Shown here: in pieces, positions 1 through 64,000 of the stretch
Numbering within the stretch: the first letter of the stretch is position 1
Layout: the number at the start of each line of letters is the position of its first letter
Assembly: GCA_021775615.1 (NCBI GenBank)
Contig: JAJFHL010000308.1
Coordinates: forward strand, 1-64,000
DNA length: 64,000 nucleotides
Direction of reading: 5' to 3'
Source of the DNA: Hyphomicrobiales bacterium
Lineage (GTDB): Bacteria > Pseudomonadota > Alphaproteobacteria > Rhizobiales > JAJFHB01
Translations under genes and position numbers: made by a program
The notes under the pieces: generated by a model
Seen by the model: the letters and a program-made list of their open reading frames with translations, nothing else
Told to the model about the DNA's origin: nothing
The model's database searches: none

Positions 1-295
1 TCAGGATCGCCGCCAGGTCGCCGGACTTGGCGATCACCGGTCCGGACGTGGCACGGAACCCGACGCCAAGCTCACGCGCAACGATTTGCGCGAGCGTCGT
101 CTTGCCGAGGCCCGGCGGCCCGGCGAACAGAACGTGATCGAGCGCCTCGCCGCGTGACTTGGCGGCTTCGATGAAGACGCGCAGGTTGGCCCGCGCCCGC
201 TCCTGGCCGATGAATTCCTCGAGCGCCAGCGGACGCAACGACGTATCGGGCTCATCGCCCGCCGCCTCGAGATGATCAACGAGGCGGTCGCTCAT
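1..295 (-). CDS. ruvB: Holliday junction branch migration helicase RuvB (N-terminal part)
   Basis: RuvB is the AAA+ motor that drives branch migration of Holliday junctions together with RuvA. Only the first 98 codons are in the window; the rest lies beyond position 1. The visible part opens with a typical RuvB N-terminus ([11 protein letters not shown] near residues 21-31) and contains the Walker A motif GPPGLGKT at residues 59-66. The ATG at 295 overlaps the ruvA stop codon in an ATGA arrangement, which indicates translational coupling in a ruvC-ruvA-ruvB operon read on the minus strand. The identification is secure; only completeness is limited. Confidence 0.95.
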
Positions 296-906
296 CGGGC
301 CAACTCCTTCAGGGCCTGACGAATCAGGTCTTCGGCCGGTGCGTCTTCACCGGCATGCTTGAGCGCGGCGGCCACCGCGGCCCCTGCCTGGGTCTGCGCA
401 TAACCGAGATTGACCAGCGCCGAGACCGCGTCCGAGACCGGCGTCGCGGTCAGCGCTTCGACATCGGCCTGAACCGCGGCCAGCGAAGGATCGGACGGTG
501 CAAGAGCCGGGAACTTGTCCTTCAGTTCGGTCACGATGCGTTGCGCCACTTTGGGCCCCACGCCGGGCGCCTGCGCCACCTGGGCCTTGTCCTGCATGGC
601 AACCGCACTCATCAGGGCGCTCGGCTTCAGGGTCGACAGGATCGCCAGCGCAACCTTTGTGCCGACACCCTGCACGGTCAGCAGCAGGCGGAACCAGTCG
701 CGTTCGAGGTCGGAGGAAAATCCGAACAGCTTGAGCTGGTCCTCGCGCACATAGGTCTCCGTCGCCAGCAACACAGCCTCGCCCTTGCCCGGCAGGCTGC
801 CAAGGGTATTCGCCGAACATTGCACCAGATAGCCGACGCCATTGACGTCGATCACCACCCAGTCGTCACCAAAGGAATCGATGATGCCTTTCAGCTTTGC
901 AATCAT
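292..906 (-). CDS. ruvA: Holliday junction branch migration protein RuvA
   Basis: RuvA binds four-way junctions as a tetramer and loads RuvB. The 204-residue product has the family length. It begins with the OB-fold segment (MIAKLKG, followed by VDVNGVGY-like strands). Two helix-hairpin-helix motifs follow, around residues 78-90 (VQGVGTKVA) and 113-125 (APGVGPKVA), and the C-terminal domain III that contacts RuvB closes the protein. Its start codon shares a base with the ruvC stop and its stop overlaps the ruvB start, so the three genes are tightly coupled. Confidence 0.97.
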
Positions 907-1421
907 CAGCCGGCCGCCTCGATTTGGCGCGCCAGTTCCCGGCGGCCGCGGTGATGGGCATGGGTGATGGCGACCGCCAAGGCATCGGCCGAATCCTCAC
1001 TGTCCGGCTGGCACCGTGGCAGCAGCACGCCGACCATGGCGCGGATCTGGGCCTTGTCCGCATGGCCGACCCCGACCACCGACTTCTTGACCAGGTTTGG
1101 CGCATACTCGGCGACGAGGATGCCCGACTGCGCCGGCACGAGCAGCGCGATACCACGGGCATGCCCCAGTTTCAGCGTCGAACTGGCGCCCTTGTTGACG
1201 AAAGTCTGTTCCACCGCGGCTTCGTCGGGCTGCCATTCGCCAAGAACCGCGGCGAGGCGCTCGTGCAGTTGCAGCAGTCGCTCGGCAAGAGACAACTGGG
1301 CATCCGACGTCTCGGTGCCGTCCGCAATGTAGGAGATGCCGGTGCCGCGGCAGTCGATCACGCCCCAGCCGGTTCTTCGCAGTCCGGGATCGATGCCGAT
1401 CAGGCGTATGCTCTGGGTCAT
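906..1421 (-). CDS. ruvC: Crossover junction endodeoxyribonuclease RuvC
   Basis: RuvC is the Mg-dependent resolvase that cleaves Holliday junctions symmetrically. The 171-residue protein keeps the RNase H-like acidic residues: D11 in IGIDPG, E71 in [12 protein letters not shown], and the pair D143/D146 in [14 protein letters not shown]. It is the first gene of the ruvCAB cluster and starts 43 bases after the end of yebC, so it may be co-transcribed with that gene, as is common in this group. Confidence 0.97.
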
Positions 1422-1464
1422 GGTTGTGGCGCAATCGTGCTGGCCGCAATGGTTCCGCCGCTGG

Positions 1465-2214
1465 TCACGCCGCCGTCAGCTTGGCCATAACGTCGTCGGA
1501 GACTTCGAAATTCGCATAGACATTCTGAACATCATCGTCATCTTCGAGGGTGGCGATCAGCTTCAGGAGAGAAGACGCCTTGTCCTCGTCCACCGGTGTC
1601 ATGGTCTGTGGCTTCCACACCGGGCCGACCGACTCAGGCTCACCCAATGCGGTCTCCAGCGCCGAGGCCACATCGCCCAGATCCTCGAACCCGCAAATGA
1701 TGCTGTGACCCTCTTCAGACGAGTCCACATCGTCGGCGCCGGCCTCCAGGGCGGCTTCGAACACCGCATCCGCATCACCGGCCGCAAGCGGATAGACCAC
1801 CTGACCGACCCGGTCGAACATGAACGACACGGACCCGGTCTCACCAAGGTTGCCGCCGTGTTTCGAAAAGGTGGCCCGCACCGCGCTTGCCGTCCGGTTG
1901 CGGTTGTCGGTCAGCGCCTCGACGATGACGGCGACCCCTCCCGAACCATACCCCTCGTAACGCATCTCTTCATAGGTGTCGGCATCGCCCGCCTCCGACT
2001 TCTTGATGGCGCGCTCGATATTGTCTTTCGGCATGCTCTGGCCGCGTGCATTCTGGATCGCCAGCCGGAGCCGCGGATTGGATGCCGGATCGGAACCGCC
2101 CACCTTGGCCGCGATGGTGATCTCGCGCGACAGCTTGGAGAACAGCTTGGAGCGCTTTTTGTCCTGCGCCCCCTTCCGATACATGATGTTCTTGAATTGT
2201 GAATGGCCGGCCAT
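1465..2214 (-). CDS. yebC: YebC/PmpR/TACO1 family protein
   Basis: The product has 249 residues and opens with [15 protein letters not shown], the diagnostic N-terminus of the YebC/TACO1 family. Members have been described as DNA-binding regulators, and more recently as factors that relieve ribosome stalling. The length is normal for the family. It lies directly upstream of ruvC on the same strand, an arrangement found in many proteobacteria. Which of the family roles applies here cannot be judged from sequence. Confidence 0.93.
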
Positions 2215-2381
2215 ATCGCCTCGTCCCTCGGTTTCCCCTTGCCGGCTGCCAGCGTGACCCGCGAACTCATCCGCGCCCCGCGAACCGGCCCAATCGGTTC
2301 ATGCTTGTGATTCCTGCAGGTCTTATAGAGCACTCTGGAGCTCATTTGAACAGTTTGACTAATCCCGGAATCCGGCGCCGA

Positions 2382-2397
2382 TTAATGCAGCCTTAAC
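2382..2397 (+). promoter_or_regulatory. Perfect CtrA-type box (TTAA-N7-TTAAC)
   Basis: The sequence TTAATGCAGCCTTAAC matches the full CtrA consensus TTAA-N7-TTAAC without mismatch. It ends 60 bases before the start of the small gene at 2458. CtrA is the master cell-cycle response regulator of alphaproteobacteria, and its sites usually overlap the -35 region of target promoters. The assignment rests on motif match and position only. Confidence 0.5.
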
Positions 2398-2457
2398 CAC
2401 CATGCTGCGAAACTCCCTGCCGTTAGTTTGTAAGTTCAGTCAAGGGATGAGTGCGTA

Positions 2458-2817
2458 ATGAGTGACGACCAACAGATCGATAAAACCCTTGACCGCCTGG
2501 AACACGCGGTCGCCGGCCTGACATCTTCCACCAACATCGATGCGCTGCGATACATCCATCAGCTGGGTCAGAACCCCGGCTGCTCGCGCCACGCTTCGGA
2601 AGCGGCGCGTCATATCGCTGACCTGTGCACCCAGGCTCAGACCAGCCTCATCGAGAGCATCGATCACATGGAAGCGGACCACGACGACACCGCTCAGACC
2701 TATCTTGGCCATGCGCTTGTGCATCTGGACCAGATCGCAGAGACAGTGAGATCAGTCGACAGCCCGGCGCAAAGCAGCTCGCCCGTCGAACGCCGGCCGC
2801 AGAGCAACAAAGGCTAG
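2458..2817 (+). CDS. Small hypothetical helical protein
   Basis: This 119-residue acidic protein is not one I recognise. It has no signal peptide or membrane segment. The sequence is rich in alternating hydrophobic and charged residues typical of a helical bundle, and includes an HxxE/D-rich stretch near residues 80-95 (SIDHMEADHDD). The C-terminal 20 residues are polar and probably disordered. It stands alone on the plus strand between yebC and the YmdB-type gene, with a perfect CtrA-type box 60 bases upstream of its ATG. This suggests, but does not prove, cell-cycle-controlled expression. Confidence 0.7.
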   Translation: MSDDQQIDKTLDRLEHAVAGLTSSTNIDALRYIHQLGQNPGCSRHASEAARHIADLCTQAQTSLIESIDHMEADHDDTAQTYLGHALVHLDQIAETVRSVDSPAQSSSPVERRPQSNKG

Positions 2818-2887
2818 CCGAACTCCGCAAGCTCGACGTTCCGCATGCAGTGCCGGGCGCAGGTCGTCTGTTCCCGGCACACGGCGC

Positions 2888-3706
<819 letters not shown>

Positions 3707-3710
3707 AAGT

Positions 3711-4337
3711 TCACTTTCCGCCCGTGCAGCGTTTTGCCCCCAACTCGGTCAGCATCCAGTCGAGCGGCTGATCCAGATCGCCATGGGGCACGCGTTTCAC
3801 TTCCTGCCCCGAAAACGCAACGCCGATGGCAACGATCTTGCGCTCCGATCGCGCGAGTTCGAGCGTGCGGTCATAGAAACCGCCGCCATAGCCGAGCCGG
3901 TAGCCTTCGGCATCGAACGCAAGCAACGGCACAAGAAGGATGTCGGGCTTGACCTCCGCCGCGTCTTCGCCCGGCACCGGTATGTCCCATGCGCCTCCCT
4001 CGAGCGGTTCGTCGCGCCCCCATTCGCGAAAGATCAGCGGCTGGGCGGGACCGGTCACCACCGGAAGACATGTCTTCCAGCCTTCTTTCGACAACCGGTG
4101 CAGCAGTGCGGTGCAGTCGATCTCCGAACCGTAGGGGTGAAATCCCGAAACCACGCCGCCGGTCTCCCTGTCCAGGAAATCAAGACCGGTGTCCTTGAGA
4201 CGCCGGCGCGCCTCGTCTGCCAGTTGTTCGTGCAGCGCCTTGCGTCGCTCGCCGGCCTTCTTGCGCAGCTTGCGTTTCGCTTTCGCGGTCTTTTCGTCCG
4301 CCAACTCACCCTCCCGAAACTGGCGACGTGGAGCCAC
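3711..4337 (-). CDS. 5-formyltetrahydrofolate cyclo-ligase
   Basis: This enzyme (YgfA/Fau, MTHFS) converts 5-formyl-THF to 5,10-methenyl-THF using ATP, recycling an inhibitory folate. The 208-residue product has the ATP-binding C-terminal motif YGGGFYDRTL. Its N-terminus is unusually rich in Lys/Arg (residues 15-40), which is a common extension in this group. The gene follows zapA and 6S RNA on the same strand, the order known from Escherichia coli (zapA-ssrS-fau). This supports both this call and the 6S call. Confidence 0.93.
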   Translation of the reverse strand: MAPRRQFREGELADEKTAKAKRKLRKKAGERRKALHEQLADEARRRLKDTGLDFLDRETGGVVSGFHPYGSEIDCTALLHRLSKEGWKTCLPVVTGPAQPLIFREWGRDEPLEGGAWDIPVPGEDAAEVKPDILLVPLLAFDAEGYRLGYGGGFYDRTLELARSERKIVAIGVAFSGQEVKRVPHGDLDQPLDWMLTELGAKRCTGGK

Positions 4338-4345
4338 GTCGCCGA

Positions 4346-4506
4346 TGCGAAGCCGCCTAGACCGGTGGAGCGGTACGATCCCGGGTGCCTACGAAAGTAG
4401 GTGGGCGCCAAGTGACAGGACCCACGAGTCCAACCAGAGTCAGCTCCCATAAGGATCGGTAAGGCCCCGGGGATGTGGTGCTCCTGCCGCGTCAGGCAGC
4501 CTCGCA
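4346..4506 (-). ncRNA. ssrS: 6S RNA
   Basis: 6S RNA binds the RNA polymerase sigma-70 holoenzyme and mimics an open promoter. This stretch lies between zapA and the 5-FCL gene, the conserved ssrS position. On the minus strand its ends (4506-4494 and 4358-4346) form a 13-pair closing stem with two G-U pairs. The interior contains a segment at about 4390-4415 that I recall as conserved in rhizobial 6S RNAs (GGCGCCCACCTACTTTCGTA). Ends are inferred from the stem, giving 161 nt, and may shift by a few bases. Confidence 0.82.
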
Positions 4507-4621
4507 AGGCGATGTTTAGAACATTTGCAACAGGAGGGAAACAGTTTGGATAAGGCCGCCAGAGAGCCGGCCGGCCGATACGGCAATCCGGTCAGGGGCG
4601 TGCCACGAGCACCCTCACTCC

Positions 4622-4987
4622 CTAGCCTGCCCCGTTGCCCAACTCCTCGGTGAGATGTTCAAGCCGCTCGGCGGCTCCAACCAGTTTGTCGGCCACCGTG
4701 GTCTCCAGCACTCTGGTCCGTTCCACCGCGGCGGAACGGGCGTCCTTCAACCCCTCCATCTCGCTCTCAAGCGTTTCGATCCGTTTGAGCGTCTCGTCCA
4801 GCTTGTCGGCCACAACCAGTCCGGCCATCAGCAACAGCTTGCTGTCTCCGACCTGGCCAAATGACTTCTTCAGCTTGTCGACTTCACTCGCCAGGAGTTC
4901 CGCCAACTCGGTCAGATGGCTCTCCTCGCCTTCATCGCAGACCATGTTGTATGGGCGATCATTGACCCGTACGATTACAGTAGGCAT
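4622..4987 (-). CDS. zapA: Cell division protein ZapA
   Basis: ZapA stabilises FtsZ filaments at the division site. The 121-residue product starts MPTVIVRVNDRPYNMVCDEGEE, the expected ZapA globular head, and continues as a long C-terminal coiled coil (about residues 45-120). A longer in-frame reading upstream exists, but the conserved head begins at the ATG at 4987, so that start was chosen. The gene is followed by 6S RNA and the 5-FCL gene and preceded by a DUF4164 gene, the usual rhizobial order. Confidence 0.9.
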   Translation of the reverse strand: MPTVIVRVNDRPYNMVCDEGEESHLTELAELLASEVDKLKKSFGQVGDSKLLLMAGLVVADKLDETLKRIETLESEMEGLKDARSAAVERTRVLETTVADKLVGAAERLEHLTEELGNGAG

Positions 4988-5045
4988 GTCCCCAGTTACC
5001 CTAACTCGCCATCTGACTGCAGTGCCGGCACCCGATCCGGTGCGT

Positions 5046-5321
5046 TCAAGTGCCTCCCAGGAGCGTTCTGATGTTGTGCATAACACCGTCGACGCGCGCG
5101 GAAATTTGCGCATTGACGTCCGCCTGGGAGCTTGCCTCAGCCTTTGTCTCATCGAGCTCGGCCGCCAGTCGCGACCGATCTTCGCTCAAAGCTGTTACTT
5201 CGCGCTGCAATGTTTCGTTACGCTGGCCGGACTCTGACACCCGCACGACGGCAACCTCGAAAGAACTCAGCGCACTGTCCAGGCGCTCAAGGGCTTCTTC
5301 AATTTTTGAACCGTCCGACAT
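5046..5321 (-). CDS. DUF4164 family coiled-coil protein
   Basis: A 91-residue, almost entirely helical protein with heptad-like spacing throughout (LERLDSALSSFE, then LQREVTALSEDRSRLAAELDE). It matches the small DUF4164 family that accompanies zapA in rhizobia. The ATG at 5321 (MSDGSKIEEAL) was preferred over a start nine codons upstream because the family begins near there. Function is not known; the context suggests a cell-division or structural partner of ZapA. Confidence 0.8.
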   Translation of the reverse strand: MSDGSKIEEALERLDSALSSFEVAVVRVSESGQRNETLQREVTALSEDRSRLAAELDETKAEASSQADVNAQISARVDGVMHNIRTLLGGT

Positions 5322-5526
5322 ACCCGACCCGCCGCTCACGTCCCCCAACGTGTTACCCGTCCGTAATTTGAAGCACTTGGGCGGATTCTTTCAAGCACTC
5401 ATTTGAGCAAAATGCGCAGTTCTGGACAGGTTTCTTGGTTCTCGGCGCGATTTCACCCCATTCATGCCGGCCCATATCGCCCGAATTCATCTATCGGCAC
5501 TATCCACTGATCGAATCGGTCCACCA

Positions 5527-5554
5527 TTGACTCGTGAATATGGGGTGGTATGTG
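5527..5554 (+). promoter_or_regulatory. Possible sigma-70-type promoter of the tkt operon
   Basis: TTGACT, a 16-base spacer and TATGTG lie 31-58 bases upstream of the chosen tkt start. The -35 is good, the -10 is weak, and the spacer is one base short of ideal. The region 5322-5584 separates divergent genes, so a promoter is expected here. Confidence 0.35.
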
Positions 5555-5584
5555 TGGCCGCGTTCAATTCAGGACAAACACAAA

Positions 5585-7654
5585 ATGACCCCAGCAAACA
5601 GCGCGGCTTCGGCCACGACCGACGTGTCGGCGAGCGAACCGTCCAGCATCGATCATCTTAAACACAAGAAGATGGCCGATGCCATCCGCGTCCTCTCCAT
5701 GGACGCGGTTCAAAAGGCGAAGTCTGGCCACCCGGGCATGCCGATGGGCATGGCCGATGTCGCCACGGTTCTGTTCACCAAGTTCATGAAGTTCGATCCG
5801 ACCGAACCGGACTGGCCGGACCGGGACCGTTTTGTTCTGTCCGCCGGCCATGGTTCGATGTTGCTCTATTCGTGCCTCCATCTGCTCGGCTACGAGGACA
5901 TCACTCTGAAGGAGCTGCAGAACTTTCGGCAGCTCGGGTCCAAGACCGCCGGTCATCCCGAGTACGGACATGCAGCAGGCATCGAAATGACCACCGGGCC
6001 GCTCGGCCAGGGCATCAGCACCGCGGTCGGCATGGCGCTCGCCGAACGGTTGACGAACGCGAAGTTCGGCGACGATGTTGTCGACCACCGGACCTATGTG
6101 ATCGCCAGCGACGGCGACCTGATGGAAGGGATCAGCCACGAAGCCATTTCGTTCGCCGGCCATCTTCAGCTCTCCAGGCTGATCGTCCTGTTCGACGACA
6201 ACGGCATCTCGATAGACGGCCCCCTGGATCTTGCCGAATCCGGCGATCAGTTGCACCGGTTCGAGGCGGCCGGCTGGGCGGTCAGCAGCGTCGACGGTCA
6301 CAACCCGGACGAAATCGCCGCCGCCATAGAGGCAGCTCAAGGATCGGACAAGCCTTCTCTGATCGCCTGCAAGACGACCATCGGCTATGGCGCACCAAAC
6401 AAGCAGGGCACATCCAGCACCCACGGAGCGCCGCTCGGCGAAGACGAGATCGCCGCGACCAGGGTTGAGCTCGGCTGGCCTCACGAAGCTTTCGACTTGC
6501 CGACCGAAGTGCGCGACGGCTGGCGCATCGCCGGCCTGCGCGGCTGCAAGGCGCACAAGGCCTGGCGCGACCGGCTCGACGGCATCGATGCGTCTGAGCG
6601 GGCCGAATTCGAACGGCGCAATGCCGGCGATCTGCCGGGCACGCTGAGCGGCGTCATCGCGCGGCTCAAAAAGGATCTGGCTGCCGAACAGCCCGCGGCC
6701 GCGACCCGCGTTGCCTCGCAACGGGTTCTCGATACGGTCAATCAAACGGTTCCCGAGACCATCGGCGGATCGGCCGACCTTACCGGCTCGAACAACACAA
6801 GATCGGACGGCATGAAGGCGATCGGGGCCGGCGATTTCGCGGGACGATTCATTCACTATGGCATCCGTGAGCACGGCATGGCGGCAGCCATGAACGGCAT
6901 GGCGTTGCATGGCGGCGTGATCCCCTACTCTGGAACATTCCTGGTGTTTTCCGACTACTGCCGGCCGTCGATCAGGCTGGCGGCATTGATGGGGCTGCGG
7001 GTCATCCACGTCATGACCCACGATTCCATCGGTCTCGGCGAAGACGGCCCGACGCACCAGCCCGTCGAACATCTTGCGGCGCTGCGCGCCATCCCCAATC
7101 TGCAGGTCTTTCGCCCGGCAGACGTGACGGAGACCGCGGAATGCTGGCAGCTTGCGCTCGAATCGCACACCACGCCAAGCGTACTGGCGCTGACCCGGCA
7201 ATCGCTGCCGTCCCTGAGAACCGATTACAGCGAAGACAATCTGTGCGGACGCGGTGCCTATGTGATCGCCGACGCCAACGGCGATGCCGAGGTGTCGCTG
7301 TTCGCCTCCGGCTCCGAGGTTGAGATTGCGGTCGCCGCAAAGCAGGCGCTGGACGCCGCCGGCCACCCCGCCCGGGTGGTGTCGGTGCCCTGCATGGAAC
7401 TCTTTGCGCTGCAGGCCGACGCCTACCGCGAGGACGTTATCGGCGATGCGCCGGTCAAGATCGGTATCGAGGCGGCGATCCGCATGAGCTGGGATCCGAT
7501 TATCGGCTCGGACGGCATCTTCATCGGCATGAGTTCGTTCGGAGCCAGCGCACCCCACAAGGAACTCTACCAGCATTTCGGCATCACCGCGGAGGCGGCG
7601 GTCGCCGCGGCCCTCGACCAACTGAAATCAAACGAACAAGGCGACAACAGCTAA
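5585..7654 (+). CDS. tkt: Transketolase
   Basis: Transketolase moves two-carbon ketol units between sugar phosphates with thiamine diphosphate, linking the pentose phosphate pathway with glycolysis or the Calvin cycle. The 689-residue protein shows the N-terminal [16 protein letters not shown] block, with the conserved His at residue 49. The ThDP motif is read as [13 protein letters not shown]. The pyrimidine domain ([12 protein letters not shown]-like) and C-terminal domain follow. The start at 5585 (MTPANS) was chosen; the conserved region begins about 30 residues later at [12 protein letters not shown]. It is the first gene of a tkt-gap-pgk-fba cluster. Confidence 0.95.
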
Positions 7655-7719
7655 CCCCATCATCGAGCGATGGCGGCCATAGTCATAACGCGGCACTTTG
7701 TCCACGAAGGAGAACAAGC

Positions 7720-8724
7720 ATGACTGTTCGGGTAGCGATCAACGGATTCGGCCGTATCGGCAGAAACATCCTGCGCGCCGTCTCGGAATCGAAGCGCAAC
7801 GACATCGAAGTGGTGGCGATCAACGACCTGTGCTCCTACGAAACCGCGGCGCACCTGTTCAAGTATGATTCGGTCCACGGCCCCTTTGACGGCACCGTCT
7901 CCGTCGACGGCGACGGCTTCGATATCGGCTCCGGCAAAATTTCATGCCACTCCGAGCGCAATCCCGCCGACCTGCCGTGGGGCGATCTGGGGATCGATGT
8001 CGCTCTCGAATGCACCGGCTTTTTTGCATCAAAGGAAAAGGCCTCCGCCCATCTCGATGCCGGCGCGAAAAAAGTGCTGGTTTCCGCACCCGCGAGTGGC
8101 GCCGATCTCACTGTCGTCTATGGCGTCAACCATGACCAGCTCGGCGGCGGCCACACGGTGGTCTCGAATGCATCGTGCACCACCAACTGCCTGGCGCCGG
8201 TGGCCAAGGTGCTGAATGACTTCTGCGGCATCACCCGCGGCTACATGACAACCATTCACGCCTATACTTCCGACCAGCGCCTGCTCGACACCGACCATCC
8301 CGACCCGCGGCGCGCCCGCGCGGCGGCGCTGTCGATGATCCCGACATCGACCGGTGCGGCGAAAGCCGTCGGCCTGGTTCTGCCCGAGCTCGCCGGCAAG
8401 CTGGATGGCACGGCCATTCGCGTCCCGACGCCCAACGTCTCCCTGGTCGATCTGGTGTTCGTGCCGGGCCGCGAGGTCAGTGTCGATGACGTCAACCAGG
8501 CGATCACCGACGCCGCCAACGGTCCGTTGAACGGCATTCTCGAAACCAACGACGAACCACTCGTCTCGACCGATTTCAATCACCGCGCGGCCTCCTCCAC
8601 TTTCGACCTGACCCAGACACAGATCGTCGACGGCGGTCTGGTGCGGGTGGTCAGCTGGTACGACAACGAGTGGGGCTTTTCCAACCGCATGAGCGACACC
8701 GCGGTCTATATGGGTGGTCTCTAG
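7720..8724 (+). CDS. gap: Glyceraldehyde-3-phosphate dehydrogenase, type I
   Basis: This enzyme interconverts glyceraldehyde-3-phosphate and 1,3-bisphosphoglycerate. The 334-residue product has the Rossmann start [10 protein letters not shown]. An Asp at residue 36 is typical of NAD preference, and the catalytic cysteine C153 lies in [12 protein letters not shown]. The AYTSDQ and SWYDNEWG-type motifs are intact. It lies 65 bases after tkt and 24 bases before pgk, so it is in the same operon. A single Gap can serve glycolysis and gluconeogenesis. Confidence 0.97.
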
Positions 8725-8748
8725 CTCCGGATCAGTGCAACGCAAGCC

Positions 8749-9993
8749 ATGGCTGCCTATCGCACGCTCGATGACGTCGACATCCGCAACAAGCGGATCG
8801 TCGTGCGTGTCGATCTCAATGTTCCCTTTGATAACGGTGAGATATCAGATCTGACGCGCATCGAACGTGTCGTGCCGACGCTGAAGGAACTGCTGCGGTC
8901 CCGGGCGACTGTGGTTGTGCTGTCCCATTTCGGCCGGCCGAAGGGCAAGGTCGTTGCGGACATGTCCCTGAAACCGGTTGCCGACGCCCTGGCCGCCGCA
9001 ACCGGGCACCATGTCACGTTCGTTCCAACCGACTGGCAGGACAACAAAGGCGCCCTTGCCGCGATGGAAAGTCTCGGACCCGGCGCGCTGATCCTGATGG
9101 AGAACACCCGCTTCCATCCCGGCGAGGAGGCCAACGATCCCGCTTTTTCGCGCCAGCTTGCCGAACTGGGTGACATCTATGTCAACGACGCCTTCTCCGC
9201 CGCTCACCGCGCCCATGCCTCGACCGAAGGCATCGCCCACCACATCGAGGCGGTGGCCGGACGGGCGATGGAAGTCGAACTCGACGCCTTGAGCCGGGCC
9301 CTGGACGCCCCTGAGCGGCCTCTTGTTGCCGTTGTCGGCGGGGCGAAAATTTCAACCAAGCTTGAGCTTCTGGGCGCACTGACCGTCAAAGTCGACCAGT
9401 TGATCGTCGGCGGCGGCATGGCCAACACGTTCCTGGCGGCACAGGGAAAGCCCGTTGGCAGGTCGCTGTGCGAGCATGACCTCTTGGACACCGCACGCGA
9501 CATACTGCAGGGCGCCGGCCACAACGGCTGCGAAATCGTCCTGCCCCGCGATGTCGTGGTTGCCGAAAGCTTCGAGGCACGTGCGCCGCACCGCACCGTC
9601 GGCGTAGACGACGTCGGGCCGGGAGACATGATCCTGGATGCCGGCGCGCAATCGATCAGCGATATCGAGCGCATCTTCTCCGGTGCGAGGACCTTGGTCT
9701 GGAACGGTCCTCTGGGCGCATTCGAGCTGCCCCCCTTCGACACCGGCACCAATGCCGCCGCACAGGCCGCCGCCCGGCTCTGCAAGGCCGGCAAGCTGTT
9801 GGCTGTGGCAGGCGGAGGTGATACGGTGGCGGCACTCAATCATGCCCGCGCGGCGGACGACTTCACCTACATATCAACAGCCGGCGGCGCATTTCTCGAA
9901 TGGCTGGAAGGCAAGGTCCTTCCTGGGGTATTGGTATTGCAAAAAGCGCACGCATCGGGTGCGACCGAGCTGAATCTGGAACAGGCAAAATGA
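8749..9993 (+). CDS. pgk: Phosphoglycerate kinase
   Basis: Pgk transfers the acyl phosphate of 1,3-bisphosphoglycerate to ADP. The 414-residue protein has the N-domain substrate motifs VDLNVPFD and SHFGRPKGK, then VGGAKISTKLELL and a C-terminal nucleotide-binding segment (VWNGPLGAFE, then AGGGDTVAAL). The length is slightly above the common 390-400, as is usual for alphaproteobacteria. Its TGA overlaps the ATG of fba by four bases, indicating coupling. Confidence 0.97.
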   Translation: MAAYRTLDDVDIRNKRIVVRVDLNVPFDNGEISDLTRIERVVPTLKELLRSRATVVVLSHFGRPKGKVVADMSLKPVADALAAATGHHVTFVPTDWQDNKGALAAMESLGPGALILMENTRFHPGEEANDPAFSRQLAELGDIYVNDAFSAAHRAHASTEGIAHHIEAVAGRAMEVELDALSRALDAPERPLVAVVGGAKISTKLELLGALTVKVDQLIVGGGMANTFLAAQGKPVGRSLCEHDLLDTARDILQGAGHNGCEIVLPRDVVVAESFEARAPHRTVGVDDVGPGDMILDAGAQSISDIERIFSGARTLVWNGPLGAFELPPFDTGTNAAAQAAARLCKAGKLLAVAGGGDTVAALNHARAADDFTYISTAGGAFLEWLEGKVLPGVLVLQKAHASGATELNLEQAK

Positions 9994-11009
9994 CCGAACA
10001 TCTGCACGATATCGCCCAGGCCATGGTGGCCCGGGGCCGTGGAATTCTCGCCGCCGACGAGAGTTCAGGTACCATCAAGAAGCGGTTCGACACCATCGGC
10101 GTGGACTCGACCGAAGGCTCCAGACGGGACTATCGCGAAATGCTGTTCCGTTGCACCGACGCCATGAAGGACAGCATCTCCGGCGTCATTCTGTATGACG
10201 AGACGCTGCGTCAGAAGGCGGCGGACGGGACCCCGATCGTTGACGTCATCCGCGCCAGCAACTCCATTCCCGGCATCAAGGTCGACACCGGCGCCAAGGA
10301 TCTGGCGGGCACGCAGGGTGAAAAGATCACCGAAGGCCTTGACGGTCTGCGCGAACGTCTCGCGGAGTACCACGACATCGGCGCACGCTTTGCCAAGTGG
10401 CGCGCGGTGATCACCATCGGCGCGGACATTCCCAGCTCCTATTGCGTGCACACCAATGCTCACGCGCTGGCACGCTATGCAGCGCTCTGCCAGGAACAGA
10501 ACATCGTTCCGATCGTCGAACCCGAAGTGCTCATGGACGGCGACCACTCGATCGAGCGTTGTTTCGAAGTCACCGAGTTTGTGCTCAATACGGTCTACGA
10601 CGAACTGTATTCCCAGAACGTCGCGCTCGAGGGCACCATTTTGAAGCCCAACATGGTTCTGTCCGGTATGGGATGCCCGGACCAGGCCGGTATTGACGAG
10701 GTGGCGCAGCGGACGATCACATGTCTCAAGCGCTGCGTGCCTGCCGCGGTTCCGGGCATATGTTTCCTGTCGGGCGGGCAGTCGGACGAACTGGCAACCG
10801 CCCATCTGTCTGCGATGAACGCGGCTTACGACATGCCGTGGGTCCTGAGCTTTTCTTATGGACGCGCACTGCAGGCCGCGGCCCTCAAGGCCTGGGCGGG
10901 GAAAGCCGAAAACGTTCCCGCGGCTCAGACCGCCTTTTCTCACCGCGCCCGCATGAACGGACTTGCGGCAACGGGCCAATGGTCGGCAGAGCGGGAACAA
11001 GCCGCATAA
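9990..11009 (+). CDS. fba: Fructose-bisphosphate aldolase, class I
   Basis: This enzyme cleaves or forms fructose-1,6-bisphosphate (and possibly sedoheptulose bisphosphate) through a Schiff base rather than a metal. The class I type is shown by ILAADESSGTIKKRF near residues 18-32 and by the Schiff-base lysine K219 in ILKPNMV. The 339-residue length fits. The start was set at the ATG overlapping the pgk stop. A hairpin at 11058-11075 may end the operon. Class I aldolase in this operon, rather than the metal-dependent class II, is a feature of rhizobia. Confidence 0.95.
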   Translation: MTEHLHDIAQAMVARGRGILAADESSGTIKKRFDTIGVDSTEGSRRDYREMLFRCTDAMKDSISGVILYDETLRQKAADGTPIVDVIRASNSIPGIKVDTGAKDLAGTQGEKITEGLDGLRERLAEYHDIGARFAKWRAVITIGADIPSSYCVHTNAHALARYAALCQEQNIVPIVEPEVLMDGDHSIERCFEVTEFVLNTVYDELYSQNVALEGTILKPNMVLSGMGCPDQAGIDEVAQRTITCLKRCVPAAVPGICFLSGGQSDELATAHLSAMNAAYDMPWVLSFSYGRALQAAALKAWAGKAENVPAAQTAFSHRARMNGLAATGQWSAEREQAA

Positions 11010-11057
11010 CACCGGCGACGGCCTACAAATACGCCGTCGCAATCACATATAGTGGGG

Positions 11058-11080
11058 TTCAGGGTGCGCCCTGAATTTGC
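11058..11080 (+). terminator. Possible terminator after fba
   Basis: A perfect 7-bp stem TTCAGGG/CCCTGAA with a TGCG loop is followed by a short T run (TTTGCC). It lies 49 bases after the fba stop, at the end of the tkt-gap-pgk-fba cluster. The U-tract is short, so termination is plausible rather than certain. Confidence 0.4.
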
Positions 11081-11089
11081 CTAACCTTT

Positions 11090-11214
11090 GATCTAGAGCG
11101 GGATCAGGAAAAGTGGATACCGGTTTTACGTCCGATCCTGCTCCAAAATATTGGAATCGATCACGTTTTATCCACTTAGGTGAGTCCACCTAAGTTGCTC
11201 GTGATCTAGAGCGG
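11090..11214. repeat. Rhizobial-type dispersed intergenic repeat with internal palindromes
   Basis: The element is bounded by a 12-bp direct repeat, GATCTAGAGCGG, at 11090-11101 and 11203-11214. Its left half contains AAAAGTGGATACCGGTTTTA-like sequence, which I recall as a widespread intergenic repeat of rhizobial genomes. Its right half is an inverted repeat, GATCACG (11159-11165) with CGTGATC (11200-11206), enclosing a second palindrome around CACTTAGGTG/CACCTAAGT. It fills most of the 260-base gap between fba and the ThiE-like gene. Confidence 0.6.
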
Positions 11215-11241
11215 CCCGCACAGTCGGACGAGGGCCTGAGG

Positions 11242-11278
11242 CACGATTCATGAGCGAAAGACACGATTCATGAGCGAA
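11242..11278 (+). repeat. 17-bp tandem duplication over the start of the ThiE-like gene
   Basis: CACGATTCATGAGCGAA occurs at 11242-11258 and again at 11262-11278 with a 20-base period. The two ATG codons are in different frames. The first opens a 7-codon reading whose TGA overlaps the second ATG, the real start. Confidence 0.8.
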
Positions 11279-11902
11279 CCGCGCTGTCGGCTTTTTCTGG
11301 TCAGCCCTCCAAATGCGGACGCGGAAGACTTCCCCGCCTGTTTCGAGCAGGCCGCAAAAGCGGCCGACGTCGCCTCGCTGCTTGTCCGTCCAACCGGCGA
11401 TCATGACGACACGGTTGATGTGATATCGGCGGTGCTCGCCGCGGGTTATGAATACAACGTCGCCATCCTGGTTGATGGTGACGCTGATATTGCCGCCGAG
11501 TCCGGGGCCGACGGCGTTCAGGTTACGGGTGACATCACACAGTACGAACGTGCCCGCACGCTGCTTGGTTCGGACCGGATCGTCGGTATGTTTTCGAACG
11601 GCTCGAGGCATGCCGCCATGGAGCTTGCCGAGGCGGGGGCCGATTACATTGCCTTTGACCAAGGCCACACTCTTACCATCGGGAACGGCGATACTAAGGA
11701 ACAGATAGATCCCATATCATGGTGGTCCAGCCTCTTCGAGATACCCTCCGTCGCCTTTGCGCCAACGGAAATCGGTGAGGTCGAAGCCCTGGTAAGGGCG
11801 GGGTGCGGTTTCATTCGCCCGGACGATGCCATGTGGTCGTCACCCGACCGCGCCGCCGATACCGTCAAACGCTACAATGCGAGGATCGAAGAAGTTGTGT
11901 AA
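11270..11902 (+). CDS. ThiE/TenI-like TIM-barrel protein, probably not an active thiamine-phosphate synthase
   Basis: The 210-residue protein has the length and layout of thiamine-phosphate synthase: LVDGDADIAAESGADGVQVTGD aligns by eye with the ThiE segment that normally reads like NDRVDLA...GADGVHLGQ, and GADYIAF follows in place. The catalytic-site residues look degenerate: the usual N-D-R and H-x-G positions are changed (VDGD and VQVTG). No other thi genes are nearby. It overlaps the following Sel1-repeat gene by 26 bases. A sugar-phosphate or other small-ligand role, or a regulatory one, is possible; I cannot assign it. Confidence 0.65.
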   Translation: MSEPRCRLFLVSPPNADAEDFPACFEQAAKAADVASLLVRPTGDHDDTVDVISAVLAAGYEYNVAILVDGDADIAAESGADGVQVTGDITQYERARTLLGSDRIVGMFSNGSRHAAMELAEAGADYIAFDQGHTLTIGNGDTKEQIDPISWWSSLFEIPSVAFAPTEIGEVEALVRAGCGFIRPDDAMWSSPDRAADTVKRYNARIEEVV

Positions 11903-12833
11903 GCGCGTCACAGGTTTTCTAATCGCACTCGGCCTCGCGGGCGTTGTTGGTCTCGGTTTCGGTACATCGGCCAGGGCAAGCTACGCCGAAGCCTTCGATG
12001 CTTACTCGAAGCAGCAATACACCACGGCGTTCAGACTGGCCCGGCAGGCGGCCGACGCGGAAAAGGATTCCCGGGCCCAGGCGATGCTCGGCGCCCTCTT
12101 TGCTGAAGGCCTCGGCGTTGGGCGCGATCTGAAGGAAGCCCGCATATGGTTCGAAACCGCCGCCGACCAGGGACACGCCGGAGCGCAATATGACCTCGGA
12201 CTCATGTATGTCGATGGCCGTGCTGGCGCCACCGACCTGAACAAGGCGTTTTCCTACTTCCTTGCGGCGGCAAAGCAGGACCTGCCGCGGGCGCAACACT
12301 GGGTGGCTGACTTCTATGCCGGCTATGACGGCCGCGAACCCGACTGGGACAAGGCCGTGGCCTGGCTTACGAAATCCGCCGAACAGGGGTACGCAAAGGC
12401 GCAGTACGATCTGGGCGGCCTGTATTTCGAAGGCAAGGGCGTCGAAAAAAATCACATTGAAGCGGCCAAGTGGATCGGCCAGGCCGCCAGCCTTGGTCTG
12501 CCGGAGGCAGCACTTGGCTACGGCGTGATGGTTCTCAAAGGCCAGGGCGTCAAGCAGAGCGACGAAGTTGGCGCCAAATGGCTGTTGTTCGCCGCCGAGA
12601 AGGGCAACCCCGCGGCGCAGAACCTCATGGGCTCGCTCTACGAACTCGGGCGCGGTGTCCCCGTCGATCTCGTCGAAGCCGGAAAGTGGTATCTGATTTC
12701 AACGCCCAGCGGTCGCGACGAACCGGAAATCAAGAAATTCCTCAATGCTCTGAAACCAGAAGAACTTGAAGAAGCCCGCAAACGGGCGGCCAGTTGGATC
12801 AAGAGCTACGTCGAGGCCCACAAGACCCAGTAG
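11877..12833 (+). CDS. Secreted Sel1-repeat (SLR) protein
   Basis: A 318-residue protein with an N-terminal signal peptide (KRVTGFLIALGLAGVVGLGFG, cleavage probably after ARA near residue 35). At least six Sel1-like repeats follow, each with the A-x-x-x-L-G-x-x-Y/F-x-x-G-x-G-V core. Sel1 repeats form alpha-solenoids that hold protein complexes, often at the envelope. The ATG at 11877 lies inside the end of the preceding gene; a TTG at 11895 is an alternative. The partner is unknown, and nothing in the neighbours names it. Confidence 0.85.
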   Translation: MRGSKKLCKRVTGFLIALGLAGVVGLGFGTSARASYAEAFDAYSKQQYTTAFRLARQAADAEKDSRAQAMLGALFAEGLGVGRDLKEARIWFETAADQGHAGAQYDLGLMYVDGRAGATDLNKAFSYFLAAAKQDLPRAQHWVADFYAGYDGREPDWDKAVAWLTKSAEQGYAKAQYDLGGLYFEGKGVEKNHIEAAKWIGQAASLGLPEAALGYGVMVLKGQGVKQSDEVGAKWLLFAAEKGNPAAQNLMGSLYELGRGVPVDLVEAGKWYLISTPSGRDEPEIKKFLNALKPEELEEARKRAASWIKSYVEAHKTQ

Positions 12834-12970
12834 CGGCTTTTCGCCCACCGGGGCTTGACAACCAAACCCGCAAACGCACATACCCGCCGTGAGACTTCTC
12901 GCCGCTGCCGGACCGGGCACCGCGGCAGACACCACAATACTAAGAATAACGCAGCACCATCGAGGATCTC

Positions 12971-13534
12971 ATGAAGATCAACGGACACGAAATTCGCCCC
13001 GGTAACGTGATCCAGCACAAGGACACGCTGTGGGTTGCCGTCAAGGTACAAAGCGTCAAACCGGGCAAGGGCGGCGCCTATGCCCAGGTCGAGCTGAAGG
13101 CTCTCGTCGGCGGCACCAAGCTCAACGAACGCTTCCGTTCATCGGAATCCGTCGAGCGCGTCAGGCTTGAGCAGAAGGATTACCAGTTCCTCTTCGCCGA
13201 CGGCGACATGCTGACTTTCATGGACACCGAATCCTATGAGCAGATCGAGCTCGCGACCGACTTTGTCGGCGAACGCGCAGCCTTCCTGCAGGACGGTATG
13301 CAGGTGAAGGTGGAGAGCTATGAGGGCAAACAGCTCGGCATTTCGCTGCCCGAGCATGTCACGCTTGAAGTCACCGAAACCGAACCGACCATCAAGGGCC
13401 AGACGGCCTCGTCTTCCTACAAGCCGGCGATGATGGACAACGGCGTACGCGTCATGGTGCCGCCCTTCATCACGGTGGGTGAGAAGATCGTTGTCGATAC
13501 CAACGAAGCCACCTACGTAAAGCGTGCCGACTGA
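12971..13534 (+). CDS. efp: Translation elongation factor P
   Basis: EF-P rescues ribosomes stalled on polyproline. The 187-residue product has the three-barrel layout, and the modified lysine position is K33 within KPGKGGAY. This corresponds to the lysine that EpmA beta-lysylates in gamma- and many alphaproteobacteria. No epmA or epmB gene is in this window. The gene stands 137 bases after the Sel1 gene and 40 bases before the inositol-phosphatase gene. Confidence 0.97.
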
Positions 13535-13574
13535 TCTCCGCGCAACACTCCTCCTAACCTGATCCGGATCCCCG

Positions 13575-14366
13575 ATGCGACGCTCTGCGCTTGCCAATGT
13601 CATGATCGCCGCGGCGCGCAAGGCGGCGCGCGTCCTGCAACGCGATTACGGCGAAGTGGAAAACCTTCAGGTCTCGCTCAAGGGCCCGTCCGACTTTGTC
13701 AGCGCCACCGACCGAAAGGTCGAACAGATCCTTCACGAAGAGCTTGCGCGGGTGCGTCCCGACTATGGATTTCTGATGGAGGAATCCGGCAAGATCGAAG
13801 GCGCCGACAAAACCCACCGCTGGATCGTCGATCCCATCGACGGCACCACCAACTTCATTCACTCGATACCGCTGTTTGCCATATCCATTGCTCTTGAGCG
13901 CGATGGCGACCTGGTGGCGGGCCTGATCTACAATCCGATTTCAGACGAGCTGTTTTATGCCGAGAAGGGCATTGGCGCCTATCTCAACGATCGCCGGATC
14001 CGTGTCGCCGGACGCCAGGACCTGACACAGGCAGTCGTCAGCTGCGGCATACCGCACGCCCATCGCGGCGATCCGGATCAGTTCGGCCGCGAGCTTCAGG
14101 CGGTGCAGGCGCAGGTGTCCGGCATACGCCGCACCGGTGCCGCCGCTCTCGATCTGGCCTGGGTCGCCGCCGGCCGCTTCGACGCCTTCTGGGAACGCGG
14201 GCTCAGCCCATGGGACATCGCCGCCGGAATTGTCCTGATCCGCGAAGCCGGTGGCATGGTCAGCGACGTTGACGGCAAACCGGACGTCTTGAAGACCGGA
14301 AACATCCTGGCCGCCAACACCACGCTTCACCCGATGCTTGAGAAGAGCCTCAAATCGCAATCCTGA
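13575..14366 (+). CDS. Inositol monophosphatase family protein
   Basis: The 263-residue product carries both family signatures: DPIDGTTNFIHSIP (metal site) and WDIAAGIVLIREAGG near the C-terminus. A metal-ligand Glu is present in MEESG. Such proteins hydrolyse inositol-1-phosphate or related sugar phosphates; the SuhB type also takes part in rRNA transcription antitermination. It follows efp closely, as in other rhizobia. Which substrate applies is open. Confidence 0.92.
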   Translation: MRRSALANVMIAAARKAARVLQRDYGEVENLQVSLKGPSDFVSATDRKVEQILHEELARVRPDYGFLMEESGKIEGADKTHRWIVDPIDGTTNFIHSIPLFAISIALERDGDLVAGLIYNPISDELFYAEKGIGAYLNDRRIRVAGRQDLTQAVVSCGIPHAHRGDPDQFGRELQAVQAQVSGIRRTGAAALDLAWVAAGRFDAFWERGLSPWDIAAGIVLIREAGGMVSDVDGKPDVLKTGNILAANTTLHPMLEKSLKSQS

Positions 14367-14439
14367 TCATCACTGCAACACCAATGGGTACTATCCCCGC
14401 CGGCACCCGGCTTCGCGCTCGCACAGGAAAGTTGCAATC

Positions 14440-14455
14440 AATTTGTGTACAAATT
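14440..14455. promoter_or_regulatory. Palindromic candidate operator upstream of the B12-MerR gene
   Basis: AATTTGTGTACAAATT consists of 7-bp perfect arms around a GT spacer and contains the hexamer TGTACA. It lies between a TTGCAA (14432-14437) and a TTTATG about 17 bases later, the usual position of a MerR-family operator, and 85 bases before the start of the MerR gene. TGTACA-type sites are known for CarH/LitR regulators. Autoregulation is an inference. Confidence 0.45.
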
Positions 14456-14539
14456 TTATGCAGAGTAACCGAATCACTGTAAACGTCTGAAAACAAAATA
14501 AAGATCTGACAGGGCCGAACAACGCTTGAAAGCGAGGCC

Positions 14540-15451
14540 ATGAGCAATACTCCTCCGGACGCCCTGTATTCCATCAAGACCGTGTCTCGTCTGACCGGTG
14601 TGAATTCCGCCACCATACGCTCATGGGAACGCCGCTACGGACTGATGGAACCGGCCCGGGCGCCCAATGGCAGGCGCGCCTACTCCGAAGCCGACATTCG
14701 CAAGCTTCGGCAGATCTCGGATCTGGTGCGTTCCGGTCATCCGATCGGCGAAATCGCCGGCCTGGCAACAGAACTTTTGCAGGAGCTCCAGGAGAACTCT
14801 TCGCCGCGGCCGCACAGCGCCGCCCGAAACCCGGCATACGACAAGTTGATGATGGCGGTATCGGCCGGTGACACTTCGCGGTTTCGTTCCGTTCTCGGCC
14901 AGACATTGAACAACCTTGACCCCCTGGAGGCAGTACAGGACGTCATTGCACCGGCGCTTCGCGAGATCGGAGAACGATGGGCGCGCGGCGATGTCGGCAT
15001 TGGCCTCGAGCATGCGCTGTCCGCGATCACCAAACAACTGCTGATGTCATCGATCAACTCCATGCGATGGGCAACCGGCGGCCCACGGATCGCGATCGCG
15101 ACACCGCCGAATGAACAGCACGAGCTCGGCGCCCTTTTGGCCTACTATCTGGCGTCCACCTTTGGAGCGGAATGCACCTATATGGGCCCGAACATGCCCG
15201 TGGCTGCCCTGGCCGACGCGATCGCCAGTCTGAACTCACAGGCTCTGGTGCTCAGTCTCATTCGAGAGCGTGACGATACCGATGCGATCGCCCTGCTCCG
15301 TGAGATCTCCGAACAGGTTCCCGCCTCGACCCAGATCTGGCTTGGAGCCGGCCGCCATGCGTCGCTCCGCACCGAACTTCTGCCGGAGCGCATCACCCTC
15401 TTCGACAGTTTCGAACCCTTCCTGGTGCGCCTCACTGCCCTGACGAAGTGA
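14540..15451 (+). CDS. MerR-family regulator with cobalamin-binding domain, CarH/LitR-like B12 photoreceptor
   Basis: The 303-residue protein has an N-terminal MerR helix-turn-helix (about residues 10-78, TGVNSATIRSWERRYGL). A helical bundle follows (about 96-175) and then a B12-binding Rossmann domain (about 180-300). It holds the marks of adenosylcobalamin photoreceptors: the W-x9-EH motif (W147, E157, H158) and the E-x-H-x-x-G motif (E192, H194, G197) that supplies the lower axial ligand. Known relatives are repressors released by light, controlling carotenoid or other light-response genes. No such genes are next to it here. A palindrome with TGTACA precedes it. Confidence 0.88.
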   Translation: MSNTPPDALYSIKTVSRLTGVNSATIRSWERRYGLMEPARAPNGRRAYSEADIRKLRQISDLVRSGHPIGEIAGLATELLQELQENSSPRPHSAARNPAYDKLMMAVSAGDTSRFRSVLGQTLNNLDPLEAVQDVIAPALREIGERWARGDVGIGLEHALSAITKQLLMSSINSMRWATGGPRIAIATPPNEQHELGALLAYYLASTFGAECTYMGPNMPVAALADAIASLNSQALVLSLIRERDDTDAIALLREISEQVPASTQIWLGAGRHASLRTELLPERITLFDSFEPFLVRLTALTK

Positions 15452-15488
15452 TCCGGCCGCCTCTCGCGAGAGCTCCCCGCCGCCCCTC

Positions 15489-15524
15489 ATTCCGCATCAG
15501 GCGTATGCGGAATGTTCGCATACG
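15489..15524. promoter_or_regulatory. Two overlapping, mutually exclusive hairpins
   Basis: ATTCCGCAT (15489-15497) pairs with ATGCGGAAT (15505-15513). CGTATGCG (15502-15509) pairs with CGCATACG (15517-15524). The two stems share bases, so only one can form at a time. They lie between the MerR stop and the SH3 gene start. They may be a terminator or attenuator, or simply clustered half-sites of a DNA-binding protein. Confidence 0.4.
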
Positions 15525-15606
15525 AATTTCAGCTGTCAAATGATTGCAAAGTCGCTAGGTTGCTTGCCTCTGAGAGAGGTGTGAACGCTGCAGAAGGGAC
15601 GACACA

Positions 15607-16290
15607 GTGTTTGTAAACTCGTTGCACTCCAAACGACATTTCATAACCCGGCGGATCGATGCCATTCTGCCATTGGCCGCTTGCACCGCGCTGGCGCTTG
15701 GCGCAATGCCGGCAGCGGCTGAAAACCCGATTCAAGTGGACGACCGCATCGTCGTCGCCCAGTCCACGGCCGGGTTTCCGGTCAGGGCAGGCTCGTGGGG
15801 CGGCAAGGTACGCGCCGGACCCGGACGGCAATACCAGCATATCGATGGCCTGAGCGAAGGCGAAGACGTGGTGCTGCTTGAGAACACCCGCGTAATGATG
15901 GGCGACTATCCGTGGTTCAAGATCCAGTTCAAGAACGGCCGCATAGGCTATAAATGGGGTGGCATACTATGCGCCAAGGGAACTCCGGTCGTCGGCATAT
16001 TCGAATCCTGCCCGGGCTGGCAGAATGCCGCCCAGCCCGATCCGGCACCCGCCTCGGTGACCGTATCCTACTCCTGCGAAGAGGGCATTCCGATGATCGT
16101 GCGATATGTCAATACGGCGGAAACCAGCACCGCTTACTTCTCGCATGACAGCTTCCCGGAAGTGAAGCTGGACCAGGTGGTGTCGGGATCGGGGGCCAAA
16201 TATTCGAACGGATACTATACCTTGTCCACCAAGGGTCCCGACGCGGTGCTCGAATGGGAAGGCACCACAAGCGTTTGCTCGGAAAATTGA
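15607..16290 (+). CDS. Secreted SH3b + MliC-like protein, possible lysozyme inhibitor
   Basis: The 227-residue protein starts at a GTG and has a signal peptide (about residues 18-39, ending AMPAAA). A bacterial SH3 domain follows (about 55-125, with VRAGPGRQYQHIDGLSEGE). The C-terminal domain (about 150-225) reads VSYSCEEG...SGSGAKYSNGYYTLSTKG..AVLEWEG, which matches the MliC/PliC C-type lysozyme inhibitor fold, including paired cysteines. MliC proteins block host or competitor lysozyme in the periplasm; SH3b domains bind peptidoglycan. The match is by eye. The next gene is another secreted protein, 16 bases on. Confidence 0.75.
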   Translation: MFVNSLHSKRHFITRRIDAILPLAACTALALGAMPAAAENPIQVDDRIVVAQSTAGFPVRAGSWGGKVRAGPGRQYQHIDGLSEGEDVVLLENTRVMMGDYPWFKIQFKNGRIGYKWGGILCAKGTPVVGIFESCPGWQNAAQPDPAPASVTVSYSCEEGIPMIVRYVNTAETSTAYFSHDSFPEVKLDQVVSGSGAKYSNGYYTLSTKGPDAVLEWEGTTSVCSEN

Positions 16291-16306
16291 CAGGAACAGA
16301 CCGTAA

Positions 16307-17779
16307 GTGAGGCACACCGTGACTGATTTCCATTTCTCCAGGCCGTCCAGGTTCTTGCTGGCGGCCATCCTCTGGCTTGCCGTCTTCGCCGGCCACACAC
16401 CATTCGCCGCCGCACAGGACGCCGACCTTGTCTGGCAGTTTGACCAGTCCAACGATCCTTCCAACAAGGGCCGCAGCACCGCCTATCTGACATTCGGAAT
16501 TCCCGAGACCGATGCGGTACTGGTCAGCGGCTCCTGCGCCGCCGGATCCAGCGGCAATTTCTCCGTCATCCATCTTGGCGCAGACGTCGGAAAGCTGGCC
16601 GAGAGCGCCAGGGTGAAAGTCCGCTTCTCCGGCGGCGGCGAAGAGCACACGCTGAAGGGCGTTGTTTACGGCACCGAGCTCGAAGAGGGAGTTTCCGGCG
16701 TTCTGCTGCACATCGCCAATGACGATCCCATCTGGGCCATGATGCAGAACCTTGACGACATCAGCTATCAGATCCCCGGATACAGCGCCGCGTCGCTGCG
16801 CCTCACACAAGGCCGTGACAAAATCGCCGAGTTCAACGAGGCCTGCCGGTTTTATGCCGCACAGTTTGCCGACAATACTGACGACACTTCCCAGCAAAGC
16901 CCACCCGGTGGCGGCATCACCGAGAAGGAGGCGTTCCAGGCTGCGAGGGACCTGGGGACGATAGAAGCCTGGCAGGCCTTCCTGAGCAATTTCCCGACCG
17001 GTTTCCGGGCCGATCTGGCGCGCGCCTACCTCAAGGAACTGGGCGGCGCGCCGGTTGACAATGCCAACAACACCGACACCGGCAATACGGCGAACACCAA
17101 CAACCAGCCTCCGACCCAGGCGCCGGAACAGACCGTCGATCTGGGAGCGGGAACCTCACCGTGGCGCAATTACAACATGGAGATGGATGAGGGCAACACG
17201 ACGGTCTATGCGGCCTCGGTCGAATCCAACGGCATCGAGTTTGTCGCCTACTGCACCGGCAGGAAGGATATCGGCGCCCTCATGCGGGAAAGCCAGCGCG
17301 GCGTCTATCCCGATTTCGACGGACGCATCGAGCGCGGCCTCAAGGCGGCGCTGGGCACATTTCAGGACTTCAACAACGCGCACATCCCCATGCGGTTCAA
17401 TAATGGCAGTGAGTATTATGTGACCGCGGCCGTCATGGGTCTCACCGGCGAGGTCAGCTTCATCCACAATGATGAGGGCTTCCGCGCAAACGGACGGATT
17501 GTTCAGGACATCATGGGCCGCAGCACCATGACCATTTCCGCCCCGCCCTTCTCGGCCACGTTCCAACTGCGCGGCAGCAGGAACGCCATGTGCTCCATGC
17601 TGCGCAACTGCGGCGTGAGCGTCCAGGGCTGCGCCCGCCGGCAGAACACGACCAACACCTCTCGCTGCGGCTCCGGCGCGGTCTGGCTGGAAGGCCAGTG
17701 CGTCAATTATGGCGACATCGAAGCCTTTTGCGGGCCGGGCTACAAGCGCCAGGGCGCGGTGTGCGTATCGCGCTATTAG
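16307..17779 (+). CDS. Secreted Cys-rich protein of unknown function, probably cut short by an amber codon
   Basis: A 490-residue protein with a signal peptide (about residues 14-37, ending AAAQ). I do not recognise a named family over the full length. An N-terminal beta-rich domain (about 40-195) comes first. A short helical segment at about 205-245 (EAWQAFLSNFPTGFRADLARAYLKE) resembles segments found beside bacterial caspase-like proteins. An Asn/Thr/Pro-rich linker (about 250-275), a second domain (about 280-435) and C-terminal Cys repeats (CGSGAVWLEGQCV, CGPGYKRQGAVCV) follow. The TAG at 17777 interrupts a third repeat that continues in frame for 21 codons. Confidence 0.7.
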   Translation: MRHTVTDFHFSRPSRFLLAAILWLAVFAGHTPFAAAQDADLVWQFDQSNDPSNKGRSTAYLTFGIPETDAVLVSGSCAAGSSGNFSVIHLGADVGKLAESARVKVRFSGGGEEHTLKGVVYGTELEEGVSGVLLHIANDDPIWAMMQNLDDISYQIPGYSAASLRLTQGRDKIAEFNEACRFYAAQFADNTDDTSQQSPPGGGITEKEAFQAARDLGTIEAWQAFLSNFPTGFRADLARAYLKELGGAPVDNANNTDTGNTANTNNQPPTQAPEQTVDLGAGTSPWRNYNMEMDEGNTTVYAASVESNGIEFVAYCTGRKDIGALMRESQRGVYPDFDGRIERGLKAALGTFQDFNNAHIPMRFNNGSEYYVTAAVMGLTGEVSFIHNDEGFRANGRIVQDIMGRSTMTISAPPFSATFQLRGSRNAMCSMLRNCGVSVQGCARRQNTTNTSRCGSGAVWLEGQCVNYGDIEAFCGPGYKRQGAVCVSRY

Positions 17780-17845
17780 GAAACAGAAGCCCAGTGTCCG
17801 CAAGGCCTCGTCTGGGAAGTGGACCGCTGCGTCGAGGACGACTGA
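17780..17845 (+). other. In-frame continuation after an amber codon (third Cys repeat)
   Basis: After TAG (17777-17779) the same frame stays open for 21 codons to a TGA at 17843-17845. It encodes CPQGLVWEVDRCV, a third copy of the two repeats just upstream (C-x2-G-x2-W-x4-CV). The terminator hairpin begins 15 bases after this TGA. This suggests the ancestral gene ended at the TGA and the TAG is a nonsense change, a read-through site or a sequencing error. Confidence 0.65.
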
Positions 17846-17860
17846 CGCTCGAGAGATCTT

Positions 17861-17898
17861 GCCCGGCGCACAGATGTAATGCGCCGGGCATGGTTTTG
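17861..17898 (+). terminator. Rho-independent terminator
   Basis: A perfect 10-bp GC-rich stem, GCCCGGCGCA (17861-17870) with TGCGCCGGGC (17880-17889), has a 9-base loop and is followed by ATGGTTTTGTC. It ends the transcript of the two secreted proteins. Confidence 0.75.
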
Positions 17899-18046
17899 TC
17901 ATAATTTCAGGTAAGTAGTACTGATGTGCTGCGTGCATCCTGTTCGCGGTGCCCAAGAATTTGCTTTTTGAAGGCCTGCACTCTGTCGTATCAACACCAA
18001 ACCGTTGAGTTCGAACTGATTCGCAACACTTCACGGGAATCGGGTT

Positions 18047-19105
18047 GTGGATATGACCACTGACTCTCAATATACCGTCCTGGTGCCGCCGCGCCTCTAT
18101 CTCGCCCGCATGATTGTTTTTCTGATCCTGGTCGGATTCATCGCGGCAATTCTCTACTCACAGATCATTCAGGCCTTTATTGCCAATCCGGGGCTGAACG
18201 GGCTGATTCTGGGTGTCCTGCTTTTGGGCATCGCCTATGCCTTCCGCCAGATCTTCCGGCTGTTTCCCGAGGTCAACTGGGTCAACAGCTTCCGCATCGC
18301 CGATCCGGGCCTGGAAATCAACCATACGCCGGTTCTGCTGGCCCCCATGGCAGCGCTCCTGCGCGACCGCCAGGGGCGCATGTCCCTGTCGACCCTGTCC
18401 ATGCGATCACTGCTGGAATCGCTGGCCAGCAGGCTCGACGAGGCGCGCGACATCTCGCGCTACATGATCGGGCTCCTGATATTCCTCGGCCTGCTCGGAA
18501 CCTTCTGGGGGCTGCTCAACACCGTCACCGCGGTCGGCGCCACCATCGAGTCCCTCGATATCTCGCAAAACGAGAGCGGGGCTGTCTTCGAGGAGCTCAA
18601 GACCGGCCTCGAAGCGCCGCTCGCCGGCATGGGCACCGCCTTCTCGTCATCGCTGTTCGGCCTTGCCGGATCTCTGGTGCTTGGCTTCCTCGACCTGCAG
18701 GCGAGCCAGGCTCAGAACCGGTTCTACAACAATCTCGAGGACTGGCTGTCCACGGTCACCGACATCTCGGCCGGAGAAGGCGGCGACTACACGGTTCCCC
18801 ACTATCTGCGTATGGACCTGCGCGACATGCAGGGTCAGATAGAGCGCATAGACAGCACGCTGCACGAGACGATCACCGCCGAACCGGACGACCCGGTTGA
18901 CATGGAGGCGATCGAACTCCTCGCCGACGCGGTGCACGGGCTGGTCAAGCAGATGCGCGAAGAGCAAAAAGTCGTGCGGCAATGGGCCCAGGCCCAGGCC
19001 GACCAGCAGACCGAGTTCAGGTCTGTGCTTGAGAAGCTGGCCGAAAACAAGGAGCCGGCGGCGCGCAAGGCGCCGCGCACGAGAGCAAAGAAGGTTGAAA
19101 GCTGA
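18047..19105 (+). CDS. MotA/TolQ/ExbB-like proton-channel family membrane protein
   Basis: The 352-residue protein has two N-terminal membrane segments (about residues 20-42 and 50-70). A cytoplasmic region (about 75-140) and two more segments follow (about 142-165, LLIFLGLLGTFWGLL, and 190-218). The tail is soluble, helical and Lys-rich. The arrangement and the GLLGTFWGL motif place it in the MotA/ExbB family of ion-driven stators. A GTG at 18047 or the ATG at 18053 may be the start. Its stop is 3 bases before the OmpA-like gene, so the two are a pair. No flagellar or TonB genes are nearby; the role is unknown. Confidence 0.82.
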   Translation: MDMTTDSQYTVLVPPRLYLARMIVFLILVGFIAAILYSQIIQAFIANPGLNGLILGVLLLGIAYAFRQIFRLFPEVNWVNSFRIADPGLEINHTPVLLAPMAALLRDRQGRMSLSTLSMRSLLESLASRLDEARDISRYMIGLLIFLGLLGTFWGLLNTVTAVGATIESLDISQNESGAVFEELKTGLEAPLAGMGTAFSSSLFGLAGSLVLGFLDLQASQAQNRFYNNLEDWLSTVTDISAGEGGDYTVPHYLRMDLRDMQGQIERIDSTLHETITAEPDDPVDMEAIELLADAVHGLVKQMREEQKVVRQWAQAQADQQTEFRSVLEKLAENKEPAARKAPRTRAKKVES

Positions 19106-19108
19106 TCC

Positions 19109-20137
19109 ATGGCCATAGCCAGACGCCAGCGCCGCCCAGCGGATGCCTTTTACTGGCCCGGCTTCGTCGACGCCATGGCAACGCTGCTGCTGGTCATCAT
19201 CTTCCTGTTGTCGATTTTCATGCTGGTGCAGTTCATGCTGGCGCGCGACATCTCCGGCCAGGACACAGCGCTCACTCGGCTGCGCTCGCAGATCGCCGAA
19301 CTCTCCGAGCTTCTGGCGCTTGAGAAGGTTTCGTCCTCCGAGCTGCAGACGACGCTCGCCAGCCTGGTCGATGAACTGGCGACAGCCGAAGACGAAAAGA
19401 ACCGGGTAACCGGACTGCTCGCGACCGAGCGCGGCAACGCGAATGAAACCGGCGGGCGCCTTTCAGCGCTGGAGGGCAAGCTGGCGGAAGAGAGGACGAT
19501 CCGCTCTCAGGCCCTCGCCCAGGTCGAGCTTCTCAACCAGCAGATTGCCGCACTGCGCCGCCAGCTTGGCGCTCTGCAGGCCGCGCTCGACGCGTCGGAA
19601 ACCCGCGACACCGAGGCCCAGTCGCAGATCGAGGACCTTGGCCGCCGCCTCAACGCGGCCCTGGCCCAGCGCGTCCAGCAACTTGCCCGCTACCGCTCGG
19701 AGTTCTTCGGCAAGCTGCGCGAGATCCTGAGCCAGCGCTCCGACATCCAGATTGTCGGCGACCGCTTCGTGTTCCAGGCCGAGGTGTTCTTCGCCACTGG
19801 CGAAGCCGACCTCAATCCGCAAGGACAGAGTGAGCTCGACAAGCTTGCGACCGCCCTAACCGAACTTCAGGGCATCATCCCTGACGACATCAACTGGGTG
19901 CTCCGCATCGACGGCCACACGGACAATGTGCCGATTCAGACTGCGCCCTTCCCGTCCAACTGGGAGCTTTCAACGGCGCGCGCCATCTCCGTGGTGCGTC
20001 ATCTGATCGACAATGGCGTGCCTGCCAAGCGCCTGGTCGCCGCCGGCTTCGGCGAATTCCAGCCACTGGAACCGGGCAACACGATTGATGCCAGACGCAA
20101 GAACCGCCGCATCGAACTGAAGCTGACCGAGCGTTGA
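19109..20137 (+). CDS. OmpA/MotB-like peptidoglycan-binding membrane protein
   Basis: A 342-residue protein with a single N-terminal membrane helix (about residues 18-42) carrying an acidic residue at its start (D21 in FVDAMATLL), like the proton-carrying Asp of MotB and ExbD. A long coiled coil (about 50-195) follows. The C-terminal OmpA domain (about 210-340) contains IDGHTDNVPI and the NRRIELKL end that grips peptidoglycan. With the preceding MotA-like gene it forms a stator-like unit in which proton flow could be coupled to the cell wall. Function has to be inferred; it is not a flagellar motB by context. Confidence 0.85.
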   Translation: MAIARRQRRPADAFYWPGFVDAMATLLLVIIFLLSIFMLVQFMLARDISGQDTALTRLRSQIAELSELLALEKVSSSELQTTLASLVDELATAEDEKNRVTGLLATERGNANETGGRLSALEGKLAEERTIRSQALAQVELLNQQIAALRRQLGALQAALDASETRDTEAQSQIEDLGRRLNAALAQRVQQLARYRSEFFGKLREILSQRSDIQIVGDRFVFQAEVFFATGEADLNPQGQSELDKLATALTELQGIIPDDINWVLRIDGHTDNVPIQTAPFPSNWELSTARAISVVRHLIDNGVPAKRLVAAGFGEFQPLEPGNTIDARRKNRRIELKLTER

Positions 20138-20183
20138 TCAAAGCGCTGGCGGACGGGGTGATCCCAACTCAAAGGAAGATCTG

Positions 20184-20966
20184 ATGGACCTGAAAGACAC
20201 GGTCTGTGTTGTAACGGGTGCTGGAGGCGGCATCGGCGCTGCCCTCGCCCGCGGGCGTGCCGCACGCGGCGCGGCCCATGTGGTGGTGGCGGATCTCGAC
20301 GGCGATGCGGCCGCAAATGTCGCGCAGGACATCGCCGGCACCGGGGTCGCCTGCGATGTCGGCCACGATGGTGCGGTCGAGGACCTGGTCGCCGAAACCG
20401 AAAACCGTCACGGGCGCATTGACCTGATCTGCTCCAATGCCGGCATCCTGCGCTCGGACGCACCAGGCGGCCACGTGGCCTCTGCTCCCGATGAAGACTG
20501 GATGGAGTGCTGGACAGTCAATGTCATGGCCCATGTGCGCATTGCACGCGCCGCCCTGCCGGCAATGCTGGAACGCGGCTCCGGCGCCTTTCTCATAACG
20601 GTGTCTGCCGCCGGCCTCTTGAACATCATCAACAACGCGACCTACGCCGCAACCAAACACGCCGCGCTCGGTTTTGCCGAATCCCTCGCCATCACCCATG
20701 GCGACGACGGCATTGCGGTGGCGGCTCTTTGCCCGCAGGCGGTCGACACCGCCATGGCGCGCGGCGCACGCCAGCCGAGCGGCGCCGGTGTCGACGGCAT
20801 CATGTCGGCTGAAGATGTTGCCGCCGCTGGGCTGGACGGTCTCGAACAGGGCCGGTTCCTGATCCTGCCGCACCCGCAGGTGCGCGAGTATTTTCAGAAC
20901 AAGGCGGAAAACTACGACCGCTGGGTCGGCGGCATGCGCAAGTTCCGGCGCTCGCTGGTTTCGTGA
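20184..20966 (+). CDS. SDR family oxidoreductase
   Basis: The 260-residue protein is a classical short-chain dehydrogenase: the cofactor motif TGAGGGIG spans residues 11-18, and the catalytic S141, Y154 and K158 lie in YAATK. NAG is read as SNAG. A Shine-Dalgarno AAGGAAG precedes the ATG. It starts 46 bases after the OmpA-like gene on the same strand and may be co-transcribed, but no functional link is evident. The C-terminal part (LPHPQVREYFQNKAENYDRW) is typical of a subgroup with unknown substrates. Confidence 0.9.
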   Translation: MDLKDTVCVVTGAGGGIGAALARGRAARGAAHVVVADLDGDAAANVAQDIAGTGVACDVGHDGAVEDLVAETENRHGRIDLICSNAGILRSDAPGGHVASAPDEDWMECWTVNVMAHVRIARAALPAMLERGSGAFLITVSAAGLLNIINNATYAATKHAALGFAESLAITHGDDGIAVAALCPQAVDTAMARGARQPSGAGVDGIMSAEDVAAAGLDGLEQGRFLILPHPQVREYFQNKAENYDRWVGGMRKFRRSLVS

Positions 20967-20975
20967 CCGGACCGC

Positions 20976-23900
20976 CTAGCGGGCGCCCTCGCCCACGACC
21001 ATGAACGGCGCCCAGTAGGCGGGATGCGATTTCTGCGGATCGCCGCTCTCGATCAGCGTCAGCATGGACCGGCGCAACGCTTCGGCGCGGCCAATTTCCG
21101 GGTTGGCTTCGAGCTGGGCGAAGGTCTGCGTTGTCAGTTCCACCGCTGCCTGCGAATTGACCGGCCAGTGCGAGACGAGCAGTGAACGAGCCCCGGCATA
21201 GAAGAAGGCGCGCGCCAGTCCGGAGAGTGCTTCCGCATTGCCGTTTTCGCCGGCCGCCGTGTTGCAGGCCGATAGAACCACCCAGTCCGCATCGAGCTTG
21301 AGCTGGGCAACCTCCGACGCGGTGAGCAGTCCGTCATCGTCTTTGCTCGCCTCGTCAGGCGGGGTGAGAACCAGGGCGGGCTCCGCCAGCCCGTTCAGTT
21401 CGCCGGTGACAAGCCCGTGTGTGGCGAAATGGACGACACGGTAATTCGACAGGTTGTCCGCTTCATTCATTGCCTTGATCGCCGCCTCGGTCGCATTGGC
21501 GCCAAGCAGTATCTCGCTCTGCGGCGCTCCGAGACTGCGAGCGACACCACACAACTCGCCCGTGGTTTCGGGAAGTGGTGACAGATGCCGGACCTTTTCG
21601 GCATCCGCCTCAACACCGCGAAAATAGCTGGCGATCGTCTCGGCTCCGCCACCGCTTGCGATGTGGAAGCGTCCGTCCCAGTCAGCACAGCTCTTTACCC
21701 GGAAGGCGCTGTCGTCTGACCCGCTTGCACCCTTGAGCAGCGGATTGCCGAACCCGATGAAGGGGTGTTCGGCATTGCTGGCCTTGGCGTTCCGCCGCAA
21801 TGCGGCAAGCGAAGCCACAGAGGGCAATACGGTGATCGCGTGATCACGCACCAACCATGCCGCGTCGGCGATGCCGCCTGTCTGGTCACCGTCAGGGCCA
21901 GGTGCCTCGCTCACCAGAACCTGCCACGGCAGTGACGTGAGCGGCCCCGAAGGTACGATGATCAACTCCTTGCCCTTTATGATGCTCTCGACCGGACCCA
22001 ACAGCTGTGCATAGAGATCGAAGGCCGCTGCGAACAGGCCGACATCATCGCCGGCTGAGCTGATCGCTCCTCTTGTCCGGTCAATTCCGAACCCGCTGCG
22101 CAAGACGCGTATTTTCTCCGCAAGCGCCTTTGAACCTGCAGGTATGCGAGCCCATTTGATGCCGCTCCTGGACAACGCCCAGACAAAACTCTCCTCCGGT
22201 ACCGGGCCGGTCTCCTGCACATCGAGAAAGAACACCAGCGCCTCGTTGCCGCCCAGGAGTTTCTGAGCCGTTGCCAGCGCGAGCGGCTCCGGATTGGTGA
22301 GCGTGGAATAGTCGCGAAAATCCGTTGCAAGCGTGCGGTCGATGGCTGCGGCGCGATTGTTGAATTCGGACATTTTCAATTGCAAGGCCGCAACAAGATT
22401 CCTATCACGCTCGCCGACCGGCTTGGAAATTGCGGCAATCAGCTGCTGGTGTGCCGTTTTCCAATTGCTGGCGAGGTCCTGTCGTTCGCGCACCAGATCA
22501 CTTAGCGACGATTTGTCGGCCTGCAGCCGCGTTGCCATTTGGGCAAGAGCCCGCGCGGCACGCGATGCCTGTGCACGCTGTGCCAGCCTGAACGCTTCGT
22601 CCCTCAAACCATCACGTTCGTCCGTATCGGCATCAGCGAGGTGCTTGAGCACACGTACCGATCCGTGAAAAGCTTGGCGCATCGACGCTGCAGCGGACGG
22701 GCCTTCGGCGGAAAGTGGGTTTGAGTGAGCATCTCCGAGGGTCGCATCCTCAGCGATCAGGACTTCGGCTGCGCGCCGGAAATGTATAAGGGCCGCCGCC
22801 CAGCGTTTGCGAAAAAGTTGGTTGTAAGCCAGATTGTTCAGGCTGTTCGCGAGCCCCGGGTCGGTCTCGCCGAGAACATTTTCCCATATGGCAAGGGCGC
22901 GCTTCAACAAGTCCCCGGCCTTTTCACGGTGGCCTTGATCGCCGTAAACAAGTGCAAGATTGTTCAGAACCTGTGCAACATTCGGGCTGTCCGGACCGTA
23001 GGTTGTTTCGACCGCGCTAATCGCACGCTGCAGGAGTGATTCCGCCTCGGCAAGACGTTTCCGCTGACGATAGAGTTCGGCGAGGCTAATCAGACCACTG
23101 ACCATGTCCTCTGGAGCCTTTGCTTCGTAGATGGCTAGGGACTGCTTGAACATCGACTCCGCGTCCCGATAGCGGAGCTGCGCCCAGTAAGCCACGGCCA
23201 GTTCGTGGATGCTTGCGGCAACGGCGAGGTGGTTGGAGCCCTCCGACGCCTTGAGGATCTCGACGACACGCTCGAGCATAGCCGTGGAGACTTCATGCTT
23301 TCCCTGCCGCCGGTAAATTTTGGCCATGTCGATGAGGATCACTCCCACCCTCTGGTCTTCGGCGCCAACCGATTCCTCCAGAATTCCAAGAGCTTGTCTG
23401 AGCAGAGGCTCCGCCTCCGCGAACCTTCCTTGTTCATTGTAGAACAGGGCGAGGTTGCGAAGTGTCCTCGCGACCTCCACATGGCGCTTCCCGGATGCAT
23501 CTTCCCGCGCCGTCACGGCATATCGATAGAACTGCTCGGCCTCACGCTTACGGTTTTGGCCACGGTAGATGTTCGCGAGTATGCTCACTGCGACTGCCAG
23601 TTCATGCTTGTTCGGCCCGGTAGCGTTTTCCCAGGTCGTGACGGCACGCTTCTGAACCCGCGCTGCCTTGTCGTCCGCCTTCTGCATGTAATAGACGTAG
23701 GCCAGGTCCTCGAGACTCCGCGCGAGGTCGGGATGCGGCTCGGAATAAACGAGTTCGTGAATTTCCAGTATGCGTTCAAGCAGCGGTTCAGCCTGGTGGT
23801 ATTGACGCCTGGTGATGTAGATGTCGCCGAGCGCGTCTAGTGTCGCCGCGACCAACCTATTGTTCTTGCCGAGCGCCTTCTCGCGGATCGAAAGCATACG

Positions 23901-24212
23901 CTTGAGCAGTAGGATTGCCTCACGCTGATCGCCGTAACTAAGCAACAGCTCGACAACCACACCAAGCGCGTCCGCATAATCCGTGTGTTCCGTTCCCAAT
24001 AGGGTGCCGACCAGATCGGCATGGCGTCTGGCCAGCGGCAGGGCATCTGAAATCCGGCCCTGTTCACGCAGGTCAGCTATTTGTTCGGACAGGGCAACTG
24101 TTTCTTCAGCCTGCCGTTGCGTGAAGAACTCGGCCGCAATCCACAGAAGAGCCGCTGCAACAGGCAAAATGAGAAATGCCAAAAACCTGTGTGATGCGAG
24201 AAAATCAATCAT
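20976..24212 (-). CDS. Membrane-anchored TPR-CHAT protein (predicted caspase-like protease)
   Basis: The 1078-residue protein starts with one membrane helix (about residues 9-28). Many 42-residue TPR units of the kinesin-light-chain type follow (about 60-480), then a helical linker, and a C-terminal CHAT domain (about 720-1075). The caspase-type catalytic pair is intact: H932 in HFATHG and C983 in LSACNTAAG. CHAT proteins are clan CD cysteine proteases, some of which act in stress, defence or controlled proteolysis. No gasdermin, CRISPR or NTPase partner lies beside it. It is convergent with the SDR gene, 9 bases apart. Confidence 0.9.
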   Translation of the reverse strand: MIDFLASHRFLAFLILPVAAALLWIAAEFFTQRQAEETVALSEQIADLREQGRISDALPLARRHADLVGTLLGTEHTDYADALGVVVELLLSYGDQREAILLLKRMLSIREKALGKNNRLVAATLDALGDIYITRRQYHQAEPLLERILEIHELVYSEPHPDLARSLEDLAYVYYMQKADDKAARVQKRAVTTWENATGPNKHELAVAVSILANIYRGQNRKREAEQFYRYAVTAREDASGKRHVEVARTLRNLALFYNEQGRFAEAEPLLRQALGILEESVGAEDQRVGVILIDMAKIYRRQGKHEVSTAMLERVVEILKASEGSNHLAVAASIHELAVAYWAQLRYRDAESMFKQSLAIYEAKAPEDMVSGLISLAELYRQRKRLAEAESLLQRAISAVETTYGPDSPNVAQVLNNLALVYGDQGHREKAGDLLKRALAIWENVLGETDPGLANSLNNLAYNQLFRKRWAAALIHFRRAAEVLIAEDATLGDAHSNPLSAEGPSAAASMRQAFHGSVRVLKHLADADTDERDGLRDEAFRLAQRAQASRAARALAQMATRLQADKSSLSDLVRERQDLASNWKTAHQQLIAAISKPVGERDRNLVAALQLKMSEFNNRAAAIDRTLATDFRDYSTLTNPEPLALATAQKLLGGNEALVFFLDVQETGPVPEESFVWALSRSGIKWARIPAGSKALAEKIRVLRSGFGIDRTRGAISSAGDDVGLFAAAFDLYAQLLGPVESIIKGKELIIVPSGPLTSLPWQVLVSEAPGPDGDQTGGIADAAWLVRDHAITVLPSVASLAALRRNAKASNAEHPFIGFGNPLLKGASGSDDSAFRVKSCADWDGRFHIASGGGAETIASYFRGVEADAEKVRHLSPLPETTGELCGVARSLGAPQSEILLGANATEAAIKAMNEADNLSNYRVVHFATHGLVTGELNGLAEPALVLTPPDEASKDDDGLLTASEVAQLKLDADWVVLSACNTAAGENGNAEALSGLARAFFYAGARSLLVSHWPVNSQAAVELTTQTFAQLEANPEIGRAEALRRSMLTLIESGDPQKSHPAYWAPFMVVGEGAR

Positions 24213-24345
24213 TGTCCGGAACTTAGAAACGCCCGAACTCTACTGCCGCCGGCGGCCCGGGACAACGGGGCCACGACATTTGTAACAATTGGTCAAGCCA
24301 GATTTGCGTGAGATCAAGAGCGGTTTACGTTTGCGCGGAACTGCT

Positions 24346-26166
24346 CTAAGCCTCGAATTGCAGCTCCGCCAGGCGCGCATAGAGCCCGCCCTGCTGCATC
24401 AGCTCGTCGTGGCTGCCCTGCGCCACCACCTTGCCTGCATCCAGCACCACGATGCGGTCGGCGTTGCGCACGGTGGCGAGACGGTGGGCGATGACCAGGG
24501 TCGTGCGGCCCTGCATCAGGTGCTCCAGCGCCTGCTGCACCAGCTTCTCCGATTCCGCGTCGAGCGCGCTGGTGGCTTCGTCAAGCAGGAGGACCGGCGC
24601 GTCTTTCAGAAGCGCCCTTGCCACCGCGAGACGCTGGCGCTGTCCGCCCGACAGGGCGATGCCGCGCTCGCCGAAGACCGTCTCGTAACCCTTTGGCGTG
24701 CCGGAGATAAAGTCGTGGGCCAGCGCCGCCCTGGCGGCGGCCTCGACCTCGTCGTCGCTCGCCTCGGGGCGGCCATAGCGGATGTTCTCCTTGGCCGACA
24801 TGGAAAAGATCACCGTGTCCTGCGGCACCAGGGCAACGAGGCCGCGCACCACGTTTGGATCGGCGACCGCCACATCCACCCCATCGAGCCGCACCGAGCC
24901 GCCACGTGGATCGTAGAACCTGAGCAACAGGTTGAAGATGGTGCTCTTGCCGGCGCCCGACGGGCCGACAATGGCCACGGTCTCACCGGGCGCCACCGCG
25001 AAGGACACATCGTTGATCGCGGCAAAGTCGGGCCGGGTGGGATAGGAGAACATGACGTTCTCAAACCTGATCTCACCGCGCGCCGGTTCGGGGATCGGCT
25101 GCGGATTGTCGACCACTTTGATATCGGGCTCGATCGAGAGCAGTTCAGACAGGCGCTCCGCCGCGCCCGCGGCCGCCTGCACCTGCCCCCAGACTTCCGA
25201 CAGCGCCCCCATGGCGCCGGCCGCAAAGGCGGCGTACAGGACGAACTGGGAAAGCTCTCCGGCGCTCAACCTGCCGTCGAGCACATCCCTGGCGCCATAC
25301 CACAGCACCGCGACCACGCTGGAGAAGGTGATGAAGATGATACAGGCAGTGAGCAGCGCCCGGGCGCGGGCACGCTGGCGCGCCGTATCGAACGCCGTGC
25401 CGGTGACCCGCGAGAACGTCTCCTGATCGCGGAACTGGCGCACGAAGGCCTGCACGGTCTGGATCGCGGTGAGCCGTTCGGTCGCAAAGGCGGCGGTGTC
25501 GGCAAGAGTGTCCTGGGCCTTGCGGGAAAGACGCCTGACCCAGCGTCCAAACACCACAAGCGGCAGCACGATGAACGGCAGGGCAAGGAGCACCAGCCCA
25601 CTCAGTTTGAGGCTGGTCACCACCATCATGACAACCGCGCCGATGAACAGCACCATGTTGCGCAGGGCGACCGACGCAGTGGAACCGAAAGCCTCCTTGA
25701 TCTGCGTCGTGTCGGCGGTCAGCCGCGACAGCACTTCGCCGACCGGCGTCACTTCGTAAAAGCTGAGGCTCAGTTCGGTGAGTTTGCGGAACACTGCATC
25801 GCGCAGATCCGCCACCACACGCTCGCCGATCCAGGTGACGAAATAGAACCGGGACGCGCTTGCCACCGCAAGCACCAGGGCCACCACGATCAGCATGCCG
25901 AAATACTGGTCGATGAAGAGGGCGTTCTCCCGGCTGAAACCGTTGTCGATCATGCGCCGTATGGCCAGCGGCACCACAAGTGTCGCCGAAGCCGCTGCCA
26001 TGAGCGCCACCAGGGCGGCAAGAATTCGTCCCCGGTAGGGCGCGAGGAACGGCACGATCCTGCGCAGCGGCTGCAGGGTGGTCGCCCGCGCCGCCGCGGT
26101 ATCGGTCTGCCCGTCTGTCGAGCTGGATTGCGCTGGTCGTGCGCTATGGTGAACGTCTTCCGACAC
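24346..26166 (-). CDS. ABC exporter (membrane and ATPase domains fused)
   Basis: A 606-residue half-transporter: six membrane helices in residues 45-320, then a nucleotide-binding domain with Walker A GPSGAGKS (401-408), signature LSGGQ (505-509), Walker B VLLLDE (525-530) and the switch H561. Overall similarity is to MsbA/MDR-type exporters that dimerise and move lipids or hydrophobic compounds. The gene is divergent from rpmE (L31), the usual rhizobial neighbour. The substrate is not evident. Confidence 0.93.
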
Positions 26167-26255
26167 TTAACGTGGTTCCATCCCGGCGTTGACGTGTTAT
26201 CTGCGCCATCTTGATGGACCAAATGTGTCAACCCGGCAAGCAATGTCACGTGACG

Positions 26256-26303
26256 GAGTTACCGTGGGGCAGAGTTACGGTGTGACTGAGTTACCATGGC
26301 AAT
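26256..26303. promoter_or_regulatory. Three 16-bp direct repeats between divergent genes
   Basis: GAGTTAC begins at 26256, 26272 and 26288, an exact 16-base spacing. The copies continue CGTGGGGCA, GGTGTGACT and CATGGCAAT. They lie in the 247-base gap between the ABC exporter and rpmE, just upstream of the rpmE promoter candidate. Tandem binding sites for a regulator are possible, but a chance or slippage origin cannot be excluded. Confidence 0.4.
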
Positions 26304-26311
26304 GATCGCGC

Positions 26312-26340
26312 TTGCATCACAATCGCGGCTTGAGTATACC
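26312..26340 (+). promoter_or_regulatory. Candidate promoter of rpmE
   Basis: TTGCAT (26312-26317), a 17-base spacer and TATACC (26335-26340) make a plausible sigma-70-type promoter. It would give a leader of about 67 bases before the L31 ATG. Confidence 0.5.
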
Positions 26341-26413
26341 CTGCCTCCGAACAGAGCGCTCCACCGCCGGTGTGACGCGCCATATGCCTGTTGATACACT
26401 GCGAGGATCAGAG

Positions 26414-26635
26414 ATGAAAAAAAACACTCATCCTGACTACCACACCATCACGGTCGTGATGACCGATGGCACCACCTACGAGACCCGCTCGACCTGGGGC
26501 TCGGAAGGCGATTCGATGACCCTGGACATCGATCCCAAGACGCACCCCGCCTGGACCGGCGGCGGACAGCATCTGATCGACCGCGGTGGGCGGCTGTCGA
26601 AGTTCAAGAAGAAATACGAAGGCTTTCTCGGCTAG
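26414..26635 (+). CDS. rpmE: 50S ribosomal protein L31
   Basis: The 73-residue product ([19 protein letters not shown] and then [16 protein letters not shown]) is L31 of the alphaproteobacterial form. It lacks the zinc-binding cysteines seen in zinc-type L31. The ATG at 26414 is preceded by a purine-rich GAGGATCAGAG. The stop codon lies inside the left terminal inverted repeat of the element at 26632-27003, so that element abuts, and supplies, the end of the gene. Confidence 0.95.
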
Positions 26636-27003
26636 ATCGTTTCACGTTCACACGGAAACGTTTGATGGCGCCAAATCGGTTCGTCCGGTAAGAGCAGCCT
26701 GCGTCCGGTTGGACGCAGACAAGCTGCTCGTGCTTAGTAAAATAGATCAAATACTCTGCGCTTAACCGGGATCGGTTAAGCGCAGTTTGATCTATGCGCG
26801 GTGCGCAGCGCGATGTGGTGCATCGGGCAAGCGCCGCAACGTGGCTGGAGGACCGATTTGGCCCACCGAAGGCCGCGATTTCGCGCCTTCTGGACTGCGT
26901 TACGGCCCCCTTGTGGACGGCAAGTCCACGGCGGGAACCGTGCCTCGCCAGTAGACGCGAAGTCCCGGTCAAAGCGATTCCGTGTGAACGTGAAGCGATC
27001 TAG
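26632..27003. mobile_element. MITE-like element with 26-bp terminal inverted repeats
   Basis: The ends, 26632-26657 and 26978-27003, are inverted copies over 26 bases with one mismatch; the shared core is TTCACGTTCACACGGAA. Inside are two strong hairpins. One is at 26692-26729, with nested stems GAGCAGC/GCTGCTC and CTGCGTCC/GGACGCAG. The other is at 26742-26795, with ATAGATCAAA/TTTGATCTAT and TGCGCTTAACC/GGTTAAGCGCA. No convincing gene is inside. Size, ends and structure fit a non-autonomous miniature element or a rhizobial composite repeat. No target-site duplication could be assigned. It fills nearly all of the 411-base gap 26636-27046. Confidence 0.6.
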
Positions 27004-27046
27004 ACCCTCTGGTCTTTCTGCCGAATAGAGCGGGCCCAGCGCCGAT

Positions 27047-27595
27047 TCAGTCCGAACCAGCGCCGCCAAACGCCGCCTGCAGCCGCGACACCTGGTCCGA
27101 GACCGGGTTGGAAGCGGCTGTTTCCGCCTGAGCCGGGCCGTTGCGCAGCATGTCATCGAGATGAATGATACGCCTGTAGAGCGCAAAGCTTCGCGCAATC
27201 AGGTCGCTTAGCGCGACCGGCAGACTGTCGGACCCTTCGGTTTCCGACTGGGCGCCGACGTCCTTGAGATTGATCCGGTACTTTTCCTTTTGCGCCTCGT
27301 TCGCCGTCAGCTCGCCGTCCTTGACCGCGCGCTGCAGCAACAACCAGGACGCAAGCTGCATCAGGCGCGTGGTGAGCCGCATGCTCTCCGTCGCATACGC
27401 CATCGCGCTCATGCGTGCCAGCTGGCGTGAATCCGCCCTGCCCGGCCCGTCAAGATATGACGCGGTCTCCTCGACCAGGTCCATACCTTCACGAAAGATT
27501 TTGTTGAACAGCTCCGACTCTGCGAACCGCGATCCAAAATCGACCGTGACCTCCGGTTCCAAAGAGTTTTCGTTTGTTTTATTTGACTCAGACAT
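27047..27595 (-). CDS. RcdA-like protein (DUF1465)
   Basis: The 182-residue protein matches the DUF1465 family, which includes RcdA of Caulobacter, an adaptor that helps ClpXP degrade CtrA and other cell-cycle proteins. Seen here are a helical core (about residues 25-150) with RFAESELFNKIFREGMDLVEETA and RLTTRLMQLASWLLLQRAV, then a polar C-terminal tail (SNPVSDQVSRLQAAFGG). The ATG at 27595 was chosen; a GTG sits directly upstream. That it acts in CtrA turnover here is inferred from the family. Confidence 0.8.
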   Translation of the reverse strand: MSESNKTNENSLEPEVTVDFGSRFAESELFNKIFREGMDLVEETASYLDGPGRADSRQLARMSAMAYATESMRLTTRLMQLASWLLLQRAVKDGELTANEAQKEKYRINLKDVGAQSETEGSDSLPVALSDLIARSFALYRRIIHLDDMLRNGPAQAETAASNPVSDQVSRLQAAFGGAGSD

Positions 27596-27816
27596 CACTC
27601 ACCCAAACCCGACAGAACCACTCGACACCAACTCCAGCACAAGGAGCGCGGCAAAGCAAACAATCACGCCACCGGTGCGAAAACCGTACCGCAACGGGAC
27701 GTTTGCACATACACGCAGCAAACCCGGTGCCAACCCGCCCGAGCGGCGAATATGACACAGCAGAGTATCGGACCGTGTGATTAAAATATGGAAAATGCCG
27801 GCGCGGCGCCAATCAC

Positions 27817-27846
27817 AAAAAAAAGGGCCGCGGGGGGCGCGGCCCT
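27817..27846 (-). terminator. Rho-independent terminator after the DUF1192 gene
   Basis: Read on the minus strand, an 8-bp GC stem (AGGGCCGC with GCGGCCCT, 27824-27846) is followed directly by eight T residues (27824-27817). It lies about 220 bases after the end of the DUF1192 gene. A shorter T run on the other side (27849-27854) could give some activity on the plus strand. Confidence 0.7.
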
Positions 27847-27942
27847 AAAGTTTTAACAGGGAGGCGTCAAACAGAGTGGACAGGAGCCACTCAGAAAATC
27901 CAGATGACTGGATTACGCATGGTTAAGATAACGAAAAAATTC

Positions 27943-27958
27943 CTAACGAAAAGTTAAC
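27943..27958. promoter_or_regulatory. CtrA-type box with one mismatch
   Basis: CTAACGAAAAGTTAAC fits TTAA-N7-TTAAC except for the first base. It lies in the gap upstream of the RcdA-like gene, roughly 350 bases before its start, so a direct role is uncertain. Confidence 0.25.
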
Positions 27959-28067
27959 GAGTGCCCAAAACAGGGCAAAACTGCTCACAAACTGTTAAAA
28001 AATGTGTCTCGTTTCGCGACAAAACCACGTAGAGTCAGTGACTTAGCGTAAACAAGAATTTACTCCG

Positions 28068-28259
28068 CTAATTGCGAAAAAAAGCGTCTGCATCGTTCTT
28101 CACGCGGTGTTTTTCGTCAATCATTTGACGCAATCTTGCAATTTCCGATTCGTAAGCAGTGATTCGATCCTGCAATTCCTCAATCGACAATGCATCGAGA
28201 TCTTCGCCGACCGAATAGGCCGCAACAGCCTTTTTGACGTCTTCGTCGTCCAAATCCAT
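28068..28259 (-). CDS. DUF1192 family small protein
   Basis: A 63-residue acidic protein (MDLDDEDVKKAVAAYSVGEDLDALSIEELQDRI) with a short N-terminal region and a helical C-terminal half (ITAYESEIARLRQMIDEK). It matches DUF1192, a small family restricted to alphaproteobacteria and usually found beside this quinone oxidoreductase and trcR, as here. Function is unknown; the coiled-coil half suggests protein binding. Confidence 0.85.
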   Translation of the reverse strand: MDLDDEDVKKAVAAYSVGEDLDALSIEELQDRITAYESEIARLRQMIDEKHRVKNDADAFFRN

Positions 28260-28373
28260 CTCATCCTCCCTGCCCGCTGGAGGCCAACGTTGCGCGTCTG
28301 CGGCAGTCGCGCTAGATCATGGCCTCATAAATAGCACACAACTGCACCTGCTCACAGGGCCCCAGGAGACCGC

Positions 28374-29372
28374 ATGTCCGAGACACTGCCAGAAGAAATG
28401 ACCGCTATTGAAATCTCGAGCCCGGGAGGTCCGGAGGTTTTAAAGCCGGTCACCATGCGCCGGCCCTATCCGGAGGAAGGCGAGCTCCTGATCAGGGTCG
28501 CCGGCGCCGGCGTCAACCGGCCCGACATGCTGCAACGCCAGGGCCTCTATCCGCCGCCGCCGGGCGCGCCGGAAACGCCGGGCCTTGAGATCTCCGGCAC
28601 GGTGGTCGCCGCCGGCCGCGGCGTCACCAGGTTTTCCGAAGGTGACGACATCTGCGCCCTCGTTCCGGGCGGCGGTTATGCCGAATACTGCGTCGTCCAT
28701 GAAGACAATGCACTCAATGCCCCGAAGGGCCTCAGCCTCGTCGAAGCCGGCGCCATCCCGGAAACCTTCTTCACGGTCTGGACCAATGTGTTTCAGCGGG
28801 CCGGCCTCAAGGCCGGTGAATCCCTGCTGGTGCACGGCGGCACCAGCGGTATCGGCACCACTGCAATCATGCTCGCCAAGGCCTTCGGCGCAACGGTCTA
28901 CGCAACCGCAGGCTCCGACGCCAAATGCGAGGCCTGCACCGCGCTTGGTGCGGCCCGCGCCATAAACTACCTGACGGAGGACTATGTCGAGGTGGTCCGC
29001 GCCGAAACGTCCGGCGGCGTCAACGTCATCCTCGACATGGTCGGCGGCGACTATATCGAGCGCAACATGAAAGCCGCCGCCGTTGAAGGCCGCATTGTGT
29101 CCATTGCGTTCCTGAACGGTGCATCGGCGGAAGTGAATTTCATGCCGATGATGCTGAAACGGCTGACCCTGACCGGCTCGACCCTTCGGGCAAGAAGCGT
29201 CGGGCAGAAAGCCCTGATCGCCCGGGAACTGGAAGAGCAGGTCTGGCCGCTACTGGAAGCCGGCGACATCAAACCCGTGATCGACAGCCAGTTTCCGCTT
29301 GTTGAGGCGGCCCGCGCCCACGAACGTATGGAATCCAGCGAGCACATCGGCAAAATCGTCCTCACCTGTTAG
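28374..29372 (+). CDS. NAD(P)H-quinone oxidoreductase, PIG3 family
   Basis: The 332-residue zinc-free medium-chain dehydrogenase has the GroES-like domain (residues 30-130, NRPDMLQRQGLYPPPPGAP) and a Rossmann domain (about 140-270). The latter carries LVHGGTSGIGTTAIMLAKAFGA as its nucleotide-binding motif. PIG3/QOR enzymes reduce quinones with NADPH. The conserved PIG3-type N-terminal block places it in that subfamily. It is divergent from the DUF1192 gene and precedes trcR by 126 bases. Confidence 0.9.
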   Translation: MSETLPEEMTAIEISSPGGPEVLKPVTMRRPYPEEGELLIRVAGAGVNRPDMLQRQGLYPPPPGAPETPGLEISGTVVAAGRGVTRFSEGDDICALVPGGGYAEYCVVHEDNALNAPKGLSLVEAGAIPETFFTVWTNVFQRAGLKAGESLLVHGGTSGIGTTAIMLAKAFGATVYATAGSDAKCEACTALGAARAINYLTEDYVEVVRAETSGGVNVILDMVGGDYIERNMKAAAVEGRIVSIAFLNGASAEVNFMPMMLKRLTLTGSTLRARSVGQKALIARELEEQVWPLLEAGDIKPVIDSQFPLVEAARAHERMESSEHIGKIVLTC

Positions 29373-29391
29373 CCCAAGTCGACAAAGTCAA

Positions 29392-29420
29392 TTGCGGCGC
29401 TTGAAGATTCGAACTATATA
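29392..29420 (+). promoter_or_regulatory. Candidate promoter of trcR
   Basis: TTGCGG (29392-29397), a 17-base spacer and TATATA (29415-29420) form a plausible promoter, with a leader of about 70 bases. A 12-bp palindrome CCTGAATTCAGG (29433-29444) lies just downstream of the expected start and could be a regulator site. Confidence 0.5.
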
Positions 29421-29498
29421 ACCTGTATTCCCCCTGAATTCAGGTTGATAGCGGGACTTGTGGCTCGATTCGAGATGCAAGCCGGAAGGTAAAGATTC

Positions 29499-30551
29499 AT
29501 GACCAGCGCACCCTTGATGCCGAAGGCGACAGCCGTTTGGCTTGTAGACAACACATCGCTCACATTCGAGCAGATCGCGGACTTCTGCCAGCTCCACGAG
29601 CTGGAGGTAAAAGGCATCGCCGACGGTGATGTGGCGCAGGGCATTCGCGGTATGGACCCCATGGTCAACAGCCAGCTCAGCCGCGACGAACTGGAAAAGG
29701 CCGAAGCCGACCCGTCTTACCGGATGCAGATTGCCGAACCCAAGGTCGAGATCCCCGAGGTCAAGACCAAGCGCGGCCCGCGCTACACGCCGGTGTCGCG
29801 GCGCCAGGACCGTCCCGACGCCATTTCATGGCTGCTGCGCTATCATTCCGAACTGACCGATGGTCAGGTGATGAAACTGGTCGGAACCACCAAACCGACG
29901 ATCCAGGCAATCCGCGACCGCAGTCACTGGAACACGCCGAACATTACGCCGAAGGACCCGGTGACCCTGGGCCTGTGTTCGCAAAGCGATCTCGATGGAG
30001 CGGTCCAGAAGGCTGCTGACAAGCTCGAGCGCGAGCGCCTGAAAGAGCAGGCCGCGGCGATCAAGGCCGGCACGCTTCTGCCGACCAGCGAGACAATCAT
30101 CGCCGCACCTGTGCCCGATGAACCCAAGCACGCGACCATCATTCAGGCTCCAGTCGAGCAGCAGGAGAAGCGGCCCGATTTTGCCGATCTGCCTGCGTCC
30201 GCCAACCCGGAACACGATGAGCCGGCGGAACCGGTGTATTCCGCCGATTCGGTCTTCGCCAAGCTGAAGGACCTCGACCTGCCCGCAGACGGCGGCGAAG
30301 CAACCGGCGCCGAAACCGTAGAAAACGCTTTTGCGGAAATCCCGCAGGTGGCCGATGCTCCGGACACCGAAGACGCCGGGACGGAAAACGTTGCGACGCA
30401 GGACGCCGGAACGGAAGACGTTGCGACGCAGGACGCCGGAACGGAAGACGTTGCGACGCAGGACGCCGGAGCGGAAGACGTTGCGACGGAAGACGTTGCG
30501 GCGCAGGACGTTGCGACGGAAGACGCCGAGGAAGAAACCAACCAGGCCTAA
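29499..30551 (+). CDS. TrcR/DUF1013 family cell-cycle regulator with repeat tail
   Basis: The first 200-220 residues match DUF1013, named TrcR, a conserved alphaproteobacterial cell-cycle transcription factor. The conserved part includes AVWLVDNTSLTFEQIADFC (residues 8-26) and an HTH-like region with DGQVMKLVGTTKPTIQAIRDR (about 121-141). The 350-residue length is well above what I expect for the family. The excess is an acidic C-terminal tail whose last 60 residues are decapeptide repeats (QDAGTEDVAT). The gene overlaps the convergent SDR gene by 4 bases. TrcR binding of RNA polymerase and DNA is known from the family, not shown here. Confidence 0.85.
   Translation: MTSAPLMPKATAVWLVDNTSLTFEQIADFCQLHELEVKGIADGDVAQGIRGMDPMVNSQLSRDELEKAEADPSYRMQIAEPKVEIPEVKTKRGPRYTPVSRRQDRPDAISWLLRYHSELTDGQVMKLVGTTKPTIQAIRDRSHWNTPNITPKDPVTLGLCSQSDLDGAVQKAADKLERERLKEQAAAIKAGTLLPTSETIIAAPVPDEPKHATIIQAPVEQQEKRPDFADLPASANPEHDEPAEPVYSADSVFAKLKDLDLPADGGEATGAETVENAFAEIPQVADAPDTEDAGTENVATQDAGTEDVATQDAGTEDVATQDAGAEDVATEDVAAQDVATEDAEEETNQA
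30372..30521 (+). repeat. 30-bp tandem repeats in the end of trcR
   Basis: Four 30-base units begin at 30372, 30402, 30432 and 30462, each starting GACGCCGGRRCGGAAGACG or very close. Two 15-base half units follow at 30492 and 30507. They encode DAGTEDVATQ repeats, so the period keeps the reading frame. Units two and three are identical, which suggests recent expansion by slippage. Confidence 0.9.
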
Positions 30552-31336
30552 TCCGGCACCGGGACCGTATAGTTGAGCGGCAGCCGGCCGCCATCGGCGT
30601 ATATGGTCTGGCCCGAGATGTAGCTGGAATCATCCGACGCGAGGAACGCGGCAACACCCGCGATTTCTTCCGGCTCGCCGATCCGCCCCAGCGGCGTACG
30701 CGACAGGATGCGCCGGCGCATTTCTTCGTCCGTGGCGACCGCAGACAGCATATCCGTCATGATGCTCCCCGGCCCGATGGCGTTGACCCTGATGCCATGC
30801 GGCGCAAGCGACAGCGCCATCGCCTTGGTGAGCTGGTTGATCCCGCCCTTGGACACCGAGTAGGGCAGCTGGTTGGGGATGACGAAAACCGCGTTCACCG
30901 ACGACATGTTGATGATCGTGCCCGGCGCACCGCCCGCCTCGATCTGCTCCACCATCTGCCGGGCGACCGCCTGGCCCACCAGGAAACTGCCCTTGAGGTT
31001 GACCGCGATCACGCGATCGAAGTCTTCCTCCGACAGCTCGAGAAATTCGCCGCCGGCAACGATCGCCGCGTTGTTGATGAGAATGTCGACACTGCCATAA
31101 GCCTCGACGGTTCCGGTCACCAGGTTGCGGATGTCGAGCCTTTCAGTGACATCGCAGGCGGCGAACATCACGTTATGGCCCTGCTCGCTAAGGTCCGCGG
31201 CTGCGGCGGCCCCGATGTCTTCCTCAACATCGGCAAGCACCACCTTGGCGCCGTCCTCGGCCAACCGCCGCGCGCAGGCAAGCCCGATGCCGCGCGCCGC
31301 ACCGGTGACGATGGCCGTCTTGTTATCCAGTGACAT
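30548..31336 (-). CDS. SDR family oxidoreductase
   Basis: A 262-residue classical short-chain dehydrogenase with TGAARGIG (residues 11-18), NNAA in place of NNAG, catalytic S145/S146 and Y159/K163 in YSVSKGG, and the C-terminal GQTIYADGG block. The subgroup often acts on sugars, hydroxyacyl chains or polyols with NAD(P). It lies 42 bases downstream of the propionyl-CoA synthetase gene on the same strand, so a shared transcript is likely. The substrate cannot be named. Confidence 0.9.
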   Translation of the reverse strand: MSLDNKTAIVTGAARGIGLACARRLAEDGAKVVLADVEEDIGAAAAADLSEQGHNVMFAACDVTERLDIRNLVTGTVEAYGSVDILINNAAIVAGGEFLELSEEDFDRVIAVNLKGSFLVGQAVARQMVEQIEAGGAPGTIINMSSVNAVFVIPNQLPYSVSKGGINQLTKAMALSLAPHGIRVNAIGPGSIMTDMLSAVATDEEMRRRILSRTPLGRIGEPEEIAGVAAFLASDDSSYISGQTIYADGGRLPLNYTVPVPD

Positions 31337-31378
31337 CTGCCCGTTCCTCCCCTCCGACCCCTCCCGCAGGCGCCCGGT

Positions 31379-33280
31379 TCAAGACCCGATACCGGCAGAA
31401 GTGAGCGCTTCTGTGATCTCGTCGAGTATCGCGGGATCGTCGATCGTCGCCGGCATGTTCCAGTCCTCGCCGTCGGCGATCTTGCGCATGGTGCCGCGCA
31501 GGATCTTGCCGGAGCGGGTTTTCGGCAGCCTTGGTACGGTCAGGGCAATCTTGAAGGCGGCAACCGGCCCTATCTTGGCGCGCACCAGCTGAACGACTTC
31601 GCGCTCGATGTCGCCGGAGCTGCGATCGACCCCGCTGTTGAGCACGATGAAGCCGGCAGGAATCTGGCCCTTCAGCTGATCGGCAATTCCGATCACCGCA
31701 CACTCCGCCACATCCGGGTGGCTCGCCAGCACCTCTTCCATGCCGCCGGTCGAGAGCCGGTGTCCGGCAACGTTGATGATGTCGTCGGTCCGCGCCATGA
31801 TGTAGACATAGCCGTTCTCGTCCTTGTAGCCGGCATCGGCGGTCTCGTAGTAACCGGGGAACGCCTCCAGGTAGCTCTCTTTGAAACGCGCGTCGTTCTT
31901 CCACAGCGTCGGCAGGCAGCTTGGCGGCAGGGGCAGCTTCACGCAGATCGCGCCGATTTCGCCATCCGCCACCGGGCCGCCCTCGTCATCGAGCACATGA
32001 ATGTCATAGCCGGGCATCGCCACCGTGGGCGAGCCGTGCACCACCGGCAGTTGGCCAAGGCCCAGCGGATTGGCGGCAATCGACCAGCCGGTCTCGGTCT
32101 GCCACCAGTGATCGATCACCGGCACCTTGAGCATGTCCTCGGCCCATTGCAGCGTGTCCGGATCGGCCCGTTCGCCGGCGAGAAACAGGGTGCGGAAATG
32201 CGACAGGTCATACTTGCCGATGAACTCGCCCTTCGGGTCTTCCTTCCGGATTGCCCGGAACGCGGTCGGCGCGGTGAACAGGGAAACCACCTTGTGGTCG
32301 GCAATCACCCGCCAGAAGGTGCCGGCATCGGGAGTGCCGATCGGCTTGCCTTCGAACAGCACGGTTGTGCAGCCGTGCAGCAGCGGCGCGTAGACGATAT
32401 AGGAATGCCCCACCACCCAGCCGACATCGGACGCCGCCCAATAGGCTTCGCCCGGATTGATGTCGTAGATGTTCTTCATCGTCCATTTGAGCGCAACCAT
32501 GTGGCCGCCATTGTCGCGCACCACGCCCTTCGGGATCCCGGTGGTGCCGGACGTATAGAGAATGTAGAGCGGATCGGTCGCTGCGACCGGAACGCACTCC
32601 GCCGCGCGCCCTTCACTCTTGGCCGTTGCCACCTGTTCCGCCCAGTCCAGATCGCGGCCGTCCGTCATCGCCGCCTCTTCCATCGGGCGCTGCAGCACGA
32701 TGCACCTGTCCGGCTTGTGTTCGGAAATCTCGATAGCTTCGTCGAGCAGGGGTTTGTAGGCAACCACTCGACCCGGCTCGATGCCGCAGGACGCGCTGAC
32801 AATGACCTTGGGGGTGGCGTCATTGACGCGGGTGGCAAGCTCCTTTGGCGCAAAGCCGCCGAACACCACCGAATGTATCGCACCGATACGGGCACAGGCG
32901 AGCATGGCGATAGCCGCTTCGGGGATCATCGGCATGTAGCAGATCACCCGGTCTCCCTTGGCCACGCCGCAATCCTGAAGCACCGCGGCAAAGGCGGCGA
33001 CCTCGTCGCGCAACTCATTGTAGGTGAATGTCTTGACCTGGTTGGTGACCGGGCTGTCGTAAATCAGCGCCGCCTGATCGCCGCGGCCGTCATCGATATG
33101 CCGGTCGATGCAGTTGTGGCACGTATTGCACTCGGCGCCGACAAACCAGCGGTCCAGGCCGTCGACCTTGGCAAAGACCTTGTCCCAGGGCTTGTACCAG
33201 TCGATCCCCCGCGCAGCCTCTCCCCAGAACCTTTCAGGATCCTTCTGCCATCCCTCGTAAACCTCGTGATACCGGCTCAT
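31379..33280 (-). CDS. prpE: Propionyl-CoA synthetase-like acyl-CoA ligase
   Basis: The 633-residue AMP-forming ligase has CNTCHNCIDRH near residues 50-60, the ATP motif YTSGTTGIPKGV, and the WWQTETGW and PKTRSGKILRG motifs. The last carries the catalytic and acetylation-sensitive lysine. The N-terminal SRYHEVYEGWQKDPERFW block is the form seen in PrpE/ACSS3 propionate enzymes rather than acetyl-CoA synthetase, so propionate is the most likely acid. The ATG at 33280 (MSRYHE) was preferred to one six codons upstream. The next gene downstream is an SDR. Confidence 0.88.
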   Translation of the reverse strand: MSRYHEVYEGWQKDPERFWGEAARGIDWYKPWDKVFAKVDGLDRWFVGAECNTCHNCIDRHIDDGRGDQAALIYDSPVTNQVKTFTYNELRDEVAAFAAVLQDCGVAKGDRVICYMPMIPEAAIAMLACARIGAIHSVVFGGFAPKELATRVNDATPKVIVSASCGIEPGRVVAYKPLLDEAIEISEHKPDRCIVLQRPMEEAAMTDGRDLDWAEQVATAKSEGRAAECVPVAATDPLYILYTSGTTGIPKGVVRDNGGHMVALKWTMKNIYDINPGEAYWAASDVGWVVGHSYIVYAPLLHGCTTVLFEGKPIGTPDAGTFWRVIADHKVVSLFTAPTAFRAIRKEDPKGEFIGKYDLSHFRTLFLAGERADPDTLQWAEDMLKVPVIDHWWQTETGWSIAANPLGLGQLPVVHGSPTVAMPGYDIHVLDDEGGPVADGEIGAICVKLPLPPSCLPTLWKNDARFKESYLEAFPGYYETADAGYKDENGYVYIMARTDDIINVAGHRLSTGGMEEVLASHPDVAECAVIGIADQLKGQIPAGFIVLNSGVDRSSGDIEREVVQLVRAKIGPVAAFKIALTVPRLPKTRSGKILRGTMRKIADGEDWNMPATIDDPAILDEITEALTSAGIGS

Positions 33281-33584
33281 ACCGCCTCCCCATTGCAACG
33301 CCCGCCTCCGGCGCTCTTAAAGCATTCCGTCAGCTTTTACCCTTCACACCATTGTCCAGACCAGTCGGCGCGAATGCAAGGTCCTTCAGGTTCAACTATC
33401 GCATGAGCGTCGCGCACGTCACATGACATCGATCAACCGATTTTGCGAGGCTGGCATGGAGCGCTGGGACATTGCGAATGTTCAGGTGTAACTCTAACAT
33501 TTTCACAGCGGCGCGAACGTCTTAACATTCGCGTTCAGATATCTGCACCGCCACTTGCTCTGCGCACGAGGGAACACGATCATC
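33281..33584. other. 304-base divergent promoter region
   Basis: This gap separates the propionyl-CoA synthetase and the acyl-CoA synthetase, which are read away from each other. No gene is present. The only clear structure is the palindrome at 33512-33533; several TAACATT motifs near 33495-33530 add some repetition. Confidence 0.6.
33512..33533. promoter_or_regulatory. Palindrome upstream of the acyl-CoA synthetase gene
   Basis: CGCGAACGT (33512-33520) faces ACATTCGCG (33525-33533) across a 4-base spacer, with one mismatch in nine pairs. It ends 51 bases before the ATG, where an operator for a dimeric repressor would be expected. The cognate regulator is not in the window. Confidence 0.4.
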
Positions 33585-35213
33585 ATGTCCACGAGCCCCT
33601 ACGACCGCGATCTCGACAAGACGCCCGCAAACTTCCAGGCGCTCTCGCCGCTCACCTTTCTTGACCGCGCGGCCGGCATATTTCCCGATCACACCGCCAT
33701 AATTCACGGCTCGCGGCGCACCAGCTACGACGCGTTCTACGCCCGCGCCCGCAAGCTCGCGTCCGCGCTGGCAAAGCACGGCGTTTCGAAAGGCGACACC
33801 GTGTCGGTCATGCTGGCCAACACACCGCCAATGCTCGAGGCGCATTACGGCGTGCCGATGACCGGGGCCATCCTCAATTGCCTCAACACCAGGCTGGATG
33901 CCGCCGCCATTGCCTTCATTCTGGATCACGCGGAAGCGAAGGTCGTCATCACCGACCGCGAGTTCGCATCCACCATGAAGGCGGCCCTGGAGCAGGCGGA
34001 CGTCGACCCGTTTGTCATCGATTATGACGACCCCGAATTTCCGCAGGACGGCGAGCTTCTCGGCGATGTCGAATACGAAGCCTTCATCGCCGACGGCGAT
34101 CCGGAGTTCCAGTGGTCCCTGCCCGCAGACGAATGGGATTCGATTGCCCTCAACTACACTTCCGGCACCACCGGCAATCCCAAGGGCGTGGTCTATTCCC
34201 ACCGCGGCGCCTACCTGATGGTGACGTCGAATGTGATCGCCGCCGACATGGGCAAGCATCCCGTCTACCTGTGGACGCTGCCCATGTTCCACTGCAACGG
34301 CTGGTGCTTTCCCTGGTCGCTGTCGGTGGTCGCGGGCACCCATGTCTGCCTGCGCTGGGTCCGCGCCGGCGCCGTCTTCGATGCTTTGGCCGACCACAAG
34401 GTGACCCATCTGTGCGGTGCGCCCGTCGTCATGTCGACGCTTCTGGGCGCGTCCGAAGAGGAAAAGCGCGATCTGCCGCACAAGGTGCAGTTCGTCACCG
34501 CCGCGGCGCCGCCGCCCGAAGCGGTTCTCGCCGGCATGGCCGACGCCGGTTTCAACGTGGTCCATGTCTATGGCCTCACCGAGGTCTACGGCCCCGCCGT
34601 CGTAAACGAGTGGCGCGAGAAGTGGGACAGTGCCAGTGCAGCGGAACGCGCCACGCTCAAGGCCCGCCAGGGGGTCCGTTACCCCTGCCTGGAGGATCTC
34701 GCGGTCTGCGACCCATCGACCATGCAGCCGGTGCCGCGCGACGGCGAGACCATCGGCGAGGTGATGCTGCGCGGTAACATCATCATGAAGGGATATCTGA
34801 AGAACCCCAGGGCCACGCGAGAAGCGCTCGCCGGCGGCTGGTTCCACTCCGGCGATCTAGGAGTCTGGCATCCCGACGGCTATATTCAGCTCAAGGACCG
34901 TTCCAAGGACATCATCATTTCCGGCGGCGAGAACATTTCCTCAATCGAGGTCGAGGACACGTTCTACAAGCATCCCGCGGTCGCCGCCGTGGCGGTGGTC
35001 GCCAAGCCGGACGACAAGTGGGGCGAGACCCCGTGCGCCTTTGTCGAGTTGAAGAACGGTGAAGATGTCTCCGCGGAGGACCTGATCAAGTTCGCCCGCG
35101 ACAATCTCGCCGCGTACAAATGCCCGCGCCACGTGGTGTTCGCTGAACTGCCGAAGACGTCGACCGGCAAGATCCAGAAGTTCAAGCTGCGCACAGTCGC
35201 CGAGGAAATGTGA
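33585..35213 (+). CDS. Acyl-CoA synthetase (AMP-forming)
   Basis: A 542-residue ANL-superfamily ligase with the P-loop YTSGTTGNPKGV, the VYGLTEVYGP motif, the GWFHSGDLG hinge and the C-terminal lysine in PKTSTGKIQKF. The N-terminal pattern is that of medium/long-chain fatty acyl-CoA synthetases and of the related methylmercaptopropionate ligase DmdB; sequence alone does not decide the substrate. The ATG at 33585 was chosen. A long hairpin repeat follows the gene, before the convergent thioesterase. Confidence 0.9.
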   Translation: MSTSPYDRDLDKTPANFQALSPLTFLDRAAGIFPDHTAIIHGSRRTSYDAFYARARKLASALAKHGVSKGDTVSVMLANTPPMLEAHYGVPMTGAILNCLNTRLDAAAIAFILDHAEAKVVITDREFASTMKAALEQADVDPFVIDYDDPEFPQDGELLGDVEYEAFIADGDPEFQWSLPADEWDSIALNYTSGTTGNPKGVVYSHRGAYLMVTSNVIAADMGKHPVYLWTLPMFHCNGWCFPWSLSVVAGTHVCLRWVRAGAVFDALADHKVTHLCGAPVVMSTLLGASEEEKRDLPHKVQFVTAAAPPPEAVLAGMADAGFNVVHVYGLTEVYGPAVVNEWREKWDSASAAERATLKARQGVRYPCLEDLAVCDPSTMQPVPRDGETIGEVMLRGNIIMKGYLKNPRATREALAGGWFHSGDLGVWHPDGYIQLKDRSKDIIISGGENISSIEVEDTFYKHPAVAAVAVVAKPDDKWGETPCAFVELKNGEDVSAEDLIKFARDNLAAYKCPRHVVFAELPKTSTGKIQKFKLRTVAEEM

Positions 35214-35246
35214 GCTGGCGCATTTGGTTTTGAAGTGACTTCGGCA

Positions 35247-35318
35247 CCGGCCCGCACCCCCTCCCAACCACCCGATGGCACGGTACCCTTGGGGTGGTTG
35301 GGAGGGGGAGCGGGCCGG
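35247..35318. repeat. Long hairpin repeat between convergent genes (copy 1)
   Basis: A 27-bp stem with one mismatch (35247-35273 and 35292-35318) encloses an 18-base loop containing GGTACC. The arms read CCGGCCCGCACCCCCTCCCA and onward. A closely related hairpin lies at 60887-60958, also between convergent genes. There is no T run, so it is better seen as a dispersed palindromic element that may end transcription in both directions. Confidence 0.8.
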
Positions 35319-35340
35319 CACAGGCATTACACAACAGTTT

Positions 35341-35769
35341 CTAACCCCTAGGCCAAAGCACCATCTGCGTGCAGCGGAAGTGGGCGATGATCTTAGCCGT
35401 TTGGTCGGAAGTGATTTCCGCATCCCAGACCTGCGTTGTGCGTCCGAGATGAATTGGTCTTGCCACGCACCGGATGGTGCCCTCCTGAGCCGTTCCCAGA
35501 TGGTTGCTCTTCAACTCCACCGTGGTGAAGCCGGACGAGCCCTCCGGCAGGCACTTCAACGCGCCATAGCCGCAGGCCGTATCGGCCAGCGCGACGACGG
35601 TGCCTGCGTGCAGAAATCCGTTCCAGGCCTTCAGAGCCGTGCTGACGTCAAGCTCGGCAATGACCTCGTCGGCCTCGACCTTGGAAAAACGCATGCCGAG
35701 GCGGCCGGGCAGATAGTCGTCGCCCGCCGCATTCCAGGCCTCGATGCCTTCGGGAAGTTTGAAATCCAT
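35341..35769 (-). CDS. PaaI family thioesterase
   Basis: A 142-residue single hotdog-fold protein. The central helix and its ligand segment read WNGFLHAGTVVALADTACGYGAL (about residues 48-70), the pattern of PaaI-type acyl-CoA thioesterases. The conserved Asp in ADTA is the usual active-site acid. The ATG at 35769 (MDFKLPEGIEAW) starts the conserved part; upstream in-frame codons look non-coding. It is convergent with the acyl-CoA synthetase gene, and may hydrolyse related acyl-CoAs. Confidence 0.88.
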   Translation of the reverse strand: MDFKLPEGIEAWNAAGDDYLPGRLGMRFSKVEADEVIAELDVSTALKAWNGFLHAGTVVALADTACGYGALKCLPEGSSGFTTVELKSNHLGTAQEGTIRCVARPIHLGRTTQVWDAEITSDQTAKIIAHFRCTQMVLWPRG

Positions 35770-35903
35770 GTGTGAGATCGTATCCGGTTGAGCCGGTGCT
35801 ATGTGACAAATGGCGGCCGACAACAAGGTGAGTGACAAAAAAAGGCCGCGCGTCTCGACCCCGATCGCGCGGCATATCTAACCTACTTGGATGGGCGGCG
35901 CCT

Positions 35904-36086
35904 TCAGGCAACCTGCTCCTGTTCGCTGCTGAGACGCGTTATCTCTTCCTTGATACGCAGTTTCTCGCGCTTGAGTTCCGTCAATTTAAGGGTATCCGCG
36001 AGAGGCCGTTCCAACTCTCTGTCGATTTCGGCCTCCAGCACATGATGCTTTTCGATGAGTTCAGCAAGATGCGCTTCAGTGCTCAT
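35904..36086 (-). CDS. DUF465/YdcH family protein
   Basis: A 60-residue helical hairpin protein (MSTEAHLAELIEKHHVLEAEIDREL, then KREKLRIKEEI) matching the DUF465/YdcH family. Function is unknown. The start at 36086 is set by the family N-terminus. A second family member, divergently transcribed, begins 179 bases away, a pairing common in rhizobia. Confidence 0.85.
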   Translation of the reverse strand: MSTEAHLAELIEKHHVLEAEIDRELERPLADTLKLTELKREKLRIKEEITRLSSEQEQVA

Positions 36087-36264
36087 ATGCACCCTCCTTG
36101 GATTGTCGTGAGCAGACAACGCAAGTGTGACACAACCATGACGCTTTGTCGACTTGGGCACATGGCGACTGTGGACTTGAGGCTACGCACTTGGCCCGAG
36201 CGCCGCTTTGAGTCAAGATACGGATCAGCACGAGATATCCGGGAGCACATGAGCGAGGCAGCTG

Positions 36265-36471
36265 ATGATAGAGCTTGACCGCGAGCAGCTGAAACAACGC
36301 CTGACCGAACTGCGCCAGCAACATCGCGATCTCGATGCGGCGATCGACAGCCTGGAGCACGGCGGCGCCGGAGATCAGCTTCGGCTGCGGCGTCTGAAGA
36401 AGCAAAAACTGCTGCTGAAGGATGAAATTTCGGAGATTGAGGACAGTCTCCTGCCCGATATCATCGCCTGA
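36265..36471 (+). CDS. DUF465/YdcH family protein
   Basis: A 68-residue protein with the same two-helix plan (REQLKQRLTELRQQHRDLDAAID, then LRRLKKQKLLLKDEI). It is a paralogue of the divergent gene at 35904-36086; the conserved LK-KKLxLKDEI end is intact. Function is unknown. Confidence 0.85.
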   Translation: MIELDREQLKQRLTELRQQHRDLDAAIDSLEHGGAGDQLRLRRLKKQKLLLKDEISEIEDSLLPDIIA

Positions 36472-36525
36472 CGGCAAGATCGCCCGACGGCAACGCAACG
36501 CGGATCCGGCGCTCCACTCAGTTGC

Positions 36526-37248
36526 TCAGTCGAACTCCAGCCGGCCTTTTTGCTCGTACATGGAAAGATCGGCGCGCGCCATCACCTCCGCGCCGTCAGC
36601 GCCGTCCTCGAGTGCCGCCGTCCCCGCCGAGGCCGACATTCTCAGCACCTTGTCTTCAAATGTCACGCCCATGGCCTTGATGAGCTCCAGCAGTGATTCG
36701 GCTTTGGTGATCGCAACGTCGACCGGGGTCTGCATCAGCAGGACCGCGAATTCGTCACCGCCAATGCGCGCCACCAGATCCGACTGACGGGTGTTCTCGA
36801 GCAGCAGGTCGACCACCGCGTGCAGCACCGCATCGCCCGCGGCATGGCCATGCACGTCATTGACCTCCTTGAAGTGGTCGAGATCGATATAGATCAGGCT
36901 CGCCGTCCCGCCATAGCGCTTGACGTAGGACATCATACGTTCGAGTTCGCGTTCGAAGGCGCGGCGATTAAGGGCCGGAACCAGAGGATCCTGGTCCGCC
37001 ATGTCTTCTGCATCGCGCAGGCGCTTGCGCGACTGTTCAAGATCACGTTTCAGCCGGTCGACTTCACCCATCAGGGTCATGACCGCCTGCTGCACGCGCG
37101 GGGTCAGTTCCTCTGACGGAATTCCCATGATGGATGCAGAGTCACGGGTGACGTGCCCGCCCCGATCCGGTGTGGTCACCGCATCACGCGCAGTTTGCCC
37201 CTTGACCGTGGCGGGCCCGGTAACCCGCGGTGTCTCACCAATCTTCAT
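36526..37248 (-). CDS. Diguanylate cyclase (GGDEF)
   Basis: Makes cyclic di-GMP from two GTP. In the 240-residue protein the catalytic GGDEF stands at residues 163-167 and the product-inhibition I-site RQSD at 154-157, so an active, feedback-inhibited enzyme is expected. The N-terminal half (about 50-85) is a coiled coil rather than a known sensor domain, and no membrane segment is seen. The ATG at 37248 (MKIGETPRV) was chosen; an ATG seven codons upstream is possible. It is divergent from purE, as in other rhizobia. Confidence 0.92.
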
Positions 37249-37439
37249 GGTGCTCTCCGTACCCTGCATCTGTGTTGACGGTGCAGTTGACGGTGCCTTC
37301 GACGTCGAATCATGGGGAGTATACCGCTAATCGCCGATTTTTAATATCTGCTTCATTCTGCCCCTCTTCGGTGCGGAGCATTTATGTGATATGTCCGCCA
37401 TCTTCTGGACCAACTGACCACGCGCGAAGGGACAACAAA

Positions 37440-37928
37440 GTGAGCGATCCGCAAGTTTCCATCATCATGGGCAGCCAGTCCGACTGGCCAACGATGAAGA
37501 ATGCTTCCACCACACTCGACGAGTTGAAGGTTCCGCACGAATGCAGGATCATATCGGCACACCGCACACTGAGCCGGTTGGTCGACTACATGGCAACGGC
37601 CCGTGAGCGCGGCATCAAGGTGATGATCGCCGGCGCCGGCGGAGCGGCGCACCTGGCCGGCGTGACCGCCGCCATGACGACGCTTCCGGTGTTCGGCGTT
37701 CCGATTGAGACCAAGTCGCTGGGAGGTCAGGATTCCCTCTTGTCGATGGTCCAGATGCCCGGTGGCATTCCGGTCGGCACGCTTGCCATCGGCCGTGCCG
37801 GCGCGGTCAACGCGGCCCTGCTCTCCGTCGCCGTACTCGCCCTCAGCGACGACGCCCTGGAGAAACGGCTCGTGGACTGGCGCCAAGCCCGTGCTGACGC
37901 CGTGCCGATGGAACCGAAGGACGAATAG
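37440..37928 (+). CDS. purE: N5-carboxyaminoimidazole ribonucleotide mutase PurE
   Basis: PurE class I converts N5-CAIR to CAIR in purine synthesis. The 162-residue protein has the GSQSDW, SAHRT and [11 protein letters not shown] motifs. The reading starts at a GTG at 37440 ([12 protein letters not shown]) because the family begins there. N5-CAIR is made by PurK, which normally follows purE; here the next gene is rpsU and no purK is present in the window. Confidence 0.95.
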
Positions 37929-37997
37929 ACGGACCCGGCAAAAAAGCATCCTGCGGCAAGTATTCGTGCCTTCCATTATGGACAAGGCACATCGGTT

Positions 37998-38026
37998 TTG
38001 TTAGAGAGGCCTCGATCGGCTACACT
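37998..38026 (+). promoter_or_regulatory. Candidate promoter of rpsU
   Basis: TTGTTA (37998-38003), a 17-base spacer and TACACT (38021-38026) give a good sigma-70-type promoter, leaving a leader of about 90 bases before rpsU. Confidence 0.5.
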
Positions 38027-38123
38027 GGTATTGGTGTAGGCGGGCGGTTGTTTGTGCCTCGTTAACATTCACCGCGTAAGCGTTCATGGTTTATTGGCCC
38101 GTTGAAAGGAGCGGAGATCCGAA

Positions 38124-38345
38124 GTGCAGGTACTTGTCCGAGATAACAACGTCGATCAGGCGCTCAAGGCGCTGAAGAAGAAGATGCAGCGCGAAGGCAT
38201 CTTCCGTGAGATGAAGCTCCGAAATCATTATGAAAAGCCGTCCGAGAAAAGGGCGCGCGAGAAGGCAGAAGCGGTTCGCCGTGCCCGCAAGCTGGCACGC
38301 AAGCGCGCTCAGCGCGAAGGCCTTGCTCCCGGCAAAGGCCGCTGA
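38124..38345 (+). CDS. rpsU: 30S ribosomal protein S21
   Basis: The 73-residue, strongly basic product ([25 protein letters not shown]) is S21, which helps the 30S subunit pair with mRNA. The C-terminal half is a Lys/Arg/Ala-rich helix ([21 protein letters not shown]). A GTG start at 38124 is preceded by AAAGGAGCGGAG. It is a single gene with its own likely promoter. Confidence 0.95.
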
Positions 38346-38419
38346 CAGAGCACACTCAGTTCACTTGATCTCGAGCGCCGGTGCCGCCCCCGGGCGGTGT
38401 CGGACGGTGTCCGTTCGTC

Positions 38420-39589
38420 TCAGGGCGCCAGCACTTCGCGGTCTTCGGCGATGCCCTTCAATCCGAAACGCCCAAGAGATTCAAACTTTCCACCATGTAC
38501 CGACGCAAAGTCGGCCGACACCAGGACAGGACGGCTCAGCTCGCGCGTCAGGCTCTCAATGCGGCTGGCAAGGTTGACAGCGGGGCCAATCACCGTGAAG
38601 TCGAGGCGGTTTTTCCCTCCGACATTTCCGTAGAGCACGTCGCCGAAATGGAGCGCTATTCCGAATCCGATCTCCGGCGCGCCGCGCCGGCTTCTCGCAT
38701 CGTTCCGATCCGCCATTTCACGTTGAGTTCGGTGCGCCGCCGCGAGCGCCCGTTCTGCCGCCGCCCGGTCGCCGGCATCATCAGGCTGGAAAATCGCCAT
38801 CACGGCGTCGCCGATGAATTTCAGCACTTCGCCGTTCTCCGCTTCAACCGCCTCCGTCACAACCTCGAAGTAGTCGTTCAGCAGATCGATAAGGTCCTGT
38901 CCCGGCAACGCCTCGGAGAGCGCGGTGAACCCTTTCAGGTCCGAGAACCAGATCGCCGCGCGGATCGTCTCCTGCATGCCCCTCCGGATGGCGCCGTCCG
39001 CCACCCGCCGCCCCGCAACCGGCCCGACATAGGTGTCGAGCAGAGTGCCGGTTATGACCCGCGCATGCAGCGCCTCCTCGATCACCGCGACGTAGGGCCG
39101 GATCGCCTCCAACACCCCAAGCGCGTTCGCACCGAACCCTCCGGGCCGGTCGGTCGCATAGCTGACCGCCTTGGTCGTGCCGTCGGAGAACGGCAGGGGC
39201 ATGACCACATAGTCGGTCAGGCCCTCGGCGCGAAGGTCGGCCAGCACGCCGAACTCGCCATCGACGGGAGGCGCTTCCAGGGGGCAATGGACAGTGCGGC
39301 TTTCGTTGTAGACCACTTTCAGCGGTGAGTTGTCGAACTGGTGCGCGGTTTCCGGCGTCATCCGATAGGAGCGGCCGGTCGTGCCCTTTCCGTGTTCCCA
39401 GAGGCCGGAGAACGAGTCCACGTTGGGATGCAGTGTCGGCACGCCGGTGGTGATGCGGGTGACCCCGAGACCCGAGCCGTGTAGCCGCTCGCCGAAGAGC
39501 CTCAGATAATCGGCCGGGTTGGCAATGAAGCGCGCTTCGTGGATCAGCCACGCGCACAGTTCATCGGCACTGGAGGGGTCCTCGATCAT
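38420..39589 (-). CDS. Adenylate/guanylate cyclase (class III)
   Basis: A 389-residue protein with a class III catalytic domain in residues 205-385. The two metal-binding aspartates are D217 in FSDLKGFT and D261 in FIGDAVMA, and the transition-state pair sits in GPAVNLASRIE. The N-terminal 190 residues form a soluble domain I do not recognise, common in rhizobial cyclases of this type and perhaps a sensor. It makes cAMP most likely. Rhizobia have many such cyclases; the signal is unknown. It is convergent with rpsU. Confidence 0.9.
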   Translation of the reverse strand: MIEDPSSADELCAWLIHEARFIANPADYLRLFGERLHGSGLGVTRITTGVPTLHPNVDSFSGLWEHGKGTTGRSYRMTPETAHQFDNSPLKVVYNESRTVHCPLEAPPVDGEFGVLADLRAEGLTDYVVMPLPFSDGTTKAVSYATDRPGGFGANALGVLEAIRPYVAVIEEALHARVITGTLLDTYVGPVAGRRVADGAIRRGMQETIRAAIWFSDLKGFTALSEALPGQDLIDLLNDYFEVVTEAVEAENGEVLKFIGDAVMAIFQPDDAGDRAAAERALAAAHRTQREMADRNDARSRRGAPEIGFGIALHFGDVLYGNVGGKNRLDFTVIGPAVNLASRIESLTRELSRPVLVSADFASVHGGKFESLGRFGLKGIAEDREVLAP

Positions 39590-39735
39590 GGCCGCACCTT
39601 ATTCGACCTGCGCCCGGTTTCAAGCAACGTCGAGCGCTGATTAACGTCGCCAACAAGGGTCACCAACCACCGTCTTCCGTTTCGCCGCCGCTTGCTTTAC
39701 GATTCCGCCTGCACATAGGAGTTGAGACCCCCGCG

Positions 39736-40449
39736 ATGCCGGTTCGTTTTTTCAATAGTTCGACACACGCCGCCCACACCGTGCTGGCGGCGGCACTCGC
39801 CTGCGGGTTGACGGTGGCCCTTGCCGGACCGGCGGCGGCGGCGCCGAAAGTTTCAGTCAAGACTGTTTACTACACCGTGCACGGAAATACTCCGCAGGCC
39901 ATGCTCTCCTACATGCAGCGCAACGGTCCGCATGGCGAGGCCGGCCGGGCACTTGGAACAACCAGCGTCTCGACCGGATACAAAATGACCCTGGTTCCGG
40001 TGAGCGGAGGGTGCGTGATCCGCGATTACAAGCTCGAAGTGGCGATCACCATAAACCTGCCGAGGCTGGCGCCGGGGCAGAAACTCAGTGCATCGGTGCG
40101 TGCGCGATGGAACGGCCTCGCCGCCTTCGTGCGGGTCCACGAAAACCACCACAAGTCGGTAAATCTGAAATGCGCCAGGCGGACCGACCAGCGGGTGCGT
40201 TCAATCAGCCGCAAGCTGTCATGCAGCGCGGCTCGTGCGCGGGTCCGGACCATCTTCGCCGAAGAGAACGCCAAATGCGGGCGCATCCATGACGCCTTTG
40301 ACCAGCGCGAGGCCAAGCGGATCGCCAACCTGCCCTTTATTCGGCAGGCAGCGGCGCCGGAAGCCGCACCGCGGCGGACCAGAACCCGGCAAACCCGCAC
40401 CACACGCCGCAGCATCCCAACGCCGGTCGCCGGCCGCGACCTTAAGTAG
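39736..40449 (+). CDS. DUF922 family predicted secreted Zn-dependent protease
   Basis: The 237-residue protein has a signal peptide (about residues 14-36, ending GPAAAA). A domain with HENHH (H135, E136, H139) follows, a HExxH-type metal site typical of DUF922. Four cysteines in the mature part are likely to form disulfides. The C-terminus (about 205-237) is Arg/Thr-rich and probably disordered. Protease activity is a family prediction and has not been shown to my knowledge. Confidence 0.82.
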   Translation: MPVRFFNSSTHAAHTVLAAALACGLTVALAGPAAAAPKVSVKTVYYTVHGNTPQAMLSYMQRNGPHGEAGRALGTTSVSTGYKMTLVPVSGGCVIRDYKLEVAITINLPRLAPGQKLSASVRARWNGLAAFVRVHENHHKSVNLKCARRTDQRVRSISRKLSCSAARARVRTIFAEENAKCGRIHDAFDQREAKRIANLPFIRQAAAPEAAPRRTRTRQTRTTRRSIPTPVAGRDLK

Positions 40450-40577
40450 GACAAGACTGACAGAAAAATACGGGGCCCGCCGATCTCGAAGGCTTGAAAC
40501 CGCGCTCACGGACCCCACATAAAGTCGTGAAGAGAATTGATACTCCCCTTCACCCCGAGCGCAAGATATTCCCCTCT

Positions 40578-40610
40578 AAACCCCGGCGACAGGCCGGGGT
40601 TTTGCTTTTT
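40578..40610 (+). terminator. Rho-independent terminator
   Basis: A perfect 10-bp stem, AAACCCCGGC (40578-40587) and GCCGGGGTTT (40593-40602), has a GACAG loop and is followed by TGCTTTTT. It lies 128 bases after the DUF922 gene and just before the convergent hydrolase gene, so it may serve the DUF922 gene. Confidence 0.75.
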
Positions 40611-40626
40611 CGGGGCCGCTCGGCCT

Positions 40627-41430
40627 TCAGTCGGTCAGCTCGTCAATGAACTGCTCAACCCGGGCCCGCACCACCGGAACATCGAGCTCATTGTGTCCGG
40701 CGTTCGGTATCGCCATGAACTGTTTCGGCTCGAGGGCATCCTCATAGAGCTTCTTGCCCAGGGCAAACGGCACCACCTGATCGGTCTCGCCGTGAATGAC
40801 CAGCACCGGCGCGCCGACAAACTTGATGTGGTTGAGCGATTCGAAACGGTCCTTCATAAGCCACCGCGCCGGCAGATAGGGGTAGGTCTTCACCGCCACG
40901 TCGACCGCGGAGGTGAACGGTGCTTCAAGGATCAGCGCGCGCACTTCGCGCTGGCTCGCGGTCTGCACCGCAACGGCGGAGCCCAGTGATTCGCCGAACA
41001 GGATGATGCTCTCCCCCGGCACGCCGCGTTGCGCCAGTTGCTGATAGGCGGCAAGGCCATCGGCCACCAGGCCTTCTTCATGCGGCGATCCGGCGCTGCC
41101 GCCATAGCCCCGGTAGTTGAGGAACAAGAAGCCGTATCCCTTGGCGGCGATGTATTTCATGCGGTCGGCGCGCCATGCCACCGACCCGGCATTGCCGGGG
41201 AAATAGAGCACCGTCGGCTCGCCCGGCGCTGCCGCTTTGTACCAGGCGACGAGGTCAACCCCGTCACCGGAGGGAAACCAGATCTCATCCGCATCGATCT
41301 GGACGATCTCCGGCGCGACGCGCTGGGCGTCGGGAAAATACATCATGCTGCGCTGGCGCAGATAGGCCGCCACGACCACGGCGACGTAAAGCCCCACAAT
41401 GGCAACTATGATACTGGTCATACGGCGCAT
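40627..41430 (-). CDS. Membrane-anchored alpha/beta hydrolase (BEM46/ABHD13 type)
   Basis: A 267-residue protein with an N-terminal membrane helix (about residues 5-23) and an alpha/beta hydrolase domain whose triad reads S148 (GESLGS), D217 (HGETDQVVP) and H246 (NAGHNELD). The YFPGNAG and NYRGYGGS motifs are those of the BEM46/ABHD13 group. Acyl-ester or thioester substrates are typical of the fold; none can be named. The ATG at 41430 was chosen over one 14 codons upstream. Confidence 0.9.
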   Translation of the reverse strand: MRRMTSIIVAIVGLYVAVVVAAYLRQRSMMYFPDAQRVAPEIVQIDADEIWFPSGDGVDLVAWYKAAAPGEPTVLYFPGNAGSVAWRADRMKYIAAKGYGFLFLNYRGYGGSAGSPHEEGLVADGLAAYQQLAQRGVPGESIILFGESLGSAVAVQTASQREVRALILEAPFTSAVDVAVKTYPYLPARWLMKDRFESLNHIKFVGAPVLVIHGETDQVVPFALGKKLYEDALEPKQFMAIPNAGHNELDVPVVRARVEQFIDELTD

Positions 41431-41497
41431 TTCCCCTACCACTCGATTGCACCCGGCAGCATTGCGCAACACGCAACCCGGGTCAAACGGCTAGACC

Positions 41498-42340
41498 TTA
41501 TGACGTCATCTGATAGACGTGCAGGTCGCGTTGCGGATAGGGGATCGAGATTTTCGCCTTGTCGAACGTTTCCTTGGCGCTGCGCGTCAAATCCCAGCTC
41601 AGTGACCAGAAGTCCTCCGTGGTTGCCCATGCTCTCAACGCGATGGTGACCGCGCTGTCGTCGAGCGATTTGACTATGACGGCGGGTGCCGGATCGGCAA
41701 GCACCCGTTCATCGCCGAGCGCCAGGTCATGCAGGGTCTTGAGCGCCTTTTCGATGTCGTCCTCATAGCCGATGCCGATGACCAGTTCGAGGCGGCGCGT
41801 CGGATGGCGCGAGTAATTTGTGATGACGCTGCTCCACAGCTGGCTGTTCGGGGCGCAGACGAACACGCCGTCCGAGGTCTTGAGCTGGGTGACGAACAGA
41901 CCGATTTCATCCACCGTCCCGCTGATACCGCCCGCATCGATGTAGTCGCCGACACTGAACGGCCGAAGCACCAGAACCATGATGCCGGCGGCAATATTCG
42001 CGAGCGTGCCCTGCAGCGCCAGCCCGATGGCAAGACCGGCCGCGCCAAGGGCCGCGAGCATGCTGGTCGTTTGCACACCGAATTGCGCCAGCACCGTCAC
42101 CAGCACAAGAATCTGGACGATGTATTTGACGACCTTGGCAATGAACAGGGTCAGCGTCTTGTCGAAGCGGTCAACCCGGCTCAGCGCATTGCGGACCCAT
42201 CGCTGAATCAGGCCCGCCAGAATGAGGCCGACAACCAGCACAGCCAGCGCCGAGCCGATATTGACTGTATACTGGACGCCGAGCTCGGCCAGCTGCGTGG
42301 CCATTTCGGCATATTTTGGATCAAGCAGCTCCGTATCCAT
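41498..42340 (-). CDS. Small-conductance mechanosensitive channel (MscS family)
   Basis: The 280-residue protein has the MscS core of three membrane helices (about residues 28-50, 67-90, 93-125). The Gly/Ala-rich pore helix AALGAAGLAIGLALQGTLAN is followed by a beta domain (RPFSVGDYI, TSDGVFVCAPNS) and a C-terminal alpha/beta part. Such channels release solutes on hypo-osmotic shock. It is a monocistronic-looking gene on the minus strand, after the DUF6356 gene. Confidence 0.93.
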   Translation of the reverse strand: MDTELLDPKYAEMATQLAELGVQYTVNIGSALAVLVVGLILAGLIQRWVRNALSRVDRFDKTLTLFIAKVVKYIVQILVLVTVLAQFGVQTTSMLAALGAAGLAIGLALQGTLANIAAGIMVLVLRPFSVGDYIDAGGISGTVDEIGLFVTQLKTSDGVFVCAPNSQLWSSVITNYSRHPTRRLELVIGIGYEDDIEKALKTLHDLALGDERVLADPAPAVIVKSLDDSAVTIALRAWATTEDFWSLSWDLTRSAKETFDKAKISIPYPQRDLHVYQMTS

Positions 42341-42423
42341 CAGCCATTCTCCTCCCGATCAAAGCAAATCGGTTTGGACAATAGGCTGATTCGGCCGGCG
42401 CTTAGAACGCCGCGGAACCGCCT

Positions 42424-42675
42424 CTAAACAGGTTGCGCGTTGGTGGGATTTTCGGCCGGATGGTTGCGCCGTGCGGTCATCTCGCCATGCAGCTGGATGA
42501 TCGTGTCGCTCGCGGTGCGTTCGCACAGGAACGGCAGAATGGCATGGACAAAGGCAGCGCCGGCTGCCTTGGACAGGAGAAAGCCATAACGCGACGCCAC
42601 GCCGAAGTGCTCCCAGTAGCTCTCGCCGACAGTGGCGGGGTGGTCCTCGAAGGCACGGACGATGGCTCTGATCAT
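42424..42675 (-). CDS. DUF6356 family small membrane-associated protein
   Basis: An 83-residue protein with HPATVGESYWEHFGVASRYGF and one hydrophobic stretch (LLSKAAGAAFVHAILPFL, about residues 33-50). It matches the DUF6356 family, known from many alphaproteobacteria but uncharacterised. The gene is divergent from the Lrp-family gene, and their shared upstream region holds a palindrome. Confidence 0.8.
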   Translation of the reverse strand: MIRAIVRAFEDHPATVGESYWEHFGVASRYGFLLSKAAGAAFVHAILPFLCERTASDTIIQLHGEMTARRNHPAENPTNAQPV

Positions 42676-42744
42676 GGTGGTCTCCTGTTCTGCGCGTTTC
42701 CGATATACATATATCCTTTCTCGTGGCGAATTTTGTCCTTCATT

Positions 42745-42759
42745 CGCAATTCAATTGCG
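42745..42759. promoter_or_regulatory. Palindrome between the DUF6356 and Lrp genes
   Basis: CGCAATT, one C, then AATTGCG is a perfect inverted repeat with 7-bp arms. It lies 46 bases before the chosen Lrp start, in a divergent promoter region. Lrp-family genes are often autoregulated, so this is a natural operator candidate. Confidence 0.45.
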
Positions 42760-42804
42760 GATATCATGGGAATTTATCCCACTGAAGATGCAGACAGCGG
42801 CGAA

Positions 42805-43263
42805 ATGGACCAGACAGACAAGAGAATACTGAAACTGCTGCAGGCCGATTGCGACCTGAGCCTCAACGAAATCTCCGAGCGGGTGAACTTGTCGCGCAAT
42901 GCCTGCTGGAACCGGGTGCGCCAGCTTGAGGGGCAAGGCGTGATCAGGCGCCGGGTCGCGCTGCTCGACCGCGAGCAACTGAACCTTGATTTGACGGTGT
43001 TCATTGCGGTCCGCACCGACCAGCACGACGCGGCCTGGCTCGAAACCTTCCGCGCAGCGGTTCGGGACCTGCCCGAAATCCTCGCGATCTACCGCACCAC
43101 GGGCGAGACCGACTACATGATGCAGGCGGTCGTCCCCAACATGAAGGCCTATGACGCGCTCTACCAGCGCCTCATCGAAAAGGTCCAGTTGAGCGACGTC
43201 AGCTCAAGCTTCGTCATGGAAGAAATCAAGCAGACCACCGAGCTGCCGCTCGGCTATGTCTGA
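42805..43263 (+). CDS. Lrp/AsnC family transcriptional regulator
   Basis: A 152-residue feast/famine regulator: N-terminal winged HTH (MDQTDKRILKLLQADCDLSLNEISERVNLS) and C-terminal RAM ligand-binding domain (about 70-150). The ATG at 42805 fits the family start; an in-frame ATG at 42766 would add 13 residues. The divergent DUF6356 gene or this gene itself may be its target. The ligand, probably an amino acid, is unknown. Confidence 0.92.
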   Translation: MDQTDKRILKLLQADCDLSLNEISERVNLSRNACWNRVRQLEGQGVIRRRVALLDREQLNLDLTVFIAVRTDQHDAAWLETFRAAVRDLPEILAIYRTTGETDYMMQAVVPNMKAYDALYQRLIEKVQLSDVSSSFVMEEIKQTTELPLGYV

Positions 43264-43275
43264 GGAACAGTCAGG

Positions 43276-43968
43276 TTAGCACGGCGCCCAGGCGAGACCA
43301 CCGGGCAGCGTGCAGCCGGCATAGTCAACATGCAGCACTCGTCGGTGCGTCGGTGTCTTGGCCGGTCCCGAGCGATGCACCGTTAGCCCACGCATTGCAA
43401 CTACGTCGCCCGAATGCGCGAGACAGGGCGAACACTCCATGTCACTGATTGACATTCGTATTTCGCTTTTTGAGAGGCGTCCGCGCCGGAAGGATCCTCT
43501 GGCCACTTCAAGCGGTCCGTTGTCGAGGCCGCATTCATCGAGATGCAATCGCAACGCAACCATTTGCCCGAGGATTTCGGCCGGCGCCTCGACGTGATGC
43601 ACGCCGTGTTTCACCGTCCAGTTTCTGAAGCCGGAGACCTCGGCACGTTTGGCAACAGCGATGGCCCGATCCTGGTGCCAGGACAGGCCCCAGTTGCGCG
43701 CCGCGCTCTTGTCGAACGCAATCATCCTGACGGCCCATGCCGCCTTGCCAAGAAGGCCCGACGCGATCGACGTCAAAAGTCCATCTTTCGCAATCAAAGG
43801 AAGAATGTCGGAGGGAACGTCGTTGATCCGCGCGCCGCCGCGTGCATTGACAAGATCCGATGCAGTGTCCGCCAAGGAAGCACAAACACGCCCGTCAACC
43901 GCGCCGGGCAACATACAGACGCCATCGCGCTCAAAGTCGAAAGAACACAGATACGAACCCGCTGGCAT
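43276..43968 (-). CDS. Phytanoyl-CoA dioxygenase (PhyH) family protein
   Basis: The 230-residue protein carries the Fe(II)/2-oxoglutarate facial triad: H98 and D100 in WHQDRAIAV and H198 in LTVHRSGPA, followed by R209/R210 as the candidate 2-oxoglutarate anchor. The fold is the PhyH double-stranded beta helix. Such enzymes hydroxylate small molecules; no pathway neighbours are present. It is convergent with the Lrp gene and lies 7 bases after the phosphodiesterase gene on the same strand. Confidence 0.82.
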   Translation of the reverse strand: MPAGSYLCSFDFERDGVCMLPGAVDGRVCASLADTASDLVNARGGARINDVPSDILPLIAKDGLLTSIASGLLGKAAWAVRMIAFDKSAARNWGLSWHQDRAIAVAKRAEVSGFRNWTVKHGVHHVEAPAEILGQMVALRLHLDECGLDNGPLEVARGSFRRGRLSKSEIRMSISDMECSPCLAHSGDVVAMRGLTVHRSGPAKTPTHRRVLHVDYAGCTLPGGLAWAPC

Positions 43969-43975
43969 GCACTCT

Positions 43976-44899
43976 TTATAGACCGCCGGCGCCGCCCAGG
44001 TGGATGAAATTCACTTCCGGCGGACAGCCGAGGCGGAACGGTATCAGGCTGGTGCCGATGCCGTTCGAGACATAGAGATGACGGTCGCGCTCGACCACAT
44101 GGCCGGAAGTCCATTTCAACGGCGCCTTGCTCGAATTGGTCAGCGCACCGATACGAGGCAGCCTGATCTGGCCGCCATGGGTATGGCCCGCAACGGTGAG
44201 ATAGGGACCGGACGGCACGTGGGTGAAACTTGCCGGATCGTGCGCCATGATGATGCCGGGCATGTCGGGATTGCTGCCGGCCAGAAGGTTCGACAGCATC
44301 TGCGGACCGCGGCTTGTATCGGCGAGGCCGAACAGCGTGAAATCGCCCTTGTGCGTCGAGATCCGGTGCGCCCTGTTCTCCAGCACATTGATGCGCGCCG
44401 CGTCGAAGGCGCCGACAATGCGCTCACGGCCGTAATCGTAATCATGATTGCCAAGCACGGCATGGGTGCCGAGCGGCGCCTGCAGGCCTTCCAGGATTGC
44501 CGCGATGACCGACGGCGGGATCCGGCCGCCGCCGAACGGCTGCATGTTGACATAGTCGCCAAGCAGCAGCACCAGATCGGGACGGCGCCCGTTGACCGTC
44601 TGGACAATCTTGACCAGCCGGTCCGCGTCGTCCGTGTGGCTGCCCAGATGCAGATCCGCCAGAACGGCGATGTGCAGGTTTTCCGGACGTTCGTCCCAGC
44701 CCGGAGGCGCCAGCGACACGGTCTTCCACGAGATCGGCGCGGCCTTGGCGAGCTGCGCCCATGCCCCCTTCAGTCCATAGGCATCGGTGAACGGAACGGC
44801 GGGCATCAATGCCCGTTTGAGCCAGCCAGGCGAAAAGCTGATTGGCGGCTTCGGGAGGTGTTCGGCCCGCGCCGCCGGGTTCATGGATGTCAGCTTCAC
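43976..44899 (-). CDS. Metallophosphoesterase (YkuE/LpxG-like)
   Basis: The 307-residue product has the dimetal calcineurin-like motifs in order: VLADLHLGSH, LLGDYVN, LGNHDYDYG, MAHDP and AGHTHGGQ. Arrangement and length resemble YkuE and the LpxG-type lipid A pyrophosphatases. A GTG at 44899 was chosen because GGGAGA stands six bases upstream; an ATG five codons later is possible. No membrane helix is clear, although residues 20-40 are moderately hydrophobic. It probably shares a transcript with the PhyH-family gene. Confidence 0.85.
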   Translation of the reverse strand: MKLTSMNPAARAEHLPKPPISFSPGWLKRALMPAVPFTDAYGLKGAWAQLAKAAPISWKTVSLAPPGWDERPENLHIAVLADLHLGSHTDDADRLVKIVQTVNGRRPDLVLLLGDYVNMQPFGGGRIPPSVIAAILEGLQAPLGTHAVLGNHDYDYGRERIVGAFDAARINVLENRAHRISTHKGDFTLFGLADTSRGPQMLSNLLAGSNPDMPGIIMAHDPASFTHVPSGPYLTVAGHTHGGQIRLPRIGALTNSSKAPLKWTSGHVVERDRHLYVSNGIGTSLIPFRLGCPPEVNFIHLGGAGGL

Positions 44900-45155
44900 G
44901 ATAGTTCTCCCACTTCGAAAATCACGAGCCGCACTCAATTCACCCTCAAGAGACAGGTTTTTTTAGGCGTCAGTTCGGCCATAACGTGGCAGCCGCCGGG
45001 CGGTTTGATGATGGCAAACGTCGTGCCATTTGCCAAAAAGTCTAGGATATCTGGGTAAACGTATCGTTTGCGCCGGGCGCTGACACGCACAAGCGTTGCC
45101 TTAATTCAGGCTAAAACCTCTCATTTGGGAGCGGGCCGGGGCCGGAGTCTGCGGC

Positions 45156-46556
45156 TTAAAGCGCCTTGATGATGTCTTCGACCATCTTCTTGGCGTCCGA
45201 GAAAAGCATCATCGTGTTGTCGCGGAAGAACAGTTCGTTCTCGACGCCGGCATAGCCTGATCCCATGCCGCGCTTGACGAACAGGACCGACGTTGCCCGT
45301 TCCACATCGAGGATGGGCATGCCGAAGATCGGGCTTTGCGGATCGGTCTTGGCGGCCGGATTGGTCACGTCGTTTGCACCGATCACGAAGGCCACGTCGG
45401 TCTGAGGAAATTCCGAATTGATGTCTTCCAGTTCGAAGACCTCGTCATAGGGCACGTTGGCCTCGGCGAGCAGCACGTTCATGTGGCCCGGCATGCGCCC
45501 CGCCACCGGGTGGATCGCGTAGGAGACCTTGACGCCTTCCTTCTTGAGCTCGTCCACCATTTCGCGCAGGGCATGCTGCGCCTGGGCAACCGCCATGCCG
45601 TAGCCCGGCACGATGATGACCGACCCCGCGTTCTTCATGATGAAGGCGGCATCGTCGGCGCTGCCCTGCTTCACCGGCCGGGTCTCGATCGCGCCGGCGG
45701 GGCCTGCCACCTCGCCGCCGAAGCCGCCGAGAATGACCGAGAAGAACGAGCGGTTCATCGCCTTGCACATGATGTAGGAGAGAATCGCGCCCGACGATCC
45801 GACGAGTGCGCCGGTGATGATCAGGGCGGTGTTGCCCAACGTGAACCCGATGCCGGCCGCGGCCCAGCCCGAATAGGAGTTGAGCATGGAGACGACCACC
45901 GGCATGTCGGCGCCGCCGATGGGAATGATGATGAGGACGCCGATCACGAAAGCCAGCAGCACCAGCAGGCCGAACGCCATGTGGCTTTCACTGGTGCAGA
46001 ACCAGAAGATCAGGGCGACGAGGCCAAGGCCAAGCAGCAGATTGACGAAATGCTGGCCCGGGAACACCACGGGGGCGCCGGACACCAGGCCCTGCAGCTT
46101 GGTAAAGGCGACCACCGAGCCGGTGAACGTGATGGCGCCGATCGCCGCGCCCAGGGCCATCTCCACAAGGCTCGCCACATGGATCGAGCCGACCGAACCG
46201 AGATCGAAGGCACCCGGCGCCAGCAGGGCCGCTGCGGCAACCAGCACCGCCGCCATGCCGACCAGACTGTGAAAGGCCGCCACAAGCTGCGGCATTGCGG
46301 TCATCGGGATGCGCCGGGCGATGACGGCACCGGCAACGCCGCCAATGGCAATTCCTGCAATCACCAGCACCCACGTGCCGGTCGACACCGGCTGTTGCAC
46401 CAGCAACGTGGTGACAACGGCAATCACCATGCCCAGGATGCCGAGCGTGTTGCCGCGGCGCGAGCTCTCCGGCGACGACAGCCCGCGAAGCGCCATGATG
46501 AACAGCACCCCGGAAAGCAGATACAAAAGAGCGGCGACGTTGGCGGAAATTGTCAC
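45156..46556 (-). CDS. pntB: NAD(P) transhydrogenase subunit beta
   Basis: PntB is the membrane and NADP(H)-binding subunit of the proton-translocating transhydrogenase, which makes NADPH from NADH. The 466-residue protein has about nine membrane helices in residues 1-270. The C-terminal domain contains PGYGMAVAQAQHAL and RGMGSGYAGVEN, the NADP-binding motifs. It is the last gene of the pntAa-pntAb-pntB set, with pntAb ending 5 bases upstream. The split alpha subunit is the form typical of alphaproteobacteria. Confidence 0.96.
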   Translation of the reverse strand: MTISANVAALLYLLSGVLFIMALRGLSSPESSRRGNTLGILGMVIAVVTTLLVQQPVSTGTWVLVIAGIAIGGVAGAVIARRIPMTAMPQLVAAFHSLVGMAAVLVAAAALLAPGAFDLGSVGSIHVASLVEMALGAAIGAITFTGSVVAFTKLQGLVSGAPVVFPGQHFVNLLLGLGLVALIFWFCTSESHMAFGLLVLLAFVIGVLIIIPIGGADMPVVVSMLNSYSGWAAAGIGFTLGNTALIITGALVGSSGAILSYIMCKAMNRSFFSVILGGFGGEVAGPAGAIETRPVKQGSADDAAFIMKNAGSVIIVPGYGMAVAQAQHALREMVDELKKEGVKVSYAIHPVAGRMPGHMNVLLAEANVPYDEVFELEDINSEFPQTDVAFVIGANDVTNPAAKTDPQSPIFGMPILDVERATSVLFVKRGMGSGYAGVENELFFRDNTMMLFSDAKKMVEDIIKAL

Positions 46557-46561
46557 GGCGC

Positions 46562-47005
46562 TCAGCCCTTTTTCTTATACATGGCGAGCATGCGCTGGGT
46601 GACCAGGAACCCGCCGAATATGTTCACCGATGCCAGCACCAGCGCAAAGAAGCCGAGATATTTTGCCCACGGGCTGGCGCCCTCGACAATCTCTACCCCG
46701 ACCGCAAGAAGGGCGCCGACGACGATCACCGAACTGATCGCATTGGTCACCGACATCAAGGGCGTGTGCAGGGCGGGCGTCACGCTCCAGACCACATAGT
46801 AGCCGACGAAGATCGCCAGGACGAAGATCGCAAACCTGAAGACAAACGGATCGATGCCGCCGGGAACGCCGGTGAACTGGTTCACCGCTTCCGCCGCGAC
46901 CACCGCGGCGTCGGCAAACGCCTGCGCCGCTTCCGATGCCTGCACCGCCTGCTCGGCGGCAAGTCTTGCCTGCTCGGCGGCTTCCTGAGCCGTAAGGGCA
47001 GCCAT
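46562..47005 (-). CDS. pntAb: NAD(P) transhydrogenase subunit alpha, part 2 (membrane)
   Basis: The 147-residue protein carries the membrane helices that in Escherichia coli form the end of PntA (about residues 55-78, 83-103 and 112-138, with [19 protein letters not shown]). The first 45 residues are an Ala/Gln/Glu-rich amphipathic helix, a common extension in this group. It lies between pntAa and pntB. Confidence 0.93.
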
Positions 47006-47016
47006 TTACCCCTCCT

Positions 47017-48138
47017 TCACTGCAGCACGGGATGAACCATCTTACCATCACGGGTCAGAGCCGTGCCGGTAATGATTTCGTCCTCCCAGTCGATCGCAAT
47101 CTGCTTCTTGTCCTTGTCGATCATGAGTTCGACGAAGTTGAGAAGGTTCTTTGAATAGAGCTGCGAGGCATTGCCAGCCAGCCCGCCCGCAAGATTGAGA
47201 TCGCCGATGATCTTGACGCCGCGATGCACAACCGTCTTGCCCGGCTTCGAGAGCGGACAGTTGCCGCCACGCTCGACCGCCAGATCAACGATGATCGATC
47301 CCGGCTTCATGCTCTCCACCATCTCCTGGGTGACGAGCACCGGCGCCGGCCGTCCCGGTATCAGCGCGGTGCAGATGACCATGTCCTGCTTCATGATCGT
47401 CGCGGCCAGAAGTTCGGCCTGTTTGCGCTGGTAGCCTTCGCTCATTTCCTTGGCGTATCCGCCGGCCGTCTCGGCATCTTCTTCCGCCTCGACCATGACG
47501 AACTTGGCGCCCAGGCTTTCGACCTGCTCGCCGGCGGCACGCCGCACATCGGTGGCGCTGACGATGGCGCCCAGCCGGCGCGCGGTGGCGATCGCCTGCA
47601 ATCCGGCAACACCGGCGCCCATGACGAAGACCCGCGCCGGAGGCACCGTCCCCGCCGCCGTCATCATCATCGGCATGGCGCGGTTGAACGTCGCCGCCGC
47701 ATCGATCACCGCCTTGTAACCGGCCAGGTTCGATTGCGATGACAGGACGTCCATGGACTGCGCCCGGCTGATGCGCGGCATCAGTTCCATGGCAAACGCC
47801 GTGACCCCCTTGTCGGCGAACGGCTGGAATTCAGCGGCGTTGCCGTAAGGGTCCATGAGCGCCGCACACAGGGCACCCTTCTTGATCAGTTTGAGTTCTT
47901 CCGGCCCCGGCCGCGTCACCTTGAGCACGATGTCGGCGCTGCGCAGCACGGCGGTCGCGGTCTTTTCCACCGTCGCCCCGGCCGCCTTGAAGTCGGTGTC
48001 CGAAATGTCCGATCCGTCGCCGGCCCCCGACTGGACCACAACCTTGCAGCCCAGGCCGATGAATTTCTTGACGGTCTCCGGCGTTGCCGCAACCCGAGAT
48101 TCGCTGGCAGCGGCTTCCGCGGGAACTCCGATCTTCAT
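47017..48138 (-). CDS. pntAa: NAD(P) transhydrogenase subunit alpha, part 1 (NAD-binding)
   Basis: The soluble NAD(H)-binding domain of the transhydrogenase, 373 residues. It shows MKIGVPAE at the start, the Rossmann motif VMGAGVAGLQAIATARRLGA (about residues 168-187), the QVESLGAKFV mobile-loop region and the C-terminal MIDKDKKQIAIDWEDEI. It lies 18 bases after the small COX IV-like gene and 11 bases before pntAb, so one transcript is expected. Confidence 0.96.
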   Translation of the reverse strand: MKIGVPAEAAASESRVAATPETVKKFIGLGCKVVVQSGAGDGSDISDTDFKAAGATVEKTATAVLRSADIVLKVTRPGPEELKLIKKGALCAALMDPYGNAAEFQPFADKGVTAFAMELMPRISRAQSMDVLSSQSNLAGYKAVIDAAATFNRAMPMMMTAAGTVPPARVFVMGAGVAGLQAIATARRLGAIVSATDVRRAAGEQVESLGAKFVMVEAEEDAETAGGYAKEMSEGYQRKQAELLAATIMKQDMVICTALIPGRPAPVLVTQEMVESMKPGSIIVDLAVERGGNCPLSKPGKTVVHRGVKIIGDLNLAGGLAGNASQLYSKNLLNFVELMIDKDKKQIAIDWEDEIITGTALTRDGKMVHPVLQ

Positions 48139-48156
48139 GAAATGGCCTTGCGCTGA

Positions 48157-48438
48157 CTAGAACAGCGTAACGGTGAACAGGAAGTACAGGACGAAGAGTG
48201 CCCCGCACGGGATCCAGTTGCGCCCGCCTGTCATCAGGGTAAGCGTAACAGAGCCCAAACCGATGATAAGCCCGCCAACGGCGGCCAGCACGTTCCAGCT
48301 CTGTGCAAAGCCCACCGCAAGCAACGCAACGAGAATAAAACCGCAGGCGAGAAGCGTCGCCACGGTGAGCTTGATGAACAGCTCATAATCCTGCTTGTGC
48401 GGTCCAATTTCGTGAACCACCGGAGTGTCGTCAGCCAT
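48157..48438 (-). CDS. Small membrane protein, aa3-type oxidase subunit IV-like
   Basis: The 93-residue protein has HKQDYELFIKLTVATLLACGF, the short pattern of bacterial aa3-type cytochrome c oxidase subunit IV, and then two more hydrophobic stretches (about residues 45-65 and 72-92). It is commonly the first gene of the rhizobial pnt cluster. An actual role in an oxidase is doubtful by context; it might associate with the transhydrogenase. Confidence 0.7.
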   Translation of the reverse strand: MADDTPVVHEIGPHKQDYELFIKLTVATLLACGFILVALLAVGFAQSWNVLAAVGGLIIGLGSVTLTLMTGGRNWIPCGALFVLYFLFTVTLF

Positions 48439-48578
48439 CGCTAATTTCCCCTAACCGCATGTCCAATTCGCCTGAGAAATATAGCAAACCGTTTCAGCGG
48501 ACAAGCGCCAGCATCCGCGACATGTTGCTACCGGGGTTTCGCGAAATCCATCGAGCATCCCAAATGCGGAACGGACCT

Positions 48579-49970
48579 TCAGGAAATGCGGTCCGGCAGC
48601 GGCACGCCGGCGGCGCCAAGCGCGGCGGCCTGGCGCGCCCGCACCGCCTCCAGGTCGAATTCCTCGATGGTCTCGTTGAACAGCTGGTAGAAATTCAGTT
48701 CGGCGCGCAGACGGATGAACACGCCGCCAAGGCCGATCGCGGCACGGTCCATGAAGACGAATTCGCGCGGCACCCGGACCGGCCCCTTCTCTTTGAGCGC
48801 CTGATGCACCATGAAGGCCTGCTTGCGGCCGTATTCGGCCGCGCTCACGCCATCCGCCAGCGCCCGCACCCGGTCCTCCAGCAAGGGCCCGTAAATGAAC
48901 TGGGCCCAGATGTTCAGGATATCGATCAGCTCGTTGGTCAGATCACGGAAGCCCCAGGTCTCGTAGGCCGCCACGGTCCGGTCGCGGTCGTCGGTGCGGA
49001 TGCCGTGATAGAGGTCGACCACACCGCCGACAAACTCCGCCGGAAACGTCCGGATACAGCCGAAATCCAGAAGGTTGAGGCCCGAAGGCGCACCATCCGC
49101 ATCGCTGTGGACCGAGTAGTTTCCCAGGTGCGGATCGCCATGGATGACGCCAAAGCGGTTGAACGGCATCCACCAGGCCTGAAACATCGAGCGGGCCAGC
49201 AGGTTGCGCCCTTCAAGCCCGTGCCCGGTGAAATCCAGCATCGGCCGCCCTTCGAGCCAGGTCATGGTCAAAAGCCGGTTCGTCGAGAGGTCCGGCACCA
49301 CCTTGGGAACATCGATCTCCGGAATGTCCGAGAGCAGTTCGCTGTAAAGCGCCATGTGGCGCCCTTCCAGCCCGTAATCCAGTTCCTCGCGCAGGCGCGC
49401 GCCGATTTCGGTGGCGATCTCGCTCGGATCGATTGCCGGGTTCATCCGCTTGTAAATGGCGAATATCAGCTTCAGCTGGCTGAGGTCGGCCTCCACCGCG
49501 GACTGCATCTCGGGATATTGCAGCTTGCAGGCAAGATCGACGCCGTCGTGGGTCGTCGCGCGGTGCACCTGGCCAAGCGATGCCGCCGCGGCCGCTTCAT
49601 GCTCGAACGTGGCAAATCTCGACTGCCAGTCGGGTCCCAGCTCGGCGGCCATGCGGCGGCGCACGAAGGGCCAGCCCATGGCCGGCGCCTGCGACTGCAG
49701 CTGCGCCAGTTCCTCGGCGTACTCGGGCGGCAGGGCGTCGGGGATCGTTGCCATCAGTTGGGCAACCTTCATCAGCGGCCCCTTGAGGCCGCCGAGCGCG
49801 AGGCGCAACTCGGATGCACCCTTGCCCTGTTCGCGCTCAAGGCCGAACAGGCGGCTGCCGGCGAACTTTGCCGCGACCGAGCCGACCCCGGTGCTCACCT
49901 TCGCATAGCGTTTGATCCGGCCGGACAGCCGGTTCGCCTCACGGTCCTGTTTGTCTGTCCCCTCGGCCAC
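48579..49970 (-). CDS. ABC1/UbiB/AarF atypical kinase family protein
   Basis: A 463-residue protein of the UbiB/COQ8 type: a KxGQ-like motif (here K68-VA-Q71), the Ala-rich loop AAAAASLGQVHRA, and the kinase-like HGDPHLGNY and LLDFGCIR motifs. The Gly of KxGQ is Ala; I believe this is a family trait of this alphaproteobacterial branch rather than a defect. Proteins of this class support ubiquinone synthesis or lipid handling as ATPases. It ends beyond the pnt cluster and follows the peptidase gene by 4 bases. Confidence 0.88.
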   Translation of the reverse strand: MAEGTDKQDREANRLSGRIKRYAKVSTGVGSVAAKFAGSRLFGLEREQGKGASELRLALGGLKGPLMKVAQLMATIPDALPPEYAEELAQLQSQAPAMGWPFVRRRMAAELGPDWQSRFATFEHEAAAAASLGQVHRATTHDGVDLACKLQYPEMQSAVEADLSQLKLIFAIYKRMNPAIDPSEIATEIGARLREELDYGLEGRHMALYSELLSDIPEIDVPKVVPDLSTNRLLTMTWLEGRPMLDFTGHGLEGRNLLARSMFQAWWMPFNRFGVIHGDPHLGNYSVHSDADGAPSGLNLLDFGCIRTFPAEFVGGVVDLYHGIRTDDRDRTVAAYETWGFRDLTNELIDILNIWAQFIYGPLLEDRVRALADGVSAAEYGRKQAFMVHQALKEKGPVRVPREFVFMDRAAIGLGGVFIRLRAELNFYQLFNETIEEFDLEAVRARQAAALGAAGVPLPDRIS

Positions 49971-49974
49971 GGCG

Positions 49975-51828
49975 TTACAGGGTTTCGAGTTCGTCGATCA
50001 TCCGCGAAATCACGCTGAGCCCCAGATTCCAGAAGTCCGGATCAGCAGCGTCGAGACCGAACGGCGCCAGAAGTTCCGAGTGATGCCTCGATCCGCCGGC
50101 CGACAGGAGGTCGAAATACTTCTCCACGAACCCTTCGTCCGCGCGCTCGTAAACCGCGAACAGCGAGTTGACCAGGCAATCGCCGAACGCATAGGCGTAG
50201 ACGTAAAACGGCGAATGGATGAAGTGCGGAATATAGGCCCAGAAAGTCTCGTAGCCCTCGTTCATGGCGATCGCCGGCCCGAGGCTTTCGGCCTGGACGC
50301 CGAGCCAGATCTCGCCCAGTTGCTCCGATGTCAGCTCGCCATTGCGGCGCTCGGTGTGGACCCGGCGCTCGAACGTGTAGAACGCCATCTGGCGCACCAC
50401 CGTATTGAGCATGTCCTCCACTTTCGCCGCCATCAGCATCTTGCGCGACTGCTCGTTGTCGGTCTGGCTGAGGAGTGAGCGGAACGTCAGCATCTCGCCG
50501 AACACACTCGCCGTTTCCGCCAGGGTCAAAGGTGTCTGCGACAGCAAGAGCCCCTGCGGCGCCGCCAGAATCTGGTGCACCCCGTGGCCCAGTTCATGGG
50601 CCAGCGTCATGACATCGCGGGTTTTGCCCTGGTAGTTGACCAGCACATAAGGGTGCGCGCTCGGCACCGTCGGGTGGGCGAACGCCCCTGGAGACTTGCC
50701 CGGACGCACCGGCGCATCGATCCAGCCATTGTCGAAAAACCGGGACGCATGGTCCGCCATCTGCGGCGCGAAGCCGGCATAGGCATCAAGCACCGTGCGC
50801 CGTGCCTCATCCCAGGGCACGGTTCTGGTGTCCTCGTCGGGGAGCGGCGCATTGCGGTCCCAGTGGTTCAATTGGTCGAGACCCAGCCATTTGGCCTTGA
50901 GCGCGTAATAGCGATGCGACAGTTTCGGATAGGCGTTCTGCACCGCCTGCTCAAGCGCGTCCACCACCGGACGCTCGACCCGGTTCGCCAGATGTCTGGA
51001 ATCGGCGATATCTTCAAAGCCGCGCCAGCGGTCGGAGATTTCCTTGTCCTTGGCCAGCGTATTGGTGATCTGCGTGAACAGCCGGATATTGGCGTTGAAC
51101 GTGACGGAAAGCGCATCCGCGGCCGCCTTGCGCTGCTCAGGTTCAGGTTCCAGCATCAGGCTCAACGTCGGTGCGATGGTGAGCTCCTCGCCGTCGACAT
51201 GGAACCGCAATGCGCTCACCGTCTCGTCGAACAGGCGGTTCCAGGCGCCCCGCCCGGTAACGTCCTTTTCGTGGAACAGCTGCTCCACCCGGTCCTCGAG
51301 CTGGTGCGGCCTCTCCTTGCGCAGATCGGCCAGCCAGGGCGCGTAGTAGGCAAGCTCCGGCACGCCGAGAGCATCATCGAGCGCGGCATCGTCAAGCCGG
51401 TTGATTTCCAGTTCGAAGAACAGCAGCTGCGTCGTGATGGCGGTCAGTTTTTCCTGGATGTCGCCATAGAATTTCGAGCATTCGGGATCGGACGTGTCGC
51501 CGGCATAGAGCAGGCCCGCGTAGGAATACAGGCGGCCGAGCGTATCCTGCAGTGCCTCGTAGCGTGCGATCGCCTTTGCCAGGGCGCCGCCACCCTGCCC
51601 TGCAACAAGGTCCGGCAGCTTGCCCTGGTAGTCCCCCGCGAATGCCGCGGCGTCCTTGTCGGCGCGCTCCAGATCGCCATTGACCTCGGGACTGTCGATG
51701 GCGGGATAGAGGTCGTTGAGGTTCCAGTTCGGCAATTCACCAAGATCTTTGTCACGCGATCCCGCTTCAGCCGCGGAGCGCACCGCGTGCTGCTGCCGCG
51801 TGATCTCCGGTTTTGACAGTTCTTTCAT
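49975..51828 (-). CDS. pepF: M3 family oligoendopeptidase F
   Basis: A 617-residue zinc metallopeptidase with the signature HELGH (H411, E412, H415), and the third ligand E438 in AETASVFGEM. The N-terminal helical domain (about residues 60-240) covers the active-site channel, as in PepF/thimet peptidases that cut short peptides in the cytoplasm. It runs in the same direction as the ABC1 kinase gene and may be co-transcribed with it. Confidence 0.95.
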   Translation of the reverse strand: MKELSKPEITRQQHAVRSAAEAGSRDKDLGELPNWNLNDLYPAIDSPEVNGDLERADKDAAAFAGDYQGKLPDLVAGQGGGALAKAIARYEALQDTLGRLYSYAGLLYAGDTSDPECSKFYGDIQEKLTAITTQLLFFELEINRLDDAALDDALGVPELAYYAPWLADLRKERPHQLEDRVEQLFHEKDVTGRGAWNRLFDETVSALRFHVDGEELTIAPTLSLMLEPEPEQRKAAADALSVTFNANIRLFTQITNTLAKDKEISDRWRGFEDIADSRHLANRVERPVVDALEQAVQNAYPKLSHRYYALKAKWLGLDQLNHWDRNAPLPDEDTRTVPWDEARRTVLDAYAGFAPQMADHASRFFDNGWIDAPVRPGKSPGAFAHPTVPSAHPYVLVNYQGKTRDVMTLAHELGHGVHQILAAPQGLLLSQTPLTLAETASVFGEMLTFRSLLSQTDNEQSRKMLMAAKVEDMLNTVVRQMAFYTFERRVHTERRNGELTSEQLGEIWLGVQAESLGPAIAMNEGYETFWAYIPHFIHSPFYVYAYAFGDCLVNSLFAVYERADEGFVEKYFDLLSAGGSRHHSELLAPFGLDAADPDFWNLGLSVISRMIDELETL

Positions 51829-52078
51829 AGATTCAATCCGTAATGGGCGCTCACCCCGCCTATATCGAGACGCGCCGCGGAATTCTCAAGCCGTCCGGCG
51901 GCTAACCACTTCTCAACCATAATGTCGTGAGTGTTCAGCTTTGCGACAGCTTTAAGCCAGTCTTTACGGTTCTGGGTCAAAATGAGCCACCTTAAAGTTG
52001 ACGATGCGACATTGATCCGCGCCGACCGGCTTCGGCTTGGCGTCTGTCCTGGTGAGTTGTTTTTGAGAGAGTATCTTT

Positions 52079-53584
52079 ATGTCCCGTACCGTTCTTGTAG
52101 TTGATGATGATCCCGCGCAGCGGCGCATTCTTGAAGAAATGGTTCGGCGATTCGGCTATCACCCGCTTTCCGCGGAGTGCGGCCAGGGCGCGATCGACAT
52201 TCTACAAGGTCCCCAGGGCAAGGACGTATCGCTCCTCATCCTCGATCTGGTGATGCCCGAAGTCGGCGGCATCGAGGTTCTCGAGGCCATCAAGCCGCAC
52301 AACGAAAGCCTGCCTGTCATCGTGCAGACCGCGCAGGGCAGCATCGAGACGGTGGTTCAGGCCATGCGTGCCGGCGCCGACGACTTCGTGGTCAAGCCGG
52401 TCAGCCCGGAACGGCTCAAGGTTTCCATTCAAAACGCCCTCAAGGTGAACGCTCTGGCTGGAGAAATCACCCGCATCAGAAAGAAGGTCGAGGGCGAGCT
52501 GACATTCGATCAACTGGTGCTGGAAAGCCCGTTGATGTCCAATGTGACCCGTCTCGGTCAGCGCGCGGCACAATCCAACATTCCCGTGCTGATCGAAGGC
52601 GAAAGCGGCGTCGGCAAGGAAATGATTGCCCGCGCCATCCAGGGCGAAAGTGACCGGGCCGGCAAGCCATTTGTTTCGGTCAACTGTGGCGCAATTCCGG
52701 AAAATCTGGTGGAAAGCCTTTTGTTCGGCCACGAGAAAGGGTCCTTCACCGGCGCCACGGGCAAGCATAGCGGCAAGTTTCTGGAAGCCAGCGGCGGCAC
52801 CCTGTTTCTCGATGAAATCGGCGAGCTGCCGCTCGACGTCCAGGTCAAGCTGCTCCGCGCGCTTCAGGAAGGCGAGATCGATCCGGTCGGCGCCAAACGT
52901 CCCGTCAAGGTCGATGTACGGTTCATATCCGCGACCAACCGCGATCTCATCGAAATGGTGAAGAACGGCGAGTTCCGCGAAGATCTCTATTACCGGCTCA
53001 ATGTGTTTCCGGTGATGATCCCTCCCCTGCGCGACCGGCCCGAGGACGTTCCCGGCCTGGTCAGCCACTTCGTCACCAGGTTCTCCGCCGAGGAAGGGCG
53101 CAAGATTGCCGGCATCGCCGACAACGCGCTTGCCATGCTTCAGGCCTATAGCTGGCCCGGCAACGTAAGGCAGCTCGAAAACGCGGTGTTCCGTGCGGTT
53201 GTCCTGGCCGAAAGCGACCAGCTCAGCGTCGCCGAATTTCCCCAGATTGCAGCCCAGCTGGAAGGCTACGAGGTTACCGTTCCGCAGGCGCCGGCCGACC
53301 CCGAACCCGAAGTCATCCCGGGCATGGAGGGTCCCGCCCTCATTGGAAGCGAGCTGCCGGCCGCGATCTGCCGCCCGCTCGACGCCGATGGCAGCGCCTT
53401 GGGCATCGCGGCGATGACCGATGGCGGCGAGGTCCGCCGCCTCGAGGAAATCGAAGCCGATATGATCCGGCTGGCGCTGCAGCGCTACCGCGGCCACATG
53501 TCGGAAGTCGCCAGAAAGCTTGGAATCGGGCGATCCACGCTCTACCGCAAGGTGCGTGAGCTTGGCCTTGAGGCCAAAATGTAA
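52079..53584 (+). CDS. Sigma-54-dependent response regulator (NtrC type)
   Basis: A 501-residue three-domain activator: receiver domain with phospho-acceptor D56 (LILDLVMP), AAA+ domain with Walker A GESGVGKE (about residues 176-183), the sigma-54 loop GSFTGA in place of GAFTGA and Walker B GGTLFLDE, then a Fis-type HTH at the C-terminus (MSEVARKLGIGRSTLYRKV). A Pro/Glu linker (about 400-440) precedes it. No histidine kinase is beside it. It is followed by an L,D-transpeptidase gene 97 bases on, which might be a target. Confidence 0.93.
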   Translation: MSRTVLVVDDDPAQRRILEEMVRRFGYHPLSAECGQGAIDILQGPQGKDVSLLILDLVMPEVGGIEVLEAIKPHNESLPVIVQTAQGSIETVVQAMRAGADDFVVKPVSPERLKVSIQNALKVNALAGEITRIRKKVEGELTFDQLVLESPLMSNVTRLGQRAAQSNIPVLIEGESGVGKEMIARAIQGESDRAGKPFVSVNCGAIPENLVESLLFGHEKGSFTGATGKHSGKFLEASGGTLFLDEIGELPLDVQVKLLRALQEGEIDPVGAKRPVKVDVRFISATNRDLIEMVKNGEFREDLYYRLNVFPVMIPPLRDRPEDVPGLVSHFVTRFSAEEGRKIAGIADNALAMLQAYSWPGNVRQLENAVFRAVVLAESDQLSVAEFPQIAAQLEGYEVTVPQAPADPEPEVIPGMEGPALIGSELPAAICRPLDADGSALGIAAMTDGGEVRRLEEIEADMIRLALQRYRGHMSEVARKLGIGRSTLYRKVRELGLEAKM

Positions 53585-53681
53585 CACCTGCGTGAGAATC
53601 GGACGTAAAATGGCCACGACCGATTGCCAAAACTCTGTTTATGTCCTTAATTGGCTGGAGAGATCGCAAGGGAGGTCTTAG

Positions 53682-55586
53682 GTGATTCGGCTAGGCTCAG
53701 CACTGGCAACGGCTGGTATTGTTCTATTTGCGTCCGCTCCAACAGATCTGGCCTCCGCCAGAGACTTGGGCTTTGATGACCTGTTCAATCGCAACTCTCA
53801 GAGCAGATCTGAAGAGGGCGGTGGGTTCTGGAGCATTTTCTCCCGCAAGCGCTCACGCAACCGCGAAGCGGTCATCGAACCGACAAAGCCCTATGTCGCG
53901 CCGGTTTATCAGCACGACGTGCTGTCGCCCCTCAAAGATGCGAAAATCGATGACGAACGCCCCGAAGGCGCGATTGAAGCTGCGATTTTCGACCTTCTGA
54001 AGCACGGCGGCGATCCGGTCATCCGCGTCCATGCCAGCCACAAGGCGGCGTTGATCAGTTTTTACCGCGAGCGCGGCTTCAAGCCGCTTTGGACCAGCGA
54101 AGACGGTGTTAACCTGCGTGCCGAGCGCATGCTGACGCTGTTGAGCAAGGCGGATCACGAAGGCATGCGCGCCGGCGACTATCTGCCCGAAGCGCTCGGT
54201 GCCTTCGATCCCGAACTACGTCCCGAATTCGACGATCTGCTGCAGATCGCCAGGCTTGACGTCGAGTTGAGCGTGGCGGCGGTGAAATACGCGCATCACG
54301 CATCCGCCGGCCGCATTGTACCGGAGCGCCTGAGCAAGTTCATCGACGTGCATCCCGAGGCGGTGCCGGCGGAAACCGTTTTGTCCGACCTGAGCCGGAC
54401 GGTGCGGCCGGACAAGTACCTGGCCGGCCTCCACCCCACTCACCTGGCCTATGGAATGCTCAAGCGCGAGTTGGCGGCACTTCGCAAGGTGGCGCGGGCC
54501 GAGCGTGAGATCACTATTCCTTCCGGCGAGTTGCTGAAACTCAACAAGGTCGACAAGCGCGTCGTCCTGATCCGCAAAAAACTCAAGGAAATGGGCCTGC
54601 TTGAGCACAGGGTCATCGTCGTAAGGAGCAATGTGCCCGAATTTGCCGCAGAGGCGAAAGACCGGGTCACGAGAACCAAGACAACCGCCAGATCTCCGGT
54701 TTACGACAAGGATGTCGTGGCGGCGGTGAAACGTCTCCAGAAACGCCTTGGACTGTCCCCGGACGGAGTGGTCGGCCCGGCAACCATTCAGGCAATGAAC
54801 AGCGATTCGAGCGGCAAGCGGATCGAAAAGCTGGTGCTCAACCTGGAGCGGCTGCGCTGGCTGCCCCGCGAGCTTGGCAACCGGCACGTCTTCGTGAACC
54901 AGGCGGCCTACGAGATGAAGCTGTTCGACGACGGCGAGCTGATCCATCGCGCCCGCGTTATTGTCGGCAAGCGCGAACATCAAACGCCGTCGTTCAGCGA
55001 CACAATGGAATTCGTTGTGTTCAACCCGTACTGGAACGTGCCGAACTCGATCGCCACCAAGGAGATGCTGCCGCATCTCATCGCCAATCCGTCCTATCTC
55101 GACAACAAGGGATTCGAAGTGGTCGGCCGCGGTGGCAAGGTGTCGAGCAGTTCAGTCGACTGGGAGGACTACGAGGGTCGGAAACTGCCCTTCAATTTCC
55201 GCCAGCCGCCGGGTGCCGGCAACGCATTGGGCGAAGTCAAGTTCCTGTTTCCGAATCGCCACAACGTCTACATGCATGACACGCCGACCAAGCATTTGTT
55301 TTCGCAGCCGGTCAGGGCATACAGCCACGGTTGCGTCCGGGTGCACAATGCGGACAAGTTCGCCAACGTGATTCTGGAGCGCGAAGGGTGGACGCCCAAC
55401 TCCATCCGTTCCGCCATCAACACCGGTGAAAACCGCAGAATAGTGCTGAAAAAGAAGGTTTCGGTGCACATCACCTACTTCACCGCATGGACCGACGGCA
55501 ATGACCTCGTTTACTACAAAGACATGTACGGGCGGGACGAATTGCTGAAGCGCGCGCTGGGCGAAAATCGCGTAGCCATGAAATAG
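53682..55586 (+). CDS. L,D-transpeptidase, YcbB family
   Basis: A 634-residue exported protein that forms 3-3 cross-links in peptidoglycan. It starts at a GTG preceded by GGGAGG, with a signal peptide to about residue 27 (APTDLASA). A YcbB-type scaffold region, a peptidoglycan-binding domain (about residues 343-370, VKRLQKRLGLSPDGVVGPATI) and the YkuD catalytic domain with SHGCVR (H549, C551) follow. 3-3 cross-links dominate in rhizobial walls. The promoter region follows the response regulator. Confidence 0.94.
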   Translation: MIRLGSALATAGIVLFASAPTDLASARDLGFDDLFNRNSQSRSEEGGGFWSIFSRKRSRNREAVIEPTKPYVAPVYQHDVLSPLKDAKIDDERPEGAIEAAIFDLLKHGGDPVIRVHASHKAALISFYRERGFKPLWTSEDGVNLRAERMLTLLSKADHEGMRAGDYLPEALGAFDPELRPEFDDLLQIARLDVELSVAAVKYAHHASAGRIVPERLSKFIDVHPEAVPAETVLSDLSRTVRPDKYLAGLHPTHLAYGMLKRELAALRKVARAEREITIPSGELLKLNKVDKRVVLIRKKLKEMGLLEHRVIVVRSNVPEFAAEAKDRVTRTKTTARSPVYDKDVVAAVKRLQKRLGLSPDGVVGPATIQAMNSDSSGKRIEKLVLNLERLRWLPRELGNRHVFVNQAAYEMKLFDDGELIHRARVIVGKREHQTPSFSDTMEFVVFNPYWNVPNSIATKEMLPHLIANPSYLDNKGFEVVGRGGKVSSSSVDWEDYEGRKLPFNFRQPPGAGNALGEVKFLFPNRHNVYMHDTPTKHLFSQPVRAYSHGCVRVHNADKFANVILEREGWTPNSIRSAINTGENRRIVLKKKVSVHITYFTAWTDGNDLVYYKDMYGRDELLKRALGENRVAMK

Positions 55587-55592
55587 TCAAAT

Positions 55593-55607
55593 TTAATCGA
55601 ACATTAA
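55593..55607 (+). promoter_or_regulatory. CtrA-type box (TTAA-N7-TTAA)
   Basis: TTAATCGAACATTAA matches both half-sites exactly with the 7-base spacing. It lies 173 bases upstream of the DUF882 start, in the 193-base gap after the transpeptidase gene. The distance is a little long, but promoters were not placed here. Confidence 0.4.
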
Positions 55608-55779
55608 ACATACTACGGTGAGATTGCAGACAATCAGATGTGGCTTTCTGCATCCGAGTGTTGGTAATCTTTAAGCCCCGGTGAGTGGGATGGTGACGGG
55701 TTAAGGCTGTTGTGGCTTTTTGCCGGAAACCGGATAATTCGCAAGACGGGGATGGGCGCGGTATGCTATATGCCGTCGA

Positions 55780-57186
55780 GTGAGTATGGGAATGCCTGCG
55801 GGGAATAACTTGTTCACCAAATCCGTGAAGTTTGCAAAGCGCTGGAGCACCATTGCGGTTCTGACCGCGTTCGTGGCTTGCACGTCCTTTTTCGCAATTC
55901 GTGACTTTGTTCCGGACGCCTCCGCGGTGGATGAAGAACGTACGATTTCGTTCTACAACATCCACAACAAGGAGACGATCGAGATCACGTACAAGAAGAA
56001 CGGTCGCTACATCCCTTCGGCGATGGAGAAACTGAACCACTTCCTGCGTGATTGGCGCCAGGACGCACCCACCAAGATGGATCCCAAGCTGATCGATCTG
56101 ATCTGGGAGCTGCGCCAGGAACTGGGTTCGACCGCGCCGACGCATCTCATTTCCGGCTACCGTTCGCCGAAGACCAACGCCATGCTCAGGCGCATCGGCC
56201 GCAAGGTCGCACGCCGCAGCATGCACATGCGCGGCCAGGCGTCGGATGTGTATTTCCCCGACGTCAAGCTCGAGGATGTGCGCAACAGTGCCCTGGTGCG
56301 TCAGATCGGCGGCGTTGGATACTACCCGCGCTCCGGCGAGCACGGCTTCATTCACGTGGACACCGGCAACGTCCGCCACTGGCCGCGTCTGAGCAAGACC
56401 AAGCTGGCGGCGATTTTCCGTAACCACAAGAACAAGCACCAGCACCGCAAGAACGAGAAGGGCCCGATCTATCTGGTTCAGCGCAACCGCTCGACCGACA
56501 ACGATTCGATCGCCGCTTCTCCAAACAACATCAAGAACACCCAGACGGCCGCACAGAACTATCCGCTGCCGCGGCCCAAGCCGGTTGTCGCCTCGGTGAC
56601 GCCGAAGATCTTCACGCCGGCTCCGGCCAAGCCCGATCCGATGCAGCCGCCGGTGATCGTCGCCTCGGCGACGCCTGCGAACACCACCGAAGCCGAGCCT
56701 GAAGTGCCGCAGCTTCGCAGAAGCCTGGTGTTCTTCCCGCTGGCCATCCTGAGGCGCGAGGCCCTGCCCGACCAGCTCGAGCCGGATCTCGAGGAGGAAC
56801 AGCCGCTGAGTGTTCGTGAAATCAACACCGCCAGCACCGCTTCGACGGAGCCGCTGAAGTTCATGCTCATCGAGAACGAGCCGAAGCGGGCCCTGAGCGC
56901 GTCCCAGCTTGCCCGTGCCGCCCGTCAGGTGGTAACGCGCGACGGCAAGAGCCGTCTGCTGATGACGCAGACCGCCCGTCCGGTCCCCAATGAGGGCGAA
57001 AAGGGCGAGTTCCTTCAGGCGGAAACGACCATCATCGACCTGAGGGGCCCAACCGTCCAGACGACTCCCGAAGAGATCGAGGAGACGGTCGAAAAGGTTC
57101 AGGCGACGGCTCAGGCCGAAGAGCTTGATCTGATTGGCGAAGAGCCGGTTGCGATACCCGCAGGCGCCGGCTTCAGTTATCGCTGA
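55780..57186 (+). CDS. DUF882/YcbK-type peptidase-like protein with disordered tail
   Basis: The 468-residue protein has one N-terminal membrane helix or signal anchor (about residues 22-42). A YcbK/M15A-like domain (about 55-205) follows, whose zinc-site candidates are H149 and D156 ([13 protein letters not shown]) and H192 (GFIHVDTG). Such domains resemble D,D- or L,D-carboxypeptidases that trim peptidoglycan. The remaining 260 residues are Pro/Glu/Thr-rich and likely disordered. The start is a GTG at 55780; an ATG two codons on is possible. It overlaps the convergent gapR-like gene by 14 bases. Confidence 0.88.
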
Positions 57187-57478
57187 ATTCTGAAGATTGA
57201 TCGCTTTCCGCGCTTGGCGCCGGTCCCGCATCCGGGACCATGCCGAGTGCGTGGAGATACAGATCGATCAGCGCTTCTTCTTCCTGCCGTTCCTCGCTGT
57301 CGACCTTGCGCAGACGAACGACCTTGCGGAGAATTTTGACATCGAAGCCGTTTCCCTTGGCCTCGGCATAGACTTCCTTGATGTCATTCGCGATCGTCGC
57401 CTTTTCTTCCTCAAGCCGCTCGATGCGTTCCACAATGCTGCGCAGTTGTCCCTGGGCGATGCCCGTTGATGCTTCCAT
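57173..57478 (-). CDS. gapR: GapR-like nucleoid-associated protein (DUF2312)
   Basis: The 101-residue protein is a DUF2312/UPF0335 member, the family of GapR, which binds overtwisted DNA ahead of replication forks and polymerases in Caulobacter. It has the long helical N-terminus [38 protein letters not shown], the key [11 protein letters not shown] basic segment (about residues 48-60) and an acidic tail. The ATG at 57478 has GGGGAGG nine bases upstream and was preferred to a TTG two codons earlier. It is convergent with the DUF882 gene. Confidence 0.9.
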
Positions 57479-57533
57479 GGCCAAAAACCTCCCCTATCCG
57501 CAACGCGGATCCAAATAATCCATCAATAGTGTA

Positions 57534-57827
57534 TTAGTGCTCTTTGGAGGCCTCGTAGGCAGCCATTTGCTCCGCTGTCGCCTCGGCCTGATGCTTGGCC
57601 TTCCACTCGTCATAGGGCATGCCGTAGACATGCTCGCGTGCATCGGCTTTCGAAACATCGACATCCATGTCTTGCGCCGCCTCGACATACCAGTTTGACA
57701 GGCAGTTGCGGCAAAACCCCGCCAGTGTCATGAGCTCGATGTTCTGCACATCGGTCCGGTTGCGCAGGTGGCTGACAAGCCGCCGGAACGCCGCCGCCTC
57801 CAGTTCTGTTTGCGTCTTCTCGTCCAT
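57534..57827 (-). CDS. DUF1244 family protein
   Basis: A 97-residue protein with the conserved FCRNCLSNWY segment (two cysteines two residues apart) and YDEWKAKHQ. It matches DUF1244 (SMc04008-like), a family of small proteobacterial helical proteins of unknown function. The ATG at 57827 begins the conserved region (MDEKTQTELEAAAFRRLV). It lies between the gapR-like and N-formylglutamate amidohydrolase genes on the same strand. Confidence 0.88.
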   Translation of the reverse strand: MDEKTQTELEAAAFRRLVSHLRNRTDVQNIELMTLAGFCRNCLSNWYVEAAQDMDVDVSKADAREHVYGMPYDEWKAKHQAEATAEQMAAYEASKEH

Positions 57828-57882
57828 ATCACTCACCTTGGTCTGTACCCGCCCGGGGGCTGTCATGTGACGGCCGACAGAA

Positions 57883-58665
57883 TCAGCCGGCATCCTCAAG
57901 CATACTGTGCAGGTTCTCTTCGGCAACCAGCGGCGGCAGGATGTCCGCCAGACGCTGCGCCCATTCGCGGATTCCCGCCTCGTCGGCAATCAGATCCTGC
58001 CTGATCTCGAGCAACGCATGTGCGATGCCGCGCTGCGTCCCGTGCCGGTTCATCATGTCGCCTCGCAATTCGCCCGAATATGGCTCGTTGTCACCGACGA
58101 CCAGATCCCCCTGCTGGCGCAACGCCTCAAGAAACGGAAGCGCCAGGCGCGCATCGCTATCCCACAGGACACCCGCATGCCATGGGCGCGGCGTCCCGCG
58201 CCACGACGGCGTAAAACTGTGTATGGAGATCAAGGCAGGCACGATGCCAAGCTCCAGACAGCGCTCTATCGCCTCTCCCACCGCCGCATCATACGGTTCG
58301 TAATAGGTCCGCATTCTGTGGTCGATTTCATCCTGGTCGATTGCCGCATTTCCCGGAACGATCGCCCCGTCCGAGATCCGCATGACCAGCGTCGGATCAT
58401 CGCGCCCTCTGTTGGGATCGATCAGCAGGCGGGAAAATTTCGACAGCACCGCGGGCACATTCATCAATTGAGAAAGGTGCCTGATGACGCCGTCAACACC
58501 GATGTCATAGGCGATGTGCCGCGACAGTTGATCCTTGGACAATCCGAGATCGGCGTATTCGGGAGGAACGATATTGGTTGCATGGTCACAGACGAGAATA
58601 ACGCCGCTTGCGACGTTGCCGTCCAGAGTTTCAAAAACCGGCGCAGCCGGTTTTGAACCGGACAT
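57883..58665 (-). CDS. N-formylglutamate amidohydrolase family protein
   Basis: The 260-residue protein has VCDHATNIVPPEY at about residues 26-38 and the HSFTPSWRG motif around 150, with D-x-N-R-G (DPNRGRDD) between. This is the layout of the HutG/FGase family, which removes formyl groups from N-formylglutamate late in histidine breakdown. No other hut genes are near, so the substrate may differ. An ATG at 58665 was chosen because GGAG stands eight bases upstream; in-frame ATGs at 58686 and 58710 also exist. Confidence 0.88.
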   Translation of the reverse strand: MSGSKPAAPVFETLDGNVASGVILVCDHATNIVPPEYADLGLSKDQLSRHIAYDIGVDGVIRHLSQLMNVPAVLSKFSRLLIDPNRGRDDPTLVMRISDGAIVPGNAAIDQDEIDHRMRTYYEPYDAAVGEAIERCLELGIVPALISIHSFTPSWRGTPRPWHAGVLWDSDARLALPFLEALRQQGDLVVGDNEPYSGELRGDMMNRHGTQRGIAHALLEIRQDLIADEAGIREWAQRLADILPPLVAEENLHSMLEDAG

Positions 58666-58933
58666 TCCGCCCGCTCCATGATCCATCTCGGTTTCCGTGC
58701 GACCCAGCATGGCGGGACTATAATCCGCCTTGCAACCACTGACCACCGGCAAGCGTCCCGATTCCGCTTGTTTTTGGTGGATATTACAATTGCATCCAGG
58801 CACCCGATCAGCCATTTTGATGCCACTTTTTCCGTGTCACGTCCGAGCCCGTGCACAAAGGGCGTCAAGGCTGTATGGCGCACCTTACAAGTCAAGTCTC
58901 CCCGGAGTGTTCCTCACCGAAGCGGTAACTGTC

Positions 58934-59431
58934 ATGAGGAATTTCACTGGTGGAAGCAATAAAGCATGGTATTTTTTCAAAGCGAATCAGATGGAAATGG
59001 TGAACTCAATGGTCCGATCAGCTATGGCCACTTTGGTCATACTCCTGTTTTGTACCCTCGGCGCCGAACGCGCGGCGGCGGATCTGAAGCTCTGCAACAA
59101 CACAGACAGCCGTGTCGGCGTTGCCCTTGGCTACAACGACACCAAGCTCTGGGTCAGCGAGGGCTGGTGGAACATCAAGCCCAATGCCTGCGCGACGCTG
59201 CTGAAGGGCGAATTGATCGCGCGCTACTACTACATCTACGCGGTCGACTACGATGACGCCGGTTCATGGGGCGGTAAAGCCCCCCTGTGCACCCAGGACA
59301 AGCTGTTTGTCATCCAGGGTCACAACAACTGTACCGAACGCGGTTTCAAGAAAACCGGCTTCCGTGAAGTCGACACTCACGAAGAATCCGATTGGACAAT
59401 ATCACTGACCAACCAGGGCCAGGATCAGTGA
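58934..59431 (+). CDS. DUF1036 family secreted protein
   Basis: A protein of up to 165 residues with a signal peptide around residues 25-48 (SAMATLVILLFCTLGAERAAA). A DUF1036 domain (about 50-150) follows, recognisable by LKLCNNTDSRVGVALGYND, GWWNIKPNACATLL and RYYYIYA, with paired cysteines. The start is uncertain: ATG at 58934, 58991 or 58997. Its TGA overlaps the GTG start of pyk, a conserved pairing in rhizobia. Function is unknown; export is likely. Confidence 0.85.
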   Translation: MRNFTGGSNKAWYFFKANQMEMVNSMVRSAMATLVILLFCTLGAERAAADLKLCNNTDSRVGVALGYNDTKLWVSEGWWNIKPNACATLLKGELIARYYYIYAVDYDDAGSWGGKAPLCTQDKLFVIQGHNNCTERGFKKTGFREVDTHEESDWTISLTNQGQDQ

Positions 59432-60864
59432 AACGAAACCGGCGGGTCAAGATCGTCGCCACGATCGGGCCCGCCAGTTCTTCCTCAAAGGTCATTGAAC
59501 GCCTGTTTGAGTGCGGAGCCGATGTGTTCCGCATCAACATGAGCCACACCTCGCCGGAACACTTGCGCGAGCTGACCGACATCATCCGCGATATCGAGGC
59601 CCGCCAGGGCCATCCGGTCGGCATCCTGGCGGACCTCCAGGGCCCGAAGCTGCGGATCGGAGAATTCGAAGGCGACGAGGTGACACTCATCGAGGGCCAG
59701 GTGTTCGATCTGGTGAGTGACGATACGCCGGGCACCAGCCGGCAGGTGCATCTGCCGCATCCCGAGATCATTGCCGCGGTTGAACCCGGCGCCGCCCTGC
59801 TGGTCAACGACGGCAAGATCAGGTTGCGCGTGAAGGAGCGCTCCAAGGACGTCGTGCGAACCGTTGTCGAGGTCGGCGGCGCACTGTCGGCACGCAAAGG
59901 CGTCAACCTGCCCGACACCATCGTGCCGGTGAGCGCCATGACCGACAAGGACCGGATCGATCTCGAGGCCGCCTGCGAGGTCGGTGCCGACTGGATCGCC
60001 CTGTCTTTCGTGCAACGTCCTGAAGACATTCTCGAAGCCAGAAAACTGTCGCACGGGCGCGCAGCACTGATGGCCAAGATCGAAAAACCCTCGGCGCTGC
60101 AGCATCTCACTGAAATTCTCGAGCTGGCCGATGGGATCATGGTGGCGCGCGGCGACCTGGGCGTCGAACTGCCGCTCGAACAGGTGCCGGGCCGCCAGAA
60201 ACAGATCACCCGGGCAGCGCGTAGCCTCGGAAAGCCTGTCGTGGTCGCCACGCAGATGCTGGAATCGATGATCCAGTCGCCGGTTCCGACCCGCGCCGAG
60301 GTGTCCGACGTCGCAACCGCCGTTTTCGAAGGCGCCGACGCGATCATGCTGTCGGCGGAGTCAGCCGTCGGAGACTACCCGGACGAGGCCATCTTGATGA
60401 TGGACAAGATCGCCCGCGAGGTGGAGCGCGATCTGCATTACGAGAGCATCATCCACGCCCAGCGCGCCGAACCGGAGGCCACCAGCGCGGACGCGATCTC
60501 GGCTGCCGCCAGAACCGTTGCCGATACTTTGAACCTTGCGGCAATCGTCTGTTACACCGGCTCCGGCACCACCGGCATGCGCGCCTCGCGTGAACGCCCG
60601 GGTCGGCCGATCATCGCGCTCACCCCAAATCCCGGCACCGGACGCCGCCTTGCCCTCGTCTGGGGGCTGCATTGCGTACTGACGCGTGACGCTCAGTCTC
60701 TCGAAGACATGGTCGACCGCGCCTGCCGTATCGCTTTTCAGGAAGGCTTTGCCGATCCGGGCCAGCGCATCATTATTACCGCCGGAGTGCCGCTTGGGAC
60801 CCCGGGCGCCACCAATCTCCTGCGCATCGCCTTTGTCGGCGAAGACGGAGCCGGCGCGCTCTAA
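59428..60864 (+). CDS. pyk: Pyruvate kinase
   Basis: Pyruvate kinase makes ATP and pyruvate from phosphoenolpyruvate. The 478-residue protein has FRINMSHTSPE, the metal/substrate segment MAKIEKPSALQHL, VARGDLGVELPLEQV, ATQMLESM and TRAEVSDVA. The C-terminal allosteric domain includes YTGSGTTGMRASRERP. The GTG at 59428 overlaps the DUF1036 stop (GTGA), implying coupling. A dispersed hairpin follows the gene. Confidence 0.96.
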   Translation: MKRNRRVKIVATIGPASSSSKVIERLFECGADVFRINMSHTSPEHLRELTDIIRDIEARQGHPVGILADLQGPKLRIGEFEGDEVTLIEGQVFDLVSDDTPGTSRQVHLPHPEIIAAVEPGAALLVNDGKIRLRVKERSKDVVRTVVEVGGALSARKGVNLPDTIVPVSAMTDKDRIDLEAACEVGADWIALSFVQRPEDILEARKLSHGRAALMAKIEKPSALQHLTEILELADGIMVARGDLGVELPLEQVPGRQKQITRAARSLGKPVVVATQMLESMIQSPVPTRAEVSDVATAVFEGADAIMLSAESAVGDYPDEAILMMDKIAREVERDLHYESIIHAQRAEPEATSADAISAAARTVADTLNLAAIVCYTGSGTTGMRASRERPGRPIIALTPNPGTGRRLALVWGLHCVLTRDAQSLEDMVDRACRIAFQEGFADPGQRIIITAGVPLGTPGATNLLRIAFVGEDGAGAL

Positions 60865-60886
60865 AGCTTGTTGCGTTCAATCTGCA

Positions 60887-60958
60887 CCGGCCCACGCCCC
60901 CTGCCCAACCACCCCTAGGGTACCTTTGTCGGGTGGTTGGGCAGGGGGCGTGGGCTGG
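60887..60958. repeat. Long hairpin repeat between convergent genes (copy 2)
   Basis: A 28-bp stem with one mismatch (60887-60914 and 60931-60958) has a 16-base loop with GGTACC. The arms are close in sequence to those of the hairpin at 35247-35318 (shared CCGGCCC and CCCAACCACCC blocks). It sits between pyk and the convergent TPR gene, and has no T run. Confidence 0.8.
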
Positions 60959-60986
60959 CGCCGAATCACATAAAGCGGAACGCGCT

Positions 60987-61667
60987 TTAAAGCGCCTGGC
61001 CTTCGACCTCGATCTCCAGTTCCCTGATCAACCGGGATACACCGTCCAGGAACGGATGGATGCTGATGGCGCGCCGGTAGGCGTCCAGCGCCGCCTTGCC
61101 CTTGCCCTGCGCCTTGCTTATCAGCCCCAGCCCGCTCAGGGCGCCGAAATGGCGGGGTTCCAGTTCAAGCACCTTGTTGATGTCACGCAACGAGGCATCA
61201 TATTGCTGGCGGATGTAGAGCACGGTCGCGCGCTTGTTCCATCCTTCGACGTAGTCGGGTTGCAGTTCGACGATCGAATCGAGAATCGCAAGCGCGGCAT
61301 CCAGACGCTCGTCGTTCATCGCCTTGATGGTCTGCTGCATCAGAACATCGATCGTGTCGCTGCCGGAACGCAGCCAGATCTGCCATACGGCGCTTTCCAG
61401 GAGCTCGGCGTTCTGCTCGTTCTCCGCCCTGGCCAGACGTTCGAACAGGGAATCGAGCAGTTCGGATCTGCGCTTCTCAAGCTCCGCGGGCGTTTCCGCC
61501 GGCGTCTCCGGAGCGGCCTGTGCGATCACCGGTGCGGCGATGGCAGATGGCGCTGAAGGAAAGAGTGCCTGTACCGCCAGACACGATGAAACGGCCACTG
61601 CCAGCCCCGCATGGCGCAAGGTCCGGAAGGCCCGGGAGGAGGTCAATTGAAACGGAACGTGCAACAT
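60987..61667 (-). CDS. Exported TPR protein
   Basis: A 226-residue protein with a signal peptide (about residues 18-45, GLAVAVSSCLAVQALFPSAPSAIAA), then helical TPR-like repeats with the typical pattern near 120-215 (ALAILDSIVELQPDYVEGWNKRATVLY and onward). The ATG at 61667 (MLHVPFQLTSS) was chosen over one 23 codons earlier. TPR proteins of this size serve as periplasmic scaffolds; the partner is unknown. Rhizobia often have this gene near rpmJ and pyk. Confidence 0.85.
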   Translation of the reverse strand: MLHVPFQLTSSRAFRTLRHAGLAVAVSSCLAVQALFPSAPSAIAAPVIAQAAPETPAETPAELEKRRSELLDSLFERLARAENEQNAELLESAVWQIWLRSGSDTIDVLMQQTIKAMNDERLDAALAILDSIVELQPDYVEGWNKRATVLYIRQQYDASLRDINKVLELEPRHFGALSGLGLISKAQGKGKAALDAYRRAISIHPFLDGVSRLIRELEIEVEGQAL

Positions 61668-61761
61668 CACCGCATAAATAGGACACCATAGCGGCAACGT
61701 CAAAGCAAACGCCCACACGATGGCGTGTGGGCGCACTTCAAATCCACGATGCGGCGTATCG

Positions 61762-61887
61762 TCAGCCCTGACGGGCTTTGAAGCGCCGGTTTGTTTTGTT
61801 GATGACGAACAGCCGCCCTCTGCGCCGCACGATGCGATTATCGCGGTGCCGGCCCCTGAGCGACTTTAGAGAGTTGCGGACTTTCAT
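61762..61887 (-). CDS. rpmJ: 50S ribosomal protein L36, alphaproteobacterial form
   Basis: The 41-codon reading begins [18 protein letters not shown] and ends [11 protein letters not shown], which is the L36 form of alphaproteobacteria. It lacks the zinc-binding cysteines of classical 37-38-residue L36 and resembles the YkgO type. A promoter with TTGACA lies 60 bases upstream. Confidence 0.93.
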
Positions 61888-61946
61888 CGGTATAACCTTA
61901 CATTTTTTCGCGGCGCTGCTGACAACGCCGGTGTAATTTGGCGCGG

Positions 61947-61975
61947 AAGATAAGGTTGGCGTGCTCTTGTGTCAA
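61947..61975 (-). promoter_or_regulatory. Promoter of rpmJ
   Basis: On the minus strand, TTGACA (61975-61970), a 17-base spacer and TATCTT (61952-61947) make a strong sigma-70-type promoter. The predicted start gives a leader of about 50 bases. Confidence 0.65.
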
Positions 61976-61996
61976 CCACCGCTGAACAGATGGAAC

Positions 61997-62227
61997 ATGC
62001 CCGCATACCTGTCCTTAGACTTCGTGGTGACGATCTTCGGCCTCGTCGCCGCGTTTGCCGGCGTTGTCTTCCTGATATGGATCGAGCGGCGACCCCGCGA
62101 ACCGGGTAAACCGCTGCTCTTGCCCACCACACCACTGCTTTTCCTCTGCCTCCTGGTGATGGTCATCGCCATGGCGCACATGGTCACCCTTCTCACCGGC
62201 GTACCGCATCGCGGCAGGCTCGGCTGA
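61997..62227 (+). CDS. Small two-helix membrane protein of unknown function
   Basis: A 76-residue protein with two membrane helices (about residues 6-27 and 43-65) joined by a short positive loop (ERRPREPGKP). I do not recognise a family name. The gene is divergent from rpmJ, an arrangement I have seen annotated as hypothetical in rhizobia. The ATG at 61997 was chosen; a start 12 codons upstream would overlap the rpmJ promoter. Confidence 0.7.
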   Translation: MPAYLSLDFVVTIFGLVAAFAGVVFLIWIERRPREPGKPLLLPTTPLLFLCLLVMVIAMAHMVTLLTGVPHRGRLG

Positions 62228-62247
62228 CCTCAAGACCCTTTTCATGG

Positions 62248-62265
62248 TTAAGAGAATATTTAACC
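62248..62265. promoter_or_regulatory. Two TTAA half-sites with 8-base spacing
   Basis: TTAAGAGAATATTTAACC resembles a CtrA box but has an 8-base spacer instead of 7. It lies about 95 bases upstream of the receiver protein gene. Weak evidence on its own. Confidence 0.25.
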
Positions 62266-62360
62266 CTGATAATTTAGCTTGAAGGCAGATATGGCATCTC
62301 TGGAATGGCGGGGCCGCCTCTGCGCGAATTTGCATGCCTGGCGGCAATCCGAAGACATTT

Positions 62361-62921
62361 ATGGGTAAGCAGTACGACCTCAGTTCCCTCTCATTCCTGG
62401 TGATCGACGACAACAACTACATGCTGTCGATCATCAAGACCTTGCTGAAGGGTTTTGGCGTTCATCGCATTTACGAGGCATCCGACGCGGCGGAGGCGTT
62501 CGAAGAATTCCAGAACAGCCAGATGGACGTGATCATTGTCGACTATTCGCTTGAGACCCTCGACGGGATCGAGTTCTCGCATCTGGTGCGCACCGCCAAT
62601 GACAGTCCGAACCCCTATGTTCCGATCATCATGCTCACCGCGCACTCCGAGCGGCAAAAGGTGGAAGAGGCCCGCGACGCCGGGGTCACCGAATTCCTGC
62701 GCAAGCCGATTTGCGCCTCCGACCTCTACCGCAGGATCATCGAAGTCATCGAACGTCCCCGTCCCTTCGTGCGGTCCAAATCCTATTTCGGCCCCGAGCG
62801 GCGCCGCCGCGATGACGAAAACTACCGCGGTCAGGAGCGACGGAAAGCCAATCTTCAAAACACCGAAGAGCAGACGCCGGTCGACGTGACGGCGGAGATC
62901 ACCACCGACGCCTGCGCCTGA
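62361..62921 (+). CDS. Single-domain response regulator
   Basis: A 186-residue protein with a receiver domain (about residues 9-135): acidic pair D16-D17, phospho-acceptor D61 (IIVDYSLETLDG), T93 and K115. The C-terminal 50 residues are charged and contain FGPERRRRDD and GQERRKA, a short pattern repeated in several rhizobial receivers, with no DNA-binding domain. The gene probably signals by protein contact. The next gene downstream is the Clp-like ATPase. The ATG at 62361 was chosen because the receiver begins right after it. Confidence 0.9.
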   Translation: MGKQYDLSSLSFLVIDDNNYMLSIIKTLLKGFGVHRIYEASDAAEAFEEFQNSQMDVIIVDYSLETLDGIEFSHLVRTANDSPNPYVPIIMLTAHSERQKVEEARDAGVTEFLRKPICASDLYRRIIEVIERPRPFVRSKSYFGPERRRRDDENYRGQERRKANLQNTEEQTPVDVTAEITTDACA

Positions 62922-63022
62922 CCGGCTTCGCCCCGCGCCCGCGTGCGACCGACCGTTATCATTGCGAAAAACGCAAAGTGGCTTAAGTTGAGCTTCCGCC
63001 CATCAGGAAGCCCTGTCCCGAC

Positions 63023-64000
63023 ATGGAATTCTCGTTTCTCTCCTTTTTCATTGGCATAGCCGTGATGATGGCCATCGTCGCCGCGGTCGCCTATTGGGGC
63101 GATGAGGACGGAGAAGCTGCCGGCAACGAGTTCGATCATTCCGATCCGGCGTTGCGGGAAATGTACAAGATCGCGGCCAAGCTCGATTCGTTCTTCCAGG
63201 TGGCGGCCCACCCCAACGACCTCATGACCCACGCCCTGTTCGACAAGGGCGCGCGTAGCTTCGTCGACGGAGAGTTCTCGGAAGACGATCTTCTGAGCTA
63301 CGCGCGCGGCGAGAACGCCATGCTCGCGTGCATAGCCATCGAAGCCATCCGGCGGAAGTATGACGCCCCGCACACGCGCACACGCCTGCTGCATTCCTTC
63401 AGCTCGATGGCGGTGCCGCCCTATTACGTCGCCCTGCAGTATCTCAGCCAGGCGACGCCCTATGAGGAACCGCTGGTGGGTCAGGCCATAATCGAATCGG
63501 CCGACCATTTGTGGAACGACACGGTGAAGGGATATCTCGAGGACGTGGTCCGCGCCCGGGTTGCCGGCGGCGAGGCTCTCACCTTCGCCGATCATCTCTC
63601 CCGCATGGACGAGAACGACGTCTACGAGATCGAGCAATTCATCTCGTCATTGAGCGGCATCGACACGGCGCTGCTCAAGGACGAGATGAAGTCGCGTGCG
63701 GTCAGCACCGCCGATCCGGGGCTGCTGCGCACCATAGGCAAGGTCTGGGATGCGCGAACCCTGGCCCAGTCCGACAGCATCGTCGAGCACGGCACGCTGA
63801 CATCCCTGCTGCAGCGGCTGGAGAGTTCCTTCGAGGCGGACCCGGCGAAATCGGCCCTGGTGGTCGGCGAAACAGGGGTCGGAAAATCCGCTGCAATCTC
63901 CAAGCTCGCAAGCCGCCTCAACGGCAAGGGCTGGACCGTCTTCATGGCGGGGCATTCCGAGCTGATCGCCGGGCAGATGTATATCGGCCAGTTCGAGGAG
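63023..64000 (+). CDS. Membrane-anchored Clp-like AAA+ ATPase (5' part)
   Basis: The first 326 codons are in the window; the gene runs past the end. An N-terminal hydrophobic helix (residues 3-24, FSFLSFFIGIAVMMAIVAAVAYW) suggests membrane anchoring. A helical region of about 240 residues follows and includes a segment reminiscent of Clp N-domains (ALLKDEMKSRAVSTA). The first AAA module begins with Walker A GETGVGKS (282-289), followed by HSELIAGQMYIGQFEE, a ClpA/ClpB-like segment. The usual Clp ATPases are soluble, so the membrane helix is unusual. Substrate and partner protease are unknown. Confidence 0.82.
   Translation, partial: MEFSFLSFFIGIAVMMAIVAAVAYWGDEDGEAAGNEFDHSDPALREMYKIAAKLDSFFQVAAHPNDLMTHALFDKGARSFVDGEFSEDDLLSYARGENAMLACIAIEAIRRKYDAPHTRTRLLHSFSSMAVPPYYVALQYLSQATPYEEPLVGQAIIESADHLWNDTVKGYLEDVVRARVAGGEALTFADHLSRMDENDVYEIEQFISSLSGIDTALLKDEMKSRAVSTADPGLLRTIGKVWDARTLAQSDSIVEHGTLTSLLQRLESSFEADPAKSALVVGETGVGKSAAISKLASRLNGKGWTVFMAGHSELIAGQMYIGQFEE

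Follow-up and report, generated by a model that had tools for sequence, protein, structure and literature searches.

Is a CarH-like regulator with no photoprotection gene at its side a B12-dependent light sensor, and what does it control? Regulators of the CarH/LitR type are known for their control of carotenoid, photolyase, and related photoprotection genes. The question arises from an open reading frame (14540-15451, forward strand) in the window, a stretch of 64,000 nucleotides from a Hyphomicrobiales bacterium. The initial annotation described its product as a MerR regulator with a complete CarH/LitR photoreceptor signature and proposed a light-dependent switch outside the usual carotenoid context, an interpretation that our results partly support.

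The window protein is a relative of CarH

The reading frame encodes 303 aa and starts, as described initially, with a MerR-type HTH DNA-binding domain (residues 10-76, 14567-14767, forward strand; Pfam MerR_1, E=1.6e-16). This domain is followed by a four-helix cobalamin cap (residues 101-168, 14840-15043; Pfam B12-binding_2, E=8e-11), whose helices are present in the structural model, and by a Rossmann cobalamin-binding half (approximately residues 182-302, 15083-15445). The latter received no call in the Pfam search of the 303-aa protein and was recognized from the alignment with Thermus thermophilus CarH (TtCarH) and from the alternating strands and helices of the model. The order of MerR HTH, B12-binding_2, and Rossmann half is the class I CarH/LitR architecture and is shared with TtCarH.

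TtCarH (PDB 5C8D/5C8E/5C8F, 3WHP) is the best match in both sequence and fold. Its structure 5C8D is the closest solved relative by sequence (E=4e-31), with around 25% identity in the structural alignment. The AlphaFold model, computed with 16 homologues as input, has a mean pLDDT of 87, and CarH chains rank first among its Foldseek matches. Superposition of the cobalamin domain on CarH gives a TM-score of around 0.8 by target length, while full-length superpositions have a high rmsd, so that the model does not give the orientation of the HTH relative to the cobalamin domain. The protein scores 136 bits with the NCBIfam equivalog model of CarH (NF052513), far under the cut-off of 400 bits, and should thus be regarded as a relative of CarH and not as a CarH equivalog. 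In summary, it is a genuine relative of this vitamin-B12 light sensor and, in itself, looks like an ordinary representative of a known family. We found no sigma-70-like promoter or terminator around the gene.

The protein has few close relatives. Apart from its own genome, 2 of 60 relatives contain a full-length match (35-38% identity), and in the order a match with E<=1e-15 occurs in 16 of 398 genomes, a count that includes the window genome. A scan of genome contigs returned one named orthologue, in a Hyphomicrobiales MAG, and three Streptomyces HTH matches. In the maximum-likelihood tree, the window protein falls in a clade of the order with 16 rows (97/94) and, within it, in a subclade of 7 rows (96/95).

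Cobalamin contacts are kept, and the light-switch histidine is replaced

The alignment with TtCarH places all the residues named initially where they were expected: W147 (TtCarH W131; 14978-14983 with the following Ala148), E157-H158 (E141-H142; 15008-15013), and E192, H194, and G197 (E175, H177, and G180) in the lower cobalt ligand loop N191-E192-Q193-H194-E195-L196-G197 (15110-15130; signature in PMC11796333), all on the forward strand. Both cobalamin contacts, W-x9-EH and E/D-x-H-x-x-G, are therefore present in the protein. Together with G144 (TtCarH G128), the residues W147, E157, H158, H194, and G197 are invariant across 16 aligned alphaproteobacterial sequences, so that the motif is no chance match. 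Judging from the sequence and the model, the window protein very probably binds AdoCbl, and its predicted CarH-like action is well supported.

The signature is nevertheless not complete. Ala148 occupies the position of His132, which is the upper cobalt ligand of TtCarH in the light state, and the bis-His switch is thus missing. A histidine at this position is found in none of the sampled relatives that keep the other motifs. The signature published for light-responsive cobalamin-binding domains comprises GxxW, EH, GxxH, and GxxxP (PMC11796333); the window protein keeps GxxW, EH, and GxxxP, and has Asn191 in place of the glycine of GxxH (TtCarH Gly174). As this glycine contributes a main-chain carbonyl in the crystal structure (PMC11796333), its replacement may be harmless. 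A third difference from TtCarH concerns the dimer-interface pair R176/D201, which is Q193/N218 here.

The consequences of lacking His132 differ between studies. The TtCarH mutant H132A binds AdoCbl, forms a normal tetramer, and stays mostly tetrameric after light (PMC10442372), whereas an earlier study observed its disassembly in light, a conflict described in the same work. CtMerR of Chloracidobacterium thermophilum (PDB 8JBS/8JBT), a MerR-CBD protein with 22% identity to the window protein in the structural alignment, also lacks this histidine; it has an arginine where the window protein has an alanine, and passes from a tetramer in the dark to a monomer in the light (PMC11796333). Hence, light sensing by the window protein is possible, and we regard its predicted light-dependent release of DNA as plausible. 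Ala, Ser, Glu, Gln, and Leu all occur at this position in natural relatives, which are material for the study of light release without a bis-His switch.

Relatives are recurrently divergent from chemoreceptor genes

Of the 21 alphaproteobacterial loci in the tree, 13, from six families, have the regulator divergent from a gene that encodes a methyl-accepting chemotaxis protein (MCP). Within the 16-row clade these are loci L038, L039, L058, L106, and L110-L116. The arrangement also occurs at two less close regulators, L041, whose genome belongs to the family of the window genome, and L042. The MCP of L058 and L106 runs off the contig and was recognized from its sensor part; the gap between regulator and MCP is around 600 bp in L106. 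Another locus (L117) has an adjacent MCP on the same strand as the regulator, and five (L108, L109, L118, L119, and L120) have one within 1.8-3.6 kb. In one genus (L109:5065-11607, with a matching region in L108), the regulator is flanked by a PAS hybrid histidine kinase on one side and by a gene resembling di-haem cytochrome c peroxidase/MauG on the other. Four of the six members of the 7-row subclade other than the window have a divergent MCP. The 64-kb window itself has no MCP gene, even though the tree places its regulator in the clade.

We compared these frequencies with two controls. Among 17 beta/gamma-type relatives from a sample of the phylum, only L124 has a divergent MCP, and L130 has one upstream on the same strand. 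In another of these relatives, L126, the regulator adjoins a photolyase gene, which is a known LitR setting. None of 20 non-B12 MerR genes of the order has an MCP within around 4 kb. The genomes of these loci have between 8 and 36 MCP matches each, under 1% of the genes by a rough count, and with the result for ordinary MerR genes this rules out a high MCP density as the cause of the pairing. The sensors of the paired receptors are TarH/4HB, dCache, PAS pairs, or none that we could recognize. It is thus the pairing that is conserved, and not one particular receptor.

The L042 locus (6603-7958 and 8234-10489) deserves mention for its composition. The gene after the regulator encodes a BLUF protein (E=3e-26), the MCP gene is divergent, and between regulator and MCP lie three tandem 11-bp repeats of the form TnnACM (TAAACC-N5-TAAACA-N5-TAAACC, p=0.016 against shuffles). 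The BLUF gene is an independent hint at light and results in two photoreceptor types beside one chemoreceptor. From these comparisons, we infer that the usual job of the clade would be to control the adjacent chemoreceptor gene through a divergent promoter that both genes share. This suggests, without proving it, that the branch lets light or B12 adjust cell navigation. Our literature search, which covered few subscription papers, returned no report of CarH or LitR linked to chemoreceptors. If regulators of this kind are repeatedly paired with divergent chemoreceptors whose sensor types are unrelated, the scope of B12 photoreception would widen to include behavior. The family being known, the pairing is the new element, and it is the partner genes of its clade that make the window protein a variant worth testing.

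A candidate operator precedes the gene

CarH operators are tandem 11-bp repeats of nnnnTnnACAn (PMC9304148). Upstream of the window gene, we find a likely candidate of this type on the forward strand, TGTACA-N5-TATGCA (14446-14462), made of one exact repeat and one TnnGCA. Its p-value is 0.11 with the strict motif TnnACA and 0.028 with the relaxed motif TnnRCA, which was loosened only after the relatives had been inspected. A third, weak repeat, CAATCA, is found at 14435-14440. The candidate overlaps the site pointed out initially at 14440-14455, AATTTGTGTACAAATT, which is a real palindrome with perfect 7-bp arms. Alone, a palindrome of such size in an AT-rich intergenic stretch is unremarkable.

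Relatives have similar repeats. We found two perfect TGAACA repeats with 11-bp spacing in L039 (p=0.024) and in L107, on the contig of L058 (p=0.008), and TGTACA-N5-TGTACA in L114 (p=0.006). With the relaxed motif, all members of the clade with a divergent MCP except L038 reach the perfect two-repeat score, each with p around 0.02-0.05. Outside the clade L041 also reaches it (0.046), and L042 does not (0.31).

The genome search suggested for the palindrome returned a single exact copy, its own, in 6.26 Mb, and the copies with two mismatches that we inspected show no shared function. One of them (C314:26499) lies around 170 bp upstream of a paralogous regulator on contig C314, and another (C300:10380) precedes a dCache MCP on contig C300 by 153 bp. 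These placements are only suggestive because AT-rich palindromes concentrate between genes. Similar palindromes are used by GntR-type regulators. Given these look-alikes and the lack of a common function, we dropped the palindrome as a general marker of the regulon and kept it only at the two regulators and the one MCP.

A genome-wide search for the three-repeat operator gave no match. Operator-like repeats were absent from the crtB cluster and upstream of the 14 MCP genes examined in this genome, and the single operator-like matches elsewhere fall within the genes of interest or far from them. The class II LitR of Pseudomonas (PplR, PmlR2) are MerR regulators of the same family with TGTACA in their sites (PMC9758184), but the second B12 domain is missing from them, and LOV proteins control their activity. 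The spacing of the half-sites differs as well, two TGTACA being 12 bp apart against 5 bp at the window. Inspecting by eye, we found no TGTACA-N12-TGTACA upstream of the window gene.

B12-related and photoprotection genes elsewhere in the genome

We found four B12-binding_2 matches in the genome: the window gene, the C314 regulator, an open frame of 863 aa that from its length may be MetH, and a frame of 240 aa. It also encodes a protein of the cobalamin adenosyltransferase family. The C314 regulator (L040:18669-19553; contig C314 from about 26668) is a second CarH-like protein, 30% identical to the window protein, with intact W-x9-EH and EQHELG and a Gln at the His132 position. Two relatives of this paralogue (L119:7845-8735 and L120:7691-8581) have lost W131, H142, and G180; from their sequences, they are probably B12-blind and CarA-like.

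No crt or photolyase gene lies beside the window regulator, as had been noted. However, the genome encodes a photolyase on contig C30 and a phytoene synthase with an adjacent lycopene-cyclase-like gene on contig C330 (names assigned by reading the translations), both away from the window gene. Being outside the carotenoid context is therefore true of the locus and not of the organism. The dCache chemoreceptor of contig C300 (L052:5381-7765; C300:10380 and 10533) shares 48% identity with the MCP that accompanies the L041 regulator.

Proposed mechanism and alternatives

We favor, at about even chances, a dark-binding, AdoCbl-dependent, self-repressing regulator of the CarH/LitR type with release in light, whose clade controls chemoreceptors. 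AdoCbl would be held between the four-helix cap (W147, E157-H158) and the Rossmann domain, with H194 as the lower cobalt ligand. In the dark and with AdoCbl bound, the protein would oligomerize and bind the repeats at 14435-14462 before its own gene, leading to self-repression. Green or blue light would then break the Co-C bond, loosen the oligomer, and release the DNA. CarH binds its repeats in the dark, and some members of the myxobacterial CarH/CarA group act as dimers (PMC9304148). With Ala148 in place of the His132 ligand, a bis-His light state would be precluded, and the state formed in light would rather resemble that of CtMerR. As the linkage to a chemoreceptor is absent in the window genome, other targets of the protein would be unlinked.

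Several observations favor this reading: the domains, fold, and AdoCbl contacts are TtCarH-like and the genome encodes an adenosyltransferase-family protein; a residue other than His at 132 is the rule among relatives, and CtMerR responds to light with an arginine; chemoreceptors are divergent in 13 of 21 loci, one of which has a BLUF neighbor, against 0 of 20 controls; and CarH-like repeats occur at L042, L039, L107, and L114 and, more weakly, at 14446-14462 of the window. Against it stand the replacement of His132, of the GxxH glycine, and of R176/D201, the mostly tetrameric H132A mutant of one study, the window operator that passes with the relaxed motif only, the low equivalog score, and the absence of a chemoreceptor from the 64 kb. 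A more tentative proposal, which we think may well fail, is that this CarH branch of Hyphomicrobiales and other Alphaproteobacteria is a light- (and B12-) dependent switch of chemoreceptor transcription, the window protein having its target elsewhere, e.g., the C300 dCache MCP. If true, illumination would change the chemoreceptor set of the cell, and a B12 photoreceptor would act on motility slowly, by way of transcription.

The intact AdoCbl contacts and the loss of the light-switch ligand would also fit a sensor of AdoCbl levels, which would bind DNA at high levels of coenzyme B12 and in which light has no physiological part. The H132A mutant, which binds AdoCbl normally and mostly fails to become monomeric (PMC10442372), is in line with this idea. 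We consider it unlikely, given that CtMerR and other proteins without His132 respond to light (PMC11796333), and that a BLUF gene lies beside one relative and a photolyase gene beside one beta/gamma relative. It is more doubtful still that the protein is a B12-independent, CarA-like regulator whose pocket is a relic and which obeys a partner protein or another ligand. Such a loss has precedents: L119 and L120 miss core residues, the Pseudomonas class II LitR work without B12 via a LOV partner (PMC9758184), and the myxobacterial CarA, which like CarH of myxobacteria controls carotenoid operons, does not require B12. Yet, the core AdoCbl residues of the window protein are intact and invariant among the 16 aligned sequences, and we hold this option to be improbable.

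The protein could also have lost an ancestral chemoreceptor partner and control little beyond itself. The divergent MCP of four of the six other subclade members, with none in the 64 kb of the window, points in this direction, and so does the absence of operator-like repeats at the crtB cluster and before the 14 MCP genes. On the other hand, the reading frame is intact and retains all core residues, and two-mismatch palindromes precede the paralogous regulator and, by 153 bp, the C300 dCache MCP. We think that such an orphan autoregulator is rather unlikely.

Other genes of the window

Four genes follow the regulator on the forward strand (15607-20137). They encode a 227-aa MliC-domain protein with a weak SH3_3 match, two proteins of 490 and 352 aa for which Pfam gave no match, the second of them reading like a membrane protein of the MotA/TolQ type, and an OmpA-domain protein. 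Further on, the reverse strand (20976-24212) encodes a protein of 1078 aa that combines many TPR repeats with a CHAT (caspase-like) domain at the C terminus.
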